Under the pieces are notes generated by a model. That model ran no database searches. It was not told where the DNA came from and saw nothing but the letters and a program-made list of their open reading frames with translations. The position numbers and the translations under genes were made by a program. 64,000 nucleotides of DNA from the NCBI RefSeq assembly GCF_900156475.1, contig NZ_FTNR01000005.1:1-64000 (forward strand). The letters run 5' to 3'. Positions 1 to 64,000 of this stretch are shown piece after piece (positions within the stretch are counted from its first letter, which is position 1; every line of letters starts with the position of its first letter). This DNA comes from Natronorubrum thiooxidans (lineage in GTDB: Archaea > Halobacteriota > Halobacteria > Halobacteriales > Natrialbaceae).

Positions 1-168
1 TAGGAGTACCGGGGGTTTGGCGCTCCCAGTTGACCCCACCCGCAAGACCGCGGGCACCATTCAGATTCTCACTGGATTGGTGTCTGGTAGGGTTGCAAAC
101 CTGAAATTCCCAACGCAGCGGTGCAGTACCGCGGGATTCCTGCGACTTTAGGCGCAGGAGGACGTCAA
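1..168 (+). mobile_element. Right end of an IS200/IS605-family (TnpB type) element
   Basis: Seen: a hairpin with a 6-bp stem, CCTGCG (139-144) and CGCAGG (153-158), with loop ACTTTAGG, followed by AGGACGTCAA ending at 168. The stop codon TAG (149-151) of the preceding reading frame lies in the hairpin loop. Known: IS200/IS605 right ends commonly carry a hairpin of this form overlapping the tnpB stop codon and end in TCAA, the cleavage motif. Inferred: the element ends at 168 and host DNA starts at 169. The rest of the element lies outside the window. The family call rests on this end structure and the short frame below. Confidence 0.6.
2..151 (+). CDS. tnpB: C-terminal end of a TnpB-type (OrfB) protein, partial
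   Basis: An open frame enters from the left edge and ends at TAG 149-151, giving 49 residues. It contains LALPVDPTRKTAG, which resembles the C-terminal tails of haloarchaeal IS1341-type TnpB proteins downstream of the catalytic RuvC and zinc-ribbon region; those domains are not in the window. Third-position GC is clearly lower than in the neighbouring core genes, as expected for a mobile gene. TnpB is an RNA-guided nuclease that uses an RNA made from the element's right end. The assignment depends mostly on the right-end hairpin and could be wrong if that hairpin is fortuitous. Confidence 0.45.
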   Translation, partial: RSTGGLALPVDPTRKTAGTIQILTGLVSGRVANLKFPTQRCSTAGFLRL

Positions 169-185
169 GTACGAGAAACCAATTA
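100..185 (+). ncRNA. Possible TnpB guide RNA (omega/reRNA) 3' part
   Basis: In characterised IS200/IS605 elements the 3' end of tnpB and the right end are transcribed as a guide RNA whose last 16-20 nt come from the flanking host DNA. Here the scaffold would include the hairpin at 139-158 and the guide would be read from 169 onward (starting GTACGAGAAACC). Boundaries are guesses, and no promoter or processing site is visible. Confidence 0.3.
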
Positions 186-415
186 GTCGTCCCAAGCGGG
201 ATCCGTTTGACACACTGGTCGACGTTCTCGCCGCGACAACCCGGTACGATCTCCTCCTCGCGATCGTCCCGGTTGCGTTTGCGGTTGCACTGGTTGCGGC
301 GAGCGTACTGAGCATATCGATCGTGCAGGCAATGGCCATTGCAGCACCCATCGGTGTGTTCGCCATCGTCGATGCCTGCTATCTCAATCCGCCGGTCGAT
401 CACCGGCCACGGTAG
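169..415 (+). pseudogene. Small membrane protein gene lacking its 5' end
   Basis: The frame read TAC GAG AAA CCA from 170 to TAG 413-415 encodes about 81 residues. It has a basic, polar N-terminal part (KPISRPKRDPFD), two hydrophobic segments (around LLLAIVPVAFAVALVAA and AMAIAAPIGVFAIV) and good haloarchaeal codon use. There is no ATG, GTG or TTG before an internal ATG at 332, and an in-frame TAG lies at 149-151. The frame begins exactly where the IS200/IS605 right end stops, so the simplest reading is that insertion separated the gene from its start. The family is not recognised. A non-standard start cannot be excluded. Confidence 0.5.
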
Positions 416-616
416 CAGTATCGGCCATTACCCGTCCAACCAGTCATATGACGTGCTCTCATGTAGTACCGTGCTGTGTGTCCGTAGCTAACTGCATCAA
501 GGGCACAGAGAACGTCTCATCGTTTCGTTCTGCGAACCGACGTAACCATTCGCGGTAACGGGACAGCGCCAGCCCCGGAACCCTTTTACAACTCTCAGTG
601 CTATTCTGGAATACCA

Positions 617-1036
617 ATGGGACTGGGCTCGGATATGTACAGACAGCAGATCCTCGACCACTACAAGAACCCGCGGAACTACGGGCAACTCGAGGATCCC
701 ACCTTCACCCACATCGGCGAAAACCCGATGTGTGGCGACGAGATTCGCATGGACGTCAAACTCGCCGACGACGAGGAGACGATCGAGCAGGTTGCGTTTT
801 CGGGCGACGGCTGTGCGATCAGCCAGGCGTCCGCGAGTCTGCTCTCGAACGAACTCCGTGGCAAAACGGTCGAGGAGTTACGTGAGATGGATCGTGACGA
901 CGTGATCGACATGCTCGGTGTCGATATCTCGCCGATGCGAGTCAAGTGTGCCGTCCTGGCCGAGAAAGTCGCCCAAGACGGTGCGGAGATCTATCAGGGC
1001 GAACTCGACGTCGAGAAGACGACGACCGAGGACTGA
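617..1036 (+). CDS. sufU: SufU/IscU-like iron-sulfur cluster scaffold protein
   Basis: 139 residues, the usual length. NifU/IscU N-terminal family. The three conserved cysteines are present: C39 in MCGDE (with D41), C66 in GDGCAIS, and C111 in VKCAVL, which ligate zinc or the nascent cluster. It probably receives sulfur from a SufS-type desulfurase and acts with the SufBCD system in the cytoplasm; no such partner is in the window. A TATA-like CCTTTTACA at 582-590 lies about 30 bp before the ATG, consistent with a leaderless transcript and with the start MGLGSDMYRQQIL. The short HalOD1 gene follows 56 bp later. Confidence 0.93.
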   Translation: MGLGSDMYRQQILDHYKNPRNYGQLEDPTFTHIGENPMCGDEIRMDVKLADDEETIEQVAFSGDGCAISQASASLLSNELRGKTVEELREMDRDDVIDMLGVDISPMRVKCAVLAEKVAQDGAEIYQGELDVEKTTTED

Positions 1037-1092
1037 CCGACGACCAGGCGTTCGGAGACAGGTTTTTGCTATCTGGCGACGTACGCCGTTCG

Positions 1093-1359
1093 ATGAACAG
1101 CACCGGTTCGTCGGGGCGGGACGAGCACTGCGACTCGGTCACCGAGACAATCGTCGCGATGGTCGCCGATGCAGAAGACATCGATGTTCTCGAGGTTCCG
1201 CCGCTATGGGACGTTATCAATCCCGACGCGCTCGAGGCGGTGTTCGCACCGTCGAAACGTGATTCAGCTCGGAGTCGAGTCGGCCACGTCACGTTCAGCT
1301 ACTGTGGCTACGAGGTTCTCGTCGAGTACGGCGATTCGATCACTGTCTCGCTCGAGTAG
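1093..1359 (+). CDS. HalOD1 output-domain protein
   Basis: 88 residues from the ATG at 1093, starting MNSTGSSGRD. The core pattern (VTETIVAMVADAEDIDVLEVPPL...AVF..., then HVTFSYCGYEVLVEYGDSITV) matches HalOD1, a small haloarchaeal domain often linked to phosphorelay or stand-alone signalling; its biochemical function is unknown. Two other copies occur here (40586 and 53926). The open frame extends upstream into sufU, but the ATG at 1093 fits the domain boundary and avoids the overlap. No DNA-binding motif is seen. Confidence 0.82.
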   Translation: MNSTGSSGRDEHCDSVTETIVAMVADAEDIDVLEVPPLWDVINPDALEAVFAPSKRDSARSRVGHVTFSYCGYEVLVEYGDSITVSLE

Positions 1360-1386
1360 CGAACGAAAACCAAAAACGGGCGGTCG

Positions 1387-2418
1387 TTACTCCGGCTTCA
1401 GGCCGCCGTCTTCGACGCGCATGACGGCCTCGCCGTCGGCGAGGTTAGGTGCGTCGACCAGGCGGACGATCCGTTTGTTGCCTTTGGACTTGCGCAGATA
1501 GATCCGGAACGTCGACTTGTGACCGAGGATGTTCCCACCGATCGGCTGGGTTGGGTCGCCGAAGTAGGAGTCGGGGTTGGAAGCGACCTGATTCGTGACG
1601 ATGACGGCGCAGTTGTAGAGGTTGCCGACCTTGTCGATATCGTGGAGGTGTTTGTTGAGTTTCTGCTGTCGGTCCGCGAGTTCGCCACGACCGACGTACT
1701 CCGCACGGAAGTGAGCGGTCAGCGAGTCGACCGCCAACAGGCGGACGGGATACTCCGAGTCTTCGTGTTCGCCAGCCAGTTCCTTCGCTTTCTCAGCCAG
1801 CAGCATCTGGTGGTTGGAGTTGAACGCCTTTGCGACGTGGATTTTGTCGAGGATGTCCTCGATGAGTTCGTCTACGGCGTCCTCGTCGGCCGCCGAGCCT
1901 TCGATCTCACGGTCCTCGAGCGTCGCGTTGATGGCCTCATCGTCGAGGCCACGGACCATGTCGTCGATCCGTTCCGGCCGGAAGGTGTCCTCACTGTCGA
2001 CGAAAATCGCACAGCCGTGCAGGCCACCGACTTCCTTGGGAAGCTGGACGTTGACGGCCATCTGGTGGGTGACCTGCGATTTGCCGGAGCCGAACTCACC
2101 GTAGACTTCAGTGATCGACTGGGTCTCGATCCCTCCGCCGAGCAGGTCGTCGACTTCGTCGATATGCCAGCTCAGCTTCCCGATCTCGTTTCGTCGCTCG
2201 AGGACGGTCGAGCCAGTCTCGAAGCCACCGATGTCGGCGGCGTCACGGGCGGCCCGAACGATGTCCGCGGCCGTCGACTCGCCGACGTCGGCCGTGTTCG
2301 AGAGCTCTGAGGGTGACGCAACGGCGAGACTCTGGAACGAGTCGAAGCCTGCGTCGTGAAGCTTGTCTGCGGTTGCGGGTCCAACACCGGGGAGGGTCTC
2401 GAGGTCTGCGTCTGCCAT
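1387..2418 (-). CDS. radA: DNA repair and recombination protein RadA
   Basis: 343 residues; archaeal RecA/Rad51-type recombinase that forms ATP-dependent filaments on single-stranded DNA and exchanges strands. An N-terminal helix-hairpin-helix region ([17 protein letters not shown]) is followed by the ATPase core with Walker [10 protein letters not shown] at about 107-115, Walker B-like [15 protein letters not shown], and the C-terminal L2 region [17 protein letters not shown]. The second ATG (2418, [11 protein letters not shown]) is preferred over the one 6 nt upstream because the family starts MA. It is convergent with the HalOD1 gene. Normal in all respects. Confidence 0.96.
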
Positions 2419-2555
2419 ATTCACTCGTTGTTCCGGACCCCGTATAAACCCTCGTTAACAGGAGAGTGAAAGTGAAACTGGAGGACTGCGTCGGGCTGTC
2501 CGAGAGACGAGTCCATGAATTTATTCGGGATGGCGAAAGTGGGGACCGAATCGAA

Positions 2556-3746
2556 TCAGGGGTTACCGTCGCCCGGCTCCCACTCGAGGCAGACGAGTTG
2601 CTCGCCGGTGCCGACGTACAGTCGTCCGTCGCCGATCGCCGGCGTGTCCGTCACCGCGCCCTCGAGACCGTAGTGCCAGGACAGGTCACAGTCATCAGTG
2701 ACGTCGATCCCGTACAGCGAGCCAGTCGAATCGCCGACACAGAGGATATCGCCGACGAGCACGGGACTCGAGGTGACCGGGCCGTCGAGGGCGACGCCCT
2801 TCTTCGAGAATAGCCAGCCCCGCAGTTTCCGCCGGCCGAAGGTCGTATCGGTGACGTGGAGATAGCCATCTGAGGCTCCGACGAACGTCGAATCGGTCGC
2901 CTCGAGGACGGTCGGGGACGACGTAAACGACGTCTGGATCTCGTAGGTAAACCACGACTGCCCGCTGCTGGTGTGGAAGGCAATCAGCGTCCCCTCGTCG
3001 TCGGCGACGTACACCCGGTCGTCGACGATCGTCGGCCCGTCGACGATCGCTCCGCTGGTCGGCGCGTCCCAGCACTGCTCGCCGGTCGTCGCCTCGAGAG
3101 CCAAAATCGTCCCGTCGGTAGTGCCGACGTAGACCTGGTTTCCGTCGTGTGCTCGCTCGCCGTCCTCTTCCATTCGGGCATCATCGAGCGACAGCAGGTC
3201 GATCTCCTGATCGGGGTCCGGGCGCTCGCCCCAGCCCCGTCGCCGGTTTCGCTCGCCATCGACGGCCGGCGCGCCGACGACGGGTGTGTCGGTCTCGTGT
3301 GTCCAGATGATCTCGCCGCTGTCTGCCTCGAGCGCCGAGAGCCCGGCCGTGTGGCTGGCGTAGAGCAGTCCATCCGACAGCGCAAGCGCGGACTCGAGCG
3401 TGCCTGGGAGTTCGGTCCGCCAGCGTTTCTCGCCGGTCGCGGGCTCGAGGGCGTAGACGACGCCCTTGCCCGTGGCGAGAAACAGGTGATCGTGGGTAAC
3501 GACCGGTGCGGTGTCGGTCGCAGCCGTCGTCTCGAACACCCAGCGTCGGCGGCCGGTGTCGCACTCGAGTGCGTAGCAGTTCCCGTGGCTCGTCCCGACG
3601 AAGACGGTATCCCGATCGAGCACCGGTGGGCCGGCCGATCCGACGAGGTCGGCTGTCCAGCACTCTGCGATCCGCTGGGGTCCCTCGAGATCACGCCGGA
3701 GCCCCGAATGCTGGGGATCGCCTCTGAACTGGTTCCAGTCTGTCAC
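2556..3746 (-). CDS. PQQ-binding-like beta-propeller repeat protein
   Basis: 396 residues made of repeated blades of the form VYVGT.DG.I.ALEA.TGE..W, e.g. VFVGTSHGNCYALECDTG, VVYALEPATGEKRW, ILALEATTGEQCW and GSLYGIDVTDDCDLSW. This is the PQQ-like/BamB-type propeller superfamily. There is no signal peptide, membrane helix or visible PQQ-dehydrogenase active site, so it is more likely a cytoplasmic binding scaffold than a quinoprotein enzyme. Between blades 3 and 4 sits a charged insert (about 165-200: NRRRGWGERPDPDQEIDLL...). Substrate unknown. It is separate from radA by a 137-bp gap. Confidence 0.85.
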   Translation of the reverse strand: MTDWNQFRGDPQHSGLRRDLEGPQRIAECWTADLVGSAGPPVLDRDTVFVGTSHGNCYALECDTGRRRWVFETTAATDTAPVVTHDHLFLATGKGVVYALEPATGEKRWRTELPGTLESALALSDGLLYASHTAGLSALEADSGEIIWTHETDTPVVGAPAVDGERNRRRGWGERPDPDQEIDLLSLDDARMEEDGERAHDGNQVYVGTTDGTILALEATTGEQCWDAPTSGAIVDGPTIVDDRVYVADDEGTLIAFHTSSGQSWFTYEIQTSFTSSPTVLEATDSTFVGASDGYLHVTDTTFGRRKLRGWLFSKKGVALDGPVTSSPVLVGDILCVGDSTGSLYGIDVTDDCDLSWHYGLEGAVTDTPAIGDGRLYVGTGEQLVCLEWEPGDGNP

Positions 3747-4103
3747 TGGCTAGGGGTACCGAACGGAGCGGTATAATGGATACGGCACCGAGCGTAAACG
3801 GGAGACTCGTTTGGCGGCTACGGTCGCCGGTGTGATCGGCCGCCGAGCGTTCCGCATTCCGTCGGAGGTGCCAAAAACGCGTCACTGGACGGGTCCGGCT
3901 GTACGCACAGCACAGTGGCTGGTTGAAACCGAACGGGACGGCAGGAAAAGGGGGCAACAACTGGTGTATGGCGCAGTTGGTGATGATGTGGCGTTGGGGA
4001 GATTCCTGCCGTACATCCGTCTATGGGTGTGTGAGTGATACCAGTGATGCCAACAGGATTTGGTATCGGCCGTCGCCACGGACCGAGCACCTGTGCTGCC
4101 GGG
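3747..4103. other. Intergenic region without a credible gene
   Basis: About 357 bp between two minus-strand genes. Open frames on both strands have poor codon use and no recognisable family. The only structure seen is the inverted repeat at 4037-4067. A TATA-like GGTATAATGG near 3770 faces plus-strand DNA without a gene. Confidence 0.6.
4037..4067. terminator. Inverted repeat downstream of pspAB
   Basis: GATACCA (4037-4043) is perfectly complementary to TGGTATC (4061-4067) across a 17-nt loop. It lies 37 bp past the stop of the minus-strand gene at 4104, so it could form a 3'-end hairpin in that mRNA. No T-run follows. The preceding T gives TGATA, as in the longer palindromes elsewhere in this window, but it is much shorter. 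Confidence 0.35.
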
Positions 4104-4709
4104 TCACTCCCAGGGATGAGTGCCGCCCGAACTGGGCCACAGCGGGTACCAGTACTCCTTGTCGCGTTCGATCTCGAGTTCGCCATCGAGCGTCGACTCG
4201 AGTGTGAACTCCGCACTCGAGTCACGTTCGCGGCCGGGGCGGGGCGCGAAGGGGTAGTATGCCCCGCGACGGAAGGAGTAGATCCAGTAGGCCGGCCCGT
4301 CGCGGTCTTCGTAGGCGAAGACGGCCGCAAGCAGCCGCGAGCCGTAGCCGTGCTCGATGAACGTATCCGCGGCGAAGTGCATGCTCGTAATGAGATCCTC
4401 GGGGTTGTCGTCCTCGAGGATGACCCAGTGATAGCCGTGGTCGTCGCTGGTCACGGAGAACTCGGTGCCAGTTTCCTCGCGGCCCGCCTCGAGGATGGCT
4501 TCGACCTCGTCGACGGCATCTTGAAAACTCCTCGAGTCGACGCCGGAGAAACAGAGCGCGCCCACGTCCGCCGAGTCGTAGCCAAGATCGGCCTCCATCG
4601 TGAGGTAGGCGGTACTCATCCCGAAGAGGTCGTCTGGATCGGCATCGCGTCTGGCGTCCGTTTCGGCGCGCAAGCCGAGGACGGAACGGAGTCCGTCGAG
4701 CAGTCCCAT
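4104..4709 (-). CDS. pspAB: PspA-associated protein PspAB
   Basis: 201 residues starting MGLLDGLRSVLGL. Recognised as the haloarchaeal PspAB family by sequence style and by its place directly downstream of htpX, 24 bp away on the same strand, the usual order. Soluble, acidic, with a central alpha/beta region (FQDAVDEVEAILEAGREETG...HWVILEDDNPEDLITSMHFAADTFIEHGYGSRLLAAVFAY). No catalytic motif is visible. Linked by context to membrane-stress response with PspA and HtpX; the actual activity is unknown. The start ATG is fixed by the short spacing to htpX. Confidence 0.8.
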   Translation of the reverse strand: MGLLDGLRSVLGLRAETDARRDADPDDLFGMSTAYLTMEADLGYDSADVGALCFSGVDSRSFQDAVDEVEAILEAGREETGTEFSVTSDDHGYHWVILEDDNPEDLITSMHFAADTFIEHGYGSRLLAAVFAYEDRDGPAYWIYSFRRGAYYPFAPRPGRERDSSAEFTLESTLDGELEIERDKEYWYPLWPSSGGTHPWE

Positions 4710-4733
4710 ACGCTGAGTGAGGGCGGCGATCCC

Positions 4734-5624
4734 TTAGAATGATTGCATCTCGCGCTCGAGGCCCCGAAGCTGTTCGATGCGCTTCTCCGTCGGGGGATGC
4801 GTACTGAACAGTCGGCCGACGATGCCGGACTTGATCGGGATGATGAAGAAGGCGTTCATCTCGGCCTCCTCGCGCATGTCCTCCTTGGGGACCTTGTCCA
4901 TCTGGCCGGAAATCTTCATGAGTGCCGACGCCAGCGCGGAGGGGTTGCCCGTGATCGCCGCCGCCCCGCGGTCGGCCGAATACTCGCGATAGCGCGAGAG
5001 CGCCCGAATCAGGAGATAGCTGATGATCCAGACGATCAGGGAGACGAGGATGGCGACCATGATGCCGCCGCCCCCTTTGCCCCCGCGACTCTGACCGCCG
5101 CCGAAGAACGCGCCCCAGCGGACGATCATGAACGCGATGGTCGCGAGCAGCGAGGCGAACGTCATCACCATCATATCCCTGTTCTTGACGTGGGCGAGTT
5201 CGTGGGCGATGACGCCGTCGAGTTCGTCCTGATCGAGCGTTCGCATGAGCCCAGTCGTCACCGCGACGGCCGCGTTCTTCTGGTTGCGTCCGGTCGCGAA
5301 GGCGTTGGGCACGTTCGAGTCCATCACCGCGACTTTCGGTTTCGGGAGGTCGGCCTGCTGAGAGAGCCGTTCAACGGAGCCGTGGAGTTGCGGGTACTCG
5401 TCGGCCGAGACTGTCTTTGCGCCCATGCTCCGGAGGGTAAGCGTGTCACTGAAGTAGTACTGGACCAGCGACATCCCGCCGAACAGCATCGCGAAGACGA
5501 GCAGGTTCGCACCGCCCGCAATGTATGCAGTCATCACACCCGCGAAGACGATGTACAGCGCAAACAACAGAAACATCGTCAGGAACATCCGAAACCGAAG
5601 CCCCCAGTCTGCCTGCCAGTTCAT
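4734..5624 (-). CDS. htpX: Zinc metalloprotease HtpX
   Basis: 296 residues, family M48B. Two N-terminal membrane helices (about 12-33 and 39-57), then the catalytic HELAH motif at 141-145, another hydrophobic pair around 150-205, and the third zinc ligand in REYSADRGAA (about 215). The active site faces the cytoplasm and degrades damaged membrane proteins. It is the promoter-proximal gene of a pair with pspAB. The C-terminus has STHPPTEKRIEQLRGL, a conserved M48B feature. Complete and ordinary. Confidence 0.94.
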   Translation of the reverse strand: MNWQADWGLRFRMFLTMFLLFALYIVFAGVMTAYIAGGANLLVFAMLFGGMSLVQYYFSDTLTLRSMGAKTVSADEYPQLHGSVERLSQQADLPKPKVAVMDSNVPNAFATGRNQKNAAVAVTTGLMRTLDQDELDGVIAHELAHVKNRDMMVMTFASLLATIAFMIVRWGAFFGGGQSRGGKGGGGIMVAILVSLIVWIISYLLIRALSRYREYSADRGAAAITGNPSALASALMKISGQMDKVPKEDMREEAEMNAFFIIPIKSGIVGRLFSTHPPTEKRIEQLRGLEREMQSF

Positions 5625-5908
5625 ATCTCAACTGAGGGGCTCTGGAGGAATAAGTATCACCGACACAACGTCCGCAAAACATGATCGCATTTCTTCATTT
5701 CTGGGAGCCTGTGTTCAACCCCTTCGTTTCGCATGGAGACCACGAGACATGGCTCCGTCTGACACGACCGTTCTGGAGGAAATAACGACGTATTGACTAC
5801 TCGAGCGACGTGCAGGCGTGGTCTGGATGGGGGGGTAGTGGTCACACTCGGATGGGCTCCGACGAGTGGAACACGCCGTTTAACTCGTTGAGCCACTAAC
5901 TGGTGACA

Positions 5909-7048
5909 ATGAGTGAATCGCGTGCGTTCTGTCCTCGGTGTGGGGACACAGTACCCGAGCGGTCAGCGAGCGACGCGACCGACGAGTCTGCGGCGGATCC
6001 CCTTCGGCCCGGTGCAGAGGTCGACCTCTGTGATGCGTGTTACTTCGAGGATTTCGACTTCGTGGATGCCCCGGATCGGATCGACGTTCGCGTCTGTGCA
6101 ACGTGTGGGGCCGTCTATCGCGGCAACCGATGGGTCGACGTCGGTGCGGAAGATTACACCGATATCGCCATCGAGGAGGTCAGCGAAGCCCTGAGCGTCC
6201 ATGTCGACGTCGAAGACGTCGCCTGGCAGGTCGAACCCGAACAGATCGATCCGAACACGATCCGGATGCACTGTTACTTTACGGGTGTCGTCCGGGGAAC
6301 GCCGGTCGAAGAGCAGGTGATGGTGCCGGTCAAGATGGCTCGCCAGACCTGTACCCGCTGTGGGCGGATCTCCGGCGACTACTACGCGAGTATCGTCCAG
6401 ATCCGCGCCGAGGACCGCACCCCGACGAGCGAGGAGACCGAACGAGCGAAGGAGATCGCCAATCAGATCGTCGCGGACATGGAGGCGACGGGCGACCGCA
6501 ACGCCTTCGTCACCGAGGTCGGTGAGGTCGACGACGGCCTGAACATCAAGGTCTCGACCAACAAGATCGGCAAGAAGATCTCGAACAAGATGGTCGAGGA
6601 GTTCGGCGGCACCGTCACCGACGCCGAAACGCTCGTCACCGAAGACTCCGACGGTAACGAGGTCTACCGGGTGACGTTTGCCGTTCGCCTGCCGCCGTAC
6701 CCGCCGGGTGACGTCATCGACCTCGCGGACGACGACGAGGGACCGGTACTCGTTCGCAGCGCTCGAGGCAACCTCAAAGGTGTTCGGCTGACGACCGGCG
6801 AGCGCTACGAGGCGAGCTACGAGGAGGGCGACTCGCCCGACGCGCGAAAACTCGGCGAGGCCGACGACGCTGTCGAGGCCACGGTCGTCACCGTCGAGGA
6901 CGACAACGCGGTGCAGGTGCTCGATCCTGAAAGCTATCGGGCAAAAACCATCGCGCGACCGGACTACTTCGATCCCGAGGCCGAAACGGTACCCGTTTTG
7001 AAGAGCCGTGCCGGCCTGCACGTGCTGCCGGACGAGACCGATGAGTGA
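5909..7048 (+). CDS. NMD3-like ribosomal subunit export/biogenesis protein
   Basis: 379 residues from ATG 5909 (MSESRAFCPRCGD). Three CxxC pairs near the N-terminus (CPRCGD, CDACYF, CATCGAVY) and another at CTRCGRISGDYYASIVQIR match the NMD3 N-terminal zinc region, followed by the eIF5A-like/SH3-like part with PPYPPGDVIDL. Eukaryotic NMD3 is the 60S export adaptor; archaea have no nucleus, so a role in late large-subunit assembly or quality control is inferred. An in-frame GTG 6 nt upstream is less likely as start. It overlaps the next gene by 8 nt, so the two are probably cotranscribed. Confidence 0.9.
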   Translation: MSESRAFCPRCGDTVPERSASDATDESAADPLRPGAEVDLCDACYFEDFDFVDAPDRIDVRVCATCGAVYRGNRWVDVGAEDYTDIAIEEVSEALSVHVDVEDVAWQVEPEQIDPNTIRMHCYFTGVVRGTPVEEQVMVPVKMARQTCTRCGRISGDYYASIVQIRAEDRTPTSEETERAKEIANQIVADMEATGDRNAFVTEVGEVDDGLNIKVSTNKIGKKISNKMVEEFGGTVTDAETLVTEDSDGNEVYRVTFAVRLPPYPPGDVIDLADDDEGPVLVRSARGNLKGVRLTTGERYEASYEEGDSPDARKLGEADDAVEATVVTVEDDNAVQVLDPESYRAKTIARPDYFDPEAETVPVLKSRAGLHVLPDETDE

Positions 7049-8216
7049 CGACGAACACGACCTGGAATCGTCGATTGACGATCCGGTCGCCGTCGACGAC
7101 GCCCTCGAGCAAGCGGGTGCGGAGACCGACGCACCGCTCGCAGCGATCGTCGCAAAGCCCCGCGCCGAAACAGCCATCGAGTCGCTTCGCGCCGAGGGTG
7201 TCTACGATGACGCGAGGCGAGTCAGCGAGGACGGTCCGGAGCGGGTCGCGCTTCCCGTCACGGAGTCCCCGACCGACACGCGCGTCCTCGAGGTGGTTCG
7301 CCAACTTGAGCCCGAGCCCCGGAACCCGGACCTCGAGGCCCTGCTGGCCGACCGGGGGTGGAACGATGACGCGCTCGAGTCGGTTCCGGGTTCGTGGGCC
7401 GTTATCGGCTCGGTGATCCTCGTGACGGTGCCCGAGGACTGTCACGACGAGACGGCACTGGCCGAGGCACTGCTCGAACTCCACGGCGAAGCCGACAGTG
7501 TGCTGGCAGACGAAGGGATCGCAAACGACGGCGACGCTGGCACCTATCGTGAGCCACGCACGCGTCTGCTTGCTGGCGTGCGAGATACCGAGACGATCCA
7601 CACGGAACACGGGACGCGATACGGACTCGACCCATCGAAAGTCATGTTCTCGCCGGGTAATCAGGCCGAACGCGCCCGGATGGGCGAACACGTTGCGCCA
7701 GACGAGCACGTCTTCGACATGTTCGCCGGCATCGGCTATTTCACCCTCCCGATGGCACGGGCTGGCGCGCAAGTAACGGCGACCGAACTCAACCCGACTG
7801 CCTTTCGGTACCTGCTCGAGAACGCCGTTCTCAACGACGTTGCAGACCGAGTCGATGCCTATCTGGCTGACTGCCGGGATCTCGCGGGCGAGATTGAGGC
7901 TGATCGAATCGTGATGGGCTACTACGGCAGCGCGGACGAGTCGGACGAAGCTGGCGACGCGAACGGATCGGCTCACGGAACCCGAACTGACGAGGCCCAC
8001 GAGTTCCTCCCGAGTGCTCTCGAGGCGCTCGTCCCCGGCGGTATCGTCCACTACCACGAGGCAACGCCGGAGCCGCGGCTCTGGGAGCGCCCGATCGCGC
8101 GCCTCGAAGCGGCGGCTGAGGCGGCCGACAGGGACCTCGAGATACTCGAGAAACGCCAGGTCAAGAGTCACAGCGCCGGCGTCGCACACGTCGTCGTCGA
8201 CGTTCGATTCGAGTAG
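7041..8216 (+). CDS. taw2: Taw2/Trm5-family tRNA(Phe) wyosine-pathway transferase
   Basis: 391 residues starting MSDDEHDL; the ATG overlaps the end of the nmd3-like gene. Class I SAM-binding fold: MFSPGNQAERARM, then FDMFAGIGYFTLPMA (SAM motif I) and ATELNP (acidic motif II). After strand 4 the sequence is DRIVMGYYGS instead of the NxP-type motif of Trm5 methylases. That and the PGNQAER box favour Taw2, which transfers the aminocarboxypropyl group of SAM to 4-demethylwyosine-37 of tRNA(Phe). A Trm5-like methyltransferase is the alternative. The acidic N-terminus (about 1-30) is probably disordered. Confidence 0.78.
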   Translation: MSDDEHDLESSIDDPVAVDDALEQAGAETDAPLAAIVAKPRAETAIESLRAEGVYDDARRVSEDGPERVALPVTESPTDTRVLEVVRQLEPEPRNPDLEALLADRGWNDDALESVPGSWAVIGSVILVTVPEDCHDETALAEALLELHGEADSVLADEGIANDGDAGTYREPRTRLLAGVRDTETIHTEHGTRYGLDPSKVMFSPGNQAERARMGEHVAPDEHVFDMFAGIGYFTLPMARAGAQVTATELNPTAFRYLLENAVLNDVADRVDAYLADCRDLAGEIEADRIVMGYYGSADESDEAGDANGSAHGTRTDEAHEFLPSALEALVPGGIVHYHEATPEPRLWERPIARLEAAAEAADRDLEILEKRQVKSHSAGVAHVVVDVRFE

Positions 8217-8290
8217 CGTCGGCGCTTCGGGTCGTTGCTCGGCGGCCGAGCGTCGTGACTTTCATGCTGGAGGAGTGAGTTATATCACGT

Positions 8291-8377
8291 ATGGACAAAA
8301 ACCAGTTTATCGCCCTGACGTTCGCGTTCCTGATGATCTCCTCGATGGTCGCCTGGGGCGCACTCGCGGCGTTCTAA
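8291..8377 (+). CDS. 28-residue membrane microprotein
   Basis: ATG 8291 to TAA 8375-8377 encodes MDKNQFIALTFAFLMISSMV and a short tail ending WGALAAF: a polar start and one transmembrane helix covering almost the whole protein. A TATA-like GTTATATCACG lies just upstream (8279-8289), perhaps too close unless the transcript starts further on. Coding is supported by the clean helix pattern and haloarchaeal codon choice. Similar tiny single-helix proteins are common in haloarchaea; function unknown. Confidence 0.6.
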   Translation: MDKNQFIALTFAFLMISSMVAWGALAAF

Positions 8378-8474
8378 GCCGGTTGTTGCCCGTCGAAACC
8401 CCCATCGCACATCGGGAGTGACGTCTCATCGCCGCGTCTAGACTCGTTTTCCCTCGAGAATCGCACTGGCACGG

Positions 8475-10301
8475 TTAGCCGTCCGTATCCCAGACATCGG
8501 CCAGCGGACTCGAGGACGAAGACGACCGTCCCGACCGACGAGAGCGTGTTCGTCTCGAGCGGTCGGGACGCTCACCACCGCTGCTCCCTCGAGTCCCACC
8601 ACTGTCGCCCGTAAGCGCCGCGGACGGGTCGAACGCCGGCAGATCCGGCTGACTCATCCGATCGACCTGCACCGCAAACCAGTCGGGCATGTCCGTTCGC
8701 GCGCGTTCGAAGCAATCCAGCAGACTCAAGTCGGCGAGATACGTCGCCCCGTAATCGTCGGGCGCGCGGACGACGCGGCCGCAGGCTTGAATGATCGTGC
8801 GCAACGTCGTCCGGTAGTACCACGCCCACTGGCCGTCCTCGAGTCTGTGGGCGACTCGAGAATCGCCCGTGTTGAGAAACGGGGCCTTACAGAGCACCTG
8901 CCAGCGACAGAGGTCGCCTTTGAGATCGAGGGCTTCCTCCATCTTCACCGAGAGAAAGACGTCGGGCTCGTCGCTGGCTTTCCACTCCTCGAGGGCGGCG
9001 TCGCGGCCGTCGCGGTCGTGTGTCCGAACGCGGTCGCCGACGCCGAAGTCGGCGAGTAACTCGGCGAGTCGTTCCTGAATGCTGTAGGAGTGGGCGTGGA
9101 TCAGCCCCTTTTCGTCGGGGTGGTGTTGCATGAGCCGGACGATCGTGCGGGCGATCTTCGGCGTCGTCTCGGATCGCTGGTCGTAGGTCATCTTCCCCTG
9201 CGTGACGTCGTACAGCGGCCGGTTCTCGACGGGGAAGGTGTGTTCGACGTCGACCAGCGCGACGGTGGCAGGATCGAGCCCGACCTGCCGGCAGAACGCC
9301 GCCTTGTTGAGGATCGTCGCCGACAGCAACGCGAACTTGTTGCCACGGTCCCAGACCGTGTGCTGCAGATATTTCTCGGGGCTCATCGGCTTGATCGTCA
9401 GCGGCCCGCCCGCGGGGTCGTCGTCCTCGTCGCGGCGCTGTGCACGCGCGCTCGAGGGCTCGGACTGGTCGACCAGCCACGTCGTTGGACTCTGTGGGTC
9501 GCGATAATCCGAGACGAACCACTCGAGTTCGCCGATGAGTTCCTGGAGTCGATCGCGTGTGCGGACCTCGGTCGCCGAGAGGGCGTCCTGAGCGAGGAGG
9601 TCGTCTTTCCGGCGCGTACAGATCTGGGCGACGTTTTCGGCGTACTGGACGGCGCGCTCGAGGCCGTCGACCTCGGGAACGCGGAGGTCGTCCCAGAACG
9701 GCACCGTGCGCGGCCCGAGCTGGATCGTCGCGTACATTTCGGCCCACTCGGCGAGGCCGTGGGCCTCGTCGACGACGACGACGTCGCGCTTGCGAAACAC
9801 CTCGCTGCCCGCGGTCTGCATGAAGTAGGCGAGCGTCATCGCTGCGATCTCTCTGTTCGAGGCGATCGCTCGATCGGAAAAGTATGGACAACGGTGCTTG
9901 ACCGAACAGTCGTAGCCGCGCTCGCGAACGCAGGGAGCCTGATTGACCGGCGTCTCGCGTTCGTCGGGCAGGATGCAGGTGTAGTTCGACTTCCCGCGGA
10001 TAACGTTCAGATCCGCGAGGAGATCGTCGGCCGCGACGTCGTCGAGCTGTGAGACCTGCGGGGTCGTGTAGTAGGCCCCGGTCGCGTCGCTGGGGTCGGC
10101 CTCGTCGACACGACGGGCACAGCCGGCGACGGCGCGGGCGAGCAGTGACTTGCCGCTGCCCGTCGGCGCGCGCACGAGCACGACGTCGTTGCCGGCCGCG
10201 AAGGCGTCACGAATGTCACGGAGGGCTTGTTCCTGGGTCCCGCGATAGCTCGGCGCGGGAAACTCATCGAAGATCCGCTCGGGATTCACCGTTCGATCCA
10301 C
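8475..10301 (-). CDS. Rad3/DinG-type iron-sulfur DNA helicase
   Basis: 608 residues, superfamily 2 5'-3' helicase. Walker A APTGSGKS at 45-52, DEAH at 178-181, and four cysteines C109, C124, C132, C138 between motifs I and II that match the [4Fe-4S] cluster domain of XPD/DinG helicases. Helicase C-terminal motifs include SVKMEEALDLKGD and ACGRVVRAPDDYG (motif VI with the arginine finger). The last about 60 residues are low complexity, rich in Arg, Ser and Gly. A role in repair is inferred from the family; haloarchaea have several paralogues, so an exact name is not given. Confidence 0.9.
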   Translation of the reverse strand: MDRTVNPERIFDEFPAPSYRGTQEQALRDIRDAFAAGNDVVLVRAPTGSGKSLLARAVAGCARRVDEADPSDATGAYYTTPQVSQLDDVAADDLLADLNVIRGKSNYTCILPDERETPVNQAPCVRERGYDCSVKHRCPYFSDRAIASNREIAAMTLAYFMQTAGSEVFRKRDVVVVDEAHGLAEWAEMYATIQLGPRTVPFWDDLRVPEVDGLERAVQYAENVAQICTRRKDDLLAQDALSATEVRTRDRLQELIGELEWFVSDYRDPQSPTTWLVDQSEPSSARAQRRDEDDDPAGGPLTIKPMSPEKYLQHTVWDRGNKFALLSATILNKAAFCRQVGLDPATVALVDVEHTFPVENRPLYDVTQGKMTYDQRSETTPKIARTIVRLMQHHPDEKGLIHAHSYSIQERLAELLADFGVGDRVRTHDRDGRDAALEEWKASDEPDVFLSVKMEEALDLKGDLCRWQVLCKAPFLNTGDSRVAHRLEDGQWAWYYRTTLRTIIQACGRVVRAPDDYGATYLADLSLLDCFERARTDMPDWFAVQVDRMSQPDLPAFDPSAALTGDSGGTRGSSGGERPDRSRRTRSRRSGRSSSSSSPLADVWDTDG

Positions 10302-10448
10302 GGCGTGGCCGCATCCTAAAGGCTACGGACCGTTGCTCGGAGTGAACTGTCACGCCGGCTGGCCGACGACCGAAACCGGCCATAGGCACCGGCTACCCGC
10401 GGGTAGTCGGACGATTACAAACACGGAATCCGCCCTCGAGTGAGATAC

Positions 10449-10536
10449 GGAAGGGTCGCTCAGCGGTAGAGCACCGCGGTGTCACCTGACCCGCGGCGGC
10501 ATCATGCCTCGTGGCGTTCAAATCCCACCCCTTCCG
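10449..10536 (+). ncRNA. tRNA-like RNA with an aberrant anticodon arm
   Basis: 88 nt that fold like a class II tRNA. Acceptor stem GGAAGGG (10449-10455) with CCCTTCC (10529-10535). D arm GCTC-AGCGGTA-GAGC (10458-10472). T loop TTCAAAT (10517-10523), flanked by GTGG-C-G and CCCAC with one bulged C (10515). Extra arm GGCA-TCA-TGCC (10498-10508). The anticodon position is abnormal: CCGCGG (10474-10479) pairs with CCGCGG (10491-10496), leaving 11 nt in which GTC and GAC can also pair, so no 7-nt anticodon loop forms. A T5 run follows directly. It could be a degenerate tRNA, or a tRNA with an insertion whose 5' half would show anticodon GTC. Confidence 0.55.
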
Positions 10537-10537
10537 C

Positions 10538-10542
10538 TTTTT
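10538..10542 (+). terminator. T5 terminator after the tRNA-like gene
   Basis: Five consecutive T residues start two bases after the 3' end of the tRNA-like fold, the usual arrangement for archaeal termination of stable RNA genes. This supports the locus being transcribed in the plus direction. Confidence 0.5.
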
Positions 10543-10588
10543 CGGCGCGTCATCAGCATCAACGAGTCGTTGAGATTGCTGTGTTCGC

Positions 10589-10674
10589 TCATACGGTCTG
10601 CTGTAACGATTTACCGGCGCGACCGCGAGCCGTCCTGCGGTCGGGCCGGAAATGACGTACAGCAGATCGTATCA
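10589..10674. repeat. Palindromic 3'-end element, type 1, copy a
   Basis: 86 bp. Left arm TCATACGGTCTGCTGTA (10589-10605) pairs with right arm TACAGCAGATCGTATCA (10658-10674). An inner stem pairs CCGGCGCGACCGC with GCGGTCGGGCCGG around a short loop. The terminal TCA at 10672-10674 is the stop codon (TGA) of the minus-strand gene that ends there. Same length and outline as the copy at 38533. Confidence 0.85.
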
Positions 10675-10917
10675 CAGGACGTCGAGTCGCGACGTCTCCT
10701 CGTCGACCTGCTCGAGACGCTCGATATCTGTAGCGGTCGGCTCCCCCTCGTCGGGCAACGCCTCGATACAGGGATAACACAGCAGATGACTCGTCCCGTC
10801 GGCAAGTTCCAGCGTCATCGCGGATCCCTCACTCTCCTCCCCGAACGTCCAGAGGTTGGCGATGCCACCGGTGACCGTGACGGGCCGGCCACAGCCGTCA
10901 CAGGAGCCGTTTGCCAT
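10672..10917 (-). CDS. Small zinc-ribbon-like protein
   Basis: 81 residues starting MANGSCDGCGRPVTVTGG. Two CxxC pairs, CDGC (near 6-9) and CYPC (near 48-51), suggest one bound zinc. The rest is acidic with no further motif. The ATG at 10917 is chosen because it places the first CxxC at the N-terminus; longer versions have poor codon use. Its stop codon lies inside the palindromic element. Divergent from the cysteine-cluster gene at 10997, with a short shared promoter region (GTATATATACAG near 10968). Function unknown. Confidence 0.7.
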   Translation of the reverse strand: MANGSCDGCGRPVTVTGGIANLWTFGEESEGSAMTLELADGTSHLLCYPCIEALPDEGEPTATDIERLEQVDEETSRLDVL

Positions 10918-10996
10918 ACTTACCACTAGGTGCCGAGCGCTGAAAGTCGTTCCCCAGCACCGACAGTATATATACAGTGTCGTGGTAGCGCTGCAC

Positions 10997-11923
10997 ATGG
11001 AGGTGAACTGCGAGGGCTGTGCGGGCTGTTGTCTCGATTGGCGGTCGGTGCTCGAGGCCGAGAGCGAACGCAGAACACACACGCGCCGGGAGACGTCGAA
11101 AAACGCCGCGAACGCGACTCGAGCGCCGCTTGACGACGACACCAACTTCGTCCCGTTGACCCGCGACGAGGTTCGATCGTTTCTCGAGGCTGGGATGGCG
11201 GCTGCGCTGACACTGCGGTTCTGGCACGCTCGAGCGGCGTCTGAAGGCGTCGAGATCGATGGTCACTCGGTCGCCGCCATCGCGGGTCGCCCGGTCTTTT
11301 TTATTGGCCTGCGGAAACCGCCGAAGCCGGTCGCGCCCTTCGGTCGCGAGGAGCCGACGTGGATTCCAGCCTGCGTCTTTCTCGATCCCACGACGCTGCA
11401 GTGTCGCATCCACGGCGGCGAGCACTTCCCCGAGGAGTGTGGCGCGTATCCGAGACACACTCTCGCGCTCGAGCAGGAGACGGAGTGCGAACGCGTCGAG
11501 GCGGCTGGCGGCGGCGACCGCCTCCTCGCTGACGACGTCGACGGCGATCTCGACGGCCTCCTGCTGGGTTCGCAGGCCCTCGGTGCGAAACTGTTCGCCC
11601 ATCCCCGACCGGACGCACTCGAGGGAATCGTCGACCGCGCTGCGACCGAGGACCTGACAGCCGACGACCGTGCGGAGTGTCTCGCCGTCGCCGCGGCCTC
11701 GAGTCCCGGCACGCTCGTCACGTCCGATCACCACTACGAACAGGCGCTTGACCGCGCGCTCGAGCAAGCGCAAGAACCCGACACGTCGTGGGTCGAGCCG
11801 GCGATCCGCGAGTGGCAGCGTCGACGGGACACAGGCGAGGAGGTGCCGTCGCCAGCCATCGCCAAACGCGTCGAAGACGACCGCGGTGCACCCGAAACGC
11901 CGGGCTGGGACGCCCTCGAGTGA
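10997..11923 (+). CDS. YkgJ-family cysteine-cluster protein
   Basis: 308 residues from ATG 10997. The N-terminal NCEGCAGCCLDWR (C5, C8, C11, C12) and internal CVFLDPTTLQCRIH and EECGAYPRHT are the signature of the YkgJ/Fli(B)-type zinc or iron cluster family. The family's molecular role is unsettled. The C-terminal half is acidic and lacks known motifs. Just upstream is the TATA-like sequence GTATATATACAG. The next gene starts about 58 bp downstream. Confidence 0.8.
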   Translation: MEVNCEGCAGCCLDWRSVLEAESERRTHTRRETSKNAANATRAPLDDDTNFVPLTRDEVRSFLEAGMAAALTLRFWHARAASEGVEIDGHSVAAIAGRPVFFIGLRKPPKPVAPFGREEPTWIPACVFLDPTTLQCRIHGGEHFPEECGAYPRHTLALEQETECERVEAAGGGDRLLADDVDGDLDGLLLGSQALGAKLFAHPRPDALEGIVDRAATEDLTADDRAECLAVAAASSPGTLVTSDHHYEQALDRALEQAQEPDTSWVEPAIREWQRRRDTGEEVPSPAIAKRVEDDRGAPETPGWDALE

Positions 11924-11980
11924 GCGATCGGTTCCGTCATCTTGAGCGACTGTTAAGACCGTCCCGGCCGAATGAAGGCT

Positions 11981-12925
11981 ATGAACGTACTCGTGACGGG
12001 GGCGACCGGCTTCGTCGGTCGACGGCTCGTCACCGCGTTACTCGCGGAGACGGCCCACGACGTGACCGTCCTCGTCAGAGACGCCGACGCCTACGACCCA
12101 CCTGGCGACGTCACGGTCGTCGAAGGCGACGTCCTCGAGCCGGGCGGGTTCGAAGCGAGCCTCGAGAGTGTCGACGTTGCCTACTACCTGATTCATGCGA
12201 TGGACGCGAGCGGAGATTTCGCCGCGCGGGATCGACGGGCTGCACGAAACTTCTCGCTGGCAGCTAACGCCGCCGGAGTCGAACGAATCGTCTATCTCAG
12301 CGGGCTCGGCAGCGACGCCGACGAGCTCTCGAGTCATCTCGCCTCCCGCCGGGAAGTCGAGTCGATACTCACAGCGGGAGCCGCCGACGTAACCGTGCTC
12401 AGAGCGGCGATCATCGTCGGCGACGGCAGCGCGAGCTTTCGAATGATTCGCCAGCTCGCGACGCGGCTGCCGGTGATGATAACCCCGCAGTGGATCAAGA
12501 CGCCTTGTCAGCCCATCGCGATCGACGACATCGTCGCCTACTGTCTGGCCGTCCTCGAGCGCCCGGAAACGGCCGGCGAAACCTACGAGATCGGCGGCGC
12601 GGACGTGCTCACCTACCGAGAGATGCTGACCGAGACGGCCGAAATCGCGACTGGCCGACGACCGCTGATCGTTCCCGTGCCGATCCTGAGCCCGCGACTC
12701 TCGGCGTACTGGGTCGGGCTCGTCACCGACGTGCCCAAAGAACTCGCCTATCCGTTGATCGGCGGCGTTCGCAACCCTGTCGTCGTTACCGATGATCGAC
12801 TGGCGCGGCTCGTCGACGTCGAGCCGACGCCGTTCGACGTCGCCGTTCGACGGGCACTCGGCATCGACCCCGAGAGCGGCGCGCATCTCGAGACACCGAC
12901 ACAGCCGGGGCAAGACGCCGAATGA
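11981..12925 (+). CDS. NAD(P)-binding atypical SDR protein
   Basis: 314 residues from the second ATG (MNVLVTGATGFVGRRLV). The Rossmann motif GATGFVG at about 7-13 binds NAD(P). The sequence VDVAYYLIHAMDASGDFAA...RAARNFSLAANAAGVERIVYLSGLG places it with the extended/atypical SDR (NmrA, complex I NDUFA9-like) proteins, in which the usual YxxxK pair is absent. The substrate is unknown. The stop overlaps the start of the next membrane protein gene (ATGA), so the two are likely an operon. Confidence 0.82.
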   Translation: MNVLVTGATGFVGRRLVTALLAETAHDVTVLVRDADAYDPPGDVTVVEGDVLEPGGFEASLESVDVAYYLIHAMDASGDFAARDRRAARNFSLAANAAGVERIVYLSGLGSDADELSSHLASRREVESILTAGAADVTVLRAAIIVGDGSASFRMIRQLATRLPVMITPQWIKTPCQPIAIDDIVAYCLAVLERPETAGETYEIGGADVLTYREMLTETAEIATGRRPLIVPVPILSPRLSAYWVGLVTDVPKELAYPLIGGVRNPVVVTDDRLARLVDVEPTPFDVAVRRALGIDPESGAHLETPTQPGQDAE

Positions 12926-13608
12926 CGTCGCCGGAGTACGGCGAGACGTGGGTGTACGAAAGCCTCGTCGGGACAGTGCCCGGTGTCGACGTCTCGGCTC
13001 GGACGGCAGTCGCGCTCCAGTTTCTCGGGTTCGAAGCCGCGATCCTCGTCGTTGCAGCCGTCTACGACCTGCAAGCTGCCGTGATCCCCGGAACGGCCGC
13101 CGTCGTCGTCGCGGCGATCGGCAGCTGGCTGATGATCCGATTCAGCAAAAGCGTTCGAGAGCTCCCGACGCCAGCGGCGTACCGACGGCTGCTCTTTGGC
13201 TCGAGTATCGACGTCGTCCTCGGCGTGCTCGCGTTCGTCACGCTCGTCACCTACCTGTTCGTGGTCGATCCGGGCACGAGCGAGCCGTCGCTCGTGACTT
13301 CGCTGTTCGGGGCCGATCCGCCGGCAGTTGCGATCTGGTTGGCGCTGCTCGTTCTCTGGGACGTCGTCTATCGGATCGGAACCTGCTGGTGGGCGAGTCT
13401 CGTCGGGCTCTGGCGGGCGCTCGTCTACGAGTTCGAGCCGGCGGTAACACGACGGTACCGTCGGGCTGACACGATTAATCTCGTGTTCGCCGTAGTACAG
13501 CTCCTGTTGATTCCGTTCGTCATTGGCTACCCGCTCTTGCTCGTCGTCCTTGGTGGTCACGTCGTTGCCGTCCTCACAGTCACGACGCTCTCGAGGCGGC
13601 TCCAGTAG
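12922..13608 (+). CDS. Six-helix membrane protein, unknown function
   Basis: 228 residues with about six hydrophobic segments (around 32-50, 53-73, 94-115, 134-152, 185-203 and 206-222), including VVLGVLAFVTLVTYLFVV and LIPFVIGYPLLLVVLGGHVVAVL. The middle has DVVYRIGTCWWASLVGLWRA between helices. It overlaps the preceding SDR gene by 4 nt, implying translational coupling. Looks like a conserved haloarchaeal membrane family, but no function can be read from the sequence. Confidence 0.75.
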   Translation: MTSPEYGETWVYESLVGTVPGVDVSARTAVALQFLGFEAAILVVAAVYDLQAAVIPGTAAVVVAAIGSWLMIRFSKSVRELPTPAAYRRLLFGSSIDVVLGVLAFVTLVTYLFVVDPGTSEPSLVTSLFGADPPAVAIWLALLVLWDVVYRIGTCWWASLVGLWRALVYEFEPAVTRRYRRADTINLVFAVVQLLLIPFVIGYPLLLVVLGGHVVAVLTVTTLSRRLQ

Positions 13609-13633
13609 AAAACAAAGCTGCGGTCAATCGACG

Positions 13634-13807
13634 CTACGTCGACTTGATCTGCTCGAACTGGTCTAGCAACTCTTCGGCCGAGTCGCCGGAGTCATACTCG
13701 ACTTCCCCGTGATAGATCGTCCGCTCGTCGTCGAAATCGGCGTCGACCCTCGAGGCTTGCCGCTCGCGGCGCTCGTGTTCGTCTTCGTCATAGGCACCCA
13801 TTGACAT
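13634..13807 (-). CDS. DUF5786 family protein
   Basis: 57 residues starting MSMGAYDEDEHERRE, a characteristic haloarchaeal family (DUF5786), soluble and highly charged, with YHGEVEYDSGDSAEELLDQFEQIK at the C-terminus. The ATG at 13807 is chosen over one 15 nt upstream because the family starts MSMGAYDEDEH. A TATA-like TGATATACGTC is found near 13830 on the minus strand. Function unknown. Confidence 0.78.
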   Translation of the reverse strand: MSMGAYDEDEHERRERQASRVDADFDDERTIYHGEVEYDSGDSAEELLDQFEQIKST

Positions 13808-13909
13808 AGCGAGTATATTCATGTTACACGGTGACGTATATCAATGTAACGGTCCCTCATACCGCGATATGGACGTAACACGTATGGCTCCCCACAGCGT
13901 AGTCCCGCT

Positions 13910-14917
13910 GTGGCACGGCCGCTTCGCTTTCGTTATTCGCCCACGTCTTGGAGCGAACAGCGAGTTCGACAGGAAATTCTCCAGCCGCTCCGTTCGAACA
14001 TCGGCGCCCGCGCAGTGACGCCGCGGTTCGATATCGGCGCGAACTGGGAGACACACCGCTTCGAGATGCAAAACGGCGACATCGCTCTCTTTGCGCGAAC
14101 TGACGAGGAAGCCTACTGGATGGGCAACACCGAAACCCCCTCGTCGTTATGGCGAACTGATAAGTTTGGATGGCAGTCGGTTCCTCATCACGTCGCCCGC
14201 TGGAGCAAGCGCGAACTGCTTGCAACGCTCCACGACGAAGACCCGTGGCTCGCGGACTACCCACACATTTCGTGGTATTTTCTCCCCGTCTTCATGTCCA
14301 AAGACGGCCGCGAGTCGACACGGGCGTTCTTTCGCGAACACGCCGCCGGCTTCCCTGACGCCGGCCGACGCGAGACGACCCGCTTTTTCGAGGAGTTCTT
14401 CAAAACCGGCGTTTTAGACGAGTACCGACACGTCATGTCCGGCAAACTGGGGACCAGCGACCACGTCGACCGCGTCCGCATGAGCGCCGCGATGGGCGAA
14501 TTCATCGCCGCCAAGATCCTCACCGACGCCGGCTACGACGTGGTTCCGGAGATCGAGGTCACAACCGGCCATTCGCTGGATTTCCGCGCCAAAGACGACG
14601 ACACCAACGTCTTAGTCGAGGTCACTCGGCCACAGCCGCCGGCCAACCGTGTAGCGGCTGGCCCCGTTGCCGCCGTCCGCGACACCGCAGAGACGAAGGT
14701 CAACGGCCAACTCGCCGAACACGGCGGCGGTGCCGTCCTCTTCGTCGACTGCTCGAGTTTCCGTGACGACACCTGGAACGCCGTGCGTGGGGAACAACCC
14801 GATGTGCGCCACCGACCTGCCGTCGTCTACCGCGCCCGCCCGGACGGCCGGGTCGAAGGCTATCGGAAAGGATCGGTGCCGCTCGAGCTTGCGGACGCGA
14901 TCGAACTGTTGGATTGA
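13910..14917 (+). CDS. DUF5784 family protein, nuclease-like
   Basis: 335 residues with a GTG start at 13910 (MARPLRFRYSPTSWSEQRVR). It matches the haloarchaeal DUF5784 type. The C-terminal half has GEFIAAKILTDAGYDVVPE, then SLDFRAKD and VLVEVTRP, the order and spacing of a PD-(D/E)xK-like nuclease core (an Asp, then E-x-T instead of E-x-K). Whether it cuts DNA is inference; the final Lys is replaced by Thr. No ATG fits the conserved N-terminus, so GTG is accepted. Confidence 0.75.
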   Translation: MARPLRFRYSPTSWSEQRVRQEILQPLRSNIGARAVTPRFDIGANWETHRFEMQNGDIALFARTDEEAYWMGNTETPSSLWRTDKFGWQSVPHHVARWSKRELLATLHDEDPWLADYPHISWYFLPVFMSKDGRESTRAFFREHAAGFPDAGRRETTRFFEEFFKTGVLDEYRHVMSGKLGTSDHVDRVRMSAAMGEFIAAKILTDAGYDVVPEIEVTTGHSLDFRAKDDDTNVLVEVTRPQPPANRVAAGPVAAVRDTAETKVNGQLAEHGGGAVLFVDCSSFRDDTWNAVRGEQPDVRHRPAVVYRARPDGRVEGYRKGSVPLELADAIELLD

Positions 14918-15013
14918 GCCGGCGGCGTTTCGGGTACCCGACTGATACGTAACGCTCCCCACGAGAGTTCCGCTTCGCATATCTATATGTTATATGGTGA
15001 CAATACTCCTGGT

Positions 15014-16075
15014 ATGCGTGCAGCAGTCCTCGAGGAACATGGCGAACCGCTATCGATCAAAGACGTCGACGCACCCGATCCAGCACCCGATGGTGCGGTC
15101 GTCGAGGTCGAAGCCTGTGGTGTCTGCCGGAGCGACTGGCACGGCTGGCAGGGCGACTGGGAGTGGCTCGATCTCGAGACCCAACCGGGCCAGATCCTGG
15201 GTCACGAGCCCGCTGGACACGTCGTCGCCGTCGGTGACGAGGTCGAAGGCGTCGACGAAGGCGACCACGTTGCGATCCCGTTCAATCTCGGCGACGGTGC
15301 CTGCCCGCGGTGTCAGCGAGGGCACTCGAATATCTGTGAGAACGTGATGCCGCTTGGCTTCATCGAGCAGGCCCAGGGCGCGTTCGCCGAGCAGGTACAC
15401 GTCCCCGTCGCCGACCACAACCTCGTCCACCTCCCCGACGGCGTTTCATCGGTCGATATGGCCGGCCTGGGCTGTCGGTTCATGACGTCGTTTCACGCGC
15501 TGGCCCACCGCGCCGACGTCAGCGCTGGTGACTGGCTCTCGGTTCACGGCTGTGGCGGGGTTGGCCTCTCGGCGGTCCACATCGCCGACGCACTCGGCGC
15601 GAACGTCGTCGCAGTCGACCTCACGGACGACAAACTCGAGTTGGCGAAAGACCTCGGCGCTGTCGAGACCGTCAACGCCGCGGACGTCGACGACGTGCCC
15701 GGCGAGATCAAGTCGATCACGAACGGCGGCGCAAACGTCTCCATGGACGCGTTAGGTATCGCGACCACGTGCCAGAACTCCGTCTTCAGCCTCGATGCAC
15801 ACGGCCAGCACATCCAGGTCGGGCTGACGACACAGGACGAACAGGGAATGGTCACCCTGCCGACCGACGCAATGGTGATGCAAGAAATCGAGTTCATCGG
15901 CTCGCTCGGCATGCCACCGACACGCTACGACGAGATCTTCCGGATGGTCTCGACGGGGAAACTCGAGCCCGAAAAAGTCGTCTCCGAGACGATCGGCCTC
16001 GAGGATGTCAGTGACAAACTCGAATCAATGACCGACTACGAGACGGTTGGCATTCCAGTCATCGACGAGTTCTGA
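15014..16075 (+). CDS. Zinc-dependent alcohol dehydrogenase family protein
   Basis: 353 residues, medium-chain dehydrogenase/reductase. Zinc-site residues C38 (ACGVCRSDWHG) and HE at 64-65 (GHEPAGH). A structural-zinc loop ACPRCQRGHSNIC has three cysteines where four are usual. The Rossmann motif VHGCGGVGLSAVHIA binds NAD(P). Oxidises or reduces an unidentified alcohol/aldehyde. The start at 15014 (MRAAVLEEHGEPL) is favoured because an upstream ATG at 14987 lies inside the TATA region (CTATATGTTATATGG), about 26 bp before the chosen ATG. Confidence 0.9.
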   Translation: MRAAVLEEHGEPLSIKDVDAPDPAPDGAVVEVEACGVCRSDWHGWQGDWEWLDLETQPGQILGHEPAGHVVAVGDEVEGVDEGDHVAIPFNLGDGACPRCQRGHSNICENVMPLGFIEQAQGAFAEQVHVPVADHNLVHLPDGVSSVDMAGLGCRFMTSFHALAHRADVSAGDWLSVHGCGGVGLSAVHIADALGANVVAVDLTDDKLELAKDLGAVETVNAADVDDVPGEIKSITNGGANVSMDALGIATTCQNSVFSLDAHGQHIQVGLTTQDEQGMVTLPTDAMVMQEIEFIGSLGMPPTRYDEIFRMVSTGKLEPEKVVSETIGLEDVSDKLESMTDYETVGIPVIDEF

Positions 16076-16135
16076 GCGAACACCGCGATCTCGCTTCCCC
16101 GTGGTCTTATTAACGAGTGGACTAACGATACCGCT

Positions 16136-16459
16136 ATGGTAGCAATTGATGCGAGCGATCTATTACCGGCCGAACGACTCCGAACGGCTGTCCTCGAGGG
16201 CGAGGTGACCCAGATTCACCGTGGCGACAAGCACGCGACGACGGGTGACACCTTCGACATCGAGGGGACGACGTTCGAACTCGTCGCCGTGACCGAACAG
16301 CGCCTCGGCGACCTCACCGACGAGGACGCGCGTGCCGAAGGCTCTCCTGATCTCGAGGCGTATAAACAACGAATCGAACGCACCCACGATACCGAGTGGG
16401 ACGACGAGACGACCGCGTTCTTGCACCGGTTCGAGCCCGCAACCGAGCGACCCGACTGA
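16136..16459 (+). CDS. ASCH-domain protein
   Basis: 107 residues. The motif HRGDKHATTGDTFDIEGTTFELVAVTEQRLGDLTDEDARAEG is typical of the ASCH fold, a beta-barrel related to PUA domains and thought to bind RNA or nucleotides. The C-terminus (YKQRIERTHDTEWDDETTAFLHRFE) has the usual helical end. Stand-alone gene, preceded by TCTTATTAACG about 25 bp before the ATG, probably leaderless. Substrate unknown. Confidence 0.8.
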   Translation: MVAIDASDLLPAERLRTAVLEGEVTQIHRGDKHATTGDTFDIEGTTFELVAVTEQRLGDLTDEDARAEGSPDLEAYKQRIERTHDTEWDDETTAFLHRFEPATERPD

Positions 16460-16637
16460 CTCGAGAGACACGTCGAGACGGGGCCGTCGGTCGGTCGGGA
16501 CTCGAGTGGCGATAGCGGCGATTATCATCACTCCTCGATCAGCGAGCGCACCGAAAACCGATCCGCGGCTATCGGCCCGTAGATCGGCGTAAAATGGCTG
16601 GTAGACTGAACGAGACCGCCGGCAAAACAGGTCGGCT

Positions 16638-16925
16638 TTAGAACGACACGGGGTCGGGTGCGTACGGACTCCCCAGCGGTGTCGGATCGCGGTCGCTGTA
16701 GCCGACGCGGCCGATCGCCTTGTTGCTGACGGCACAGGAGAGCGCAAGCCGGACGTCTTCCGGTGTTTCGAAGGTTTCGGACTCGAGGCGAGCGAGTACG
16801 TCGCCGACCGTCTCGGAGCCGTTCTGGAGTTCGAGGGTTCGATCGCCGTACTCTTCGATCAGTTCCTCGGTCGTGACGGGGTAGTTGCGGTCGGCGGCGA
16901 ATTCGCCGGAGCCGTTGGGAAGCAT
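16638..16925 (-). CDS. DUF5789 family protein
   Basis: 95 residues starting MLPNGSGEFAADRNYPVTTE. Recognised as the haloarchaeal DUF5789 type from LELQNGSETVGDVLARLESETFETPEDVRLALSCAVSNKAIGRVGYSDRDP. Soluble, no catalytic residues evident. The ATG at 16925 is about 25 nt below a TATA box (TTTATAAT on the minus strand, 16951-16958), which itself sits in a perfect inverted repeat. Function unknown. Confidence 0.8.
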   Translation of the reverse strand: MLPNGSGEFAADRNYPVTTEELIEEYGDRTLELQNGSETVGDVLARLESETFETPEDVRLALSCAVSNKAIGRVGYSDRDPTPLGSPYAPDPVSF

Positions 16926-16944
16926 TACACCTGTTCTTCGGTGA

Positions 16945-16964
16945 ACAATGATTATAAACATTGT
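16945..16964 (-). promoter_or_regulatory. TATA box inside an inverted repeat (probable operator)
   Basis: ACAATG (16945-16950) and CATTGT (16959-16964) flank ATTATAAA, which on the minus strand is TTTATAAT, the TATA box of the DUF5789 gene. A dimeric regulator bound here would block TBP. The site is about 25 nt from the start codon, so the transcript is likely leaderless. Confidence 0.5.
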
Positions 16965-17086
16965 CCATATAGAACCTCTATGAGTGCTCTATACCTAATA
17001 TTCCTAGAATTACCCTAGAGACTCCGGAACGGAGAGGACTGCGCGGAGAAACGACTTTACAGGCGCCACCCATCGACTCGAGTGAG

Positions 17087-17884
17087 ATGCCCTATGCCGA
17101 CTTACACGTCCACACGACGCGGTCGGACGGGAGCCTCGAACTCGAGGCCGTCCCGGACGCTGCTCGCCGTGCTGGCGTGGACGTCGTCGCAGTGACGGAC
17201 CACGACCGGATACAGCCGTTCGACGCGCCGGTGATCGAACGCGACGGCGTGACGCTTATCAATGGGATCGAACTCCGGGTATCGACGCCGGCCGGACAGC
17301 GGGTCGACCTGCTGGGTTACGGCGTCAACGCGACGCCGGCACTCGAGGGAATTGTCGAGGAGATTCAGCTCAATCGGGTCGAACGGGGGCAGGCGATCGT
17401 CGACTGCGTCGAAGGTCAGCTCGGAATCGACCTCGGTGTCACCGTCGAGGACGGATTCGGTCGGCCACACGTCGCCAGAGCGATCGACGCCCATCCCGAG
17501 ACGGCATACGACTACGGGGATGCGTTCGACCAGCTCATCGGCAACGGCGACCCCTGTTACGTGCCACGGGAGGTGCCGTCGTTCGAGTACGGGCTGGGAG
17601 CGCTCACTGCGTCCTGTCGGCTCGTCTCGCTTGCCCATCCACTGCGATATCCAGACCCAAACGAGGCGCTTGCACTGACGGCCGAGCCGTCCCTCGCAGC
17701 CGTCGAACGTCACTACGCCTACGGTCGAGACGGGGGCGATCACAGCGTCGTCGACCGAGCGATCGACCGCTACGACCTGCTCGTGACTGGTGGGTCCGAC
17801 GCCCACGACGACGAACTCGGAATCACTGGGCTGTCACGGGACGAGTACGAACAGTTACGAATCGAAGAACGATCGGAACGATAA
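17087..17884 (+). CDS. PHP-domain metal-dependent phosphoesterase
   Basis: 265 residues. PHP motifs: DLHVHTTRSDGS at the N-terminus (two His and an Asp), VTDHDR, GIELRVST, SLAHPLRYPD and TGGSDAHD at the C-terminal end. These residues bind up to three metals. Related enzymes hydrolyse nucleoside 3',5'-bisphosphates or oligoribonucleotides; the substrate here is not fixed by the sequence. The start ATG (MPYADLHVHTT) puts the first motif at residue 5, as normal for the family. Confidence 0.88.
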   Translation: MPYADLHVHTTRSDGSLELEAVPDAARRAGVDVVAVTDHDRIQPFDAPVIERDGVTLINGIELRVSTPAGQRVDLLGYGVNATPALEGIVEEIQLNRVERGQAIVDCVEGQLGIDLGVTVEDGFGRPHVARAIDAHPETAYDYGDAFDQLIGNGDPCYVPREVPSFEYGLGALTASCRLVSLAHPLRYPDPNEALALTAEPSLAAVERHYAYGRDGGDHSVVDRAIDRYDLLVTGGSDAHDDELGITGLSRDEYEQLRIEERSER

Positions 17885-17940
17885 TGTGAATCTTGGCCGA
17901 TAGCGGAGGGTTCAATGCAACGTGGTCCCAACGACCGTTT

Positions 17941-18105
17941 ATGAATTGCCACTACTGTGACCGGGAGGCCGCCTTCGCCGCGGAATCGGAAGGTCTCAAA
18001 GTCGGTCTCTGTGAGGAACACTTCCGCGAGCGGTTACAGGAACTCGCCGAAGCCGACGGGCTCGAGACGTTGAAAGAGCAAGTCGACGTCGATCGCGCAG
18101 AATAA
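17941..18105 (+). CDS. DUF6757 small zinc-finger-like protein
   Basis: 54 residues starting MNCHYCDREAAFAAESEG. The N-terminal CHYC pair, together with GLCEEHFRERLQELAE, forms a treble-clef-like CxxC...CxxH site likely to bind one zinc. The sequence matches the conserved haloarchaeal DUF6757 type. ATG 17941 follows the TATA-like GTTTATG closely; upstream in-frame codons are not coding-like. Function unknown. Confidence 0.78.
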   Translation: MNCHYCDREAAFAAESEGLKVGLCEEHFRERLQELAEADGLETLKEQVDVDRAE

Positions 18106-18160
18106 CCCGGCACGCGGCGTCCGTGCGTGTCATGCCGGCTCCGATATCCACCTGAGCGTC

Positions 18161-18493
<333 letters not shown>

Positions 18494-18607
18494 TCATACG
18501 CAGGTGACGCGCACGTAAAAGTGTGTACGCATCGATTCTCGAGAGATCGCCGTACAATGGTGGGAAACACGTGGCTGGTGGGACGAGCGTCGCTGTCCCG
18601 GCCGTGA

Positions 18608-19780
18608 TCAGTAGCCAAGCGAGAGCGCCCAGTTGATGAGAAGGGCAACGAAGACGACCGCGAGCAACGCGGCGAGGACGCCGAAGGCGACACCCCAGCC
18701 GAAGAGATCGGCAAGCAGACCGGTGATGACGGAGCCGAGCGCACCGATGAAGCCGTAGACGCTCCTGATGAGGCCGAAGCCGGCCCCGCGTTCGGCCTCG
18801 GAGAGGACGTCCATGAACCGGGGCAACAACGCTGCCCCCCAGCCGAGACCGGTTCCAACGAGCACAACCGCCGCCAGGATCGAGCGGGTCCCGGGGACGG
18901 CGATCAGGAGGACAAACCCGGCCGCGGCGAGGACCATACAGCCCGCCGTCGCGAAATCACGGCCGTACCGGTCCGAGACGGCACCCACGCCGACCTGCGT
19001 GGTGGCCTGGATCACGAAATACCCCGCAAAGACCGTCCCAGCGAGTTCAGTCGACTGCCCGCGGTGTTCGACGAGGAACGTTGGCAGGAACGACGCCGTC
19101 GCCTGCCAGACGAACGCCCCCGCGATCGCGAGACAGATCGGGAACGCGATCTGTGGCCGCGAGAGCAGTTCGACCAGCGGCCCACGTTCGAACCGCTCTG
19201 ACATCGGCTGTTCGGGCCGGCGTGGCTCTGTCGGCCGGACGCGCCAGGCAAAGAGGACGAACACTGGGATCGCTACCGCGGTCCCGAGGGCGACGGCGGG
19301 CCGCCAGCCGTACCGAACCCCGATCCACGCGGCGGCCGGCGGGACGAGCAGGCCCGCAGCGGGGCCGCCGCTGTTGTGGACACCGATTGCCGTCCCGATC
19401 TCGTCGTAGGTCCGGGTCAGCAGCGTCGTCGCGACGCTGTAGTGCAGGCCAGCGACACCCCCGAGCAGGATCGTACCGATCACGAACAGCCCAAACAGTG
19501 GCGCAAGCGCGAGAAACGCACTCGCAACCGCAGTGCCGCCGACGGAAATGAGAATAACTGACCGCTCGCCGAACCGATCTGCCAGAACGCCACTCGGAAA
19601 CTGCGCGGCGAAGTAGGCCATCCACATCCCCGTCAGTGCGATCCCGATCACCGAGTTCGAGACGGTAAACTCCTCGAGGATCAGCGGCACGACGGGGCTA
19701 ATCGCCAGCCGGCCGGCCATCGTCGCGAAGAACGCAAGCGTAGACAGTACGAGAACGGTGTCGCGATATCGCCAGTTCAT
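18608..19780 (-). CDS. MFS transporter
   Basis: 390 residues with 12 predicted membrane helices. The family loop motif is seen as GVLADRFGERSV between helices 2 and 3 and as GAVSDRYGRD in the second half. An N-terminal RYRDTVLVLSTLAFFATM enters helix 1 directly. The central cytoplasmic loop (RVRPTEPRRPEQPMSERFERG) is short. Substrate not predictable; the sequence style is that of haloarchaeal sugar-phosphate or drug exporters. No neighbour suggests a pathway. Confidence 0.87.
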   Translation of the reverse strand: MNWRYRDTVLVLSTLAFFATMAGRLAISPVVPLILEEFTVSNSVIGIALTGMWMAYFAAQFPSGVLADRFGERSVILISVGGTAVASAFLALAPLFGLFVIGTILLGGVAGLHYSVATTLLTRTYDEIGTAIGVHNSGGPAAGLLVPPAAAWIGVRYGWRPAVALGTAVAIPVFVLFAWRVRPTEPRRPEQPMSERFERGPLVELLSRPQIAFPICLAIAGAFVWQATASFLPTFLVEHRGQSTELAGTVFAGYFVIQATTQVGVGAVSDRYGRDFATAGCMVLAAAGFVLLIAVPGTRSILAAVVLVGTGLGWGAALLPRFMDVLSEAERGAGFGLIRSVYGFIGALGSVITGLLADLFGWGVAFGVLAALLAVVFVALLINWALSLGY

Positions 19781-19948
19781 CGCTCGAGTCGAACCATCGC
19801 CGACGTCATCTGCCAGTTAGTTCGGGCCACCAGTTCGGTCGTCAGTTGCTGGGCGTCAATGAGCGTATTGATTTGATGTCGCTCGAGCGGGCGTATAGAC
19901 GGCGTGCTGGGGAGAACGTGTGTTGGATCGCTGTACTATTCAGTATAC

Positions 19949-19956
19949 TTATATAA
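19949..19956 (+). promoter_or_regulatory. TATA box of the PH-domain membrane protein gene
   Basis: TTATATAA ends 25 bp before the ATG at 19982, so transcription should begin at or next to the start codon (leaderless mRNA). Confidence 0.6.
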
Positions 19957-19981
19957 ACGTGGTTTCTGCTAGTCACATAGA

Positions 19982-20557
19982 ATGAGCAAACAGACGACAC
20001 GTGATCGGTCGACGGATGATAGAGAGAGTTCGAGTGATGAAACGGAGTTACACCCGCAGGACCGACGCCAACCACCGTCATCGCAGGAGACGGCATCGAT
20101 CCCGCTGCTCGAGGGTGAGGAGATACTCATCGACGAACGGCCGGCGTGGTCTGCGTGGAGCTACCACCTGATGGTTGCCGGACTCGTCTTGCTCGGATCG
20201 ATCGCGTTCGAAGAATTACTCGTCGGCGTAATCGGGGCCGGCCTTATCGCTGCTTACGTCTGGTACCAGCGAAGCAAAGTCACCTACGTGGTCACGGATC
20301 GCAGAATCGTGGTCGTGACGGGCCACTCGTCGAAATCGACGAACGAAACGTGGATGGAAGACGTCCGTGGAATGCAGACCGGTGCCTCCGCCGTCGAGCG
20401 ACTGCTGGGACACGGCCACATCACGGTCTCACACGCCGTGCTTCCGACCGGCTTTGGCCGGTTCAAAGGGCTCAGACTGGGCGGGGTTCCGAACTACGAA
20501 GAGATCGCCGCCGTGATCCGAAAGCGCCAGTCCAATCGAAAGGACGGGCGGTACTGA
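19982..20557 (+). CDS. bPH2-type PH-domain membrane protein
   Basis: 191 residues. A disordered, acidic N-terminus (1-42) is followed by a helix pair (about 58-78: HLMVAGLVLLGSIAF, LLVGVIGAGLIAAYVW) and a bacterial PH-like domain (KVTYVVTDRRIVVVTGHSSK...WMEDVRGMQTGASAVERLLGHGHITVS). Such proteins sit in the membrane with the PH domain in the cytoplasm; function unknown. The TGA stop (20555-20557) forms the first three bases of the palindromic element that follows. Confidence 0.8.
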   Translation: MSKQTTRDRSTDDRESSSDETELHPQDRRQPPSSQETASIPLLEGEEILIDERPAWSAWSYHLMVAGLVLLGSIAFEELLVGVIGAGLIAAYVWYQRSKVTYVVTDRRIVVVTGHSSKSTNETWMEDVRGMQTGASAVERLLGHGHITVSHAVLPTGFGRFKGLRLGGVPNYEEIAAVIRKRQSNRKDGRY

Positions 20558-20667
20558 TACTGTCGGACAGCAGTCAGTGACACGTCGGTCGCGAATTCGC
20601 GGCCGTCACCTTGAGGACGGCCCCAGCAGCGCGATCGAGCGTTGAATAGTTCTATCCGGCAGTATGA
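20555..20667. repeat. Palindromic 3'-end element, type 2, copy a
   Basis: 113 bp. Left end TGATACTGTCGGA (20555-20567) pairs with TCCGGCAGTATGA (20655-20667), 11 of 13 complementary. The right half contains GAATAG, found in reverse complement (CTATTC) in the copies at 38407 and 57692. The first TGA is the stop codon of the upstream gene. The first 24 bases recur exactly at 43418-43441. Confidence 0.85.
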
Positions 20668-20780
20668 CGCGAGCCCACATCGATACCCCAGCAACCGGCC
20701 GCAAAAGCCAGAACACGTTTTCACCGAGCATCGTTGTCAGAGCGGATAGACACTTGTCCCGTCGCGTTCACGGCTACCGT

Positions 20781-21797
20781 ATGCAGCCCGAGATCCGGAT
20801 CGTCAGCACTGGTGGAACGATCGCAAGCACCTCGAGCGAGGCCGACGGCGACACGGGGAAGACACCCGCAGTCACCGGCGACGACCTCGTCGAAGCGGTG
20901 CCGGAGCTCACCGACTACGCCTCGATCGACGTCGACGACGTCTGTCAGGTCTCCGGCTTTCAGGTGGATTTCGAAACCGCCGGGCAGATCGTCGATGCGG
21001 CCGAACGCGCCGCACGCGAGGGCGCAGCCGGCGTCGTCGTCACGCACGGCACCGACACCATGGCTGAGTCAGCGTACTACGTCGACCTCGCTCTCGAGAC
21101 CGAGCTTCCGGTCGTCTTCACCGGTGCCCAGCGGCCGTTCGACAAGTTGGGAACCGACGGCCCGACGAACCTGTTGCTGGCCGTCCGCACTGCAGCCGAC
21201 GAGCGATTCCGAACAGCGGGCGGCAGCTATCTGGCGTTCAACGACAGCGTCCACAGCGCGCGCTGGGTCGTCAAATCCCACACGAGCAAACTCGAGACGT
21301 TCGTCTCACCCGGCAGCGGGCCGATCGCCGAACACACGCCAAACGGGCTGCGAACGCTCCGTGAGCCGGGACGGTACTCGAGGCCGATTCCGGGTGCACG
21401 GATCGACCCCGAGGTACGGGTCGACCTCGTCACGAACGCGATGGGCGTCGACGGCTGGCAGATCGACCGCGCACTCGAGGACGGCGTCGATGCCATCGTC
21501 GTCGCCGGAACGGGGCTCGGGAACACGACCGGCGCGCTCGGTGAAACGCTCGAGGACGCCATCGACGCGGGCGTGCCGGTCGTGCTCACCTCGCGCTGTC
21601 ACGCCGGGACGACGGCCGGGCTGTACGGCGGCCCCGGTGGCGGGCAGACGTTACTCGAGGCCGGGGCGATTTCGGGTGGCGACCTCCCGGCATGGAAAGC
21701 ACGGCTCCGGGCCGCGCTTGCTCTCTCGACGACCGATGGCGCGAACGCCCACGACCGGATACAGGCGGCGTTCGCGGGGATCGATTCGGTCGTCTGA
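20781..21797 (+). CDS. L-asparaginase family protein
   Basis: 338 residues from ATG 20781 (MQPEIRIVSTGGTIAST). Catalytic motifs: STGGTIAST with the nucleophilic Thr near 12, and VVTHGTDTMAESAYY with the second Thr and Asp near 94-96; the Lys is expected in VFTGAQRPFDK.GTDGP. Hydrolyses asparagine (or a related amide such as Glu-tRNA amide partner in GatD-like proteins) to aspartate and ammonia. No signal peptide, so cytoplasmic. Upstream in-frame sequence begins inside the palindromic repeat and is not accepted as coding. Confidence 0.9.
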   Translation: MQPEIRIVSTGGTIASTSSEADGDTGKTPAVTGDDLVEAVPELTDYASIDVDDVCQVSGFQVDFETAGQIVDAAERAAREGAAGVVVTHGTDTMAESAYYVDLALETELPVVFTGAQRPFDKLGTDGPTNLLLAVRTAADERFRTAGGSYLAFNDSVHSARWVVKSHTSKLETFVSPGSGPIAEHTPNGLRTLREPGRYSRPIPGARIDPEVRVDLVTNAMGVDGWQIDRALEDGVDAIVVAGTGLGNTTGALGETLEDAIDAGVPVVLTSRCHAGTTAGLYGGPGGGQTLLEAGAISGGDLPAWKARLRAALALSTTDGANAHDRIQAAFAGIDSVV

Positions 21798-21877
21798 GGC
21801 GGTCGCTGGCGGCCGATTTCTCACCGAGGGGAAGACACATCAGCGAATACACACATGTATTCAACAGGACACTCATC

Positions 21878-23488
21878 ATGGCTCCCCAAACAGACATACA
21901 GACACGAGCCCTGCTCGAGGAGACACGGCTCTCGCTGACCAGACTCGAGACGCTGTCGGCACGGGTCGAAGCCGAGAGTACCGGGACGATCACCGTTCGC
22001 GCCCCGGCGACGGACGCGGCGATCGGCTCGATTCCGGCCTGTACCGACACCGACGTCGAACGTGCCGTCTCGCGTGCACGCGACGCCCAGCTTTCGTGGG
22101 CCGAAACCCCGGTCGAGGAGCGCGGCGACGTCCTCGAGCGCTTCGGTGACCTCGTCCTCGAGCACCGTGGCGAACTGCTCGATCTGCTCCAACTCGAGAC
22201 GGGCAAATCCCGCCAAGACGCCGTCGAGGAGGTGCTCGACGTCCCGCTGACCTGCTCGTACTACGCCGACACGGGGCCGAGCGTGCTCGCTGAGAAACGC
22301 CGACGAGGTGCGCTGGCACCTGCGACGACCGCCCGTGTCACTCGCGATCCAGTCGGCGTCGTCGGCGTCGTCTCGCCGTGGAACTATCCGCTGACGCTCT
22401 CGCTGACTGACGCGATTCCAGCCCTCGTCGCTGGCAACAGCGTCGTGCTCAAACCCGACGAGAAGACGCCGTTTACCGCCCTCGCGCTCGCAGAGCTGCT
22501 CGAGCGTGCCGGGCTCCCCGACGGCGTCTTCGAAATCGTCACCGGTCAGGGGCCAGTCGTCGGCCCGGCGCTAATCGATCGCGTCGACTACGTGGCCTTT
22601 ACCGGAAGCACCGAAACGGGCCGCACCGTCGCCGAACAGGCCGGTCGGAACCTGATCGACTGCTCGCTCGAACTCGGTGGGAAGAACCCGCTCGTCGTCC
22701 TCGAGGATGCCGACGTCGAACAGGCCGCCCGCGGCGCAGTTCAGGCCTGCTTTACGAACGCCGGCCAGCTCTGTCTCGCCGCCGAACAGCTCTACGTCGA
22801 CGAGTCGGTTTTCGACGCCTTTCTCGACGCATTCGTCGGCGAGACGCGCCGGCTCACGCTCGGCACTGGCTTCGATTTCGACGCCGACGTCGGCTCGTTG
22901 ATCGACGGCGACCAACTCGAGCGTGTCGAGACCCATGTCGACGACGCCCTCGAGTCGGGCGCGTCGGTGCTGACGGGTGGGAGACACCGCCCCGACGTCG
23001 GCCCGTTCTGTTACGAGCCGACGATCCTGACAGACGTCGAGTCCGGCGCCGCAGTCGCCTGCGAGGAGACGTTCGGTCCCGTCGTTTCCGTCGAGTCGGT
23101 TCCCGACACCGAGACCGCCGTCGAGCGAGCCAACGACTCCGACTATGGGCTCAACGCGAGCGTCTGGACCGGCGACCGCGACCGCGGCGTCGACGTCGCT
23201 CGCCGAATCGACTGTGGCACCGTCTGTGTCAACGACGGCTACGTCTCCGGCTGGGCAGCCGTCGACGCGCCGATGGGCGGAATCGGTGACTCCGGGCTCG
23301 GTCGCCGTCACGGCCGCGCCGGGATCGAACGCTACCTCGAGTCGAAAACGATCGCCACCTCCCGGATTGGACCGCTCGACGCACCGCCCGGTATTCCGGC
23401 ATCGTGGTACGCTCGTGGCATGGTCGGCCTGACGCGACTGCAGCGCCGGCTGCCGTCCGTCTCGAGTCTCGTGGGGCGGCTCCGATGA
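21878..23488 (+). CDS. NAD(P)-dependent aldehyde dehydrogenase, succinic semialdehyde type
   Basis: 536 residues from ATG 21878 (MAPQTDIQTRALLEE). ALDH landmarks: VGVVSPWNYPLTL, VLKPDEKTPF, FTGSTETGRTV, catalytic Glu in LELGGKNPLVV and catalytic Cys in FTNAGQLCLAAEQLYV, then EETFGPVV. The class resembles haloarchaeal succinic semialdehyde dehydrogenases. The C-terminus extends past the ALDH core with a basic stretch (RGMVGLTRLQRRLPSV). It overlaps the next SDR gene (ATGA), so aldehyde oxidation and the reductase are probably coexpressed. Confidence 0.88.
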   Translation: MAPQTDIQTRALLEETRLSLTRLETLSARVEAESTGTITVRAPATDAAIGSIPACTDTDVERAVSRARDAQLSWAETPVEERGDVLERFGDLVLEHRGELLDLLQLETGKSRQDAVEEVLDVPLTCSYYADTGPSVLAEKRRRGALAPATTARVTRDPVGVVGVVSPWNYPLTLSLTDAIPALVAGNSVVLKPDEKTPFTALALAELLERAGLPDGVFEIVTGQGPVVGPALIDRVDYVAFTGSTETGRTVAEQAGRNLIDCSLELGGKNPLVVLEDADVEQAARGAVQACFTNAGQLCLAAEQLYVDESVFDAFLDAFVGETRRLTLGTGFDFDADVGSLIDGDQLERVETHVDDALESGASVLTGGRHRPDVGPFCYEPTILTDVESGAAVACEETFGPVVSVESVPDTETAVERANDSDYGLNASVWTGDRDRGVDVARRIDCGTVCVNDGYVSGWAAVDAPMGGIGDSGLGRRHGRAGIERYLESKTIATSRIGPLDAPPGIPASWYARGMVGLTRLQRRLPSVSSLVGRLR

Positions 23489-24594
23489 GCGAACACACCG
23501 CCAGCGGCGGTGCTCGGGAGCCATCGCAGGTCCTGCTCACCGGCTTTCCCGGCTTTCTGGGGTCGGCGCTGGTCGAGCGCTTGCTCGAGCGCGGCGACGG
23601 CCCGATCGCCTGTCTGGTCCAGCCGAAATACCGCGCGCTCGCCGAGCGGCGGGCGAGCGAACTCGCCGGCTCCGATAGCGATCGACTCCGGCTCTACGAG
23701 GGGGATATTACCGAACCCGGAATCGGACTCGCCGATAGTGCGCTCGAAGCACTCGAGTCCGTCACGGAGCTCTATCATCTCGCAGCGATCTACGACCTCG
23801 CCGTCGACTCTGAACCCGCCGAGACGGTCAACGTTCGCGGGACCAAACACGTCCTCGATATCGCCGAGACCCTCGAGGTCGACCGGTTCCAGTACGTCAG
23901 CACGTGTTACGTCAGCGGACGCTACGACGGCGTCTTCACCGAGGACCACCTCGAGGAGGGCCAGACGTTCAACAACCACTACGAGCGGACAAAATACGAG
24001 GCCGAGGTCGCCGTCCAGGAACGGATGGCCGATGGGCTGCCGGCGACGATCTACCGTCCCGCGATCGTCGTCGGCGACAGCGAGACCGGTGAGGCCGACA
24101 AGTACGATGGCCCGTACTACCTGCTCCGGCTGCTGCTCGCCCAGCCAGCGGCCTGTTCGATCATAACGACGCTGCCCGGCGGTGCCGACAGCGAACTCAA
24201 CGTCGTCCCACAGGACTTCGTCATCGACGCCATCGCACATCTGAGCGGCCGCGAGGACACTGTCGGCGAGGTGTATCAGCTCTGTGACCCGGCCCCGCTG
24301 TCGGTCCCGAACGTCATCGAGGAGATGGGCGCTGCGATGGGCCATCGCGTCGTCTCGATTCCCGGATCGAAACCGCTCACGAAACGACTGCTGAGCACAC
24401 TCGAGGCGCGTGGCTGGCCCGCCGAGCCGGCGACGCTCGACTACCTCGACCATCCGACGCGGTACGCCTGTCCGAACACCCAGCGAGCGCTCGCCGGGAC
24501 GGAACTTGAGTGTCCGCCGTTCGAGTCCTACGTCGACGCTCTCGTCGCGTTCGTCCGCGACAACCCGGACAGAAGCGACGAAGCGATGGCCTGA
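23485..24594 (+). CDS. SDR-family reductase (NAD-binding 4/male-sterility type)
   Basis: 369 residues from ATG 23485, overlapping the preceding stop. Extended SDR: nucleotide-binding [30 protein letters not shown], then YVSTCYVSG and the active-site YERTKYEAE (Tyr and Lys). This is the fatty acyl-CoA reductase/thioester-reductase-like group, but only the reductase domain is present. With the aldehyde dehydrogenase it could interconvert an acyl thioester, aldehyde and acid; that is inference. The next gene, hemB, starts 59 bp downstream. Confidence 0.85.
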
Positions 24595-24652
24595 TCCCCG
24601 AGCCGCGACGCGCGAACGCACCGCTTTTGCCCGCGCCGTTAGTAACGCCAGT

Positions 24653-25681
24653 ATGAACCTCACACACCGTCCCCGGCGGCTTCGACAGGACGGGGTTCGC
24701 GGGCTCGTCAGCGAGACGAGCCTCGATCCCGCGGATCTCATCGCCCCGGTGTTTATCGACGCGACGACCGACGAGCGAATTCCGATCGCGTCGATGCCCG
24801 GCCACGAACGGGTGCCGATCGACGAAAGCGTCGCCCGCGTGGAGGAGGTCCTCGAGACGGGGGTCGAAGCCGTGATGGTGTTTGGCATTCCTATCGCGAA
24901 AGACGCACAGGGCACGCGTGCATGGGCCGAAGACGGTGTCGTTCAGGAGGCAACCCGGCGGATCACGGCCGAAACCGATGCGTACGTCATCACCGACGCC
25001 TGTCTCTGTGAGTACACCGACCACGGCCACTGTGGGACGCTCGAGGACGAACTCCGTGGCGAAGCGGGCCACGACCACAGCGAGGGCTGTGTCCACGACC
25101 CGACGATGACGGTCGACAACGACGCGACGCTCGAGAGCCTCGAGCGGATCGCCGTCTCCCACGCGGAGGCTGGCGCGGACATGATCGCGCCGAGTGGAAT
25201 GATGGACGGAATGGTCGCGGCTATTCGCGAGGGACTCGATCGCGAGGGGTACGAACACGTCCCGATCATGAGCTACGCCGCGAAGTACGAGAGCGCCTTC
25301 TACGGGCCGTTCCGGGACGCCGCCGACGGTGCGCCATCGTTCGGGGACCGGCGACATTACCAGATGGATCCCGCCAACGCACGCGAAGCGATGCGTGAGG
25401 TTCGACTCGACGCCGAGCAGGGCGCAGACGTCCTGATGGTCAAACCCGCCCTGCCGTATCTGGATATCGTGAGCGAGCTGCGCCGGGAGTTCGATCACCC
25501 GATCGCCGCCTACAACGTCTCCGGCGAGTACGCCATGCTCCACGCCGCCGCTGAGAAGGGATGGTTGGATCTCGAGGCCGTCGCACACGAGTCGCTGCTG
25601 TCGATCAAACGCGCCGGTGCGGATCTGATTCTGACGTATTTCGCGGAAGCCGTCGCAGAAGACCTGGCTGCAGGTCGATAG
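24653..25681 (+). CDS. hemB: Porphobilinogen synthase (delta-aminolevulinic acid dehydratase)
   Basis: 342 residues from ATG 24653 ([14 protein letters not shown]). Condenses two 5-aminolevulinates to porphobilinogen. Metal-binding cysteine loop [14 protein letters not shown] plus a later Cys (SEGCVHD), Schiff-base lysines in [18 protein letters not shown] and [14 protein letters not shown], and the metal-site stretch [11 protein letters not shown]. The three-cysteine loop marks the zinc-dependent type. Works with hemL 2.3 kb downstream in the same pathway. Confidence 0.95.
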
Positions 25682-26065
25682 CACGCGAGGGCACGCAACT
25701 GGCCGACTCGTTTCCATCGATTGTCTCAGTCGATAACGTAGCATTCGGACGAACGTCCACTCGATGACCTCGCTCGTGGAATTAGTGACAATATCTGCCG
25801 CGCGCGAGTGAAAGGCGCGACTGAGCGGCGGAACAGGTCTCTATCGACCACGATTCCGTGAAAATTCTCGCATCACCGGGTTTACAAAGTGAAAATATAT
25901 AACCATCGATCGAAAAATGCGCAAGATCAGATACCCTTATACAAATTAAATCACCTCTAGATTTGTCCGCTTGTTCCTATTACGGCAGGATTATTAGACG
26001 ATTATCAACGCTAATCCTTATATGTGGCTGCTCCATCCACATCAAACGTGATTCAGAAGACAACC
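25682..26065 (+). promoter_or_regulatory. AT-rich promoter region upstream of the ammonium transporter
   Basis: About 380 bp without a credible gene, AT-rich from 25880 onward. Three TATA-like elements face the transporter: AAATATATAA (25893-25902), CCCTTATACAAATT (about 25933-25946) and CCTTATATG (26016-26024). The last is about 42 bp before the leader ORF at 26066. The number of elements fits a nitrogen-regulated gene with more than one start, but no known operator was recognised. Confidence 0.5.
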
Positions 26066-26146
26066 ATGAACTCGAACGATTCAGACATGGACATACGTCT
26101 ACAACGCATCGATACCGAAACGCGAACGGCAGAGGTGACCGCGTAA
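26066..26146 (+). CDS. 26-residue leader ORF coupled to the ammonium transporter
   Basis: ATG 26066 to TAA 26144-26146 encodes [20 protein letters not shown] followed by TAEVTA. The TAA shares its last A with the ATG of the transporter gene (TAATG), a classic arrangement for translational coupling. The peptide is hydrophilic with no membrane helix. Whether the peptide acts itself or only times ribosome entry is unknown. Its conservation in relatives would decide if it is real. Confidence 0.45.
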
Positions 26147-27798
26147 TGGATCCGACGCTCTTGCAGGCCGACACGGAGATGTTGATCGACTCGATCAACT
26201 ACACGTGGGTCCTGATGGTCACGTTCCTCATCTTCTTCATGCACGCCGGCTTCGCCATGCTCGAGGCGGGGCAGGTCCGCTCGAAGAACGTCGCGAACCA
26301 GCTGACGAAGAACTTGCTGACCTGGAGCGTCGGCGTAACGGTGTTCTTCCTCATCGGTGTCGGCATCGAAAGCGCTGTCGCCGGTGCCGGCTTCGAACCC
26401 GCGTTCGCGGGAGACGCAACCAGCTGGATCGACTGGCTGTACGGTGCCGTGTTCGCCATGACGGCGGCGACCATCGTTTCGGGCGCCGTCGCTGGTCGTG
26501 CGAAACTCCGCGCATACGTCACGTACACGTTCCTGCTGGCAGCGGTCATCTACCCCGTGGTCACCGGCCTCACGTGGGCCGGCGAGTACCTCTCGTTCGG
26601 TGGCGTGCTGTTCGAGGACTTCGCGGGCGGGATGATCGTTCACGGCATGGGTGGCATCGCCGGCCTCACCGCTGCATGGGTGCTCGGTCCGCGCATGGAT
26701 CGGTACAACGAGGACGGCAGCGTCAACGTCATCCCCGGTCACTCGCTGACTTTCGCGGTCCTGGGGACGCTGATCCTCGCTTTCGGCTGGTACGGTTTCA
26801 ACGTCGGCACCTCAGCGATCTTCGGTGACGGTGCGTTCCTCGGCGACCAACTCGGGCGCGTCGCCGCGACCACGACCATCTCGATGGCCTGTGGCGCGAT
26901 GGCCGCCGGGCTCGTCGCCTGGCTCAAGACCGGCAAAGTCGACACGCTGTACGTCGCAAACGGGCTGCTCGCTGGACTCGTCGGTATCACCGCGATCCCC
27001 CACACCACCGCGTGGTGGGGCGCTTTCGTCGTCGGCGGCCTCGCCGGTGCACAGCTCCCGATCGTCTTCGAGTTCGTCGAACAGCGACTGAAGATCGACG
27101 ACGTCTGTGCGGTCTTCCCCGTCCACGGCTCCGCCGGGATCCTCGGCACGTTGCTGTTCCCGTTCGTCGCTGCACCGGGCGTCGTCGATAGCGTCGTCAA
27201 CGCCTTCGTCGCACAGGTTATCGGTGTCGTCGTTATCGCCGGCTGGACGATCGGCGCGACCGCCGTCATCTGGTACGCGCTCAAAGCCGCCGGCCAGGCT
27301 CGAGTCACGCCCGAACACGAACGCGACGGACTCGACGTCTCCGAACACGGCGTCGACACCTACCCCGAGTTCGGTCAGCCCGACATCGCAACCGACGGCG
27401 GACACGCTGACGACGACACCGTCCTCCGAGCCGACGGTGGCGAGCCGAACGACGGTGAGATCAAAATGATCACCGCGATCGTCCGCCCCGACCGTCTCGG
27501 TGCGATCAAGCAATCACTCGCCGAGATCGGCGCGCCGTCGCTGACCGTCACCAACGTCTCCGGCCGTGGCTCCCAGCCCGCAAAGAAGGGCCAGTGGCGC
27601 GGCGAGGAGTACACGGTCGACCTTCACCAGAAGGTCAAAATCGAGTGTGTTGTCGCCGATATCCCCGCTGATGAAGTCGTCGAAGCGATCGGAACGGCCG
27701 CAAACACCGGCGAGCCGGGTGATGGGAAGATCTTCGTGCTCCCCGTCGAGGACGCCTACCAGGTCCGAACCGGCAACGCCGGACCGGACGCCGTCTGA
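26146..27798 (+). CDS. amt: Ammonium transporter fused to a C-terminal P-II domain
   Basis: 550 residues from ATG 26146 ([11 protein letters not shown]). Residues 1-400 form an Amt/MEP/Rh channel: 11 helices, with [52 protein letters not shown] and [12 protein letters not shown] supplying the pore His pair. An acidic linker (about 405-437) leads to a complete P-II protein at about 438-550: [20 protein letters not shown], a T-loop ([16 protein letters not shown], with the usual modifiable Tyr), and [22 protein letters not shown] proteins normally block Amt as separate trimers (GlnK). Here the regulator is covalently attached. No separate glnK follows. Confidence 0.93.
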
Positions 27799-27936
27799 AA
27801 TCAGGCCGTCGCCCGTCTTCCCCGACTGACGTCTCTCACCCTCTTTTCGCGGTTCGATCGCTGTGATCGTCTTGACTCGAGGCGCGGTGAGTCGACCCCG
27901 GTACTACTTTCCCGTCCCGTTGCCAATCGACCGGGT

Positions 27937-29283
27937 ATGAACGACGACAACTCACGCGAGCTGTACGACCGGGCGCTCTCGGTGATGCCCGGCGGCGTCA
28001 ACTCGGCGGTTCGGGCGGCGATCGAACCCTATCCGTTCTTCGTCCAGAAAGGCGACGCAGGCCACGTTATCGACGCCGATGGTAACCGGTATATCGACTG
28101 GGTGATGGGCCTTGGCCCGCTGCTTCTGGGCCACAGCCTCCCGGAACAGGTTCAGGCGGCCATCCAGCAGAAGGCGAGCGAAGGGCCGATGTACGGCACG
28201 CCGACGGCAGTCGAGGTCGACCTCGCAGAGTTCGTCGTCCGGCACGTCCCAAGCGTCGAGAAGATTCGCTTCGTGAACTCCGGTACCGAAGCGACAGTTT
28301 CGGCGGTCCGACTCGCTCGCGGGTACACCGGCCGGAACAAGATCGTCGTCATGCAGGGTGGCTATCACGGCGCACAGGAATCGACACTGGTCGAGGGCAC
28401 CCACGAGAATCCTGCACCGTCCTCCGCCGGAATTCCGCAGTCGTTCGCCGAACACACCCTTCCGGTCCCCTTCAATGACGAGGACGCCATGCGCGAGGTC
28501 TTCGAGGAACACGGCGACGACATCGCTGCGGTCCTCACCGAGCCGATTCTGGCAAACTACGGCATCGTCTACCCCGAAGACGGCTACCACGAGTTCCTGA
28601 GAGAGATTACGAACGAACACGGCTCGCTGCTGATTTTCGACGAGGTGATCACCGGCTTCCGCGTCGGCGGGCTTGGCTGTGCCCAGAGCGAGTTCGGCGT
28701 GACGCCTGACCTAACGACGTTCGGGAAGATCATCGGCGGCGGCTTCCCCGTCGGCGCGATCGGCGGCCGCGCCGAGATCATCGACGGCTTCGCCCCCGCC
28801 GGCGACGTCTTCCAGGCCGGCACCTTCTCCGGCCATCCCGTCACGATGGCCGCCGGCCTCGAGACCCTGCAGTTCGCCGCCGAAAACGACGTGTACAACC
28901 ACGTCAACGGGCTCGGCGAGCAGCTTCGCAGCGGGCTCACCGAAATCGTCGCCGACCAGGCCCCCAGCTACACGGTTACGGGCACCGAGAGCATGTTCAA
29001 AGTGATCTTCACTCGCGAGGGGCCGGGCAAAGAGTCGCTCGAGGAGCAGTGTTCGGCGGGCTGTCGCCAGCGCCCGACCTGTCCACGCTACGACACCTGT
29101 CCGAAAAACGCCGCCGACGTAAAAAACGCCGAAACTGACCGCTGGCGGCGGGTCTTCTGGGGCCAGATGAAAGCCCAGGACGTCTTCCTCTCACAGAACC
29201 AGTTCGAGTGTCAGTTCGTCAGCTACGGCCACACGGAAGCCGACGTCGAAGCAACGCTCGAGGCGTACAAGAACGCGCTGTGA
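27937..29283 (+). CDS. hemL: Glutamate-1-semialdehyde 2,1-aminomutase
   Basis: 448 residues. Converts glutamate-1-semialdehyde to 5-aminolevulinate, the step before hemB. PLP-enzyme landmarks: [45 protein letters not shown], and the PLP lysine K264 in [17 protein letters not shown]. Odd: near the C-terminus (residues 372-388) there is a cysteine-rich insert [17 protein letters not shown], spaced C-x3-C-x5-C-x5-C, before the conserved [22 protein letters not shown]. Such a segment is not part of the usual fold and could hold a metal or cluster. Confidence 0.94.
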
Positions 29284-29394
29284 GCAGTCGAGAGCTGTGA
29301 CTGGACGCGACCGCACCGCGGTAATGGGAGTGGACGAACCAAACGAGACACACATCACCGGTCGACCTTCCGTCGGGGACGGCCAGGTCTCGAG

Positions 29395-30060
29395 ATGATC
29401 CCACGTGTCGATGACATCGACTGGGCACGGCTCATCGAGCGGTTGCTGTATCTGTTTCCGCCAGTGATCGGCGTCGGCCTCATCGGCATTCTGCGTGATG
29501 CCGACCCCGGTGTCCCCGGCCTCGAGCGTGGCCTTCTGCTCGTCGGGAGCTTCGGGTATACGCTCCTGACCATCGGGATCACAGCCGCTCTCGTTGTCGA
29601 CGCTCGCCGGGTTCGAGCGCAGGGTGGGGCGAGCAGCCACTGGAAACCGAGCCCGTGGCTCAACGCCGTGTTCGCGCTCGTCTGGGCACCGGCCGCAGGC
29701 GTGTTCTATCTCTTTCGTCGACACAGACGGTTCGGAACGAAACCGGGATGGTCGGGCTGGTGGGTCGTTATCGCGATCTCACTCGTGACGACGCTTCTCG
29801 GGGCCGTCGCGGCGGGTGTCGCCGTGCTCCTCGTGCTCCCGGGGCTGTTTATGACCGCGGTCGGGCTAGCCGGTGCGATCGCCTTCGGAACGTTCCCGAT
29901 CGCGATCCATCAAGACGCCGCCTACGTCTGCACCTACGGTAACGGCTGGCGACCGAATCCGGGATTCTACCTCGGGGTCGCGTTCGTGAGTCTGTTCGTA
30001 CCGCCGTTACAGCCGATCGTTGCTGGCTACTACCTCACCAGACGCCGAAAGGCACTCTGA
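29395..30060 (+). CDS. Membrane protein, unknown function
   Basis: 221 residues with about five hydrophobic segments (around 20-33, 43-64, 85-103, 121-160 and 186-205). Sequences such as LLYLFPPVIGVGLIGIL and PWLNAVFALVWAPAAGVFYLFRRHR suggest an integral membrane protein with a basic loop (RRHRRFGTKPG). No family is recognised. It follows hemL by 112 bp on the same strand. Codon use is typical of the genome. Confidence 0.65.
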   Translation: MIPRVDDIDWARLIERLLYLFPPVIGVGLIGILRDADPGVPGLERGLLLVGSFGYTLLTIGITAALVVDARRVRAQGGASSHWKPSPWLNAVFALVWAPAAGVFYLFRRHRRFGTKPGWSGWWVVIAISLVTTLLGAVAAGVAVLLVLPGLFMTAVGLAGAIAFGTFPIAIHQDAAYVCTYGNGWRPNPGFYLGVAFVSLFVPPLQPIVAGYYLTRRRKAL

Positions 30061-30256
30061 ACGCGGTGTGTCGACGGCGACTCGAGGGCGGCCGCCGAAG
30101 GACACTGGATCGCGTCGTTTCCGGCTGTCGGCTCGGCTGTGAAGCGGCGAGGCAGGCGGCTGCAGGCACCGCCATTTCAACGAAACGCCGCTAACTAGCG
30201 ATCTATCCACTACCATAGGCTGGTGTCAACAACGACGATCGGCCCACAACCAACTG

Positions 30257-30344
30257 CGGATGCGGTCCGTTGTACCGATCTCCCGGTGTACCTGCAGGAT
30301 GGGTCGCGGGTACACCGGAACTGACGGACAGCAATCCGTATGAG
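30257..30344. repeat. Palindromic element, type 1, copy b
   Basis: About 88 bp. Strong inner stem CCGGTGTACC (30283-30292) with GGTACACCGG (30309-30318), 10 perfect pairs. The outer arms are more diverged: ATGCGGTCCGTTGTA (30260-30274) against GACGGACAGCAATCCGTATGAG's last part ending at 30344. Aligns base for base with the copy at 10589 over most of the left arm, while the inner stem sequence differs but stays paired. Confidence 0.7.
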
Positions 30345-30376
30345 ACACTGCGACAACTGAGCACTTTCCCTCGAGT

Positions 30377-31474
30377 ATGAATACGAGCATTGAAGTCGAG
30401 TACTGGGTGATCGATACCGACGGCGAACTCACCTCGCCGGGCGAACTCGCAGATATCTCCGAACGGACCGAACGGGAGTTCGTCGAACCGCTGTTCGAGC
30501 TGAAAACGCCTCCCTGTGAGACGATCAACGAACTGCAATCGTCGTTCGTCGAGCAACTCGACGAGGTGTTGTCGAGAGCCGCAACGGTGGATAAACGACT
30601 CGTCCCGCTGGGAACGCCGATCAACTGCGGGTCGATCGACCGCCGACCGGACGAACGCGGCCGCATCCAGAAGGCGGTCGTCGGCGAGAACTTCGACTAC
30701 GCGAAGTACTGCGCCGGCACGCACATTCACGTCGAGAAATGAAACGTCACTGATCAGCTCAACACGCTCATCGCGCTGGACGCGGCGCTTGCACTGGTTA
30801 ACTCCTCACCGTACTTTCACGGCGAACGCATCGCCAACAGCGCTCGAGCCTACTGTTACCGAAAGAAAAGCTACGCGGAGTTTCCCAAACACGGCCAGCT
30901 CTGGCACTACGTCGACACCGTCGGCGAGTGGCACCGCCGCCTCGAGCGCCGCTACGATGAGTTCAAACAGGCAGCACTCGAGGAAGGCATCGACGAGCGC
31001 GCAGTCGAGGCCCAGTTCTCGACCGATGACGTGGTCTGGACGCCGATTCGGTTGCGCGACGAGATGCCAACCGTCGAGTGGCGCTCACCTGATGCGGCGC
31101 TACCGAGCCAGGTGCTCCGCCTGGCCGACGAACTCGAGACGGTGATGGAACAGCTCCACCACACGACCGTCGAAATCGAACGCGATAGCGACCCCAGAAA
31201 CACCGGTCACGTCACGGGCGACGGGATCTCCATCCCCGAGTTCGACACCGCCTGTGATCTCGCCGAAGCGGCGATGCACGACGGACTCGAGTCAACCGCC
31301 GTCGCGAGCTATCTCGAGCGGATGGGGTTTTCCGTCGACGACTACCATCCCATCGCCACGCGGATCGACGGCCGTCAGTACGTGCCCACCAGCGACGCTC
31401 GAGATTTGCGCTTAGAGTATGCGAGTCGACTTGAAGAGGACGTTGAGATCCTCCGCCAGTCAGCCGAACACTGA
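30377..31474 (+). pseudogene. gshA: Glutamate-cysteine ligase-type gene interrupted by an in-frame TGA
   Basis: Read through, the frame gives 365 codons, the usual length of haloarchaeal GCS2-family gamma-glutamylcysteine synthetase. N-terminal part (1-121): VEYWVIDTDGELTSP, FELKTPPCETINELQ, VPLGTPINC, YCAGTHIHVEK. Then TGA at 30740-30742, and the same frame continues NVTDQLNTLIALDAALALVNSSPYF..., VVWTPIRLRDEMPTVEWRSPDAALPSQVLRLADE to TGA 31472-31474. Relatives have Gly after HxEK, so a single change GGA to TGA explains it. If real, the cell may lack gamma-glutamylcysteine from this locus. Readthrough or a sequencing error are alternatives. Confidence 0.82.
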
Positions 31475-31507
31475 GCGAGAGCAGACCGTGTTACCAGGAG
31501 ACATGCA

Positions 31508-32383
31508 TCAGATGAGCCCGAAGATAAACGCCAGCCCCATTCCGACCAGGACGACCGCCGTGATCGTCGGTAGATGGGGCGTCACTCGCTCGATCCGTGC
31601 CTGATGGCGTTCGTAGCCCGCGATCAACAGCAGCGTCGGGGCGATGATCGCGATGATCACCGCAAGCGAATAGATGAGCATTAACTCGAGACAGAGTCCC
31701 GTTCCGGCACCGCTACAGATCGCCAGAATCTGAATTGGTTCCTCGTGGGCGAATCCGAGCAAGAGCGCCGTCGTTCCGAGAGCGACGAGCCCGCGTTCGG
31801 CGTGTTCTGCGGTCAGGTGCTGGTGGCCGTCGCCACCCGGCAAGGCGTTGCGGAGTCGCTCGAGCAAGCCTCGATCGTCGTGGTGGTCGTGTGCATGACT
31901 GTGGGCGTGGTGGTCGTGCGTATGCTGTCCGTGCTCGTGTGTGTGGTGGTCGCCGTGGAGTGTCTGACTCCCGCCGTCAGTGTGATGAGCGTGATCGTCG
32001 TGCTCGTGGTCGTGACCATGGTCGGTGCGCTCGTGCTCGTGGCCATGGTTACCGTCCTCGTGACCCTCGAGTCCGTGTCCGTGGCCACCGTTACGGTACT
32101 CGTGAATGCCAAGCAAAATTAACAGGGCTCCGGCGACGGTGCCGAGCCACGGGCCGTCGGCGAAGTCGGCGAACGCACTGAACCAGAAGTACGCCAGCAC
32201 GAGCACGACGCTGCTGATCAGGTGACCGATCCCGAGGACCGATGCCGCGAGAAACCCATAGAGCCAGCGGTGCTGCCGATTGAGTGCGTACGTCGCCGCG
32301 ATCGGCCAGCCATGATCCGGCAAGACACCGTGGACGAAACCGATCGCAACGACACCGAGGACGACGCCGAGTTCCATACCCAA
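31508..32383 (-). CDS. NicO-type nickel/cobalt transporter with histidine-rich loop
   Basis: 291 residues, about six membrane helices. The first helix has GFVHGVLPDHGWPIAA (the HxxxxDH-like metal motif). A long cytoplasmic loop (about 97-180) contains many His, Asp and Glu (e.g. HGHDHEHDDHAHHTDGG, HDHHAHSHAHDHHDDRG) that would bind Ni, Co or Zn. The second half has GFAHEEPIQILAICSG. The family (NicO/RcnA/HoxN-like) moves divalent metals; import or efflux cannot be told from sequence. Convergent with the broken gshA-type gene. Confidence 0.85.
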   Translation of the reverse strand: MGMELGVVLGVVAIGFVHGVLPDHGWPIAATYALNRQHRWLYGFLAASVLGIGHLISSVVLVLAYFWFSAFADFADGPWLGTVAGALLILLGIHEYRNGGHGHGLEGHEDGNHGHEHERTDHGHDHEHDDHAHHTDGGSQTLHGDHHTHEHGQHTHDHHAHSHAHDHHDDRGLLERLRNALPGGDGHQHLTAEHAERGLVALGTTALLLGFAHEEPIQILAICSGAGTGLCLELMLIYSLAVIIAIIAPTLLLIAGYERHQARIERVTPHLPTITAVVLVGMGLAFIFGLI

Positions 32384-32514
32384 ACGGCATCGGTGCCGAG
32401 GTTTACGGGTTGTTATGATTTGACTCGAGCGGGCGTAATACGCCTATCAGGGATTGATAATCGCACCGATGAAGATACTAGTACTAGTGTGAGAGATGCA
32501 GTTCAGTTGTGAAC

Positions 32515-33084
32515 TCAGTTCCCGTCGTTGTACTCGTACTCAGCCTCGGGGTCCTCGACACCCTCGGTACGAGAGCCGACCCACGCACCGAGCGAGAGAC
32601 CGTAGACGAGATGCCCGGCGTGAAACAGCGCCAGTTCGTCGGTGTCGAGTCGGATACCCAGCAGTTCCTTCAGCATGAACTGTGAGCCAAACGCCGACAG
32701 CGCCATCCCGTAGACCGACCCCCAGACGAGGCCGCGTTGTTCGGGTTCGATCGACCGTTCGGCATCCTGCAGTGCAAACAGCGCCCCAAAGAGCGCCCCT
32801 GCCTGAATCCCGTAGGCAAGATGCAAGGCGAGACCCGCAACCGGATGGTCCGACGGCTTACCCCCCGTCACGTACTGCGCCCAGAAGTTCGCCGACGGCG
32901 GCAGCGACCGCAGGATCGGGAGCCGGAACGCCGTCATAATGAGCGTCGCGACGAACCCTGCCTGGAGCCCGCGGGCAGCGGCGTACGTGGCGTGTTCGAC
33001 ACGAGACTGGTTCTCGACCGCGTCGGGTCCTTCCCGTGGCTCGCTCGTCGATTGCAACCGTCGTAAATGATCGGACACGGACAT
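32515..33084 (-). CDS. Conserved haloarchaeal membrane protein
   Basis: 189 residues from the ATG at 33084 (MSVSDHLRRLQSTSEPREG). A polar N-terminus (1-30) is followed by about four hydrophobic segments: GLQAGFVATLIMTAFRLPIL, GLALHLAYGIQAGALFGALF, GLVWGSVYGMALSAFGSQFM and LFHAGHLVYGLSLGAWVGS. Gly/Ala-rich helices and repeated Y-G pairs recall small transporter-like or DUF1440-like proteins. Function unknown. The longer in-frame extension upstream has poor codon use and is rejected. Confidence 0.7.
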   Translation of the reverse strand: MSVSDHLRRLQSTSEPREGPDAVENQSRVEHATYAAARGLQAGFVATLIMTAFRLPILRSLPPSANFWAQYVTGGKPSDHPVAGLALHLAYGIQAGALFGALFALQDAERSIEPEQRGLVWGSVYGMALSAFGSQFMLKELLGIRLDTDELALFHAGHLVYGLSLGAWVGSRTEGVEDPEAEYEYNDGN

Positions 33085-33391
33085 ACTGATCTCGGGACCA
33101 CTCTCCCACGAGCAGTAACTTAACACTCTGGCGCGCGGCTGACGGCCCTGCCCGACAGGTATCGAGCACAACAACGTCCTCTCGAGTCACTCGTCGGGAA
33201 GAGCTTCGGCACCGACACACCGCCTGGCGATTTCGACATCGTCCGGATTTGGCTGTCAGAAGACGACATTTTACCAAAATACAATCGAGTTCGGTATGCC
33301 TAACCCACCATTGGTGTAGTTTCTGGACTAACGTCCGGGAATATTGCGCATTCCGATACGGACGTGGGGGTTGGGTTGGTACAGTTCAGTA
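33085..33391. other. Intergenic region between divergent genes
   Basis: About 307 bp. Contains an AT-rich tract (33261-33300, with ATTTTACCAAAATAC) that may carry promoters for the genes on either side. No gene, repeat arm or RNA fold was recognised. Confidence 0.5.
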
Positions 33392-33748
33392 ATGGACGCC
33401 GACGCACCGCCCGCGTGGAACAGAGAAGCGTGTCGAACATACACGCCGGCCAATAGCGAACGGGAACTGCAGTATCGGACGTATTGTCACGAATCAGGTG
33501 ACTTACGACTAAAGGTCGCACCGGCGTCGCTCGACGGCGAAGACCACCCCGGATACGCGCTGACCGCAACGACATACCCCGGTCTCGACCTCTCTGAGAC
33601 GCTTCGCATCAGGATCGTTCTCACGTTCGATCGCTGTGATCGAATCGCCACCCAGTTTATGGACCTCTTTTCAGCCAGCTACGACGGCCCCGGCTCACTC
33701 GAGGACGCCCTCGAGTACGCTTCTCACCGAACGCGAGAACATCGATGA
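33392..33748 (+). CDS. Orphan soluble protein, unknown function
   Basis: 118 residues from ATG 33392 (MDADAPPAWNREACRTYTP). Acidic, no membrane segment. Two parts are seen: an N-terminal region with ERELQYRTYCHESGDLRLKVAP and a beta-rich LRIRIVLTFDRCDRIATQFMDLF. The closing EDALEYASHRTREHR is helical. No family recognised. An upstream ATG at 33344 is possible but that segment (MRIPIRTWGLGWYSSV) is not haloarchaeal in composition. Lies in an accessory-like stretch. Confidence 0.6.
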   Translation: MDADAPPAWNREACRTYTPANSERELQYRTYCHESGDLRLKVAPASLDGEDHPGYALTATTYPGLDLSETLRIRIVLTFDRCDRIATQFMDLFSASYDGPGSLEDALEYASHRTREHR

Positions 33749-33969
33749 TGCGCAGTCGTCCCAGCAAAAACTGATTGCAACGGATTCGACACCGTGTGCA
33801 GTTGGTAAGACTGGGATGGACCTTTGATTGTGGGGTGTTCACGCCAGTCGAGAGATAGCGACCCAGCACAGGCCGTACCGTGAGGACCTTTCTCGATAAC
33901 AATTATTGGTTTATAATTCCAAAATTATATCTGGGAAAATATAAACGCACTAGGCTCGAAGCCATTCGT

Positions 33970-34107
33970 ATGGCAACAACAGAATCAACCGATCCGACGG
34001 ATACCGACGCGACCGACCAGACCGACGTACCGGTCTATCTCCCTGGAACGCCGACGATCGGGTTTACGAGTCGTCTCAAGCAACTGTTCGAGACGCTGGG
34101 TCGCTGA
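33970..34107 (+). CDS. 45-residue small protein
   Basis: Starts MATTESTDPTDTDATDQTDV and ends in a basic-hydrophobic tail, GFTSRLKQLFETLGR. The first half is Thr/Asp-rich and disordered; the second could form an amphipathic helix. A TATA-like AAATATAAACG (33938-33948) lies about 25 bp before the ATG, fitting a leaderless mRNA, and the region upstream is AT-rich. The promoter and codon use support a real gene; function unknown. Confidence 0.6.
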   Translation: MATTESTDPTDTDATDQTDVPVYLPGTPTIGFTSRLKQLFETLGR

Positions 34108-34307
34108 TTCGGCGAACGACCTGCCGGATACAGGTCAGCAACCAGAATCGGACGTTCGGTACCCAGACTGTTCGCTTGTCTGTACGCTGTTGGCACAGTC
34201 AGTCGACACCACACATCGCACGACAGCTGTACTGGATGTGTAACTCATTTTAGCCAGTACGGCAGCAGTGCCAGCGTGGACCGCCACAGATCAGACAGCG
34301 TGACCGG

Positions 34308-35258
34308 TCACTCCCGTCCGACCCACTTCAGGACGATCAACGTCCCCTCGAACAGCAGAATCATGGTGAGCGCGACGAGGATGGGTGCCATCATCGTCGG
34401 ATCCATCGTGAACATGAACGACAGTCCCGCGAAGGCCGCCCAGAAGTAGAGTCGCTTCTGGGCCAGCCAGCGGCGGGTCGTCACGCCCATCATGATCGCG
34501 AGCATGATGAACAGCGGGATCTGGAAGACGATTGCGAGGAAACCGATCAGCGTGATGATCAGGTTGAACGTGTCGCCGAGTGCGTAGGCAATGTTCGCAC
34601 TGCCCTCGGCGTAGAACGTGAAGTACTGGAACAACACCGGCAGGACGAGGATGTACGAAAACAGCATGCCGATCCCCGCGAGCACGACGCTTGTCGGGAC
34701 GGCCGCGAGGTAGTACTTGCGCTCGTGGGGATACAGCCCCGGTCGCATAAACAGATAACACTGGTAGACGAACATCGGCAGCGCTACCATGATCCCCAGC
34801 AGCGCCGAGACTTTGATCCGGGTCAGCCACAGCTCGAGTGGGTGATAGACGTGCGGTGGCGGAACCTCCGCGACGGTGTAGGGAAAGACGTTGAGCCAGA
34901 TGTACTCGAGCGCATCGGAGGCCCACAGCAGGCCGATCGCGGTCCCAGCCGAGCCGACCAGCAAGACGACCGCGAGCCGAAGGACCATCTCCTCGATGTG
35001 GTCGGCCAGGGGCATCTCCTCGTCATCCGGTGGCGTCGAAATGCCGCCGACATCGTCGTCTGGGTCGGGGTAGGCAGGATCGCCGCCGTGTTCGTGGTGG
35101 TCGCCGACGACGCCTTCGCCGTCGGTTTCGACCGGGAGATCGGATTCGGTCTCGTGCTCGTTGTCGGTCGGCAGCGGCTCGTCGGATGACTCTGGGGGCG
35201 TTTCAGGCTCATCGACGGGGTTTGCGGCGTCTCCACCGTCGGCCGGCTCGTCCGACAT
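34308..35258 (-). CDS. tatC: Sec-independent translocase TatC, TatCo type
   Basis: 316 residues. A long acidic N-terminal extension (1-82, Asp/Glu/Pro-rich), typical of haloarchaeal TatC proteins, precedes the six-helix TatC domain. Conserved features: MPLADHIEEMVLRLAVVLL at the start of the domain, PPHVYHPLELWLTRIKVS, LPMFVYQCYLFMRPGLYPHERKY (with the functionally important E in PxLxxxE) and MMAPILVALTMILLFEG near the end. TatC binds twin-arginine signal peptides in the membrane. Divergent from tatCt, with 141 bp between them. Confidence 0.93.
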   Translation of the reverse strand: MSDEPADGGDAANPVDEPETPPESSDEPLPTDNEHETESDLPVETDGEGVVGDHHEHGGDPAYPDPDDDVGGISTPPDDEEMPLADHIEEMVLRLAVVLLVGSAGTAIGLLWASDALEYIWLNVFPYTVAEVPPPHVYHPLELWLTRIKVSALLGIMVALPMFVYQCYLFMRPGLYPHERKYYLAAVPTSVVLAGIGMLFSYILVLPVLFQYFTFYAEGSANIAYALGDTFNLIITLIGFLAIVFQIPLFIMLAIMMGVTTRRWLAQKRLYFWAAFAGLSFMFTMDPTMMAPILVALTMILLFEGTLIVLKWVGRE

Positions 35259-35399
35259 CTATCGAGATATAGATAGGCCAGCGGTTATAGGCCTTTTTCT
35301 TACGAGCACTGGCCAAGCGTCTTGGAATCTCGAAATCGGCCGTTATTACACTGTCACTCGAAAGGTTGATAACTGGATGTCAGTTACCAACACCAGTAA

Positions 35400-37754
35400 A
35401 TGAGTTCTGCCGTCGGCGAAGATACGGCCAAAGCCATCGCCACCGGCCGGGAGACGATCGGCACACTGCTCTCGAGTGCACAGACGCATCTCCAGAAGGT
35501 GTTTATCGTCTTCGTCATCGGCTTCATCGGCTCGTTCTATGCCCTGCGCATCTGGATCTGGGACTTCCTCGAGGCGACGGCGAAAGCTGAAATGGCACAG
35601 TACGTCGCCGACCAGACGGATATCATCACTCGAACACCGTTCGAGGTGATCCTCTTACAGGCCAAAATCGGGATGTTCGCCGGGGTTCTCGTGGCCATTC
35701 CCGCCCTCCTCTATCTCTCGCGTGATGCGCTTCAGCGTCGCGGGTATAACAGCGCCGTCCCGATCTCGAAGACGTACATCGGCGGACTCGTACTGAGCGC
35801 GTTCGTCCTGTTCTGGGCTGGCGTTGTCTATGCGTACACGATCTTTTTTCCCTACGCCTTCGATTTCCTCGCACAAAACGCAGTCAGCGTCGGCGTCAAG
35901 CCCAGTTTCGGTATCACCGAGTTCACCGAGTTTATCGCCCTCCTGACTCTCTCGTTCGGGCTTGCGGCCCAACTGCCGCTGCTTATGGGCGTGCTGGCAT
36001 ACACCGAGATCGTCCCCTACGAGACCTTCCGGGACAAGTGGCGCCACGCCATCGTCGGCGTCACCATCTTCGGCGCACTGTTCTCCCCACCGGATCCCTT
36101 TACCCTGGTGATGTGGGCGCTGCCGATGGTCGCGCTGTACATCTTCAGTCTCGGACTGGCGAAAGTCGTCACTAACATCCGCCGTCGCGGGGCCGCCGAA
36201 ACCGACCTCAGCGGTACCACACACGTCAAACGGACTGTCCTCCAGTTTACCGGCGTCCTGACACTTGTCGCCGTCCTGACGGGCGCGTTCGTCAATCAGG
36301 GCGGCTTCGACACCCTCGAGGAATCGGTCTATCCGCTCTTCCCGTCGTGGCTGCGACCCGGCTCCGGCGGTCCCGGCGGCCTCGAGGCCATGGCGGCCGA
36401 ATACGGCCTGCTCGGTGACGCCGCAGTCGGGCTTCTCGTCGCCGCCGGCGTCGGCTTCATTATTCTGGTCGGGTACACGATCAAAGTGTTACAGGCCCCG
36501 GTCTACCCCCGCGAGGACGATATCCGGACCGCGGATGACCCCGATGATGTCGACTTCGACACCCTCACCGCCGCGGATATAGAGGACGTCCCAATCCAGG
36601 TCTTCCGGACGATGGACGAAGAGGAGGCCCTCGACTACTCCCGACAGGCGATGTACGACGACGACCGGGAGAAAGCACAGGCGATCCTCGATCGGTTCGA
36701 TTCGCTCGAAGCGGAACGTGACGGCGATACGGACGGCTCGAGTGCCGGGTCGACCGGGAAAAGCGCTGGCGGTCAGAAGGCCGCCGACAGTGGTGAGGAG
36801 GGGGGCGGGCTCTTCTCGAGTACTGCCGCTGGAATGCTCGATCCCTTCACCGAGGAGGAGACCACCGAAGACGATATCGGTGGCTACGCCTACGATTTCG
36901 CGTTTATCCTCAACAGCCTCACCTCGAAGATGTTCCGCATCGTCGGCGTGTTCATGCTCGTCATGGGCGGGACGTTCTTCTGGCTCTACAGCGGCGGCTT
37001 GCGGACGGTGTACGCACAGTTCCTCTCGGGTGTTCCGGACGACGTATTAGTCGAGGTCGCCGAACAAAACGATGTGACCGGCGAGCCTGCACTGATGACG
37101 ACTGGCGAACTCCTCGACCAGATGGATCTGGTGATCGCGCTCCATCCGGTCGAGGTGCTGATCTTCGAAGTGAAAGTGAGTGTGCTGGCAGCGATCATCG
37201 CCGTCTTGCCCATGGTGTTGTACTACGCCTGGCCCGCGATGAAAGAGCGCGGGCTGGTCTACGGTGACCGACGCACGTTCATCGTCTGGGGAGGCTCGCT
37301 GTTCGGCGGGTTCGCACTCGGCACCTACCTCGGCTTTTACTGGGTCGCACCGGCGATCATTTCGTATCTCGTCACCGACGCGATCACCAACGGAATGGTC
37401 GTCTCCTACCGGATCAGCAGCTTCTTCTGGCTGGTGATCTTCACGACTGTCGGTATCGGCTTCCTGATGAACATCGTCGTCACAATGGCGCTGTTTCACG
37501 TCGGCGGAATCCTCACCTACCGGACGATGCTCCGGCGCTGGCGACCCGTCGTCGTCGGTATCTTCGCCATCGCCGCGATCGCCAGTCCGAAAGGCATCCT
37601 GACGATGCTCCTGTTTGCCATCCCGATCGCACTGACCTACCTGCTGGGGCTTGCCGTGCTCTATGCCCTTACCGGCGGCGGGCGGCTATTCGGCGGTGGC
37701 GGCGGCAAGACCGCACCCGAATCAGACGCCGACTCCGGTACCGTTACTAAATAA
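35400..37754 (+). CDS. tatC: Double-length translocase TatCt (two fused TatC domains)
   Basis: 784 residues. Two full TatC modules: the first at about 15-265 (GETIGTLLSSAQTHLQKVFIVFVIGFIGSF...MWALPMVALYIFSLGLAKV), the second at about 500-770. They are joined by two extra helices (around 280-300 and 340-360) and an acidic linker (about 370-490). This is the haloarchaeal TatCt form, essential for export in Haloferax. It works with TatA-type subunits not found here. The pair tatCo/tatCt back to back is the usual haloarchaeal order. Confidence 0.94.
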   Translation: MSSAVGEDTAKAIATGRETIGTLLSSAQTHLQKVFIVFVIGFIGSFYALRIWIWDFLEATAKAEMAQYVADQTDIITRTPFEVILLQAKIGMFAGVLVAIPALLYLSRDALQRRGYNSAVPISKTYIGGLVLSAFVLFWAGVVYAYTIFFPYAFDFLAQNAVSVGVKPSFGITEFTEFIALLTLSFGLAAQLPLLMGVLAYTEIVPYETFRDKWRHAIVGVTIFGALFSPPDPFTLVMWALPMVALYIFSLGLAKVVTNIRRRGAAETDLSGTTHVKRTVLQFTGVLTLVAVLTGAFVNQGGFDTLEESVYPLFPSWLRPGSGGPGGLEAMAAEYGLLGDAAVGLLVAAGVGFIILVGYTIKVLQAPVYPREDDIRTADDPDDVDFDTLTAADIEDVPIQVFRTMDEEEALDYSRQAMYDDDREKAQAILDRFDSLEAERDGDTDGSSAGSTGKSAGGQKAADSGEEGGGLFSSTAAGMLDPFTEEETTEDDIGGYAYDFAFILNSLTSKMFRIVGVFMLVMGGTFFWLYSGGLRTVYAQFLSGVPDDVLVEVAEQNDVTGEPALMTTGELLDQMDLVIALHPVEVLIFEVKVSVLAAIIAVLPMVLYYAWPAMKERGLVYGDRRTFIVWGGSLFGGFALGTYLGFYWVAPAIISYLVTDAITNGMVVSYRISSFFWLVIFTTVGIGFLMNIVVTMALFHVGGILTYRTMLRRWRPVVVGIFAIAAIASPKGILTMLLFAIPIALTYLLGLAVLYALTGGGRLFGGGGGKTAPESDADSGTVTK

Positions 37755-37878
37755 GTCTCGTGCTCGAGACACAGGCGGTGTCCTCGTTTGCGGCGAAACT
37801 GAACGACGAACCGATGGCAGCCGATCGAGTTGTATACGGACTGTTAAGAGACTCCCCATCGAACGATCACGCAGACTG

Positions 37879-38055
37879 ATGCCCAAAATCAGCGTCGAAA
37901 TCCCACAGGAACTCCTCGAAGATCTAGACGACCACGTCGGCGACGACGGCAAATTCGTCAACCGCAGTGACGCGATCCGTGCCTCGATTCGGAAAACGCT
38001 CGACATCTTAGACGAGATCGACGACCGCCACGATCGTCTCGAGGACGAACACTAA
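37879..38055 (+). CDS. CopG-type ribbon-helix-helix regulator
   Basis: 58 residues from ATG 37879 (MPKISVEIPQELLEDLDDHV). The first strand PKISVEIP inserts in the DNA major groove in RHH dimers; the two helices follow (ELLEDLDDHVGDDG and NRSDAIRASIRKTLDILDEI). The short acidic tail replaces any effector domain. Probably controls its own or a neighbouring gene; the target is unknown. The start is placed directly at the family N-terminus, 124 bp below tatCt. Confidence 0.85.
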   Translation: MPKISVEIPQELLEDLDDHVGDDGKFVNRSDAIRASIRKTLDILDEIDDRHDRLEDEH

Positions 38056-38117
38056 CATATCGTTACCGTTGATAATTATGAAAGGTGTTATATGCTACGA
38101 GTAGCGTCTCATACAGC

Positions 38118-38387
38118 ATGACATCACCGGCTGCGGAGCGATTGGACAACAGCGAGACTCGGACTCTCGAACTTCCCACGACGGCAGCCACACAGCGCGC
38201 GCTTCACGAAGCGACCGGCCACCTCTACGACGAACTGGCAATCGCCCGCGAGCGATCCGAAGCGGGTGCCGACCTCTCTGACGACCTGTTCGACGAACTC
38301 GAGACGCTCTACGTCGCGACTGCAGAGGAGTCGGCCACGGATATCGAACTCACGTATCGTCTCGAGGACGACGACGAAACGCAGTAG
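38118..38387 (+). CDS. Small acidic helical protein, unknown function
   Basis: 89 residues from ATG 38118 (MTSPAAERLDNSETR). Mostly helical and acidic: TQRALHEATGHLYDELAIARERSEAGADLSDDLFDELETLYVATAEE. No cysteine, signal peptide or known domain. The TATA-like ATTATGAAAGG lies around 38077-38087. The element at 38407 begins 19 bp past the stop. Good codon use supports a real gene. Confidence 0.6.
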   Translation: MTSPAAERLDNSETRTLELPTTAATQRALHEATGHLYDELAIARERSEAGADLSDDLFDELETLYVATAEESATDIELTYRLEDDDETQ

Positions 38388-38406
38388 TCGGTCGCGACAT
38401 CGTTTC

Positions 38407-38518
38407 TCATACTGCCGGACAAAACTATTCACGCACCGATCGTACGCGAACGATCGTCGCCTTCGGCGACGAGCCGTGAGACGCGATCGGGCGTTTACTG
38501 CTTTTGTCTGGCAGTACC
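38407..38518. repeat. Palindromic 3'-end element, type 2, copy b
   Basis: About 112 bp. Left arm TCATACTGCCGGACAAAA (38407-38424) pairs with TTTTGTCTGGCAGTA (38502-38516), 14 of 15 opposed bases complementary. It shares CTATTCACGC with the reverse complement of the copy at 20555. Starts 19 bp after the stop of the gene at 38118 and is followed, after 14 bp, by a type 1 element. Confidence 0.85.
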
Positions 38519-38532
38519 AATGGGAGGACCAG

Positions 38533-38618
38533 TCATCCGGTCTGCTGGACCGATGTCCCGGTGCGACCGCAGGACAGCTCGCGGTCGCGACAGAAATGAC
38601 GTCCAGCAGACTGTATCA
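38533..38618. repeat. Palindromic 3'-end element, type 1, copy c
   Basis: 86 bp, exactly as long as the copy at 10589. Left arm TCATCCGGTCTGCTGGA (38533-38549) pairs with TCCAGCAGACTGTATCA (38602-38618). Inner stem GTGCGACCGC with GCGGTCGCGAC. Relative to 10589, the pair T-A inside the arm (CTGTA/TACAG) is G-C here (CTGGA/TCCAG), a compensated change. Ends 5 bp from the stop codon of rlmE on the minus strand. Confidence 0.85.
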
Positions 38619-38623
38619 GCCAG

Positions 38624-39409
38624 TCACTCGTCGGCGACTGGCTCGGCGAAGCCGAAGTTCGGCTTGACGTCTTCGATTCGAACCGTCAGTTCGTCACCAG
38701 TTTCGGTTCCGGGGACGAACAGCCGGTAGCCGTCGACGGACGCGATCCCGTCGCCCTCGGAACCGACATCGATGATCTTGACCTCGAGTTCGTCACCCGG
38801 TCGCAACGGCGCGGTGAGCCGGCCCTTGGCGATGAAATAAATCTCGGAGGACTCCTCACGGCTGGCCTTCGGGGAGGTAACTCGAACGTACTGGAACTCG
38901 TCTTCGACGTCGGCCCGGAACTCGTCGACGTCCGGTCCCTCGAAGATCTTGACGACGAAGTTGCCGCCGGTGTCGAGGATCTCGAGTGCAGTCTCGAACG
39001 CCTGTCGTGCGAGATAGAGCGAGCGAGCCTGATCCAGCGAGTACTCGCCGGACATGTTGGGTGCCATGTCCGAGACGACCGCGTCGACGGGGCCGTCTGC
39101 GGCGTCGATAACGCGCTCGCGGGTTTTGTCTTCGGTCATGTCCCCACGGAGCGTTTCGACCCGGTCGTCGAGAGTCGCGTCATCGAGGTCTTTGATTCGC
39201 TGGAGGTCGACACCGATGACCGTACCCGGTGGACCAACCCTCTCGGCGGCGACCTGCAGCCAGCCGCCGGGTGCGGCCCCGAGGTCGACAACCGTGTCGC
39301 CCCCTGAAATGACGTTCTCGAGGTCGTCGAGCTGCTTGAGCTTGTAGGCAGCGCGACTCCGATAGCCTTCCTGCTTCGATTTGTTGTAGTACTGATCGCG
39401 TCGTGTCAT
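38624..39409 (-). CDS. rlmE: 23S rRNA 2'-O-methyltransferase RlmE with TRAM domain
   Basis: 261 residues. FtsJ-type N-terminal domain: RSRAAYKLKQLDDL (catalytic Lys), VVDLGAAPGGWLQVAAERVG (SAM motif I), VSDMAPNMSGEYSLD (Asp), and FVVKIFEGPDVDEF (second Lys). It methylates the uridine equivalent to U2552 in the A-loop. A C-terminal TRAM domain (about 200-261: PLRPGDELEVKIIDVGSEGDGIA) adds RNA binding, usual in haloarchaea. Convergent with the small gene at 38118, and two palindromic elements lie between them. Confidence 0.94.
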   Translation of the reverse strand: MTRRDQYYNKSKQEGYRSRAAYKLKQLDDLENVISGGDTVVDLGAAPGGWLQVAAERVGPPGTVIGVDLQRIKDLDDATLDDRVETLRGDMTEDKTRERVIDAADGPVDAVVSDMAPNMSGEYSLDQARSLYLARQAFETALEILDTGGNFVVKIFEGPDVDEFRADVEDEFQYVRVTSPKASREESSEIYFIAKGRLTAPLRPGDELEVKIIDVGSEGDGIASVDGYRLFVPGTETGDELTVRIEDVKPNFGFAEPVADE

Positions 39410-39617
39410 GGATGTATACGGTAACAGTTTCGCGCCGGGATCGGCCGGAACATGGCCGACGGGTTCGGTGCAGTCGACGTTACCAGTCGGGTCGAGTGTG
39501 CACTCGACCGGATTCGTACCCGGGGTATGCGCCAGAAGCGGAAAGACCTGCTGAAAACGAGCCGAGTGAGACGGCTCGATAGCTGTCGAACGCGAGCCTG
39601 TCGGTCGTAAAGGGTGC

Positions 39618-39626
39618 CTTTTTATG
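39618..39626 (+). promoter_or_regulatory. TATA box of pcn
   Basis: CTTTTTATG ends 25 bp before the PCNA start codon at 39651, so the transcript is probably leaderless. This also argues against the in-frame ATG at 39624, which lies within the box. Confidence 0.6.
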
Positions 39627-39650
39627 GCAACCGTTCGTACCCTGATTCAT

Positions 39651-40394
39651 ATGTTCAAGGCCATCGTGAGCGCGGAAACGCTCACCAGCGCGCTCGATTC
39701 GGTCAGCGTGCTGGTCGACGAGTGCAAAATCCACCTCGAGGAAGACGGCCTCGAAATTCGGGCCGTCGATCCGGCCAACGTCGGGATGGTCGACCTCTCG
39801 CTCGATGCGGCTGCGTTCGAATCCTACGAAGCCGACGGCGGGCTGATCGGCGTCGACCTCTCCCGACTCGAGGATATCGCTGGCATGGCCGAATCAGGCC
39901 AGCTTATCCAGCTCGAACTCGACGAAGAGACGCGCAAACTCCAGATCCAGATCGACGGGCTCGAGTACACACTCGCGCTCATCGACCCCGACTCCATCCG
40001 ACAGGAACCCGACATTCCGGACCTCGACCTCCCCGCTGAGGTCGTCCTCGAGGGCAAAGACGTCAACCGCTCGGTCAAAGCCGCCGATATGGTCTCCGAC
40101 CACATCGCACTCGGCGTCGACGAGACCGAGGAGTACTTCTACGTCAACGCGGAGGGCGACACCGACGACGTCCACCTCGAGTTGACCCAAGAGGACCTGA
40201 TTGACCTGCAGGTCGGCCCGGCACACTCGCTGTTCTCGCTCGATTATCTCAAAGACATGAACAAGGCGATCCCCTCGACGACCGAGGTCACGCTCGCACT
40301 CGGCGAGGAGTTCCCGGTCAAGATCTACTTCGGCTTCGGCGAAGGGCAGGGACAGGTCACCTACATGCTCGCACCGCGCATCCAGAGCGAGTAG
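39651..40394 (+). CDS. pcn: DNA polymerase sliding clamp (PCNA)
   Basis: 247 residues starting [20 protein letters not shown]. Two-domain clamp fold that trimerises around DNA. Landmarks: [26 protein letters not shown], the interdomain connector region [19 protein letters not shown], and the C-terminal [10 protein letters not shown], part of the PIP-box pocket. Surface very acidic with few lysines, a salt adaptation known for haloarchaeal PCNA. Single-copy essential replication factor. The start is fixed by the TATA box. Confidence 0.97.
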
Positions 40395-40585
40395 GCCGTT
40401 TACGACGAAAACACCGTTTACTTCCGGAGACGACACAACTCGAGTGGAGACACCGTCTCCCGGGCTGTTCCCGGCAGCCGGCGCTCGCCGATGCCTGGAC
40501 GGCTACCATACAACAGCCGACTGTTACTTAAAAAGAGGACATAGAAAGGAGATAGTCTACCAGGCTCTCGACAGTACCACCGCGT

Positions 40586-40918
40586 ATGCCTTCCAGAGAC
40601 GACGCTACAGACACAACAGCAGCCGGTGAGCTCCGATCCGTCACGACGTTCGATCCGGACGCTGGTGAGCGAGCGAGCAACGCCGTCATCACGGCCGTCG
40701 CAACGCTGCTCGACGCCAGCCCGGTCGAACTCGATCCGCTCTACGAGGCCATCGAGCCTGACGCCCTCGATTCGCTTGTCGACCACGCTCGACGGATCAA
40801 CGACGCCGGTACCCACCAGCTACAGTTCGTGTACGAAGGATTTGACGTCGGCGTGCAAACCGACGGCCGGATCCGGATTCACGACGCGCCCGTCACAGCG
40901 AGTTCGAACGGTGCGTAG
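40586..40918 (+). CDS. HalOD1 output-domain protein
   Basis: 110 residues. Disordered Ser/Thr-rich N-terminus (1-25), then the HalOD1 core: ASNAVITAVATLLDASPVELDPLYEAIEPDALDSLV and LQFVYEGFDVGVQTDGRIRIHD. It closely parallels the copy at 53926 (VIEALAAETGTDPTELEPLYHAIDPEALDQLF). A TATA-like CTTAAAAAG lies near 40527-40535. Convergent with the hydrolase gene. Role in signalling inferred only from the family. Confidence 0.84.
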   Translation: MPSRDDATDTTAAGELRSVTTFDPDAGERASNAVITAVATLLDASPVELDPLYEAIEPDALDSLVDHARRINDAGTHQLQFVYEGFDVGVQTDGRIRIHDAPVTASSNGA

Positions 40919-40941
40919 CGGCCGTCAACTACTGCAGTCGG

Positions 40942-41808
40942 TCACTCGTGGTCCTCGAGAAACGCCAGTAGCTCGTCATTGACTCGGTCGGCGTCCTCGA
41001 CGAAAAACAGGTGCGAACCGCCCTCGATACACTCGAGTCGTGCGTTCGGAATCGCTTCTTTCAGGAGCCGCCCGTTCGCGGCCGGCACGACCTGATCGTC
41101 GGTCCCGTGAAGGATCAGCGTCGGCACCCGGAGTCGGCTGAGCCGGTCGCTGACGTCGAAGTTCAAGACGGCCGCGGCCTGAGCCTCCCGTGCCGGCTCG
41201 GTGGCGTCTTGCTCGAGTCGCCACTCGATGATCCGATCCATCAGATGCGGGTTCCGGTTCGTAAAGCGGTCGTTGAACGCGGGTCGCATTCGGTGGCGGA
41301 GCGTCTCCCGTTCGCTCGCCCCTTTCGGAACGTCGAAAATGAACTCTTGGGTCTCCTCGGGGACCGGGACGGCGTCAGGTCCGCCGTGGCTCGTACAACA
41401 GAGCGTGAGCGTCTTCGTCCGGGTGTACTCGAGGGCGTAGCGCTGGGCGATCATCCCGCCCATGCTCGCGCCGACGATGTGTGCCTCGCGGATGCCGGCG
41501 TCTTGCAGGACGGCCTCGAGGTCCGCCGCGAGGCCGCCGATCGAGTAGCCCGTCAGCTTGAACATGAGCAGTGCGCGAAGTTTGCGCGGCAATCGAGGGA
41601 CGAGCGGCGGGAGGCCGGCATCTGACTGGCCCGTCCCACGGTTGTCCGGGGCGACCACATCGAAGGCGTCGGCAACGGCCTCACGCTGCCAGCGCCACAT
41701 CCAGCGGCCATAGCCCAGTCCCTGCACGAAGACGACCGGCGTGCCGCCGTCTTCGCTCTCGTCGTACTCGTAGTAAATCGACACGCCGTCTCGTATCGCC
41801 CGTGACAT
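40942..41808 (-). CDS. Alpha/beta hydrolase
   Basis: 288 residues. Oxyanion region FVQGLGYGRWMWRWQ, APDNRGTGQSDAGL, nucleophile elbow IVGASMGGMIAQRYALEY (Ser near 115), Asp in LILHGTDDQVVPAANGR, and His in EGGSHLFFVEDADRV. All members of the Ser-Asp-His triad are present. The substrate is unknown; the sequence resembles 3-oxoadipate enol-lactonase-like or esterase members. Upstream on the other strand is priL. Confidence 0.88.
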   Translation of the reverse strand: MSRAIRDGVSIYYEYDESEDGGTPVVFVQGLGYGRWMWRWQREAVADAFDVVAPDNRGTGQSDAGLPPLVPRLPRKLRALLMFKLTGYSIGGLAADLEAVLQDAGIREAHIVGASMGGMIAQRYALEYTRTKTLTLCCTSHGGPDAVPVPEETQEFIFDVPKGASERETLRHRMRPAFNDRFTNRNPHLMDRIIEWRLEQDATEPAREAQAAAVLNFDVSDRLSRLRVPTLILHGTDDQVVPAANGRLLKEAIPNARLECIEGGSHLFFVEDADRVNDELLAFLEDHE

Positions 41809-41903
41809 ACTCGGAGTGACGTATCGGATCCCCTTGAAGTCGACCCTCGAGAATCGGCGCGCAATCAGCGGCTTTAACCCGGCGCAGTAACATCGAATTA
41901 CCG

Positions 41904-42986
41904 ATGCAGCGACTGCACGCCCGGTACCCGTTTCTCGAGGCAGCCCGCGACGCTGTGGCGACGGAGGCCGTCAACCTGGCCACCGTTGTCGAACAGGATC
42001 GGGCGGTCGTCGACCGCGCCCGCGAGCGCGTCGTGGCGGCACTCGAGGACGGTGAGACCGGTGATCCGCACCGAGATCCCCGTATCGAACTGCTCTCTTA
42101 TCCCGTCGCGCGCGTTCTCGTGTCGATGGTCGACGAGCGAATCCTCGTTCGCAAGTACGCCCGCGCCGAGGCCGCGACCGCGTACGACCGGTTTACTGCC
42201 GATTTCGAGGACACGACCGAACTCAAAAGCGTCGAGTCGACGGGAATTGATCTCGAGACGGTGCTCTCGGAGTTCGATCTGCAGGCTGTCGTCCAAGAAA
42301 CGACCGACGGCTATCGGATCGACGTCGGCACCTATCTGCCCCTGGCGGAGGATCTCTGGGAAGACGAGTGGCATCTGGTCAATCGCGCGCTGGCCGACGG
42401 CGAGGTGCCGATCACGGAGGCAGAACTCCTGACACTCCTCCAAGAAGCCGTACGGAGCCGTATCGAGGACGGCCTCCCGTTCGATGTTCCCGACGTGATC
42501 GGGGATGCACTCGAGGACGACGTCGCCGAGATCCGGGAGGTACTGGCCGACCTCGAGTTGACTCGCGAGATCGATACTGTCGTCCCGGAGCTGTTCCCGC
42601 CGTGTATGAAGGCGCTGTTGGATGGGATCCAGAAGGGTGAACATCTGCCACACCATTCACGATTTGCGATCACCGCCTTCCTGGCGAGTATCGGGATGGA
42701 AACTGACGAAATCGTCGACCTCTACCGGGTCAACTCGTCGTTCGGCGAGGAGATGACGCGCTACCAGACCGACCACATTCGGGGCGACTCCTCACCGACG
42801 GAGTACTCGGCTCCCTCGTGTGCGACGATGCAATCCTACGGCGACTGCGTGAACAAGGACGACCTCTGTGAGCGCATTCCCCATCCGATGGCCTACTACG
42901 AGGAGCGGATCGACGACGCCGACGCCGACGAGGTCGACGACTGGCGCGACGAAGAAGGCGATAGCGAGCAAGCGAGCGGCGATTAG
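41904..42986 (+). CDS. priL: DNA primase large subunit PriL
   Basis: 360 residues. N-terminal helical region binds the catalytic subunit PriS (not in this window). The C-terminal half holds the four [4Fe-4S] ligands in FPPCMKALLDGIQKGEHLPHHSR, APSCATMQSYGDC and DDLCERIPHPMAYYE. HHSRFAITAFLASIGM is the conserved motif needed for initiation. The acidic C-terminal tail (about 335-360) is usual in haloarchaea. Makes RNA primers for replication. Confidence 0.95.
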   Translation: MQRLHARYPFLEAARDAVATEAVNLATVVEQDRAVVDRARERVVAALEDGETGDPHRDPRIELLSYPVARVLVSMVDERILVRKYARAEAATAYDRFTADFEDTTELKSVESTGIDLETVLSEFDLQAVVQETTDGYRIDVGTYLPLAEDLWEDEWHLVNRALADGEVPITEAELLTLLQEAVRSRIEDGLPFDVPDVIGDALEDDVAEIREVLADLELTREIDTVVPELFPPCMKALLDGIQKGEHLPHHSRFAITAFLASIGMETDEIVDLYRVNSSFGEEMTRYQTDHIRGDSSPTEYSAPSCATMQSYGDCVNKDDLCERIPHPMAYYEERIDDADADEVDDWRDEEGDSEQASGD

Positions 42987-43090
42987 CTGGAACCGGCAAG
43001 GCCAGTCCTCGCGGTCGAACCGGTATCGAGAACGAAGTTGGGGGCAGTACTCGTGGAATCGAAACAGTGGACAGACGCCGCGCCGTGTTC

Positions 43091-43354
43091 TTACACCGCA
43101 CTCTGGGTGTCCGGATCATCGTCCGTCTCGAGTCCGTCGTCGGGCTCGTTCGTCATGTACGCCAAGACGAAGCCGACGGCGGTCAACAGCAGAATAAAGC
43201 CGACGATAGCTCCGACGAGTAACTGCCCCCCTTCTGGCGACAGCCCGCCGTTGGTGGCCCCATACACGGATCCGATGCCGATCATGGCGCCGAGCATCAG
43301 AAAGACGGCGGAGACGGCGACGACGATTTCGATGAGTTGCTCGCGCTCGACCAT
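43091..43354 (-). CDS. Two-helix membrane protein, conserved near priL
   Basis: 87 residues from the ATG at 43354 (MVEREQLIEIVVAVSAVFL). Two helices (about 8-30 and 43-67: LVGAIVGFILLLTAVGFVLAY) and an acidic C-terminus. Convergent with priL. Comparable small membrane proteins (DUF7472 type, my best guess) are seen beside priL in haloarchaea. The longer upstream frame runs into the repeat at 43418 and is not accepted. Function unknown. Confidence 0.65.
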   Translation of the reverse strand: MVEREQLIEIVVAVSAVFLMLGAMIGIGSVYGATNGGLSPEGGQLLVGAIVGFILLLTAVGFVLAYMTNEPDDGLETDDDPDTQSAV

Positions 43355-43417
43355 TATCGGAACGATTCCGTCGGCCCGATCAAAAACGCTTCGAAGGCCG
43401 TGCCAACGAATCACTGC

Positions 43418-43441
43418 TGATACTGTCGGACAGCAGTCAGT
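43418..43441. repeat. Type 2 palindromic element, left arm only
   Basis: 24 bases (TGATACTGTCGGACAGCAGT and four more) identical to 20555-20578. Inside it ACTGCTG (43414-43420) can pair with CAGCAGT. The matching right arm, expected about 113 bp away, is not clear; only GAATAG (43518-43523) remains in place. Probably a decayed copy, lying before a decayed type 1 copy in the same order as at 38407/38533. Confidence 0.6.
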
Positions 43442-43554
43442 AAGCCGTCGCCGAATAATACGGGCAGCTTGCACCTGCAGGCCGCTTCATTATTACTCTC
43501 GAGTGGCTACGGTGTTCGAATAGCCAGCCGACCAGCCACGAGCCGACACGAGCC

Positions 43555-43640
43555 GATCGCACGGTTTGCTGTACGAATGTACCGATGCAACCGCGAACTG
43601 CGGCGGTTGCGCCGAAAACGGCGACCAGTACACCGTCGCA
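43555..43640. repeat. Probable decayed type 1 palindromic element
   Basis: GCACGGTTTGCTGTACGAAT (about 43559-43578) aligns with the left arm of the copy at 10589. An inner stem GCAACCGC/GGCGGTTGC follows, then GCCGAAAACG in place of GCCGGAAATGACG. Right-arm pairing is poor. Called from its resemblance and from its position after a type 2 arm. Confidence 0.4.
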
Positions 43641-43667
43641 GTCGTGCTCGGCACGCCCGACGCATCC

Positions 43668-44309
43668 ATGAACACAACAGCGTCACCGAAAACACCACTG
43701 CCAGTACCGTCAGACGACCGTCTCGAGGCGCGCTCGCGCCGCGCCCGCACTGAACCGATGTCGGTGTGCCCGCTCGGCGACGGCCTCTATGAAGTTGAGT
43801 CGGCCAGCGACCACACCTACCTCGTCGATCTCGAGAGTGGTCGCTGTACCTGCCCGGATCACGTCTTCCGCGGGGTTCGATGCAAACACGTCCGCCGCGT
43901 CGCGATCGAAATTACCGACGGGCGGACGCCACCGCCGGGGCAGATCGCCGTTGCGTGTCACGACTGCGACGCCACGGTGTTCGTCGACGAGACCGACCCG
44001 GAGCCGTACTACTGCGACGCCCACACGATCCGACCGGGCGAGACGGTCGTCGACCGCGAGACCGGCGATCGACTCACCGTCGTCGGCGTCTCGACCCTGC
44101 GAGCCGATGCCGTCGAGATCGGCGAGGCCGACTGCACCGTCGCCGAGTACGCGACGAACGAGACGTATGACCCGGACGTCCCCGTCGTCGGCGTAGTGTA
44201 TCCCCACGCGACCATCGCGACGAACGGCGTTATCCCCGCATCGCTGAAGGTGTACGTCTTCCCGCGGACGCGACTCGAGAAGCGATCGGTTCGCGTCGAA
44301 CGCGCGTAG
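43668..44309 (+). CDS. SWIM zinc-finger protein
   Basis: 213 residues from ATG 43668 (MNTTASPKTPLPVPSDDR). SWIM motif CTCPDHVFRGVRCKH at about 62-76 (CxCx(n)CxH), preceded by the usual VESASDHTYLVDLESGR. The second half has VACHDCDATVFVDE and PYYCDAH, a further zinc-ribbon-like pair, then a beta-rich end. SWIM domains bind DNA or protein. The upstream in-frame extension lies within the decayed repeat and is rejected. Partner unknown. Confidence 0.82.
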   Translation: MNTTASPKTPLPVPSDDRLEARSRRARTEPMSVCPLGDGLYEVESASDHTYLVDLESGRCTCPDHVFRGVRCKHVRRVAIEITDGRTPPPGQIAVACHDCDATVFVDETDPEPYYCDAHTIRPGETVVDRETGDRLTVVGVSTLRADAVEIGEADCTVAEYATNETYDPDVPVVGVVYPHATIATNGVIPASLKVYVFPRTRLEKRSVRVERA

Positions 44310-44373
44310 CGCCGTCCGAACAGTGCCCAACGACAACGGCCACCAACGCAGGAATCGTTGACTCACGCCCGTT

Positions 44374-44396
44374 TTATTGTCGATCATCAACAATAA
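44374..44396 (+). promoter_or_regulatory. 23-bp palindrome over the promoter of the acyl-CoA dehydrogenase gene
   Basis: TTATTGTCGAT (44374-44384), one central C, then ATCAACAATAA (44386-44396): 10 of 11 positions complementary. It overlaps the TATA-like GTTTTATTG and ends 7 bp before the start codon at 44404. A repressor dimer here would cover both the TATA and the transcription start. Its identity is unknown. Confidence 0.6.
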
Positions 44397-44403
44397 CCAT
44401 GCT

Positions 44404-46218
44404 ATGGACTCGAGCATCGACTACGGCCAGTTCGAGGAGGGACGGGCAGTCAACTACTGGAACCTCGATCGGACCCTCCGGCGCGAACTCCAGCGCATTT
44501 ACACTGACGACGAGTTCGAGTGGGCACACTCACGACTTGAGGAGTTCGGCTCGATCGTCGGTCAGACGATCGCGGACAACGCCGACTACATCGACGACCA
44601 CGGGCCGGAACTCGAGCCCTACAATAAACACGGTGACGTGTGGAACCGGGTTCGCTACCCGGCCGAGCAACTCGAGAACGAGCGGCTGGCATACGAGATG
44701 GGAATCGTCGCGGACGCGTTCGAAGCTCCGCCGGGTCGCGACGAGCCGATGCCGCTGTCGCACAACCTCGCGATGCAGTACCTGTTGTGTTATGCGGATC
44801 CGGGTTTCGACTGCCCGGTCGCGATGACCGCAGGTGCAGCGCTCGTCCTCGAGAAATTTGATGACGGCTCGCTGTCGGCGTACTCCGACGCACTGACGAG
44901 CCGAGAGTACGCCGATCTCATCGAGGGGGCGATGTTTCTCACCGAGAAACAGGGCGGCAGCGACGTCGGCGCGAACGAAACGCGGGCCGAGTGGGACGAA
45001 GATGCCGAGTGCTGGCGACTCACGGGCGAGAAGTGGTTCTGTTCGAATATCGACGCCGAAGGGACGCTCGCCCTCGCCCGGACCCCCGATGCCCCCGACG
45101 GGACTGACGGGCTCTCGATGTTTCTCGTCCCCCACGCCGACCCGGCCGGAGTGGACGGCCCCCTCACCAAGGGCGACCGCCTCGAGGACGGCCCGCTTTC
45201 GCCCGGCGCGGTCAACGACCAGCTGTATCGCCGGCTCAAGGACAAACTCGGCACGATCGCCGTTCCCACGGGCGAGGTCGAGTTCGACGGCGCGAAAGCC
45301 CACCTCGTCGGCGAACAGGAACGCGGGTTCAAGCAGATGACCGAGATGCTCAACCTCGAGCGACTGTCGAACGCCGCCGCCTCCTGTGGCATCATCGGGC
45401 GCGTGTTGCTCGAGAGCAAGATCTACGCCGCAAATCGCGAAGCCTTCGGTGAAACGATCGACCAGTACCCGCTGATGCGTGCTGATCTGGTCGATATGGC
45501 CGTCGACCACGAGGCTGCGGTGGCGTACGTCTTCGAGGCGGCGCGGCTGTTTTCGGAACGCGAGCGGGCCGAGCGCACTGGGCAAGACGCTGACGACGCC
45601 TACCGACTGATGCGACTACTGATTCCGATCGCAAAGCTGCGAACTGCCCGACTGGCCGTCGAGACGGCTTCCTACGGCATGGAGATCCACGGCGGCAACG
45701 GCTACGTCGACGACTTCGTCACGAATCGCTTGCTCCGGGACGCACAGGTGTTGCCGATCTGGGAGGGCACCGAAAACATCCTCTCGCTGGACGTGCTCCG
45801 CGCACTCGAGCGAGAAGACGCCCACGAACCGCTGTTCGAGACGATCGAGGACCGCCTCGCGAGCGTTTCGCATCCGGCTCTGGCCGCGGCTGTCGAGACG
45901 GTCGAAACCGAGTATCACGATCTTGCGGGCGCGCTTGCGACACTGGCCGGCGAGGACGCCGAGTACGCACAGCTGTCGGCCAAGCGGCTGGCCCACTACG
46001 TCTTCGACGTCTTTACCGCCGCGCTGTTGCTCGAGCAGGCCCAGACCCACCTCGAGGCCGGCAACGGGCGGCTGGCGCTGGTCGCCCGGCGGTTTGTCGC
46101 GAACGAACTCGAGGCACAGACAGCCCGCGGGATCGCAAGCGGAGATCGGCTGGCGCTCGAGGCGTTCGAGTCGATCGTGCAGTATGCGCCGGTCGATCCC
46201 GAGACGCTTGAGACGTGA
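44404..46218 (+). CDS. AidB-like acyl-CoA dehydrogenase
   Basis: 604 residues starting MDSSIDYGQFEEGRAVNYWN. Acyl-CoA dehydrogenase fold: FLTEKQGGSDVGANETRAEW (FAD-binding), WRLTGEKWFCSNIDAEG, LNLERLSNAAASCGIIGRVL, and the C-terminal catalytic-region signature EIHGGNGYVDDFVTNRLLRDAQVLPIWEGTENI. The N- and C-terminal extensions match the AidB/ACAD11-like branch (about 540-600 residues) more than the short-chain enzymes. Oxidises an unknown acyl-CoA or has a protective role. Preceded by a strong palindromic operator; expression is probably repressed without inducer. Confidence 0.9.
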   Translation: MDSSIDYGQFEEGRAVNYWNLDRTLRRELQRIYTDDEFEWAHSRLEEFGSIVGQTIADNADYIDDHGPELEPYNKHGDVWNRVRYPAEQLENERLAYEMGIVADAFEAPPGRDEPMPLSHNLAMQYLLCYADPGFDCPVAMTAGAALVLEKFDDGSLSAYSDALTSREYADLIEGAMFLTEKQGGSDVGANETRAEWDEDAECWRLTGEKWFCSNIDAEGTLALARTPDAPDGTDGLSMFLVPHADPAGVDGPLTKGDRLEDGPLSPGAVNDQLYRRLKDKLGTIAVPTGEVEFDGAKAHLVGEQERGFKQMTEMLNLERLSNAAASCGIIGRVLLESKIYAANREAFGETIDQYPLMRADLVDMAVDHEAAVAYVFEAARLFSERERAERTGQDADDAYRLMRLLIPIAKLRTARLAVETASYGMEIHGGNGYVDDFVTNRLLRDAQVLPIWEGTENILSLDVLRALEREDAHEPLFETIEDRLASVSHPALAAAVETVETEYHDLAGALATLAGEDAEYAQLSAKRLAHYVFDVFTAALLLEQAQTHLEAGNGRLALVARRFVANELEAQTARGIASGDRLALEAFESIVQYAPVDPETLET

Positions 46219-46262
46219 TCACTCGGCGTCGGTCGCTTCTCGTCACGTCCTATGGCGCTCGT

Positions 46263-46571
46263 CTATCCTCGTTGTCCTCGAGGCGACTGTACCCCCCAGG
46301 AATTGGTTTCGGTGTCGCCGCTGGCACGCCCGTTTGTGTCCGCGCTCGGGCCAGCTCGACCGTCGGCGTCTCGATCCCGACCGCGGGTTCCGAGCCCGCC
46401 CTGTGCTTTCGCCTCGCGTTCAGCGGTTTCGCGGTCGACGAGGGTCGGGTTCGCGATTTCGTTACTGATCAGGAGATAGAGGACGAGTGGGACCAGCACC
46501 GACAGGAGGAGCACGAATACGAGTAACGCGGCGACCATGATTCCACGTTCGACGTTATCCGACAATAACAT
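46263..46571 (-). CDS. Single-helix membrane protein with disordered tail
   Basis: 102 residues from the second ATG (MLLSDNVERGIMVAALLVFV). One membrane helix (about 10-33: VAALLVFVLLLSVLVPLVLYLL), then a charged, Gly-rich disordered tail (RGRDRDADGRAGPSADTNGR...). The ATG at 46577 is 6 nt upstream and also possible. Divergent from the zinc-ribbon gene at 46600, sharing a short promoter region with ATAACATATTC. Function unknown. Confidence 0.6.
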   Translation of the reverse strand: MLLSDNVERGIMVAALLVFVLLLSVLVPLVLYLLISNEIANPTLVDRETAEREAKAQGGLGTRGRDRDADGRAGPSADTNGRASGDTETNSWGVQSPRGQRG

Positions 46572-46599
46572 ATTCAACGAGCGATCACGAACGGCGAGT

Positions 46600-46806
46600 A
46601 TGGTCTCCGATAGCGATCAGGGCTGTCCGAAGTGCGGCCACACCGAGACGGAAGTCGACGACATCGCCACCTCCGGCACCGGGCTCTCGAAACTCTTCGA
46701 CGTTCAGAACCGGCGATTCCGAGTCGTCTCGTGTGCCAACTGCGGCTACTCGGAACTGTACCGTGGTGACTCGAGCAACAACATGATCGACCTCTTTCTC
46801 GGCTGA
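46600..46806 (+). CDS. Zinc-ribbon nucleic-acid-binding-type protein
   Basis: 68 residues from ATG 46600 (MVSDSDQGCPKCGHTETEVD). CPKC and CANC pairs form one zinc ribbon; FRVVSCANCGYSELYRGDSSN and the final DLFLG match the small Zn_ribbon (DUF2082-type) family. GTGLSKLFDVQNRRFR is the conserved linker. Function unknown; the family is predicted to bind nucleic acid. It is convergent with hjc. Confidence 0.85.
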   Translation: MVSDSDQGCPKCGHTETEVDDIATSGTGLSKLFDVQNRRFRVVSCANCGYSELYRGDSSNNMIDLFLG

Positions 46807-46846
46807 GTCCGCGCGGACTCAGTCGACATCACGAAATCCGACTCGC

Positions 46847-47368
46847 TCACTCGAGCAGCGTCGCGGCTTCCTCGAGTTCCATGACACCCTGCTCGACGGC
46901 CGTGAGCACGCGAAGGATGTCTTCGTCCGGACCATCGTCGCCGTCATTGCTGACCTCCTCGAGGGTGACTTTCTGCGAGCGGCCGACGAACTCGGCGAAG
47001 TCAGTTCCGTCGGCGAGCGCGGTTTCCTTTTTTACTCGGTAGTTGCCGCCGTCGGTGACGTAGAGGTCGGCAGGATGGAAAAAATACCAGTCTTCGCGGT
47101 CGAAGCGGACGCCGATCCGGGGTTTCGCGCCGAAGTTCTGCGCGAAGTAGATCAGCGCCTCGACCTCTTCGCCGGTGAGGTAGATCGGATCGCCGGCGCT
47201 GGATTTGGCCTCGATTGCATAGAACCGTTCACCGTCGCCGGCGAGCACGTCGGGGAGTTCACGTTCCGTCGCGGAGCCGCTTGCGGGGGCACGCATCACT
47301 GCAAAGCCGGCCGCATCGAGTTCGTTGACGAGTTCCCGTTCGCGGCGGTCACCCTTCGCCTGAGACAT
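46847..47368 (-). CDS. hjc: Holliday junction resolvase Hjc
   Basis: 173 residues from the ATG at 47368 ([20 protein letters not shown]). Archaeal Hjc nuclease core: [27 protein letters not shown], then [20 protein letters not shown], giving the D-(x)n-E-x-K metal site, and [19 protein letters not shown]. Cuts four-way junctions symmetrically at the end of recombination. The C-terminal 45 residues ([21 protein letters not shown]...) are an acidic haloarchaeal extension. Partner of RadA in recombination. Confidence 0.94.
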
Positions 47369-47510
47369 ACCAGACTTTCGCCGGCGGCTGGTAATAAAGG
47401 GACGGACGACGGCGTAGTAAGCGGCTGGATGATCGCGTGGGCTGGGAAGGGACGATACCGTGGGATGAGATCGCAGAGGTGACTCGACGGCGAACACGCC
47501 TCGAGTGAGG

Positions 47511-48323
47511 CTACAGCGGAACGGCCCCGAAGGCGTCGAGCAGCACCGATGGGGCCGGTTCGGCCGTCTCGATGTCGTACTCGACGGCGAGATAGAGGAC
47601 ACCGAACTGGAAGGCGTTGAGCGCGGCGTGGGCCGCCGTCGGCACGAGGAGGTTGTCGGTTTTCGCGTAGAGATAGCCGAAAATGAGCGCACCGCCGAAC
47701 ATAATCGCGAGCGAGGACGCGGTCGCGAGCATCGACTCGGCGAGTGTCACGTACATCGGGAAATGCACGAGCGCGAAGATGGTGCTTGCGAGCACCACCG
47801 ACTGCATCCGCGTAAAGGCGTCGTAGAGGCGTTTCTGGACGACGTTCCGAAAGAGGAACTCCTCGGCCGGCGCGTTGAAAAAGAAGACGATGACGATCAT
47901 GATCAGGATCATGGTCTGGTCCTGGCCGACGACTTCGACGACGTTGCTCTCCGCGGCTGGTATCGAAAAGAGTTGCAACAGGATATTGACGGCAAACAGG
48001 AACGCGATACTGGCGAGGATCCCGCCGAAGACGTACCACCAGCCCGTTTTCGTCGGCATACGAACGTCAACGTACGACCAGCCGCGGCCGGTGGCGGCGA
48101 GATAGAGCCCCCCAGCCAGCGCCATCCCGACGAAGTTCAGGATCATATACAGCGTACGGCTTTCGATCGAGGCATCGGCCATTCCCTCGAGCAGCGCTGG
48201 ATCGGCAAGAATAGCTGGAACCGTCGCGATACTGGCCCCGACCAGCCCGAAAATTGTCAGTCCGACAGCGACGAGCGTCGATCGAAGCGGCGCACCGTCA
48301 CGATGTTGGGAGGGCGTTTCCAT
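47511..48323 (-). CDS. CPBP-family intramembrane glutamic protease
   Basis: 270 residues, about eight membrane helices. Motif 1 [17 protein letters not shown] (EExxxR), motif 2 [10 protein letters not shown] (FxxxH), and motif 3 [14 protein letters not shown] (HxxxN/B). All catalytic Glu/His/Asn residues are present. Type II CAAX-protease homologues act in membrane protein processing or bacteriocin self-immunity; the role here is unknown. Ordinary codon use. Confidence 0.9.
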
Positions 48324-48424
48324 ACGGGGAGTTACGGGTGCGTCCTTCTTGGGTGTTCCTTTCGCCGAAGGGAGTCAACACTGCCAAGCGACGGCGAGTC
48401 ACGTCGGGTACGGCAAAGAGGCTG

Positions 48425-51400
48425 TCACAGTCCCTCGGCGAGTAAGAGGGATTCGGCCTCGAATAACTGCTCGAGCAGCCGCTGTTGGCCGATTCGGAGA
48501 TGCCGGTTGATCGTCGGCTGTGTAACCTCGAGCATGTCGGCGATCTCCTCGCCGGTGCTCTCGCGTGGCCACTCGAAGAAGCCAGCCAGGTACGCCGTTC
48601 GAAGCACCTCGAGTTGTCGATCGGTCAGTTCGTCGAACAGCGACGTTACCAGTTCCTGTCTGGTGTGGGTCGTCCGCTGGACGTGGCGACGTGACTGTAA
48701 CTCGACGGCTTCGTAGTGATCCTCGAGCATGTCGATAAACTCGCGGACGTCGGTCGTCGTGGGGACGTCGACGGTGACGTCGATCGCCGTGCCGGTGGCG
48801 TGGATCGATCGCGGACTGCCGCCGTGGCGGACCAGCCGCGAAGCGACGACGTCGCCCGACACGGTCGCCTCGAAAAGACAGGTGCCATCCGACTCGGAGA
48901 TGAGTCGATACTCCGTGACGGAGACGAGATCGTCGAGAACGGCTTGGACGTCGGCCGGCGACACACCACTGGTCTCGAAAAAGAGGGCCGTTTCCGATCC
49001 GGAGTGGGTTCCAAGCCCCTCGTAGCCGACGTGAGCGCCGGTCGTCGCCGCGATCCGAGACAGAATATCGTCGTCCGCCACGAGGTCGAGCGAGAGTTCG
49101 ACGAGCGTCTCGGCGTGTAACGCCGCCTGGGTTTTCGCCGCGGTGATCGCATTGGCGATCCCCTCGCTGAGTTCCGCAAACACCGTTCGCTCGAGGTCAC
49201 CGAACGCGTCCGGTTCGTCCGCATAGACCGTCAGGACGCCGTAGCCGTACTCTTCGAAGGCAATCGGCACGGAGACGACCGACTGGAATCCCGAATCGAG
49301 TGCGCTCCGTCGCCACGGCTCACGTTTGATCCCTTCAACGACGTTTTCGACGACCGTCGGCGTCTCCGACCGAATCGTCCGGAGTGCGGGTTCGTCGGAC
49401 TCGGCTTCGATCTCGAGCGACAGGGCATCCAAATACTCCGGATCGGTGCCGGCCCAGGTGCGTGGCTCGAGTGACGTCCCGCTTGCGTCGAGTGCCCCGA
49501 TCCAGGCGAACGAGACGTGATCTGCCTCGAGTAACTGTTCGAGAACGGTCCGTTCGATCTCGCTGCGGCTGTCGGCACCGATGAGCGATCGGTCGATCCC
49601 TCTGATAATCTCGGTGATCTGGACCTGGCGTCGAAGGCGACTGTTCTGGGCTTCCAGTTCCGCATCGCGGTCCCGAAGCGTTGCCTCGCTCTCGAGGCGG
49701 TCGAACGCGGTCTCAGTCGTCGCGACGAGCGTCTCGACGAACTGCCGCGTCTCGTCGTCGATGGTCGACGGCGGCGCAATCAGGACGAACACGCCGTGGT
49801 TGCCGATCGGAACCACCAGCCCACCCGGAACGTCGTCGCCGAACAGCGGCGAGCGGGCACCGATATCGGCGTCGTCGACGACCGTCTGTGTCCCCGTGAC
49901 ATAGGTGTTCCAGAGGACGGAATCACCATCACCGGCCCTGATCGACGGCGCGCCACCGGCTTGGTCGACGAAGTCAGCCGTCGACGCGGCCGGCTCGAAC
50001 TGGTTCGTCTCGGCATCGAGGACGTAGACGCTTGCACTTCCAGACTCGAGTAACTCCGCGGCTGTCTCGACGGCGAGCTCGGCAACTGCTGGCGTCGTCT
50101 CTGCATTGAGCAGCTCACGGGCGGTGTCGTGGAGTGACTCGAGCACTAGTTCCCGCCGTTTCTGGTCAGAGATATCCTGCACTGTGCCTCGATACGTGCG
50201 GAGGGTTCCCTCGCGGTCGTGAATGGGTTCGCCCATCGCTCGCACCCACGTGGTGTCGTCCGAATCGGTCTCGAGTCGGGCTTCGAGCTCGTAGCCTGAC
50301 TCGGTCGCGATTGCGGTCTCGAGCCGGTCGCGGACGAACGGCCGGTCGTCCGGATGGTAGCACTCGATCGTCGTCTCGAGGGTTGGGGTAACGTCATGGG
50401 GGAGCTCGTACAGGCGATACAGCTCCTCGGTCCAGGTCGCTTCCGGCGGATCGGTGTGGACGTCGAGTTCCCAGCCGCCGACTTTCGCCATGCGCTGGAC
50501 GCGCTCTAAGAGGTCCGTCGAGCGCTCGAGGTCGCGTTCGCGTTCCTTTCGCTCGGTAATATCGCGGATGACGCCCGCGGTCCCGGTGAACTCGCTATTG
50601 TCCATCGGTAACAGTGCAACATGTGTCTCCGTCTCGATCGTCTCTCCGTTTGCGGTGATGAGATCGCCTTCATAGGCCTCGTACGGCGTTCCTTCACGGA
50701 GGAGGTCACGGACCAGTTCCCTGGCCGTTTCGAGCTCGTCCGGTGGCAGGAGATCGGAGACATCGGCTCCGATCAGGTCCGACGGCTCGTAGCCCGCGAG
50801 CGTTTCGATCGCGTCGTTGACGAACTGGAACTCGCCTTCGGCATCGAGTGTGTAGACGGGGTCACCGAGTGCCTGAATGATCGTCTCGTAGCGCTCGAGT
50901 TCGCGCTCGCGTGCCTTGCGGTCGGTGATGTCGCGGAAGTACACCGACAATCCGCTCTCGGAGGGGTAGGCACTCACCTCGAGCCAGGCGTCGACGACCG
51001 GCGAGTACTCCTCGAACGTGACTGCTTCCTGTGTCTGCATCGCGCGGCGATACTCCGCCTCGAACCGCGAGTCGACGGCACTGGGGAACTCCTCCCAGAG
51101 GGTGTTGCCGATCAGTTCCCGATCGTCGGCCTCGAGCAACTCCTTGGCCTGTGCGTTGACGTACGTAATATTCCACTCCGTATCCACCGCGTGGAACGCG
51201 TCGTTGATCCGGTCGAGCGTGCGCTCGAGTTCGTTCTCGAGGCGCTTGCGTTCGGTAATGTCGTTGTTGATCCCGACCATCCGCCGTGTGCCGTCCTCGT
51301 CGACCACCAGTCGGCCACGGCCGCCGACCCAGATCCAGTCGCCGTTCTCGTGTCGGAGCCGGAACCCGTCCCGATACAGTTCGTCGTTCTCGATCGCCTG

Positions 51401-53536
51401 CTCAAGTGCGGCCTCGATTCGAGAAATATCTTCGGGATGCACGCGTTCGATGAAGGCCTCGTACGTCCCCTCGAACTCGCCGGGCTCGAGACCGACAATC
51501 TGCTGTAACGTGTCGTTCCAGTCGAGGTCGTTCGTTTCGATATTTAGCTCCCAGATCCCCGTGTTCGTCCCCTCGAGTGCGAGTTCGAGTCGCCGTTTCG
51601 TCTCGCGCAAGTCCCGTTCACGCCGCTTCCGATCGGTAATATCCTGTATCGAACCCTGTAGTTTGACGACCTCGCCGTCCGCCCGGACTGGCTCGCCGAT
51701 GGACCGAACCCAGCGCTCGTCGTCGCTGTCGGCCGGCAGCAGCCGGAGTTCGAGATCGTACGGTTCTCCCCGTTCGATTGCGCGGTCGACCGCCGATCGG
51801 AGCGCGTCCCGATCGTCCGGGTGATAGAACTCGAGTGACTCCGCCAGTCCGATGTTGGGGTCCGGCTCGAGGCCATAGATCCGGGCGACTTCGTCGGACC
51901 ACTGGAGCTCGTAGGGCTCGTTGCGAACGTCGAGTTCCCAGGCCCCGATGTTCGCCACCCGTTGGGACTGCTCGAGCAGCCGGGTGGTGCGCTCGAGGTC
52001 GCGCTCGTTTTCGACCCGGTCGGTGACGTCGGTGAGGACGCCTTCGACCGCCTCGAGCGAGCCCTCGTCGTCGAAGACGCCGCGGCCGCGTTCGGTGACC
52101 CAGCGGCGCTCGCCGTCGGCCGTCTCGATCGGGAACGTCGCGTAGAATAGGTCCCGCTCGGCGACGGCGTCCTGAATCGTCTCCCAGCGTTCGTCGTGAT
52201 CCTCGAGGACGACGTCGGAAAACCAGTCGACGTCGCCGTCGACGAGGTCGTCGGGGTCGTAGCCGGTGAGCTCGAGACAGCCGTCACTGACGAATTCGAA
52301 CGAACAGTCGCGCTCGTTTCGACAGCGATAGACCATGCCGGGAACGTTGCTCATCAGCGTCGTTAGCTGGCGTTCACGCTCTCGAAGCGTCTGCTCGCGC
52401 TCCTTGCGGTCGGTGATGTCTCGACTGATCACGAGAAAGCGATCCTCGTTGGCGAGGGCGATCCGAATGAGGTGGATCTCGACCGGGAACGTCGAGCCGT
52501 CGCACCGTCGATACTGTCCTTCGAACTTCCGTCGGCTGTCGACTGAGACGCCCTCGAGCAGCGTCTGGACGTCGGCTGCGTCGAACGATTCGTCGTACTC
52601 CCAGATCTTCGTTCCGAGCAGGTCGTCCTCGGTATACCCCAGTTCGTCACAGAACCGCCTGTTCACGTCGACAATCGTCCCGTCAGGATCGAGGACGTCG
52701 ATCATATCGGGCGAATACTCGAACAGCGCCTCGAGCCGTGCACTCGTCGTTTCCAGTCGTCGCTCGCGTGCCTTTCGGTCGGTGATGTCCGTGAGTACAG
52801 TGACGGCCCCGACGACGTCACCACGCTCCCGGATCGGTGCTTTCGAGAGGGTCACGTCGATGAGTGAGCCATCCGCGGTCAGTCGCTCAGTCTCGACGCC
52901 GGTGATCGATTTGCCGGCCTCGAGTCGATCACGGAATCGCTCGCTCTCGTCGGCTCGCTCCGCGGGGATGATCGGCAGGGGTTCGCCACGGACCTCCGCA
53001 GCGCTCCACCCGAAGAGACGCTCGGCTGCCGGGTTCCACTGTTCGACGGTCCCGTCGCGATCGACGGCGACGAGCGCTGCCGGAGACGATTCGATAACCG
53101 AACGACACTGTTCGGCCGTTGCCTGTAACTCCTGTTCACGGTCGGCGAACCGTCGTTCCCGCTTCTCGACTGCCGTCACCACCGTGTCGACGGCTTCGGC
53201 TAGCGGTCCGAGTTCGTCGTCTCGCTCGAGGTCGATTGAGACCCCGTCGGTTCGAAGCCGGGCCGCTCGATCGACCTCGGCGTCCGTCGGCGATTGATCG
53301 TCGTCGATCGAGGCCGCCAACGCTTCGACGTCGGCTGTCAGTCGTTCGATCGCCGTCTCTCGGCTGCCACCACCGTGCACAGCGAGCCCGACAAGCAGTG
53401 GCGAACCGATCGGCAGTTCCGGCCACGGTCCCACAATCGCCAGCAGCGAAACGACACCGATTCCGAACACGAACAGCAGGGGCTGCCGCTCAGTAACGGA
53501 GTCGAGTGAAATCCCACAAAACGACGGGAAAGCCAT
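48425..53536 (-). CDS. Giant multi-PAS/GAF regulator with Bat-type HTH domain
   Basis: 1703 residues. N-terminal hydrophobic pair (about 18-52), a HAMP-like region (65-135), then about eight PAS/PAC units from 140 to 1190, each ending in DITDRK or similar (e.g. TVLTDITDRKARERRLE). Two GAF domains follow (about 1195-1340 and 1360-1500). The C-terminus holds the bacterio-opsin-activator region (SLDLVADDDILSRIA...) and an HTH_10 helix-turn-helix (LTDRQLEVLRTAYLAGFFEWPRESTGEEIADML). No histidine kinase is present: sensor and DNA-binding output are in one chain. Known short relatives are Bat proteins with one PAS and one GAF. Confidence 0.92.
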   Translation of the reverse strand: MAFPSFCGISLDSVTERQPLLFVFGIGVVSLLAIVGPWPELPIGSPLLVGLAVHGGGSRETAIERLTADVEALAASIDDDQSPTDAEVDRAARLRTDGVSIDLERDDELGPLAEAVDTVVTAVEKRERRFADREQELQATAEQCRSVIESSPAALVAVDRDGTVEQWNPAAERLFGWSAAEVRGEPLPIIPAERADESERFRDRLEAGKSITGVETERLTADGSLIDVTLSKAPIRERGDVVGAVTVLTDITDRKARERRLETTSARLEALFEYSPDMIDVLDPDGTIVDVNRRFCDELGYTEDDLLGTKIWEYDESFDAADVQTLLEGVSVDSRRKFEGQYRRCDGSTFPVEIHLIRIALANEDRFLVISRDITDRKEREQTLRERERQLTTLMSNVPGMVYRCRNERDCSFEFVSDGCLELTGYDPDDLVDGDVDWFSDVVLEDHDERWETIQDAVAERDLFYATFPIETADGERRWVTERGRGVFDDEGSLEAVEGVLTDVTDRVENERDLERTTRLLEQSQRVANIGAWELDVRNEPYELQWSDEVARIYGLEPDPNIGLAESLEFYHPDDRDALRSAVDRAIERGEPYDLELRLLPADSDDERWVRSIGEPVRADGEVVKLQGSIQDITDRKRRERDLRETKRRLELALEGTNTGIWELNIETNDLDWNDTLQQIVGLEPGEFEGTYEAFIERVHPEDISRIEAALEQAIENDELYRDGFRLRHENGDWIWVGGRGRLVVDEDGTRRMVGINNDITERKRLENELERTLDRINDAFHAVDTEWNITYVNAQAKELLEADDRELIGNTLWEEFPSAVDSRFEAEYRRAMQTQEAVTFEEYSPVVDAWLEVSAYPSESGLSVYFRDITDRKARERELERYETIIQALGDPVYTLDAEGEFQFVNDAIETLAGYEPSDLIGADVSDLLPPDELETARELVRDLLREGTPYEAYEGDLITANGETIETETHVALLPMDNSEFTGTAGVIRDITERKERERDLERSTDLLERVQRMAKVGGWELDVHTDPPEATWTEELYRLYELPHDVTPTLETTIECYHPDDRPFVRDRLETAIATESGYELEARLETDSDDTTWVRAMGEPIHDREGTLRTYRGTVQDISDQKRRELVLESLHDTARELLNAETTPAVAELAVETAAELLESGSASVYVLDAETNQFEPAASTADFVDQAGGAPSIRAGDGDSVLWNTYVTGTQTVVDDADIGARSPLFGDDVPGGLVVPIGNHGVFVLIAPPSTIDDETRQFVETLVATTETAFDRLESEATLRDRDAELEAQNSRLRRQVQITEIIRGIDRSLIGADSRSEIERTVLEQLLEADHVSFAWIGALDASGTSLEPRTWAGTDPEYLDALSLEIEAESDEPALRTIRSETPTVVENVVEGIKREPWRRSALDSGFQSVVSVPIAFEEYGYGVLTVYADEPDAFGDLERTVFAELSEGIANAITAAKTQAALHAETLVELSLDLVADDDILSRIAATTGAHVGYEGLGTHSGSETALFFETSGVSPADVQAVLDDLVSVTEYRLISESDGTCLFEATVSGDVVASRLVRHGGSPRSIHATGTAIDVTVDVPTTTDVREFIDMLEDHYEAVELQSRRHVQRTTHTRQELVTSLFDELTDRQLEVLRTAYLAGFFEWPRESTGEEIADMLEVTQPTINRHLRIGQQRLLEQLFEAESLLLAEGL

Positions 53537-53925
53537 GGGTTGAGTACGAAGCCATCACAGATGACATGAGTGGTTTATACACTACTTAGAGTGATGATTT
53601 ATCTCTAAATTGGTTGTATTTATTATAATCCAATCAGAGAGACCGATCAACTGTCGAGATATCCGTCGACACGTCCAACAGCAATCGAACCTGAAACGGA
53701 GTCCACACTGACACCGAACAGTGGGTCATGGAGTGTGCACTGCCGATCAGTGTCGACCATCATTCAACTCGCTAGCGTTCATTCGAACCGTGTACTATGC
53801 ATCCTGTGTGTCTCGGATTTGTGTGCGAGTTCAGCCCCATTCAATACATATAGTGTCCGAGCTGGGGCGAGATTACATATATAATGGATAGGCAGATGCC
53901 CATCGTTCGCATCTGAACGAACGAA
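53537..53925. promoter_or_regulatory. AT-rich divergent promoter region
   Basis: About 390 bp between the multi-PAS gene (minus) and the HalOD1 gene (plus). AT content is far above the genome. A TATA-like ATATATAA at 53877-53884 is 41 bp before the HalOD1 start. A symmetrical arm pair lies at 53603-53639. No gene is seen. Confidence 0.55.
53603..53639. promoter_or_regulatory. Inverted repeat around an AT-rich core
   Basis: CTCTAAATTGG (53603-53613) and CCAATCAGAG (53630-53639) are complementary apart from one extra A and one mismatch, around a TATTTATTATAAT-type core. It is about 70 bp upstream of the multi-PAS gene start. Could be an autoregulatory site for that gene; no factor is known. 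Confidence 0.4.
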
Positions 53926-54183
53926 ATGCCCGGAACAACGCTCGATTATCACAACGATTCGATCAGTCTCTCCGTTATCGAAGCGCTCGCTGCGGAAACA
54001 GGGACCGACCCGACCGAGCTCGAGCCGCTGTATCATGCTATCGATCCTGAAGCACTCGATCAGCTTTTTCAAGCGGAGACAACTGCAAACGCGAACGTCA
54101 CGTTCGCATACGGCAGTCACACGGTCGAAGTTCGTGGTGACGGGACCATCATCGTCGACGAGACGGTCCATGAACGGTCATAA
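53926..54183 (+). CDS. HalOD1 output-domain protein
   Basis: 85 residues, essentially only the HalOD1 domain: SLSVIEALAAETGTDPTELEPLYHAIDPEALDQLF and VTFAYGSHTVEVRGDGTIIVDE. Next to a degenerate receiver-PAS gene 93 bp downstream, and divergent from the multi-PAS regulator, so it belongs to a signalling cluster. Probably a small protein-interaction or output module; unproven. Confidence 0.85.
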   Translation: MPGTTLDYHNDSISLSVIEALAAETGTDPTELEPLYHAIDPEALDQLFQAETTANANVTFAYGSHTVEVRGDGTIIVDETVHERS

Positions 54184-54276
54184 GCGCCGAGAACGCACCA
54201 CAGTTCGGGCACCGGTTTTCGATCGACCCGACCAACATCCTGGCGTAACACACCTGACGAACGCGGAGGTGTTCCA

Positions 54277-55032
54277 ATGACTGGCCCATCGATGACGCCG
54301 CTTCGCGCTGCGCCAGCATCGGCCGCCAATCAACTCACAGTACTGGCCATCGTCAGCGACCGCCAGTGGAGAGACCAACTCGAAGCGGGTCTCGATGACG
54401 ACGACTTCGACGTCCGTACGACGGCGTCGAGTACGCCCCGCTCGACGTGTCTCGATGGGGTCGACTGTCTCGTCAGCGAGTACCCAATGGCAACCGACGA
54501 CCTCCTCGAGCGAGTCAAAGAACGGATCCCCGACCTTCCGGTCGTCTTCCTCGTCGACGAGTCCATCGCGTCGACAACAGTCATCGAAACAGTCCGGGCC
54601 CACCAGTGGATCGACTACGTGAGACAGCAGGAATCGGACCCACCGGTCGAACACCTCAGCCACCGTATCCACACCCTCATCAAGCGTCGACGACTCGAGG
54701 CGCTGTCCCGGCGTTCGCTGGCTAGCGTCGAACTCGCCAGCGACGCGATCGCAATCGCTGCACCCAACGACGACCTCGAGTTTACGAACCGCTCGTTTGC
54801 GGTGCAGTTTGGCACCGATCGGGACGACCTTCCCGGAACGCCGTGGCAGGCGCTGTTTACCGACGAAAGTGTCGAGCGCCTCGAGACGGCGGCGATTCCA
54901 ACCGTCGCGGACGGCTGGCGCTGGACTGGAAGCTGTATCGGCTGTCGAACATCGGGCGAGACCTTTCCCGTCAAAGTTCGACTTGGCGGCCTCGAGGACG
55001 GGAGTCTAGTGTTCGCGGTCGACACGCCCTAA
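54277..55032 (+). CDS. Degenerate receiver-like plus PAS protein
   Basis: 251 residues. The first part (about 15-130) follows a receiver-like alternating pattern: TVLAIVSDRQWRDQLEAGL, DCLVSEYPMATDDLLERVKE, LPVVFLVDESI. The phospho-acceptor Asp is replaced by Ser-Glu (LVSEY) and the N-terminal acidic pair is reduced to one Asp. A PAS-like domain follows (about 145-250: ASDAIAIAAPNDDLEFTNRSFAVQFGTDRDDLPGTPW). No kinase or DNA-binding domain. Likely a phosphorylation-independent relay or sensor. It is convergent with ahcY. Confidence 0.72.
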   Translation: MTGPSMTPLRAAPASAANQLTVLAIVSDRQWRDQLEAGLDDDDFDVRTTASSTPRSTCLDGVDCLVSEYPMATDDLLERVKERIPDLPVVFLVDESIASTTVIETVRAHQWIDYVRQQESDPPVEHLSHRIHTLIKRRRLEALSRRSLASVELASDAIAIAAPNDDLEFTNRSFAVQFGTDRDDLPGTPWQALFTDESVERLETAAIPTVADGWRWTGSCIGCRTSGETFPVKVRLGGLEDGSLVFAVDTP

Positions 55033-55077
55033 CGGCGAGACAAAAAATCGAACCGTGACATCAAATCGCGTTGACGC

Positions 55078-56367
55078 TTATGTGCCGTGGTCCCAGGACC
55101 CCATGTACTCGCGCTGGGTCTCCGTGAGCGAGTCGAACGCGACGCCTTCTGCTGCGAGTTTGATCTCCGCGATCTCCTTGTCCAGTTCGTCGGGGACGTC
55201 GTGGACGCCTGCGTCGTACTCGTCACCGTTGTCAACTAGTTCACGCACACAGGCCGCCTGCACGCCGAAGCTCTGGTCCATTACCTCGACGGGGTGGCCA
55301 AGCGAGACCGGCGCGGCGAGGTTGACGAGTCGACCCTCTGCGATGACGTTGAGTCGGCGGCCGTCCTCGAGTTCGTAGGCTTCGACGCCGTCACGGGCTT
55401 CGTAGCGGTCGACTGTGAGGTCGTCGAGTGCCTCGAGGTCGATCTCGATATCGAAGTGGCCGGCGTTCGCGAGCAACACACCGTCTTGCATCTTCTCGAA
55501 GTGCTCTTCGACGATGACGTCGCGGTTGCCCGTCGTCGTCAGGAAGACGTCGCCGACTTCGGCCGCTTCCGACATGGGCATCACGTCGTAGCCTTCCATG
55601 TGGGCCTCAAGGGCGCGTCGTGGCTCGACTTCGGTGACGATGACGTTCGCGTTCTGGCCGGATGCTTTCTTCGCGACGCCTTTACCACAGTAGCCGTAGC
55701 CCGAGACGACGACGTTCTTGCTGGCCCACGAGAGGTTCGTGGTCATGGCGATCGAGGCCAGCGAGGACTCGCCGGTCCCGTGGACGTTGTCGAACAGCCG
55801 CTTCATCGGCGTGTCGTTGACCGCGAAGACGGGATAGTCAAGCGCCCCGTCGTCGTCCATCGCGCGCAGTCGGTGGACACCCGTCGTCGTCTCCTCGGCC
55901 CCGCCGATGATGCCCTCGATCAGTTCGGGGTAGTCCTCGTGGATCGCCGCGACGAGGTCCATCCCATCGTCGACAGTGATCGTCGGCTCGTGGGCGATGA
56001 CAGCCTCGATCGCCTCGTAGTACTCCTCGTCGTCGACGCCGCGTTTGGCGTAGCTGGTAATGTTCTCGTGGGTGTCGAGCGCCGCGCTGACGTCGTCGTG
56101 GGTCGACAGCGGGTTACAGCCGGTAACGGCAACCTCCGCGCCACCCTCCGCGAGCGTCTCGACGAGAATTGCCGTCTTCGCCTCGACGTGCATCGCCATC
56201 GCGATGCGTTCGCCCGCGAAGGGCTGGTCGGCGACGAACTCCTCGCGGACGTGTTCGAGGATGGGCATATGCTGGGCGGCCCAGTCCATCTTCCGACGAC
56301 CCTCCTCCTGTGCGGATTCGAGCTCCGCCAACTGATCGCTGATCGGCGGATACGCAGATTCGGTCAT
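55078..56367 (-). CDS. ahcY: Adenosylhomocysteinase
   Basis: 429 residues from the ATG at 56367 (MTESAYPPISDQLAEL). Hydrolyses S-adenosylhomocysteine to adenosine and homocysteine with bound NAD. Landmarks: GCNPLSTHDDVSAAL, VDDGMDLVA, the signature NVHGTGESSLASIAMTTN, NAD-binding VVVSGYGYCGKGVAKKASG, and LLANAGHFDIEID. The C-terminus REYMGSWDHGT matches archaeal forms. A longer frame upstream is not conserved. Functionally paired with the deaminase at 57795. Confidence 0.95.
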   Translation of the reverse strand: MTESAYPPISDQLAELESAQEEGRRKMDWAAQHMPILEHVREEFVADQPFAGERIAMAMHVEAKTAILVETLAEGGAEVAVTGCNPLSTHDDVSAALDTHENITSYAKRGVDDEEYYEAIEAVIAHEPTITVDDGMDLVAAIHEDYPELIEGIIGGAEETTTGVHRLRAMDDDGALDYPVFAVNDTPMKRLFDNVHGTGESSLASIAMTTNLSWASKNVVVSGYGYCGKGVAKKASGQNANVIVTEVEPRRALEAHMEGYDVMPMSEAAEVGDVFLTTTGNRDVIVEEHFEKMQDGVLLANAGHFDIEIDLEALDDLTVDRYEARDGVEAYELEDGRRLNVIAEGRLVNLAAPVSLGHPVEVMDQSFGVQAACVRELVDNGDEYDAGVHDVPDELDKEIAEIKLAAEGVAFDSLTETQREYMGSWDHGT

Positions 56368-56647
56368 ACATCGACTGAGGGATAGCGGAGGCAAAACGCT
56401 ACCGAACCAGCGACGACGCGACTCGAGGGCGGACTCGACGATGCAAGCGATACCGCGGCTCGCATCCATCAGCCCGTGTTCAAGCCCTCGAGCGGCGAAA
56501 AACAGTGGTTTCGAATCGCTTCAGTTCGACCGTCTCGACCGATCGCGTCCGCGTCAGTGCGACGGTCGACCGTCGGACAGCGGCGATGGGATCGTGCCTC
56601 TGACGTTCCGGAGACGAACCATCGACCGCTGTTCGCGAGTCCAGTCG

Positions 56648-57541
56648 TTAGTTCGGACCAGCGTGTTCCGGCGGTCCACCGCCGTTACCCGATCTGGTGT
56701 CATCGTCGCTATCTTCGTCGTCTGCGTCTTCAGCGTCGTCGGCGTCTTCAGCGTCGTCTGCATCTTCAGCATCGTCGGCATCTTCAGCGTCGTCTGCGCC
56801 GTCGTCCTCACCTGGTGGGCCACCAGCGTGCGCCGGCGGGCCCTGGTTGTCTTTCTTTTCGTCACCGTCGCTCGGTGGGCCGGCGTGGCTCGGCGGCCCC
56901 GCGTGGTCGGGTGCGTTACCCGGGTTGTGCTCGAGGACGAAGTTCGCCACCGAGAGCCCGAACGGGCCGTCAGTGTCGTCCTTGTTCTCCTCGACGAACT
57001 GGCTGACGAGCGCGCCGAACGTCTCCGGTTCGGCGTCCTCATCGCCGGCTGGGTCGAGCGTCGTCGTCTCCGTGGCGGTCTCGCCGTCGACGGTCGTCTC
57101 GAGCGAGACGTCGACGCTTTCGTTGCCCGTCGGGGCCTCGAGTGAGACGGTCCCGTTGTCGTCCGTCGTGTACGTTCCGTTGCCCGCGTAGGAGACGTTT
57201 TCGTCGACGGTCGAGACGGACACGCTCGTGTTCTCGACGCCGTCGCCGTCCATCGTGACCGTGGCGAGGTACTCGTCACCGTCGGCCGTGACGGTGATCG
57301 AGAGGCCCGTGTCCTCTTCAGTGGAGTTCTCCTCCGTGGAATTTTCTTCCGTGGAATCTTCCTCAGTCGAGTCCTCCTCCGTGGAATCTTCCTCAGTCGA
57401 ATCTTCATCGAGATCCTCGTCCGTGATCGAGGTGGTCGGTTCCTCTGCAGTCGCGCTTGCCGCGGCCATACCCGGCAGCGCGAACACCGACAGCAACATG
57501 ACGGCGGCCAGTGCCACCGCGAACAGTGTTCGTCTATGCAT
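56648..57541 (-). CDS. Secreted acidic repeat protein
   Basis: 297 residues from the ATG at 57541 (MHRRTLFAVALAAVMLLSVF), with a Sec-type signal peptide ending near AAASA. Next an acidic repeat of six STEE units (about 45-78), a beta-rich domain (LSITVTADGDEYLATVTMDG...VDVSLETTVDG, Ig-like), a segment with FGALVSQFVEEN and GLSVANFVLEHNPGNAPDHAGPP, then HAGPP-type motifs, a DDAEDA tandem repeat and a final GGPPEHAGPN. Secreted or surface protein; function unknown. The tandem repeats could vary in length between strains. Confidence 0.72.
   Translation of the reverse strand: MHRRTLFAVALAAVMLLSVFALPGMAAASATAEEPTTSITDEDLDEDSTEEDSTEEDSTEEDSTEENSTEENSTEEDTGLSITVTADGDEYLATVTMDGDGVENTSVSVSTVDENVSYAGNGTYTTDDNGTVSLEAPTGNESVDVSLETTVDGETATETTTLDPAGDEDAEPETFGALVSQFVEENKDDTDGPFGLSVANFVLEHNPGNAPDHAGPPSHAGPPSDGDEKKDNQGPPAHAGGPPGEDDGADDAEDADDAEDADDAEDADDAEDADDEDSDDDTRSGNGGGPPEHAGPN
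56709..56803. repeat. 18-bp tandem repeat coding DDAEDA
   Basis: About four and a half units of an 18-bp repeat on the minus strand, each encoding Asp-Asp-Ala-Glu-Asp-Ala, with a few third-position differences (GCG/GCA, GAC/GAT). All in frame, so slippage by one unit would lengthen or shorten the protein by six residues. Confidence 0.8.
57311..57406. repeat. 15-bp tandem repeat coding (E/D/N)STEE
   Basis: Six tandem 15-bp units on the minus strand coding Ser-Thr-Glu-Glu plus Asp or Asn. Units differ at a few bases. Same gene as the 18-bp repeat, near the mature N-terminus. Confidence 0.8.
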
Positions 57542-57691
57542 TTCACTCGAGACATTCAGGAGATTGTGAATAAACCCACCCGGCAGTTCGCTAGGGTTTC
57601 GACTCACTGAAACGTATCACAAACCGTTTTAAGTGTTTATAACCGCCTCTGAGCGTTCGGTTTTCGTTTACACGCTCGAACGGAAGGTGAC

Positions 57692-57797
57692 TCATAGGGA
57701 TTCTCGTAGCTATTCAGAGATTTGCGGCACGGAGACCGAGCCACGGAAACTGCACAGCTGGATAGAGACAACCGGCTGGCTGCGAGAATCCCTATCA
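57692..57797. repeat. Palindromic 3'-end element, type 2 variant
   Basis: 106 bp from TCATA to TATCA. Left arm GACTCATAGGGATTCTCGTA (57689-57708) pairs with TGCGAGAATCCCTATCAGTC (57781-57800), 18 of 20 positions. The arm tips differ fully from the other type 2 copies, yet CTATTCA (57710-57716) is at the same place as in 38407. The terminal TCA (57795-57797) is the stop codon of the amidohydrolase gene, just as in the copy at 10589. Confidence 0.85.
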
Positions 57798-59093
57798 GTC
57801 GTCGGCGCGAGCGATCAGTGCCTCGGCTTCCTCAGTGGCACGCGCTCGCACAGCATCCTCGTCGAGGGTCAGGACCTCCCGGTCGCGCATGAGCACCTGT
57901 CCGTCACAGACGGTGTGGCGGACGTCCGACGCCGCGGCGGCGTAGGCGAGGTGGCTGACAAGGTCGTGCTGTGGGGTCAGATGGGGTTGCTCGAGGTCGA
58001 TCACGGCGAAATCAGCAGGGGCACCCACCTCGAGGCGGCCGGTGTCGAGGCCGATGGCGTCGGCGCTGCCCTGTGTTACCATCTTCACGACGGCCTCGGC
58101 GGGCACCGCGCTCGCGTCGTCGGCAGCGAGTTTGCCGAGCATGGCCGCGTCGCGGGCCTCGTCCAGCATCGAGAGATCGTTGTTCGAGGCCGCACCGTCG
58201 GTACCCAACCCGACCGTGACGCCCGCCTCGAGCATCCGCTGGACGGGGGCCATCCCACTGGCCAGTTTCATGTTTGAGGCCGGACAGTGGATCACGCTCG
58301 TGCCGGCCTCCGCGAGCAGGCCGATCTCGCTTTCGTCTACGTGGACACCGTGGGCGAAGAAGTCCTCGGACTCGAGCATCCCCTTCTCGGCCGCGTAGGC
58401 GAGCGGGCGCACGCCGTGGTTCTCGACGATCGGCGTCACCTCGTCCTCGGTCTCGTTTGCGTGGTAGTGGACCGGGACGTCGAGGTCGCGGGCCTTCGGG
58501 ACGTACTCCGAGAGGTACTGGCCATCGACGGTCGTCAACGAGTGGGGCATGAACGCGGACGTGATCCGGCCGTCGGCCATGCCGTCGACCTCTGCGGCGA
58601 CCTCGAGGCCTTCCTGGGCGTCCTCGTGGACCGCTTCTTCGTCTTTCCCGACGGAGATCACGCCGTGGCCGAGTCGGGCACGCAGCCCCGCCTCCGCGAC
58701 CACATCAGCGATCGTCGGCACGAAGAAGTACATGTCCGCGAACGACGTCGTCCCGGATTTAATCATCTCGAGGACACCGAGTTCGGTACCAGCACGGATG
58801 GAGTCGGCCGTCAGTTCGGCCTCGACGGGCCAGATATCCTCCTGCAGCCACGCGTCGAGGGGCTTGTCGTCGGCATGACCACGGAGCAACGTCATAGCGA
58901 CGTGACAGTGGCCGTTGACAAAGCCGGGCGTGACGAGTGAGCCCTCAGCGTCGAGGGTGTCGTCAGCCTCTCCAGCGAGCTCGTCGCCGAACTCGAGGAT
59001 CTCGCCGCCGTCCTGATCGACCAGTACGTCCGCACGCGTCACCGTCAGATCGGGCAACAGCACTTGCCCGCCGGTGATCGCCAGTGTCGTCAT
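57795..59093 (-). CDS. 5'-deoxyadenosine/S-adenosylhomocysteine/methylthioadenosine deaminase-type amidohydrolase
   Basis: 432 residues. Metal-dependent amidohydrolase: FVNGHCHVAMTLLRG (metal HxH), HYHANETEDEV (His), HGVHVDESEI (His), and GLGTDGAASNNDL (Asp). The MtaD/DadD group deaminates SAH, MTA or 5'-deoxyadenosine to inosyl forms. With ahcY it gives two ways to remove SAH. The ATG at 59093 (MTTLAITGGQVLLPDLT) fits the family N-terminus. The stop codon is inside a palindromic element. Confidence 0.9.
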   Translation of the reverse strand: MTTLAITGGQVLLPDLTVTRADVLVDQDGGEILEFGDELAGEADDTLDAEGSLVTPGFVNGHCHVAMTLLRGHADDKPLDAWLQEDIWPVEAELTADSIRAGTELGVLEMIKSGTTSFADMYFFVPTIADVVAEAGLRARLGHGVISVGKDEEAVHEDAQEGLEVAAEVDGMADGRITSAFMPHSLTTVDGQYLSEYVPKARDLDVPVHYHANETEDEVTPIVENHGVRPLAYAAEKGMLESEDFFAHGVHVDESEIGLLAEAGTSVIHCPASNMKLASGMAPVQRMLEAGVTVGLGTDGAASNNDLSMLDEARDAAMLGKLAADDASAVPAEAVVKMVTQGSADAIGLDTGRLEVGAPADFAVIDLEQPHLTPQHDLVSHLAYAAAASDVRHTVCDGQVLMRDREVLTLDEDAVRARATEEAEALIARADD

Positions 59094-59343
59094 TGGCCGA
59101 TGGTTCTCGTTGGACGGCGTTTATACTGTCGATCCCGGCGCTCACCGGAGCTGAACGGCATCGACCGTCGCCATCCCTTTTCGCTCGAGCGCCAGAAAAA
59201 TCAGCGATAGTGGAGGTCCTCGTCGACAGAGCCGCGCCGAATACAGGGCGTGTCTCTCGTCGACGCTTCTAATTCACCAGCGCAGGAGTGTTAGAATAAT
59301 CGCCTATGGAACGTTTTTCATCGTCTGAATGGTACGCACAGTC
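59094..59343. other. Intergenic region between divergent genes
   Basis: About 250 bp with a TATA-like TTTATACTG near 59127 (minus) and AGAATAATCGCC near 59294 (plus). No gene or repeat recognised. Confidence 0.45.
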
Positions 59344-59757
59344 ATGGCTTCAGAAACAGCGGGTTCCACAGCAGAGAAAACAGCCTCTGTAAAAGGCCTT
59401 ACACTGTCGGGAGCGGGAGCGCTTGTGCTTTCATTGGCCGTCAACTGGGTTATCGTGTTCGGGGCGAACACTGGTGGTATCGCCCCAGAATTAGACGCGC
59501 TAACGTACGGTCCGGTAACGCTGTTTACGGCTCTCGGGGTCGTCGGTGCAACGGTAACTTACGGTGTTCTGACGCGAATCGCCACCAACCCTGATCGGCT
59601 GTTCGTCATCGTCGCAGCGATCGTTCTCCTCCTCTCGCTGATTCCCGATTTCACAGTGATCCCCGATCAACCCGGTGGGAGCCTCGTAGCCGGCACCATC
59701 CTCGGCGTGATGCACGTCACGACGGCGGTCATCTGTGTTGGCGTGCTCACACGCTGA
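59344..59757 (+). CDS. Four-helix membrane protein, DUF6069-like
   Basis: 137 residues from ATG 59344 (MASETAGSTAEKTASVKG). Four helices (about 23-41, 58-80, 89-105 and 115-135). The sequence LTLSGAGALVLSLAVNWVIVFGANTGG and LTRIATNPDRLFVIVAAIVLLLSLIPDF resemble the DUF6069 family. The ATG 15 nt upstream is possible. Function unknown. Confidence 0.72.
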   Translation: MASETAGSTAEKTASVKGLTLSGAGALVLSLAVNWVIVFGANTGGIAPELDALTYGPVTLFTALGVVGATVTYGVLTRIATNPDRLFVIVAAIVLLLSLIPDFTVIPDQPGGSLVAGTILGVMHVTTAVICVGVLTR

Positions 59758-59902
59758 AACTGCCGCTGATTGCGGAACGTGGAGCGACGGCCGCGTCACG
59801 ACCGACCCGCATACCTATTTTACCGGCGGCCGCTACCATCTATCAGCGCGCATCGAAATCAAACTGATCATCCGTAGTGGGTCTAAGGGGTTACATAATA
59901 CG

Positions 59903-60868
59903 ATGAACGAACGCGGAGCCGACCGAGAGGGGCGGCGCGAGACGGGCACCGAGCACCACACCGAAGACGACCGCGGCGAGTCACAATCGGAGTATCCGAC
60001 GGTCGATCCCGGCACCGACACCGAGGAAACGCCCTCGAGTCCGGGGCCGGGTCCGGACACCGGAGGCGACGCGGAACCGCCGGAACCGCCCGATTCGGCG
60101 ACGATCCGCCGCTGGACCGGCCTGACGGCCGCGCTCGCAGTGATCGCGTTCGTCACCGCGGCTACGATCCTCGCCGCCCACGCTGCAACGCGGGCGGCTG
60201 CCGGGGCGGCCGTCCTCGGACTCGGTCTGGGGGCGATCGCAGTCGTTGGTCGAACGACGCCCACCGTATTCGGGATGCTCGACGACGCGTGGGCCGAACA
60301 CCGACCGTACGTCTGGTTCTCGGCCGGGGTGTTCGCCGTCGGCGGCGTTATCGGGGTACTGCTCTATGCGGCCGGAATCGATCTGACCGACCTGTTCCTC
60401 GAGATGATCATGGAGGAGTTCGGGGAGGACGACCTGCCCGGCGAGGGCGGCCTCGAGCTCTCGGCGTCGTTTTTCATCATGAACAACACGCCACCGTTTC
60501 TGGCGGCGATCGCCGGCGCGATCACCCTCGGTGCCGTGACGCTCTTGATCATGGTGTTCAACGGCGTTCTCGTCGGCAATATCGTCGCCGCAATGGGTGC
60601 CCAAACCGGCCTCGGCGTGATTTTCGCCTTGCTCGTCCCCCACGGGATCTTCGAACTCCCGGCGCTGTTCGTCGCCGCCGGCGTGGGATTCCGGTTTGTC
60701 CACCGGATCGGCCAGCGGATCGCCGGCTCGAGGGCATCGCTGGTTACGAAACGGTATCTCGCGCAAACGGCCGCGCTGGTCGGCTTCGCGTGGTTGCTGC
60801 TCGTTCTCGCCGCGTTCGTCGAGGCCTACGTGACCGGCCTCCTCGCGGACGCGCTGGTTGCGGTCTGA
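59903..60868 (+). CDS. SpoIIM/DUF95-family membrane protein
   Basis: 321 residues from ATG 59903. Disordered acidic N-terminus (1-65, Glu/Asp/Pro/Gly-rich), then about six helices. SpoIIM-like core: FFIMNNTPPFLAAIAGAITLG, LLIMVFNGVLVGNIVAAMG, ALLVPHGIFELPALFVAAGVGFRF. In bacteria SpoIIM joins the SpoIID/P peptidoglycan machinery; archaeal members have no peptidoglycan, so their role is open. A transport or membrane-shaping function is guesswork. Tail-to-tail with copA. Confidence 0.85.
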   Translation: MNERGADREGRRETGTEHHTEDDRGESQSEYPTVDPGTDTEETPSSPGPGPDTGGDAEPPEPPDSATIRRWTGLTAALAVIAFVTAATILAAHAATRAAAGAAVLGLGLGAIAVVGRTTPTVFGMLDDAWAEHRPYVWFSAGVFAVGGVIGVLLYAAGIDLTDLFLEMIMEEFGEDDLPGEGGLELSASFFIMNNTPPFLAAIAGAITLGAVTLLIMVFNGVLVGNIVAAMGAQTGLGVIFALLVPHGIFELPALFVAAGVGFRFVHRIGQRIAGSRASLVTKRYLAQTAALVGFAWLLLVLAAFVEAYVTGLLADALVAV

Positions 60869-60901
60869 TCGCCCGAACGCGGCGAGCGACCTTCTGTCGC
60901 G

Positions 60902-63535
60902 TTATCGGCGGAGCCACTCGAGCGGTTTCAGGACCGCCAGTCGGTAGTCTTCGTGGGGGTCGTACGTCGCAAAGGAGAGGCTGTTTGTCATCACGCTCAC
61001 GCTCGAGAAGGCCATCGCTAGCCCGGCGAGGGCGGGATTCAGGAGGCCGAGCGACGCGATCGGGATGAGTGTGGCGTTGTAGACGAGTGCCCAGAAGAGG
61101 TTCTGGCGCACTTTCGCGATCGTCGCCTCGGAGATGCGAACGGCCTTGAGCACGTCCGCGGGGTCGTCACGCATCAGCGTCACGTCGGCGCTCTCGATGG
61201 CGACGTCAGTGCCCGATCCGATGGCGACGCCGACCTGTGCGGTCGTCAGCGCAGGGGCGTCGTTGACGCCGTCGCCGACCATCATCACACGAGAGCCGTC
61301 CGCCTGGAGGTCCTCGATGTGGTCGGCTTTGTCCTCCGGGAGCACTTCCGCGCGCACGTTGTCGGGGTCGATCCCCACCTGTTTGGCGACCGCATGGGCC
61401 GTCCGCTCGTTGTCGCCGGTGAGCATCACGACCGTCGTTCCCCGCTCGCGCAGCGCGGCGACGGTTTCCGTAGCGCTCTCGCGGACCTCGTCGGCGACCG
61501 CGAGCACGCCCAGCAGGTCTCCGTCCACTGCAACGGGCATCGCCGTCTTCCCCTCGCGCTCGAGGCGCATCAGCGTCTCCTCGGCGGGGTCGGTGTCGAT
61601 CCCCTCGTCCTCGAGGAGCTTTCGGCGGCCGATCAGGACGGTGCCGCGGTCGGTCTCGGCGCGAATGCCGTGGCCGGGGACGTTCTCGAACTCGCTGACC
61701 TCGCCGACCGTGACGCCGCGCTCGTTGGCACCGTCGACGATCGCCCGTGCGATCGGGTGTTCGGAGCCGGATTCGGCCGACGCGGCCGCGCCTAAGACGT
61801 ACGACTCGAGGGGTTCCTCGCGTTCGGTGAGCACACCGCCATCCGGCGCGGGATCGGGTCCGCCACCGTCAGTTGCCGTCCGTTCGCCAACAAGTTCGAC
61901 GTCGGTCAGCGTCATCTCGCCGTGAGTCAGCGTCCCCGTCTTGTCGAAGACGATCGTGTCAATCCCGCGAACCTGCTCGAGCACGTCACCGCCTTTGAAC
62001 AGGACGCCGTTAGTCGCGCTCAGTGTCGAGCCGACCATCGTCGCGGCCGGCGTCGCGAGCCCCAGCGCACAGGGACAGGCGATCAACAGCGCGGAGGCGA
62101 GCACGATCACCGAGAACTCGAGAACGGGAACGCCCGCACCGCCGACGGCGGCGACTTCGGGCCCGCCGCTGACGGGGCCCCACAGCGGCAGCCAGTCGAC
62201 GAACGCGGCCAGTTGTTCGGGAAAGAGCGACCAGAGCATCGCCCAGACGACGGCGTTGACGATGACTGCGGGGACGAAGTAGGCGCTGACCGTATCCACC
62301 AGCCGCTGGATCTCGGGCTGGCGGGACTGGGCCTCCTTGACCCGGTTGACGATCTGCTGGATCGCCGTCTCGGAGCCGACTTTCGTCGCTTCGATGAGGA
62401 GGACGCCGTTCTCGTTGATCGTCGAGCCGACGACCTCGTCGCCTTCGCCTTTTTCGACCGGCACCGACTCGCCGGTCAGCATCGACTCGTCGACCGCGCT
62501 CTGGCCGTCGACGACCACGCCGTCCGTCGGAATCTTCTCGCCCGGCCGGACCTTCAGTACGTCGCCGACCGTGACGTCCTCGAGCGGCACCTGCCGCTCT
62601 TCTCCATCTTCAACGACGGTCGCCTCGTCGGCCTCCATCTCGAGCAGTTCCCGCAGGGCGCTGCCCGCACGGGCTTTCGAGCGGACCTCGAGCCAGTTGC
62701 CCAGCGTAATGAACCAGAGGATGAAGGCGACAGCCTCGAAGTAGAGGCCAGCACCGGCGATGGTTCCAAGCAGGACGGCCGTACTGTAGACGTAGCCCGT
62801 CGAGGTCCCCATCGCGACCAGCGTGTCCATGTTGGCCCGACGGTTGTTGGCAAACGCCCGGTACGCACCAACGAGGAACTCCCGGCCAAGCGTGGCCATC
62901 AGGATCGTCGCGAGGACGAACTCGAGGGATTCGATCAGCCACATCTCAACGCCGAGGACCTCGTGAAGCGGCGGCGTGAACCCGAGCATCGCGAGCATGA
63001 TCGGGACGAACGGCAGCGTAAGCACGCCGCCGCCGATTACCAGCCAGCGCTGGCGGCGCAGTTCCGTCTCGACGGCGCGTTCGCGCTGGCTCTCCCCTTG
63101 CGTGTCGTCGGCGTCGTCGCGAACCGGTTCGTAGCCGGCGTCCTCGATGGCGTCGTGGATCGCCGCCAGCGAGACGTCAGCCGGATTGTACTCGACGGTC
63201 GCTTCGTCGGTGGCGAAGTTCACGTCCGCTCGGACGACTCCCGGCAGGTCGGTGGCCGCGTCGGCGACCGCCTGCGAACAGGTCGAACACGACATCCCCA
63301 TGACGGAGATCGTCCTCGTTTCCGAGGCGGCCTCGTAGCCCGCGTCCTCGATCGCGTCATAGATCGCCGACAGCGAGACGACGTCGGGGTCGTACGCGAC
63401 CGTTCCCTCGTCGGTCGCGTAGTTCGCACTAACCGATTCGACACCCTCGAGTTCACTGACTGCATCCTCGACGGACCCCGAACACGTCGAGCAGGACATG
63501 CCAGTGATCTCGAAATGCGCTCGTCTCGTACTCAT
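60902..63535 (-). CDS. copA: Copper-translocating P1B-type ATPase with two HMA domains
   Basis: 877 residues. Two N-terminal heavy-metal-associated domains with GMSCSTC (C15/C18 and C83/C86). The P-type core follows: metal-site helix [18 protein letters not shown], phosphorylation [14 protein letters not shown]-type [15 protein letters not shown]-binding [11 protein letters not shown] (HP) and [12 protein letters not shown]. Eight membrane helices. CPC and the YN ([15 protein letters not shown]) plus MxxSS ([13 protein letters not shown]) motifs mark Cu(I) export. Short AT-rich promoter before the start. Confidence 0.95.
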
Positions 63536-63675
63536 AGGAGGAGATAGGAACTACACGTTCAAGCCGATTTGGGATTGTAAACAGTTATTATTTCAAAATT
63601 AGAGTTTTGAATAGAAAGTGAGTGGGCGAAATTAGTTTTGTTGAAACGTCAGCTCACGTCACCGGCTGATCAACG

Positions 63676-63894
63676 TCACTCCTCGTCGTCCGAGCGGAGC
63701 CACCAGAGAACAGCAGCCAACACGAGGACGACACCTGCCACTTTGAGGAGTGTGACGAGCGTCCGCGAGTCGTCTGACGCCGTTTCCGTGTCGGGTTCGG
63801 CTTCGCTCACGGCCGTCTCGTCCTCGCGTTCGGTGGTTTCCGCGTCAGTCTCGTCTTCGGCCGTCGCCGCGTCTGTCGACTGTATGCTTGCCAT
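63676..63894 (-). CDS. Small acidic tail-anchored-like membrane protein
   Basis: 72 residues (MASIQSTDAATAEDETDAET...). The first 45 residues are very acidic and Thr/Glu-rich; one C-terminal helix follows (VTLLKVAGVVLVLAAVLWWL) with an RSDDEE end. The order is that of a tail-anchored protein. Same strand as copA but 140 bp upstream of it. No family recognised; codon use and helix support a real gene. Confidence 0.6.
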   Translation of the reverse strand: MASIQSTDAATAEDETDAETTEREDETAVSEAEPDTETASDDSRTLVTLLKVAGVVLVLAAVLWWLRSDDEE

Positions 63895-64000
63895 GTACGT
63901 TCGTTACACTCGTCAGGAATATAAGGAATGTGGATGGTTCATGCTCGCTGTAACTCGAACTGATTCGAGACAGCGCCGAGTGCACAGCGATGGGGAGTTA

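Follow-up and report, generated by a model that had tools for sequence, protein, structure and literature searches.

A likely non-decoding tRNA-like RNA of Halobacteria whose anticodon arm is replaced by a closed hairpin

The Natronorubrum thiooxidans DNA analysed here, a window of 64,000 nucleotides, encodes an 88-nt RNA (10449..10536, + strand, from G1 to the discriminator G) that is recognizable as tRNA-like from its sequence, its fold, a match to the tRNA model and its homologues. What does a tRNA-shaped RNA do if it carries no anticodon? A sequence-only reading had left a choice between a tRNA mimic, a tRNA with a short insertion and a pseudogene. The comparative evidence assembled below favours the mimic. 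We consider it likely that the locus encodes a functional, stand-alone tRNA-like RNA of Halobacteria that works off the ribosome and does not decode; this judgement excludes the amino-acid donor step discussed further below.

Fold of the RNA and comparison with canonical tRNAs

The acceptor stem consists of seven base pairs, GGAAGGG/CCCUUCC, formed by a 5′ strand at 10449..10455 (+) and a 3′ strand that, together with the discriminator G73, occupies 10529..10536 (+; paired bases 10529-10535). The D arm, GCUC-AGCGGUA-GAGC (10458..10472, +), has a 4-bp stem (GCUC/GAGC) and, in the fold and alignments, includes A14, G15, G18 and G19. In place of the anticodon arm there is a closed hairpin, CCGCGG-U-GUC-ACCU-GAC-CCGCGG (10474..10496, +), which folds into 6 bp, a bulged U, 3 bp and an ACCU tetraloop. 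An extra (variable) arm, GGCA-UCA-UGCC (10498..10508, +), is followed by the T arm, GUGG-C(bulge)-G / UUCAAAU / CCCAC (10511..10528, +). CTTTTT follows the discriminator, and CCA is not encoded at this locus. The predicted minimum free energy of -42.1 kcal/mol lies below the average of shuffled sequences, -29.3 (z -3.7), and 0/200 shuffles were as good.

The fold thus reproduces the two-part helix with a tetraloop proposed from the sequence alone, and sequence and fold together bear out the bulged C in the T stem and the extra arm. The same reading had called the acceptor, D and T elements canonical, which holds for the acceptor, the D arm and the T loop and fails for the T stem with its bulge. 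The features expected of a decoding tRNA are divided: a 7-bp acceptor, a D arm and a T loop of the form GUUCRANUC are present, and the RNA lacks an unbulged 5-bp T stem, an anticodon loop of 7 nt with U33 and any conserved anticodon that can be read.

The Rfam tRNA model (RF00005) gives the RNA 34.6 bits (gathering threshold 29; E 8e-5), a score exceeded by each of the genome's 45 canonical tRNAs (44-73 bits). Those 45 tRNAs all have an unbulged T stem, and a GGAAGGG acceptor was sought among them and found in none. ARAGORN called no tRNA gene on the window RNA, and on the relatives it returned Glu, Arg, Cys, an undetermined tRNA or no gene, with anticodons that disagree. These inconsistent calls and the variable hairpin loop agree with the earlier statement that no standard anticodon can be read with confidence. 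A standard gene finder mostly overlooks this RNA or assigns it conflicting anticodons, and copies in other databases may already figure as undetermined tRNAs.

Two known RNA classes were considered and rejected. A selenocysteine tRNA does not fit, since RF00005 is the only matching model, there is no UCA anticodon and the tRNA-Sec model has no match at E up to 1. A tmRNA does not fit either, as ARAGORN finds none and the conserved RNA stops at the discriminator.

Conservation of the structure and distribution in Halobacteria

Compensatory change is pervasive in the helices. Among 54 distinct sequences, 136 double-sided compensatory cells were counted, compared with 31.6 ± 6.1 in shuffled and 7-22 in slid controls, and 94% of cells were paired; this alignment was fitted to the model and is biased towards structure. 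An independent MAFFT alignment of 40 sequences pointed in the same direction (22 vs 7.9). Acceptor, D arm, T loop and T-stem bulge are all retained in about 150 distinct sequences. The bulged 6/5 T stem occurs in 150/151 of them, the remaining one being a bacterial tRNA matched by chance, and takes two main pairings, GUGG-C-G/CCCAC and GCG-U-GG/CCCGC. The discriminator is G in 119/151 and A in 31/151. All seven acceptor pairs are unchanged in 54/54 distinct sequences, many of them collected with a pattern that fixes the acceptor; model-based searches free of this constraint returned the same acceptor except in a divergent copy (L305) and a decayed one (L304). In the divergent copy, compensated exchanges affect both the acceptor (A-U to U-A) and the D stem.

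The replacement hairpin behaves differently in its stem and in its loop. All 9/9 pairs covary, and the loop is unconstrained in sequence and size, with 3-6 nt in the first hairpin loop of 136/151 distinct sequences and no conserved triplet. The proposed short insertion with the anticodon GUC is contradicted by this freedom of the loop. Taken together, the alignments show that the upper half of the tRNA (acceptor, T arm, D arm and elbow-forming bases) is fixed by selection, and that the anticodon arm has been swapped for a closed hairpin whose sequence does not matter.

The RNA is widespread. A 161-base query recovered clear homologues in most of about 60 Natrialbaceae genomes, and throughout the family the RNA is flanked by one gene for a Rad3/DinG-like helicase and another for a small CxxC protein. 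A covariance model was then built from 40 family members, followed by an exact two-gap pattern run across 391 Halobacteria genomes. The pattern matched in 174/391 genomes and 44/86 genera, among them Natrinema, Natrialba, Natronococcus, Haloferax, Haloarcula, Halorussus, Haladaptatus, Halobellus and Halogranum, and a reversed control pattern gave 0 matches. The count of 174 is a lower bound, because a second model recovered eight more intact copies among 40 pattern-negative genomes. The sole match outside the archaea was an ordinary bacterial tRNA hit by chance.

The RNA keeps to a small number of stable positions on the chromosome. Of 158 distinct loci, 70 have the Natrialbaceae position beside the helicase/small-protein pair, and 45 lie 3′ of a succinate dehydrogenase flavoprotein gene (Haloferax, Haloarcula and other groups). 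Another 17 or 18 adjoin glycosyltransferase, epimerase or polysaccharide deacetylase genes (Halorussus and Haladaptatus groups), and the remainder are spread over a few other positions. Whether related genera keep the locus had been left to be checked, along with the prospect that no relative has a conserved copy; the locus proves syntenic in the family with copies across the class, and the homologues contradict that prospect. A literature search that covered few subscription journals found no description of such a tRNA-like RNA in haloarchaea.

The RNA is usually single-copy where present and has no match in many genera. It is dispensable, being missing from these genera and, in one genome (G006), reduced to a decayed syntenic remnant. 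Both this remnant (L084) and another in G003 (L089), each around 1500-1640 of the respective sequence, sit at the syntenic position by the helicase gene. An intact copy is present at another place in G003 (L073), and none was found in G006. A further decayed copy is L304 in G263. Near the relocated copy of G003, a protein encoded at L073 2-745 resembles the T-loop methyltransferase TrmY by eye, a candidate identity in a single case.

Two variant forms were also observed. In the Haloarculaceae type (L167, L174, L210, L296-L302), the hairpin loop is larger and has a conserved CCAG core, UGCCAGAA or CUCCAGCA; tetraloops occur elsewhere. A second, rarer tRNA-like RNA has a GAAAGGG acceptor, a long extra arm, a normal T stem and a 5-nt hairpin loop, again with no anticodon loop. 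It occurs in 9/391 Halobacteria genomes, sometimes alongside the first type in one genome (L137 2001-2085, -; L139 2001-2089, -; L147 2001-2086, -; L149 2001-2088, +).

Promoter-like box, neighbouring genes and 3′-end duplications

A TATA-like promoter element, TTACAAA (10415..10421, +), is centred about 31 nt 5′ of G1, and positions 10414-10424 are conserved in 48 syntenic loci. Majority identity across these family loci is 91% in the RNA and 92% in the box (10414-10424), compared with 66% in the spacer and 46% in the downstream flank; the segment 5′ of the box has a mean majority of 0.74. Because box and RNA are conserved and the spacer and downstream flank much less so, the profile is that expected of a transcribed RNA gene driven by a promoter of its own, from which we infer transcription. 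A GTA at 10403-10405, about 10 bases 5′ of TTACAAA, is conserved at 0.98-1.00 in the family and is possibly a further promoter element. The T5 run (10538..10542, +) previously taken as a terminator is present 3′ of the RNA and could act as one, but flank comparison shows that it is not conserved in relatives.

Both neighbours are conserved in the family. The helicase gene lies upstream in divergent orientation (8475..10301, -), and the gene for the 81-aa CxxC protein lies downstream in convergent orientation (10672..10917, -). The latter protein had no match in NCBIfam.

In 32/155 loci, the 3′ end of the RNA, from T loop to acceptor, recurs in one to three further copies within 450 bp downstream, and none occurs upstream (0/155). 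Since the extra copies are always 3′ and never 5′, the site is taken to be used for integration or duplication; tRNA genes often serve as integration sites. Loci of the window's own type are affected in only 2/74 cases, with no downstream copy in 72/74, so integration does not account for the conservation. The duplications form tandem units of about 100-170 bp 3′ of the gene (L146 2099-2537; L128 2106-2252; L082 1586-1713; and, on the minus strand, after the gene in L127). Each unit contains a T-loop sequence in inverted orientation and an inverted pair of the GGGATTTGA/TTCAAATCCC kind, with the tRNA-like 3′ end last. Their make-up suggests leftovers of integrating or mobile elements.

The window's type was sought in viral contigs, phage records and plasmids without a match. 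A copy of another type occurs on the Halorientalis plasmid pHOS100 (L326 16001-16090), 5′ of an orc1/cdc6 replication gene; this plasmid also bears surface-polysaccharide genes and two PIN-domain/AbrB pairs. An origin from phages, plasmids or viral contigs was rejected for the window's type, the one plasmid copy belonging to the other type.

Possible roles and known tRNA-like RNAs

The tRNA parts retained here are precisely those on which RNase P, tRNase Z and the CCA-adding enzyme act, and elongation factor 1A grips the T stem of tRNAs. We propose that the RNA is transcribed from its own promoter and that the normal tRNA enzymes would trim it and add CCA. The missing anticodon and the T-stem bulge at the EF1A grip site would then exclude it from translation, a step that the universal occurrence of the bulge fits. 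The RNA could then be a ligand or substrate for some protein that recognizes its acceptor stem and elbow. As the specific mechanism, we tentatively rank first that an anticodon-blind aminoacyl-tRNA synthetase charges the RNA and a non-ribosomal enzyme uses it as an amino-acid donor; the need for charging would explain why the acceptor end is fixed.

Candidate partner enzymes were sought in three families. FemAB-like transferases occur in 26/38 genomes with the RNA and 15/27 without it, and show no genome-wide association. Their genes lie within a few hundred bases of the RNA in one genus only (L067, L157), and GNAT-family genes of the FemAB-like kind share a plasmid with the RNA in another genus. 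A FemAB-like transferase was rejected as an obligate partner, given that it adjoins the RNA in just two genomes of one genus and lacks a genome-wide association. Aminoacyl-phospholipid synthases (aminoacyl-phosphatidylglycerol synthase, PF09924) were found in 0/48 genomes, and cyclodipeptide synthases (PF16715) gave no match in a search whose control likewise had no match anywhere. As none of the three families lent the donor model support, we hold it only tentatively, about on a par with a decoy or scaffold role.

Such a role would make the RNA an uncharged regulator that titrates a tRNA-binding protein (a processing or modification enzyme, a synthetase or a nuclease) or whose hairpin is displayed to a target, which is a possible reading. 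It competes with the donor step only, and the structural interpretation is common to both. Non-proteinogenic tRNA-like RNAs with roles of this kind exist, such as tRNA-Other of Bacillus cereus (PMC3399842). The tolerated loss of the RNA and the CCAG core kept in the larger loops of Haloarculaceae members are likewise consistent with a decoy or scaffold. However, the acceptor end is fully conserved, beyond the need of a hairpin scaffold, and the apical hairpin outside Haloarculaceae is a variable tetraloop that therefore offers no conserved seed for base pairing.

The remaining explanations are far less probable. That the locus is retained mainly as an integration (att) site, the RNA being incidental, draws on the strictly downstream 3′-end copies, their unit structure and the plasmid copy, but we regard it as very unlikely: most loci of the window's type have no extra copies, viral contigs and phage records lack a match, as do plasmids for this type, and an att site needs neither a conserved 5′ half, a promoter-like box nor compensatory hairpin changes. 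Still more improbable is a decoding tRNA in disguise, in which an insertion or atypical intron hides the anticodon until processing. Introns are known from archaeal tRNAs, and in this genome the genes for tRNA-Met and tRNA-Gln are interrupted. Against this, the hairpin varies widely in length and holds no conserved triplet to restore, every copy also bears the T-stem bulge, and the canonical set (n=45) serves every amino acid except Trp without the tRNA-like RNA; a guessed pattern for a Trp tRNA gene found no match in the genome. A decaying tRNA gene, the third option of the sequence-only reading, would account for the low tRNA score, the bulged T stem and the missing anticodon, but is scarcely credible beside the compensatory covariation, the class-wide conservation, the kept synteny and a near-invariant sequence in several families. 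True decay looks different, as in G006, G003 (L084, L089) and G263 (L304).

Returning to the donor model, its boldest form would be a new tRNA class, charged by an anticodon-blind synthetase, kept off the ribosome by its sealed anticodon arm and bulged T stem, and dedicated to transferring an amino acid elsewhere, possibly in the chemistry of cell-surface glycans. The glycan link is suggested by the one group of loci that adjoins glycosyltransferase, epimerase and polysaccharide deacetylase genes, and we regard this form as rather unlikely. If the non-decoding nature of the RNA is confirmed, many Halobacteria, including the laboratory genera Haloferax and Haloarcula, keep a tRNA-shaped RNA that natural selection has severed from decoding. 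Its small size, its usual presence as a single copy and its dispensability in some species make deletion feasible in a tractable model, and the role of a tRNA without an anticodon becomes directly testable.

Compared with a canonical elongator tRNA (RF00005), the RNA shares the acceptor, D arm, T loop, elbow-forming bases, length class and a score above gathering, whereas it has no 7-nt anticodon loop, U33 or anticodon, a bulged T stem and the lowest tRNA score of its genome. It resembles selenocysteine tRNA in its long extra arm and G73 and differs from it in its 7-bp acceptor and the lack of a UCA anticodon. The staphylococcal non-proteinogenic tRNA-Gly species are FemX substrates and retain a Gly anticodon. 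By analogy, T-arm changes that withhold a tRNA from the elongation factor would work alike in both, but the haloarchaeal RNA has no anticodon and FemAB-like enzymes do not track it. The tRNA-like domain of tmRNA, plant-virus tRNA-like structures and the tRNA-like element upstream of Haloferax 5S rRNA are parts of larger RNAs. They share with the RNA a tRNA upper half without a working anticodon; unlike them, it is a separate molecule of about 77-110 nt with no attached coding or processing partner. The Bacillus cereus pseudo-tRNA tRNA-Other, compared here by its description, is likewise a stand-alone tRNA-like gene outside translation and near foreign-DNA integration sites, and is reported within larger, iron-responsive transcripts of that bacterium (PMC3399842). 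In contrast, the haloarchaeal RNA occurs class-wide in archaea, has its own promoter-like box and carries a covarying hairpin where a tRNA would have its anticodon arm.
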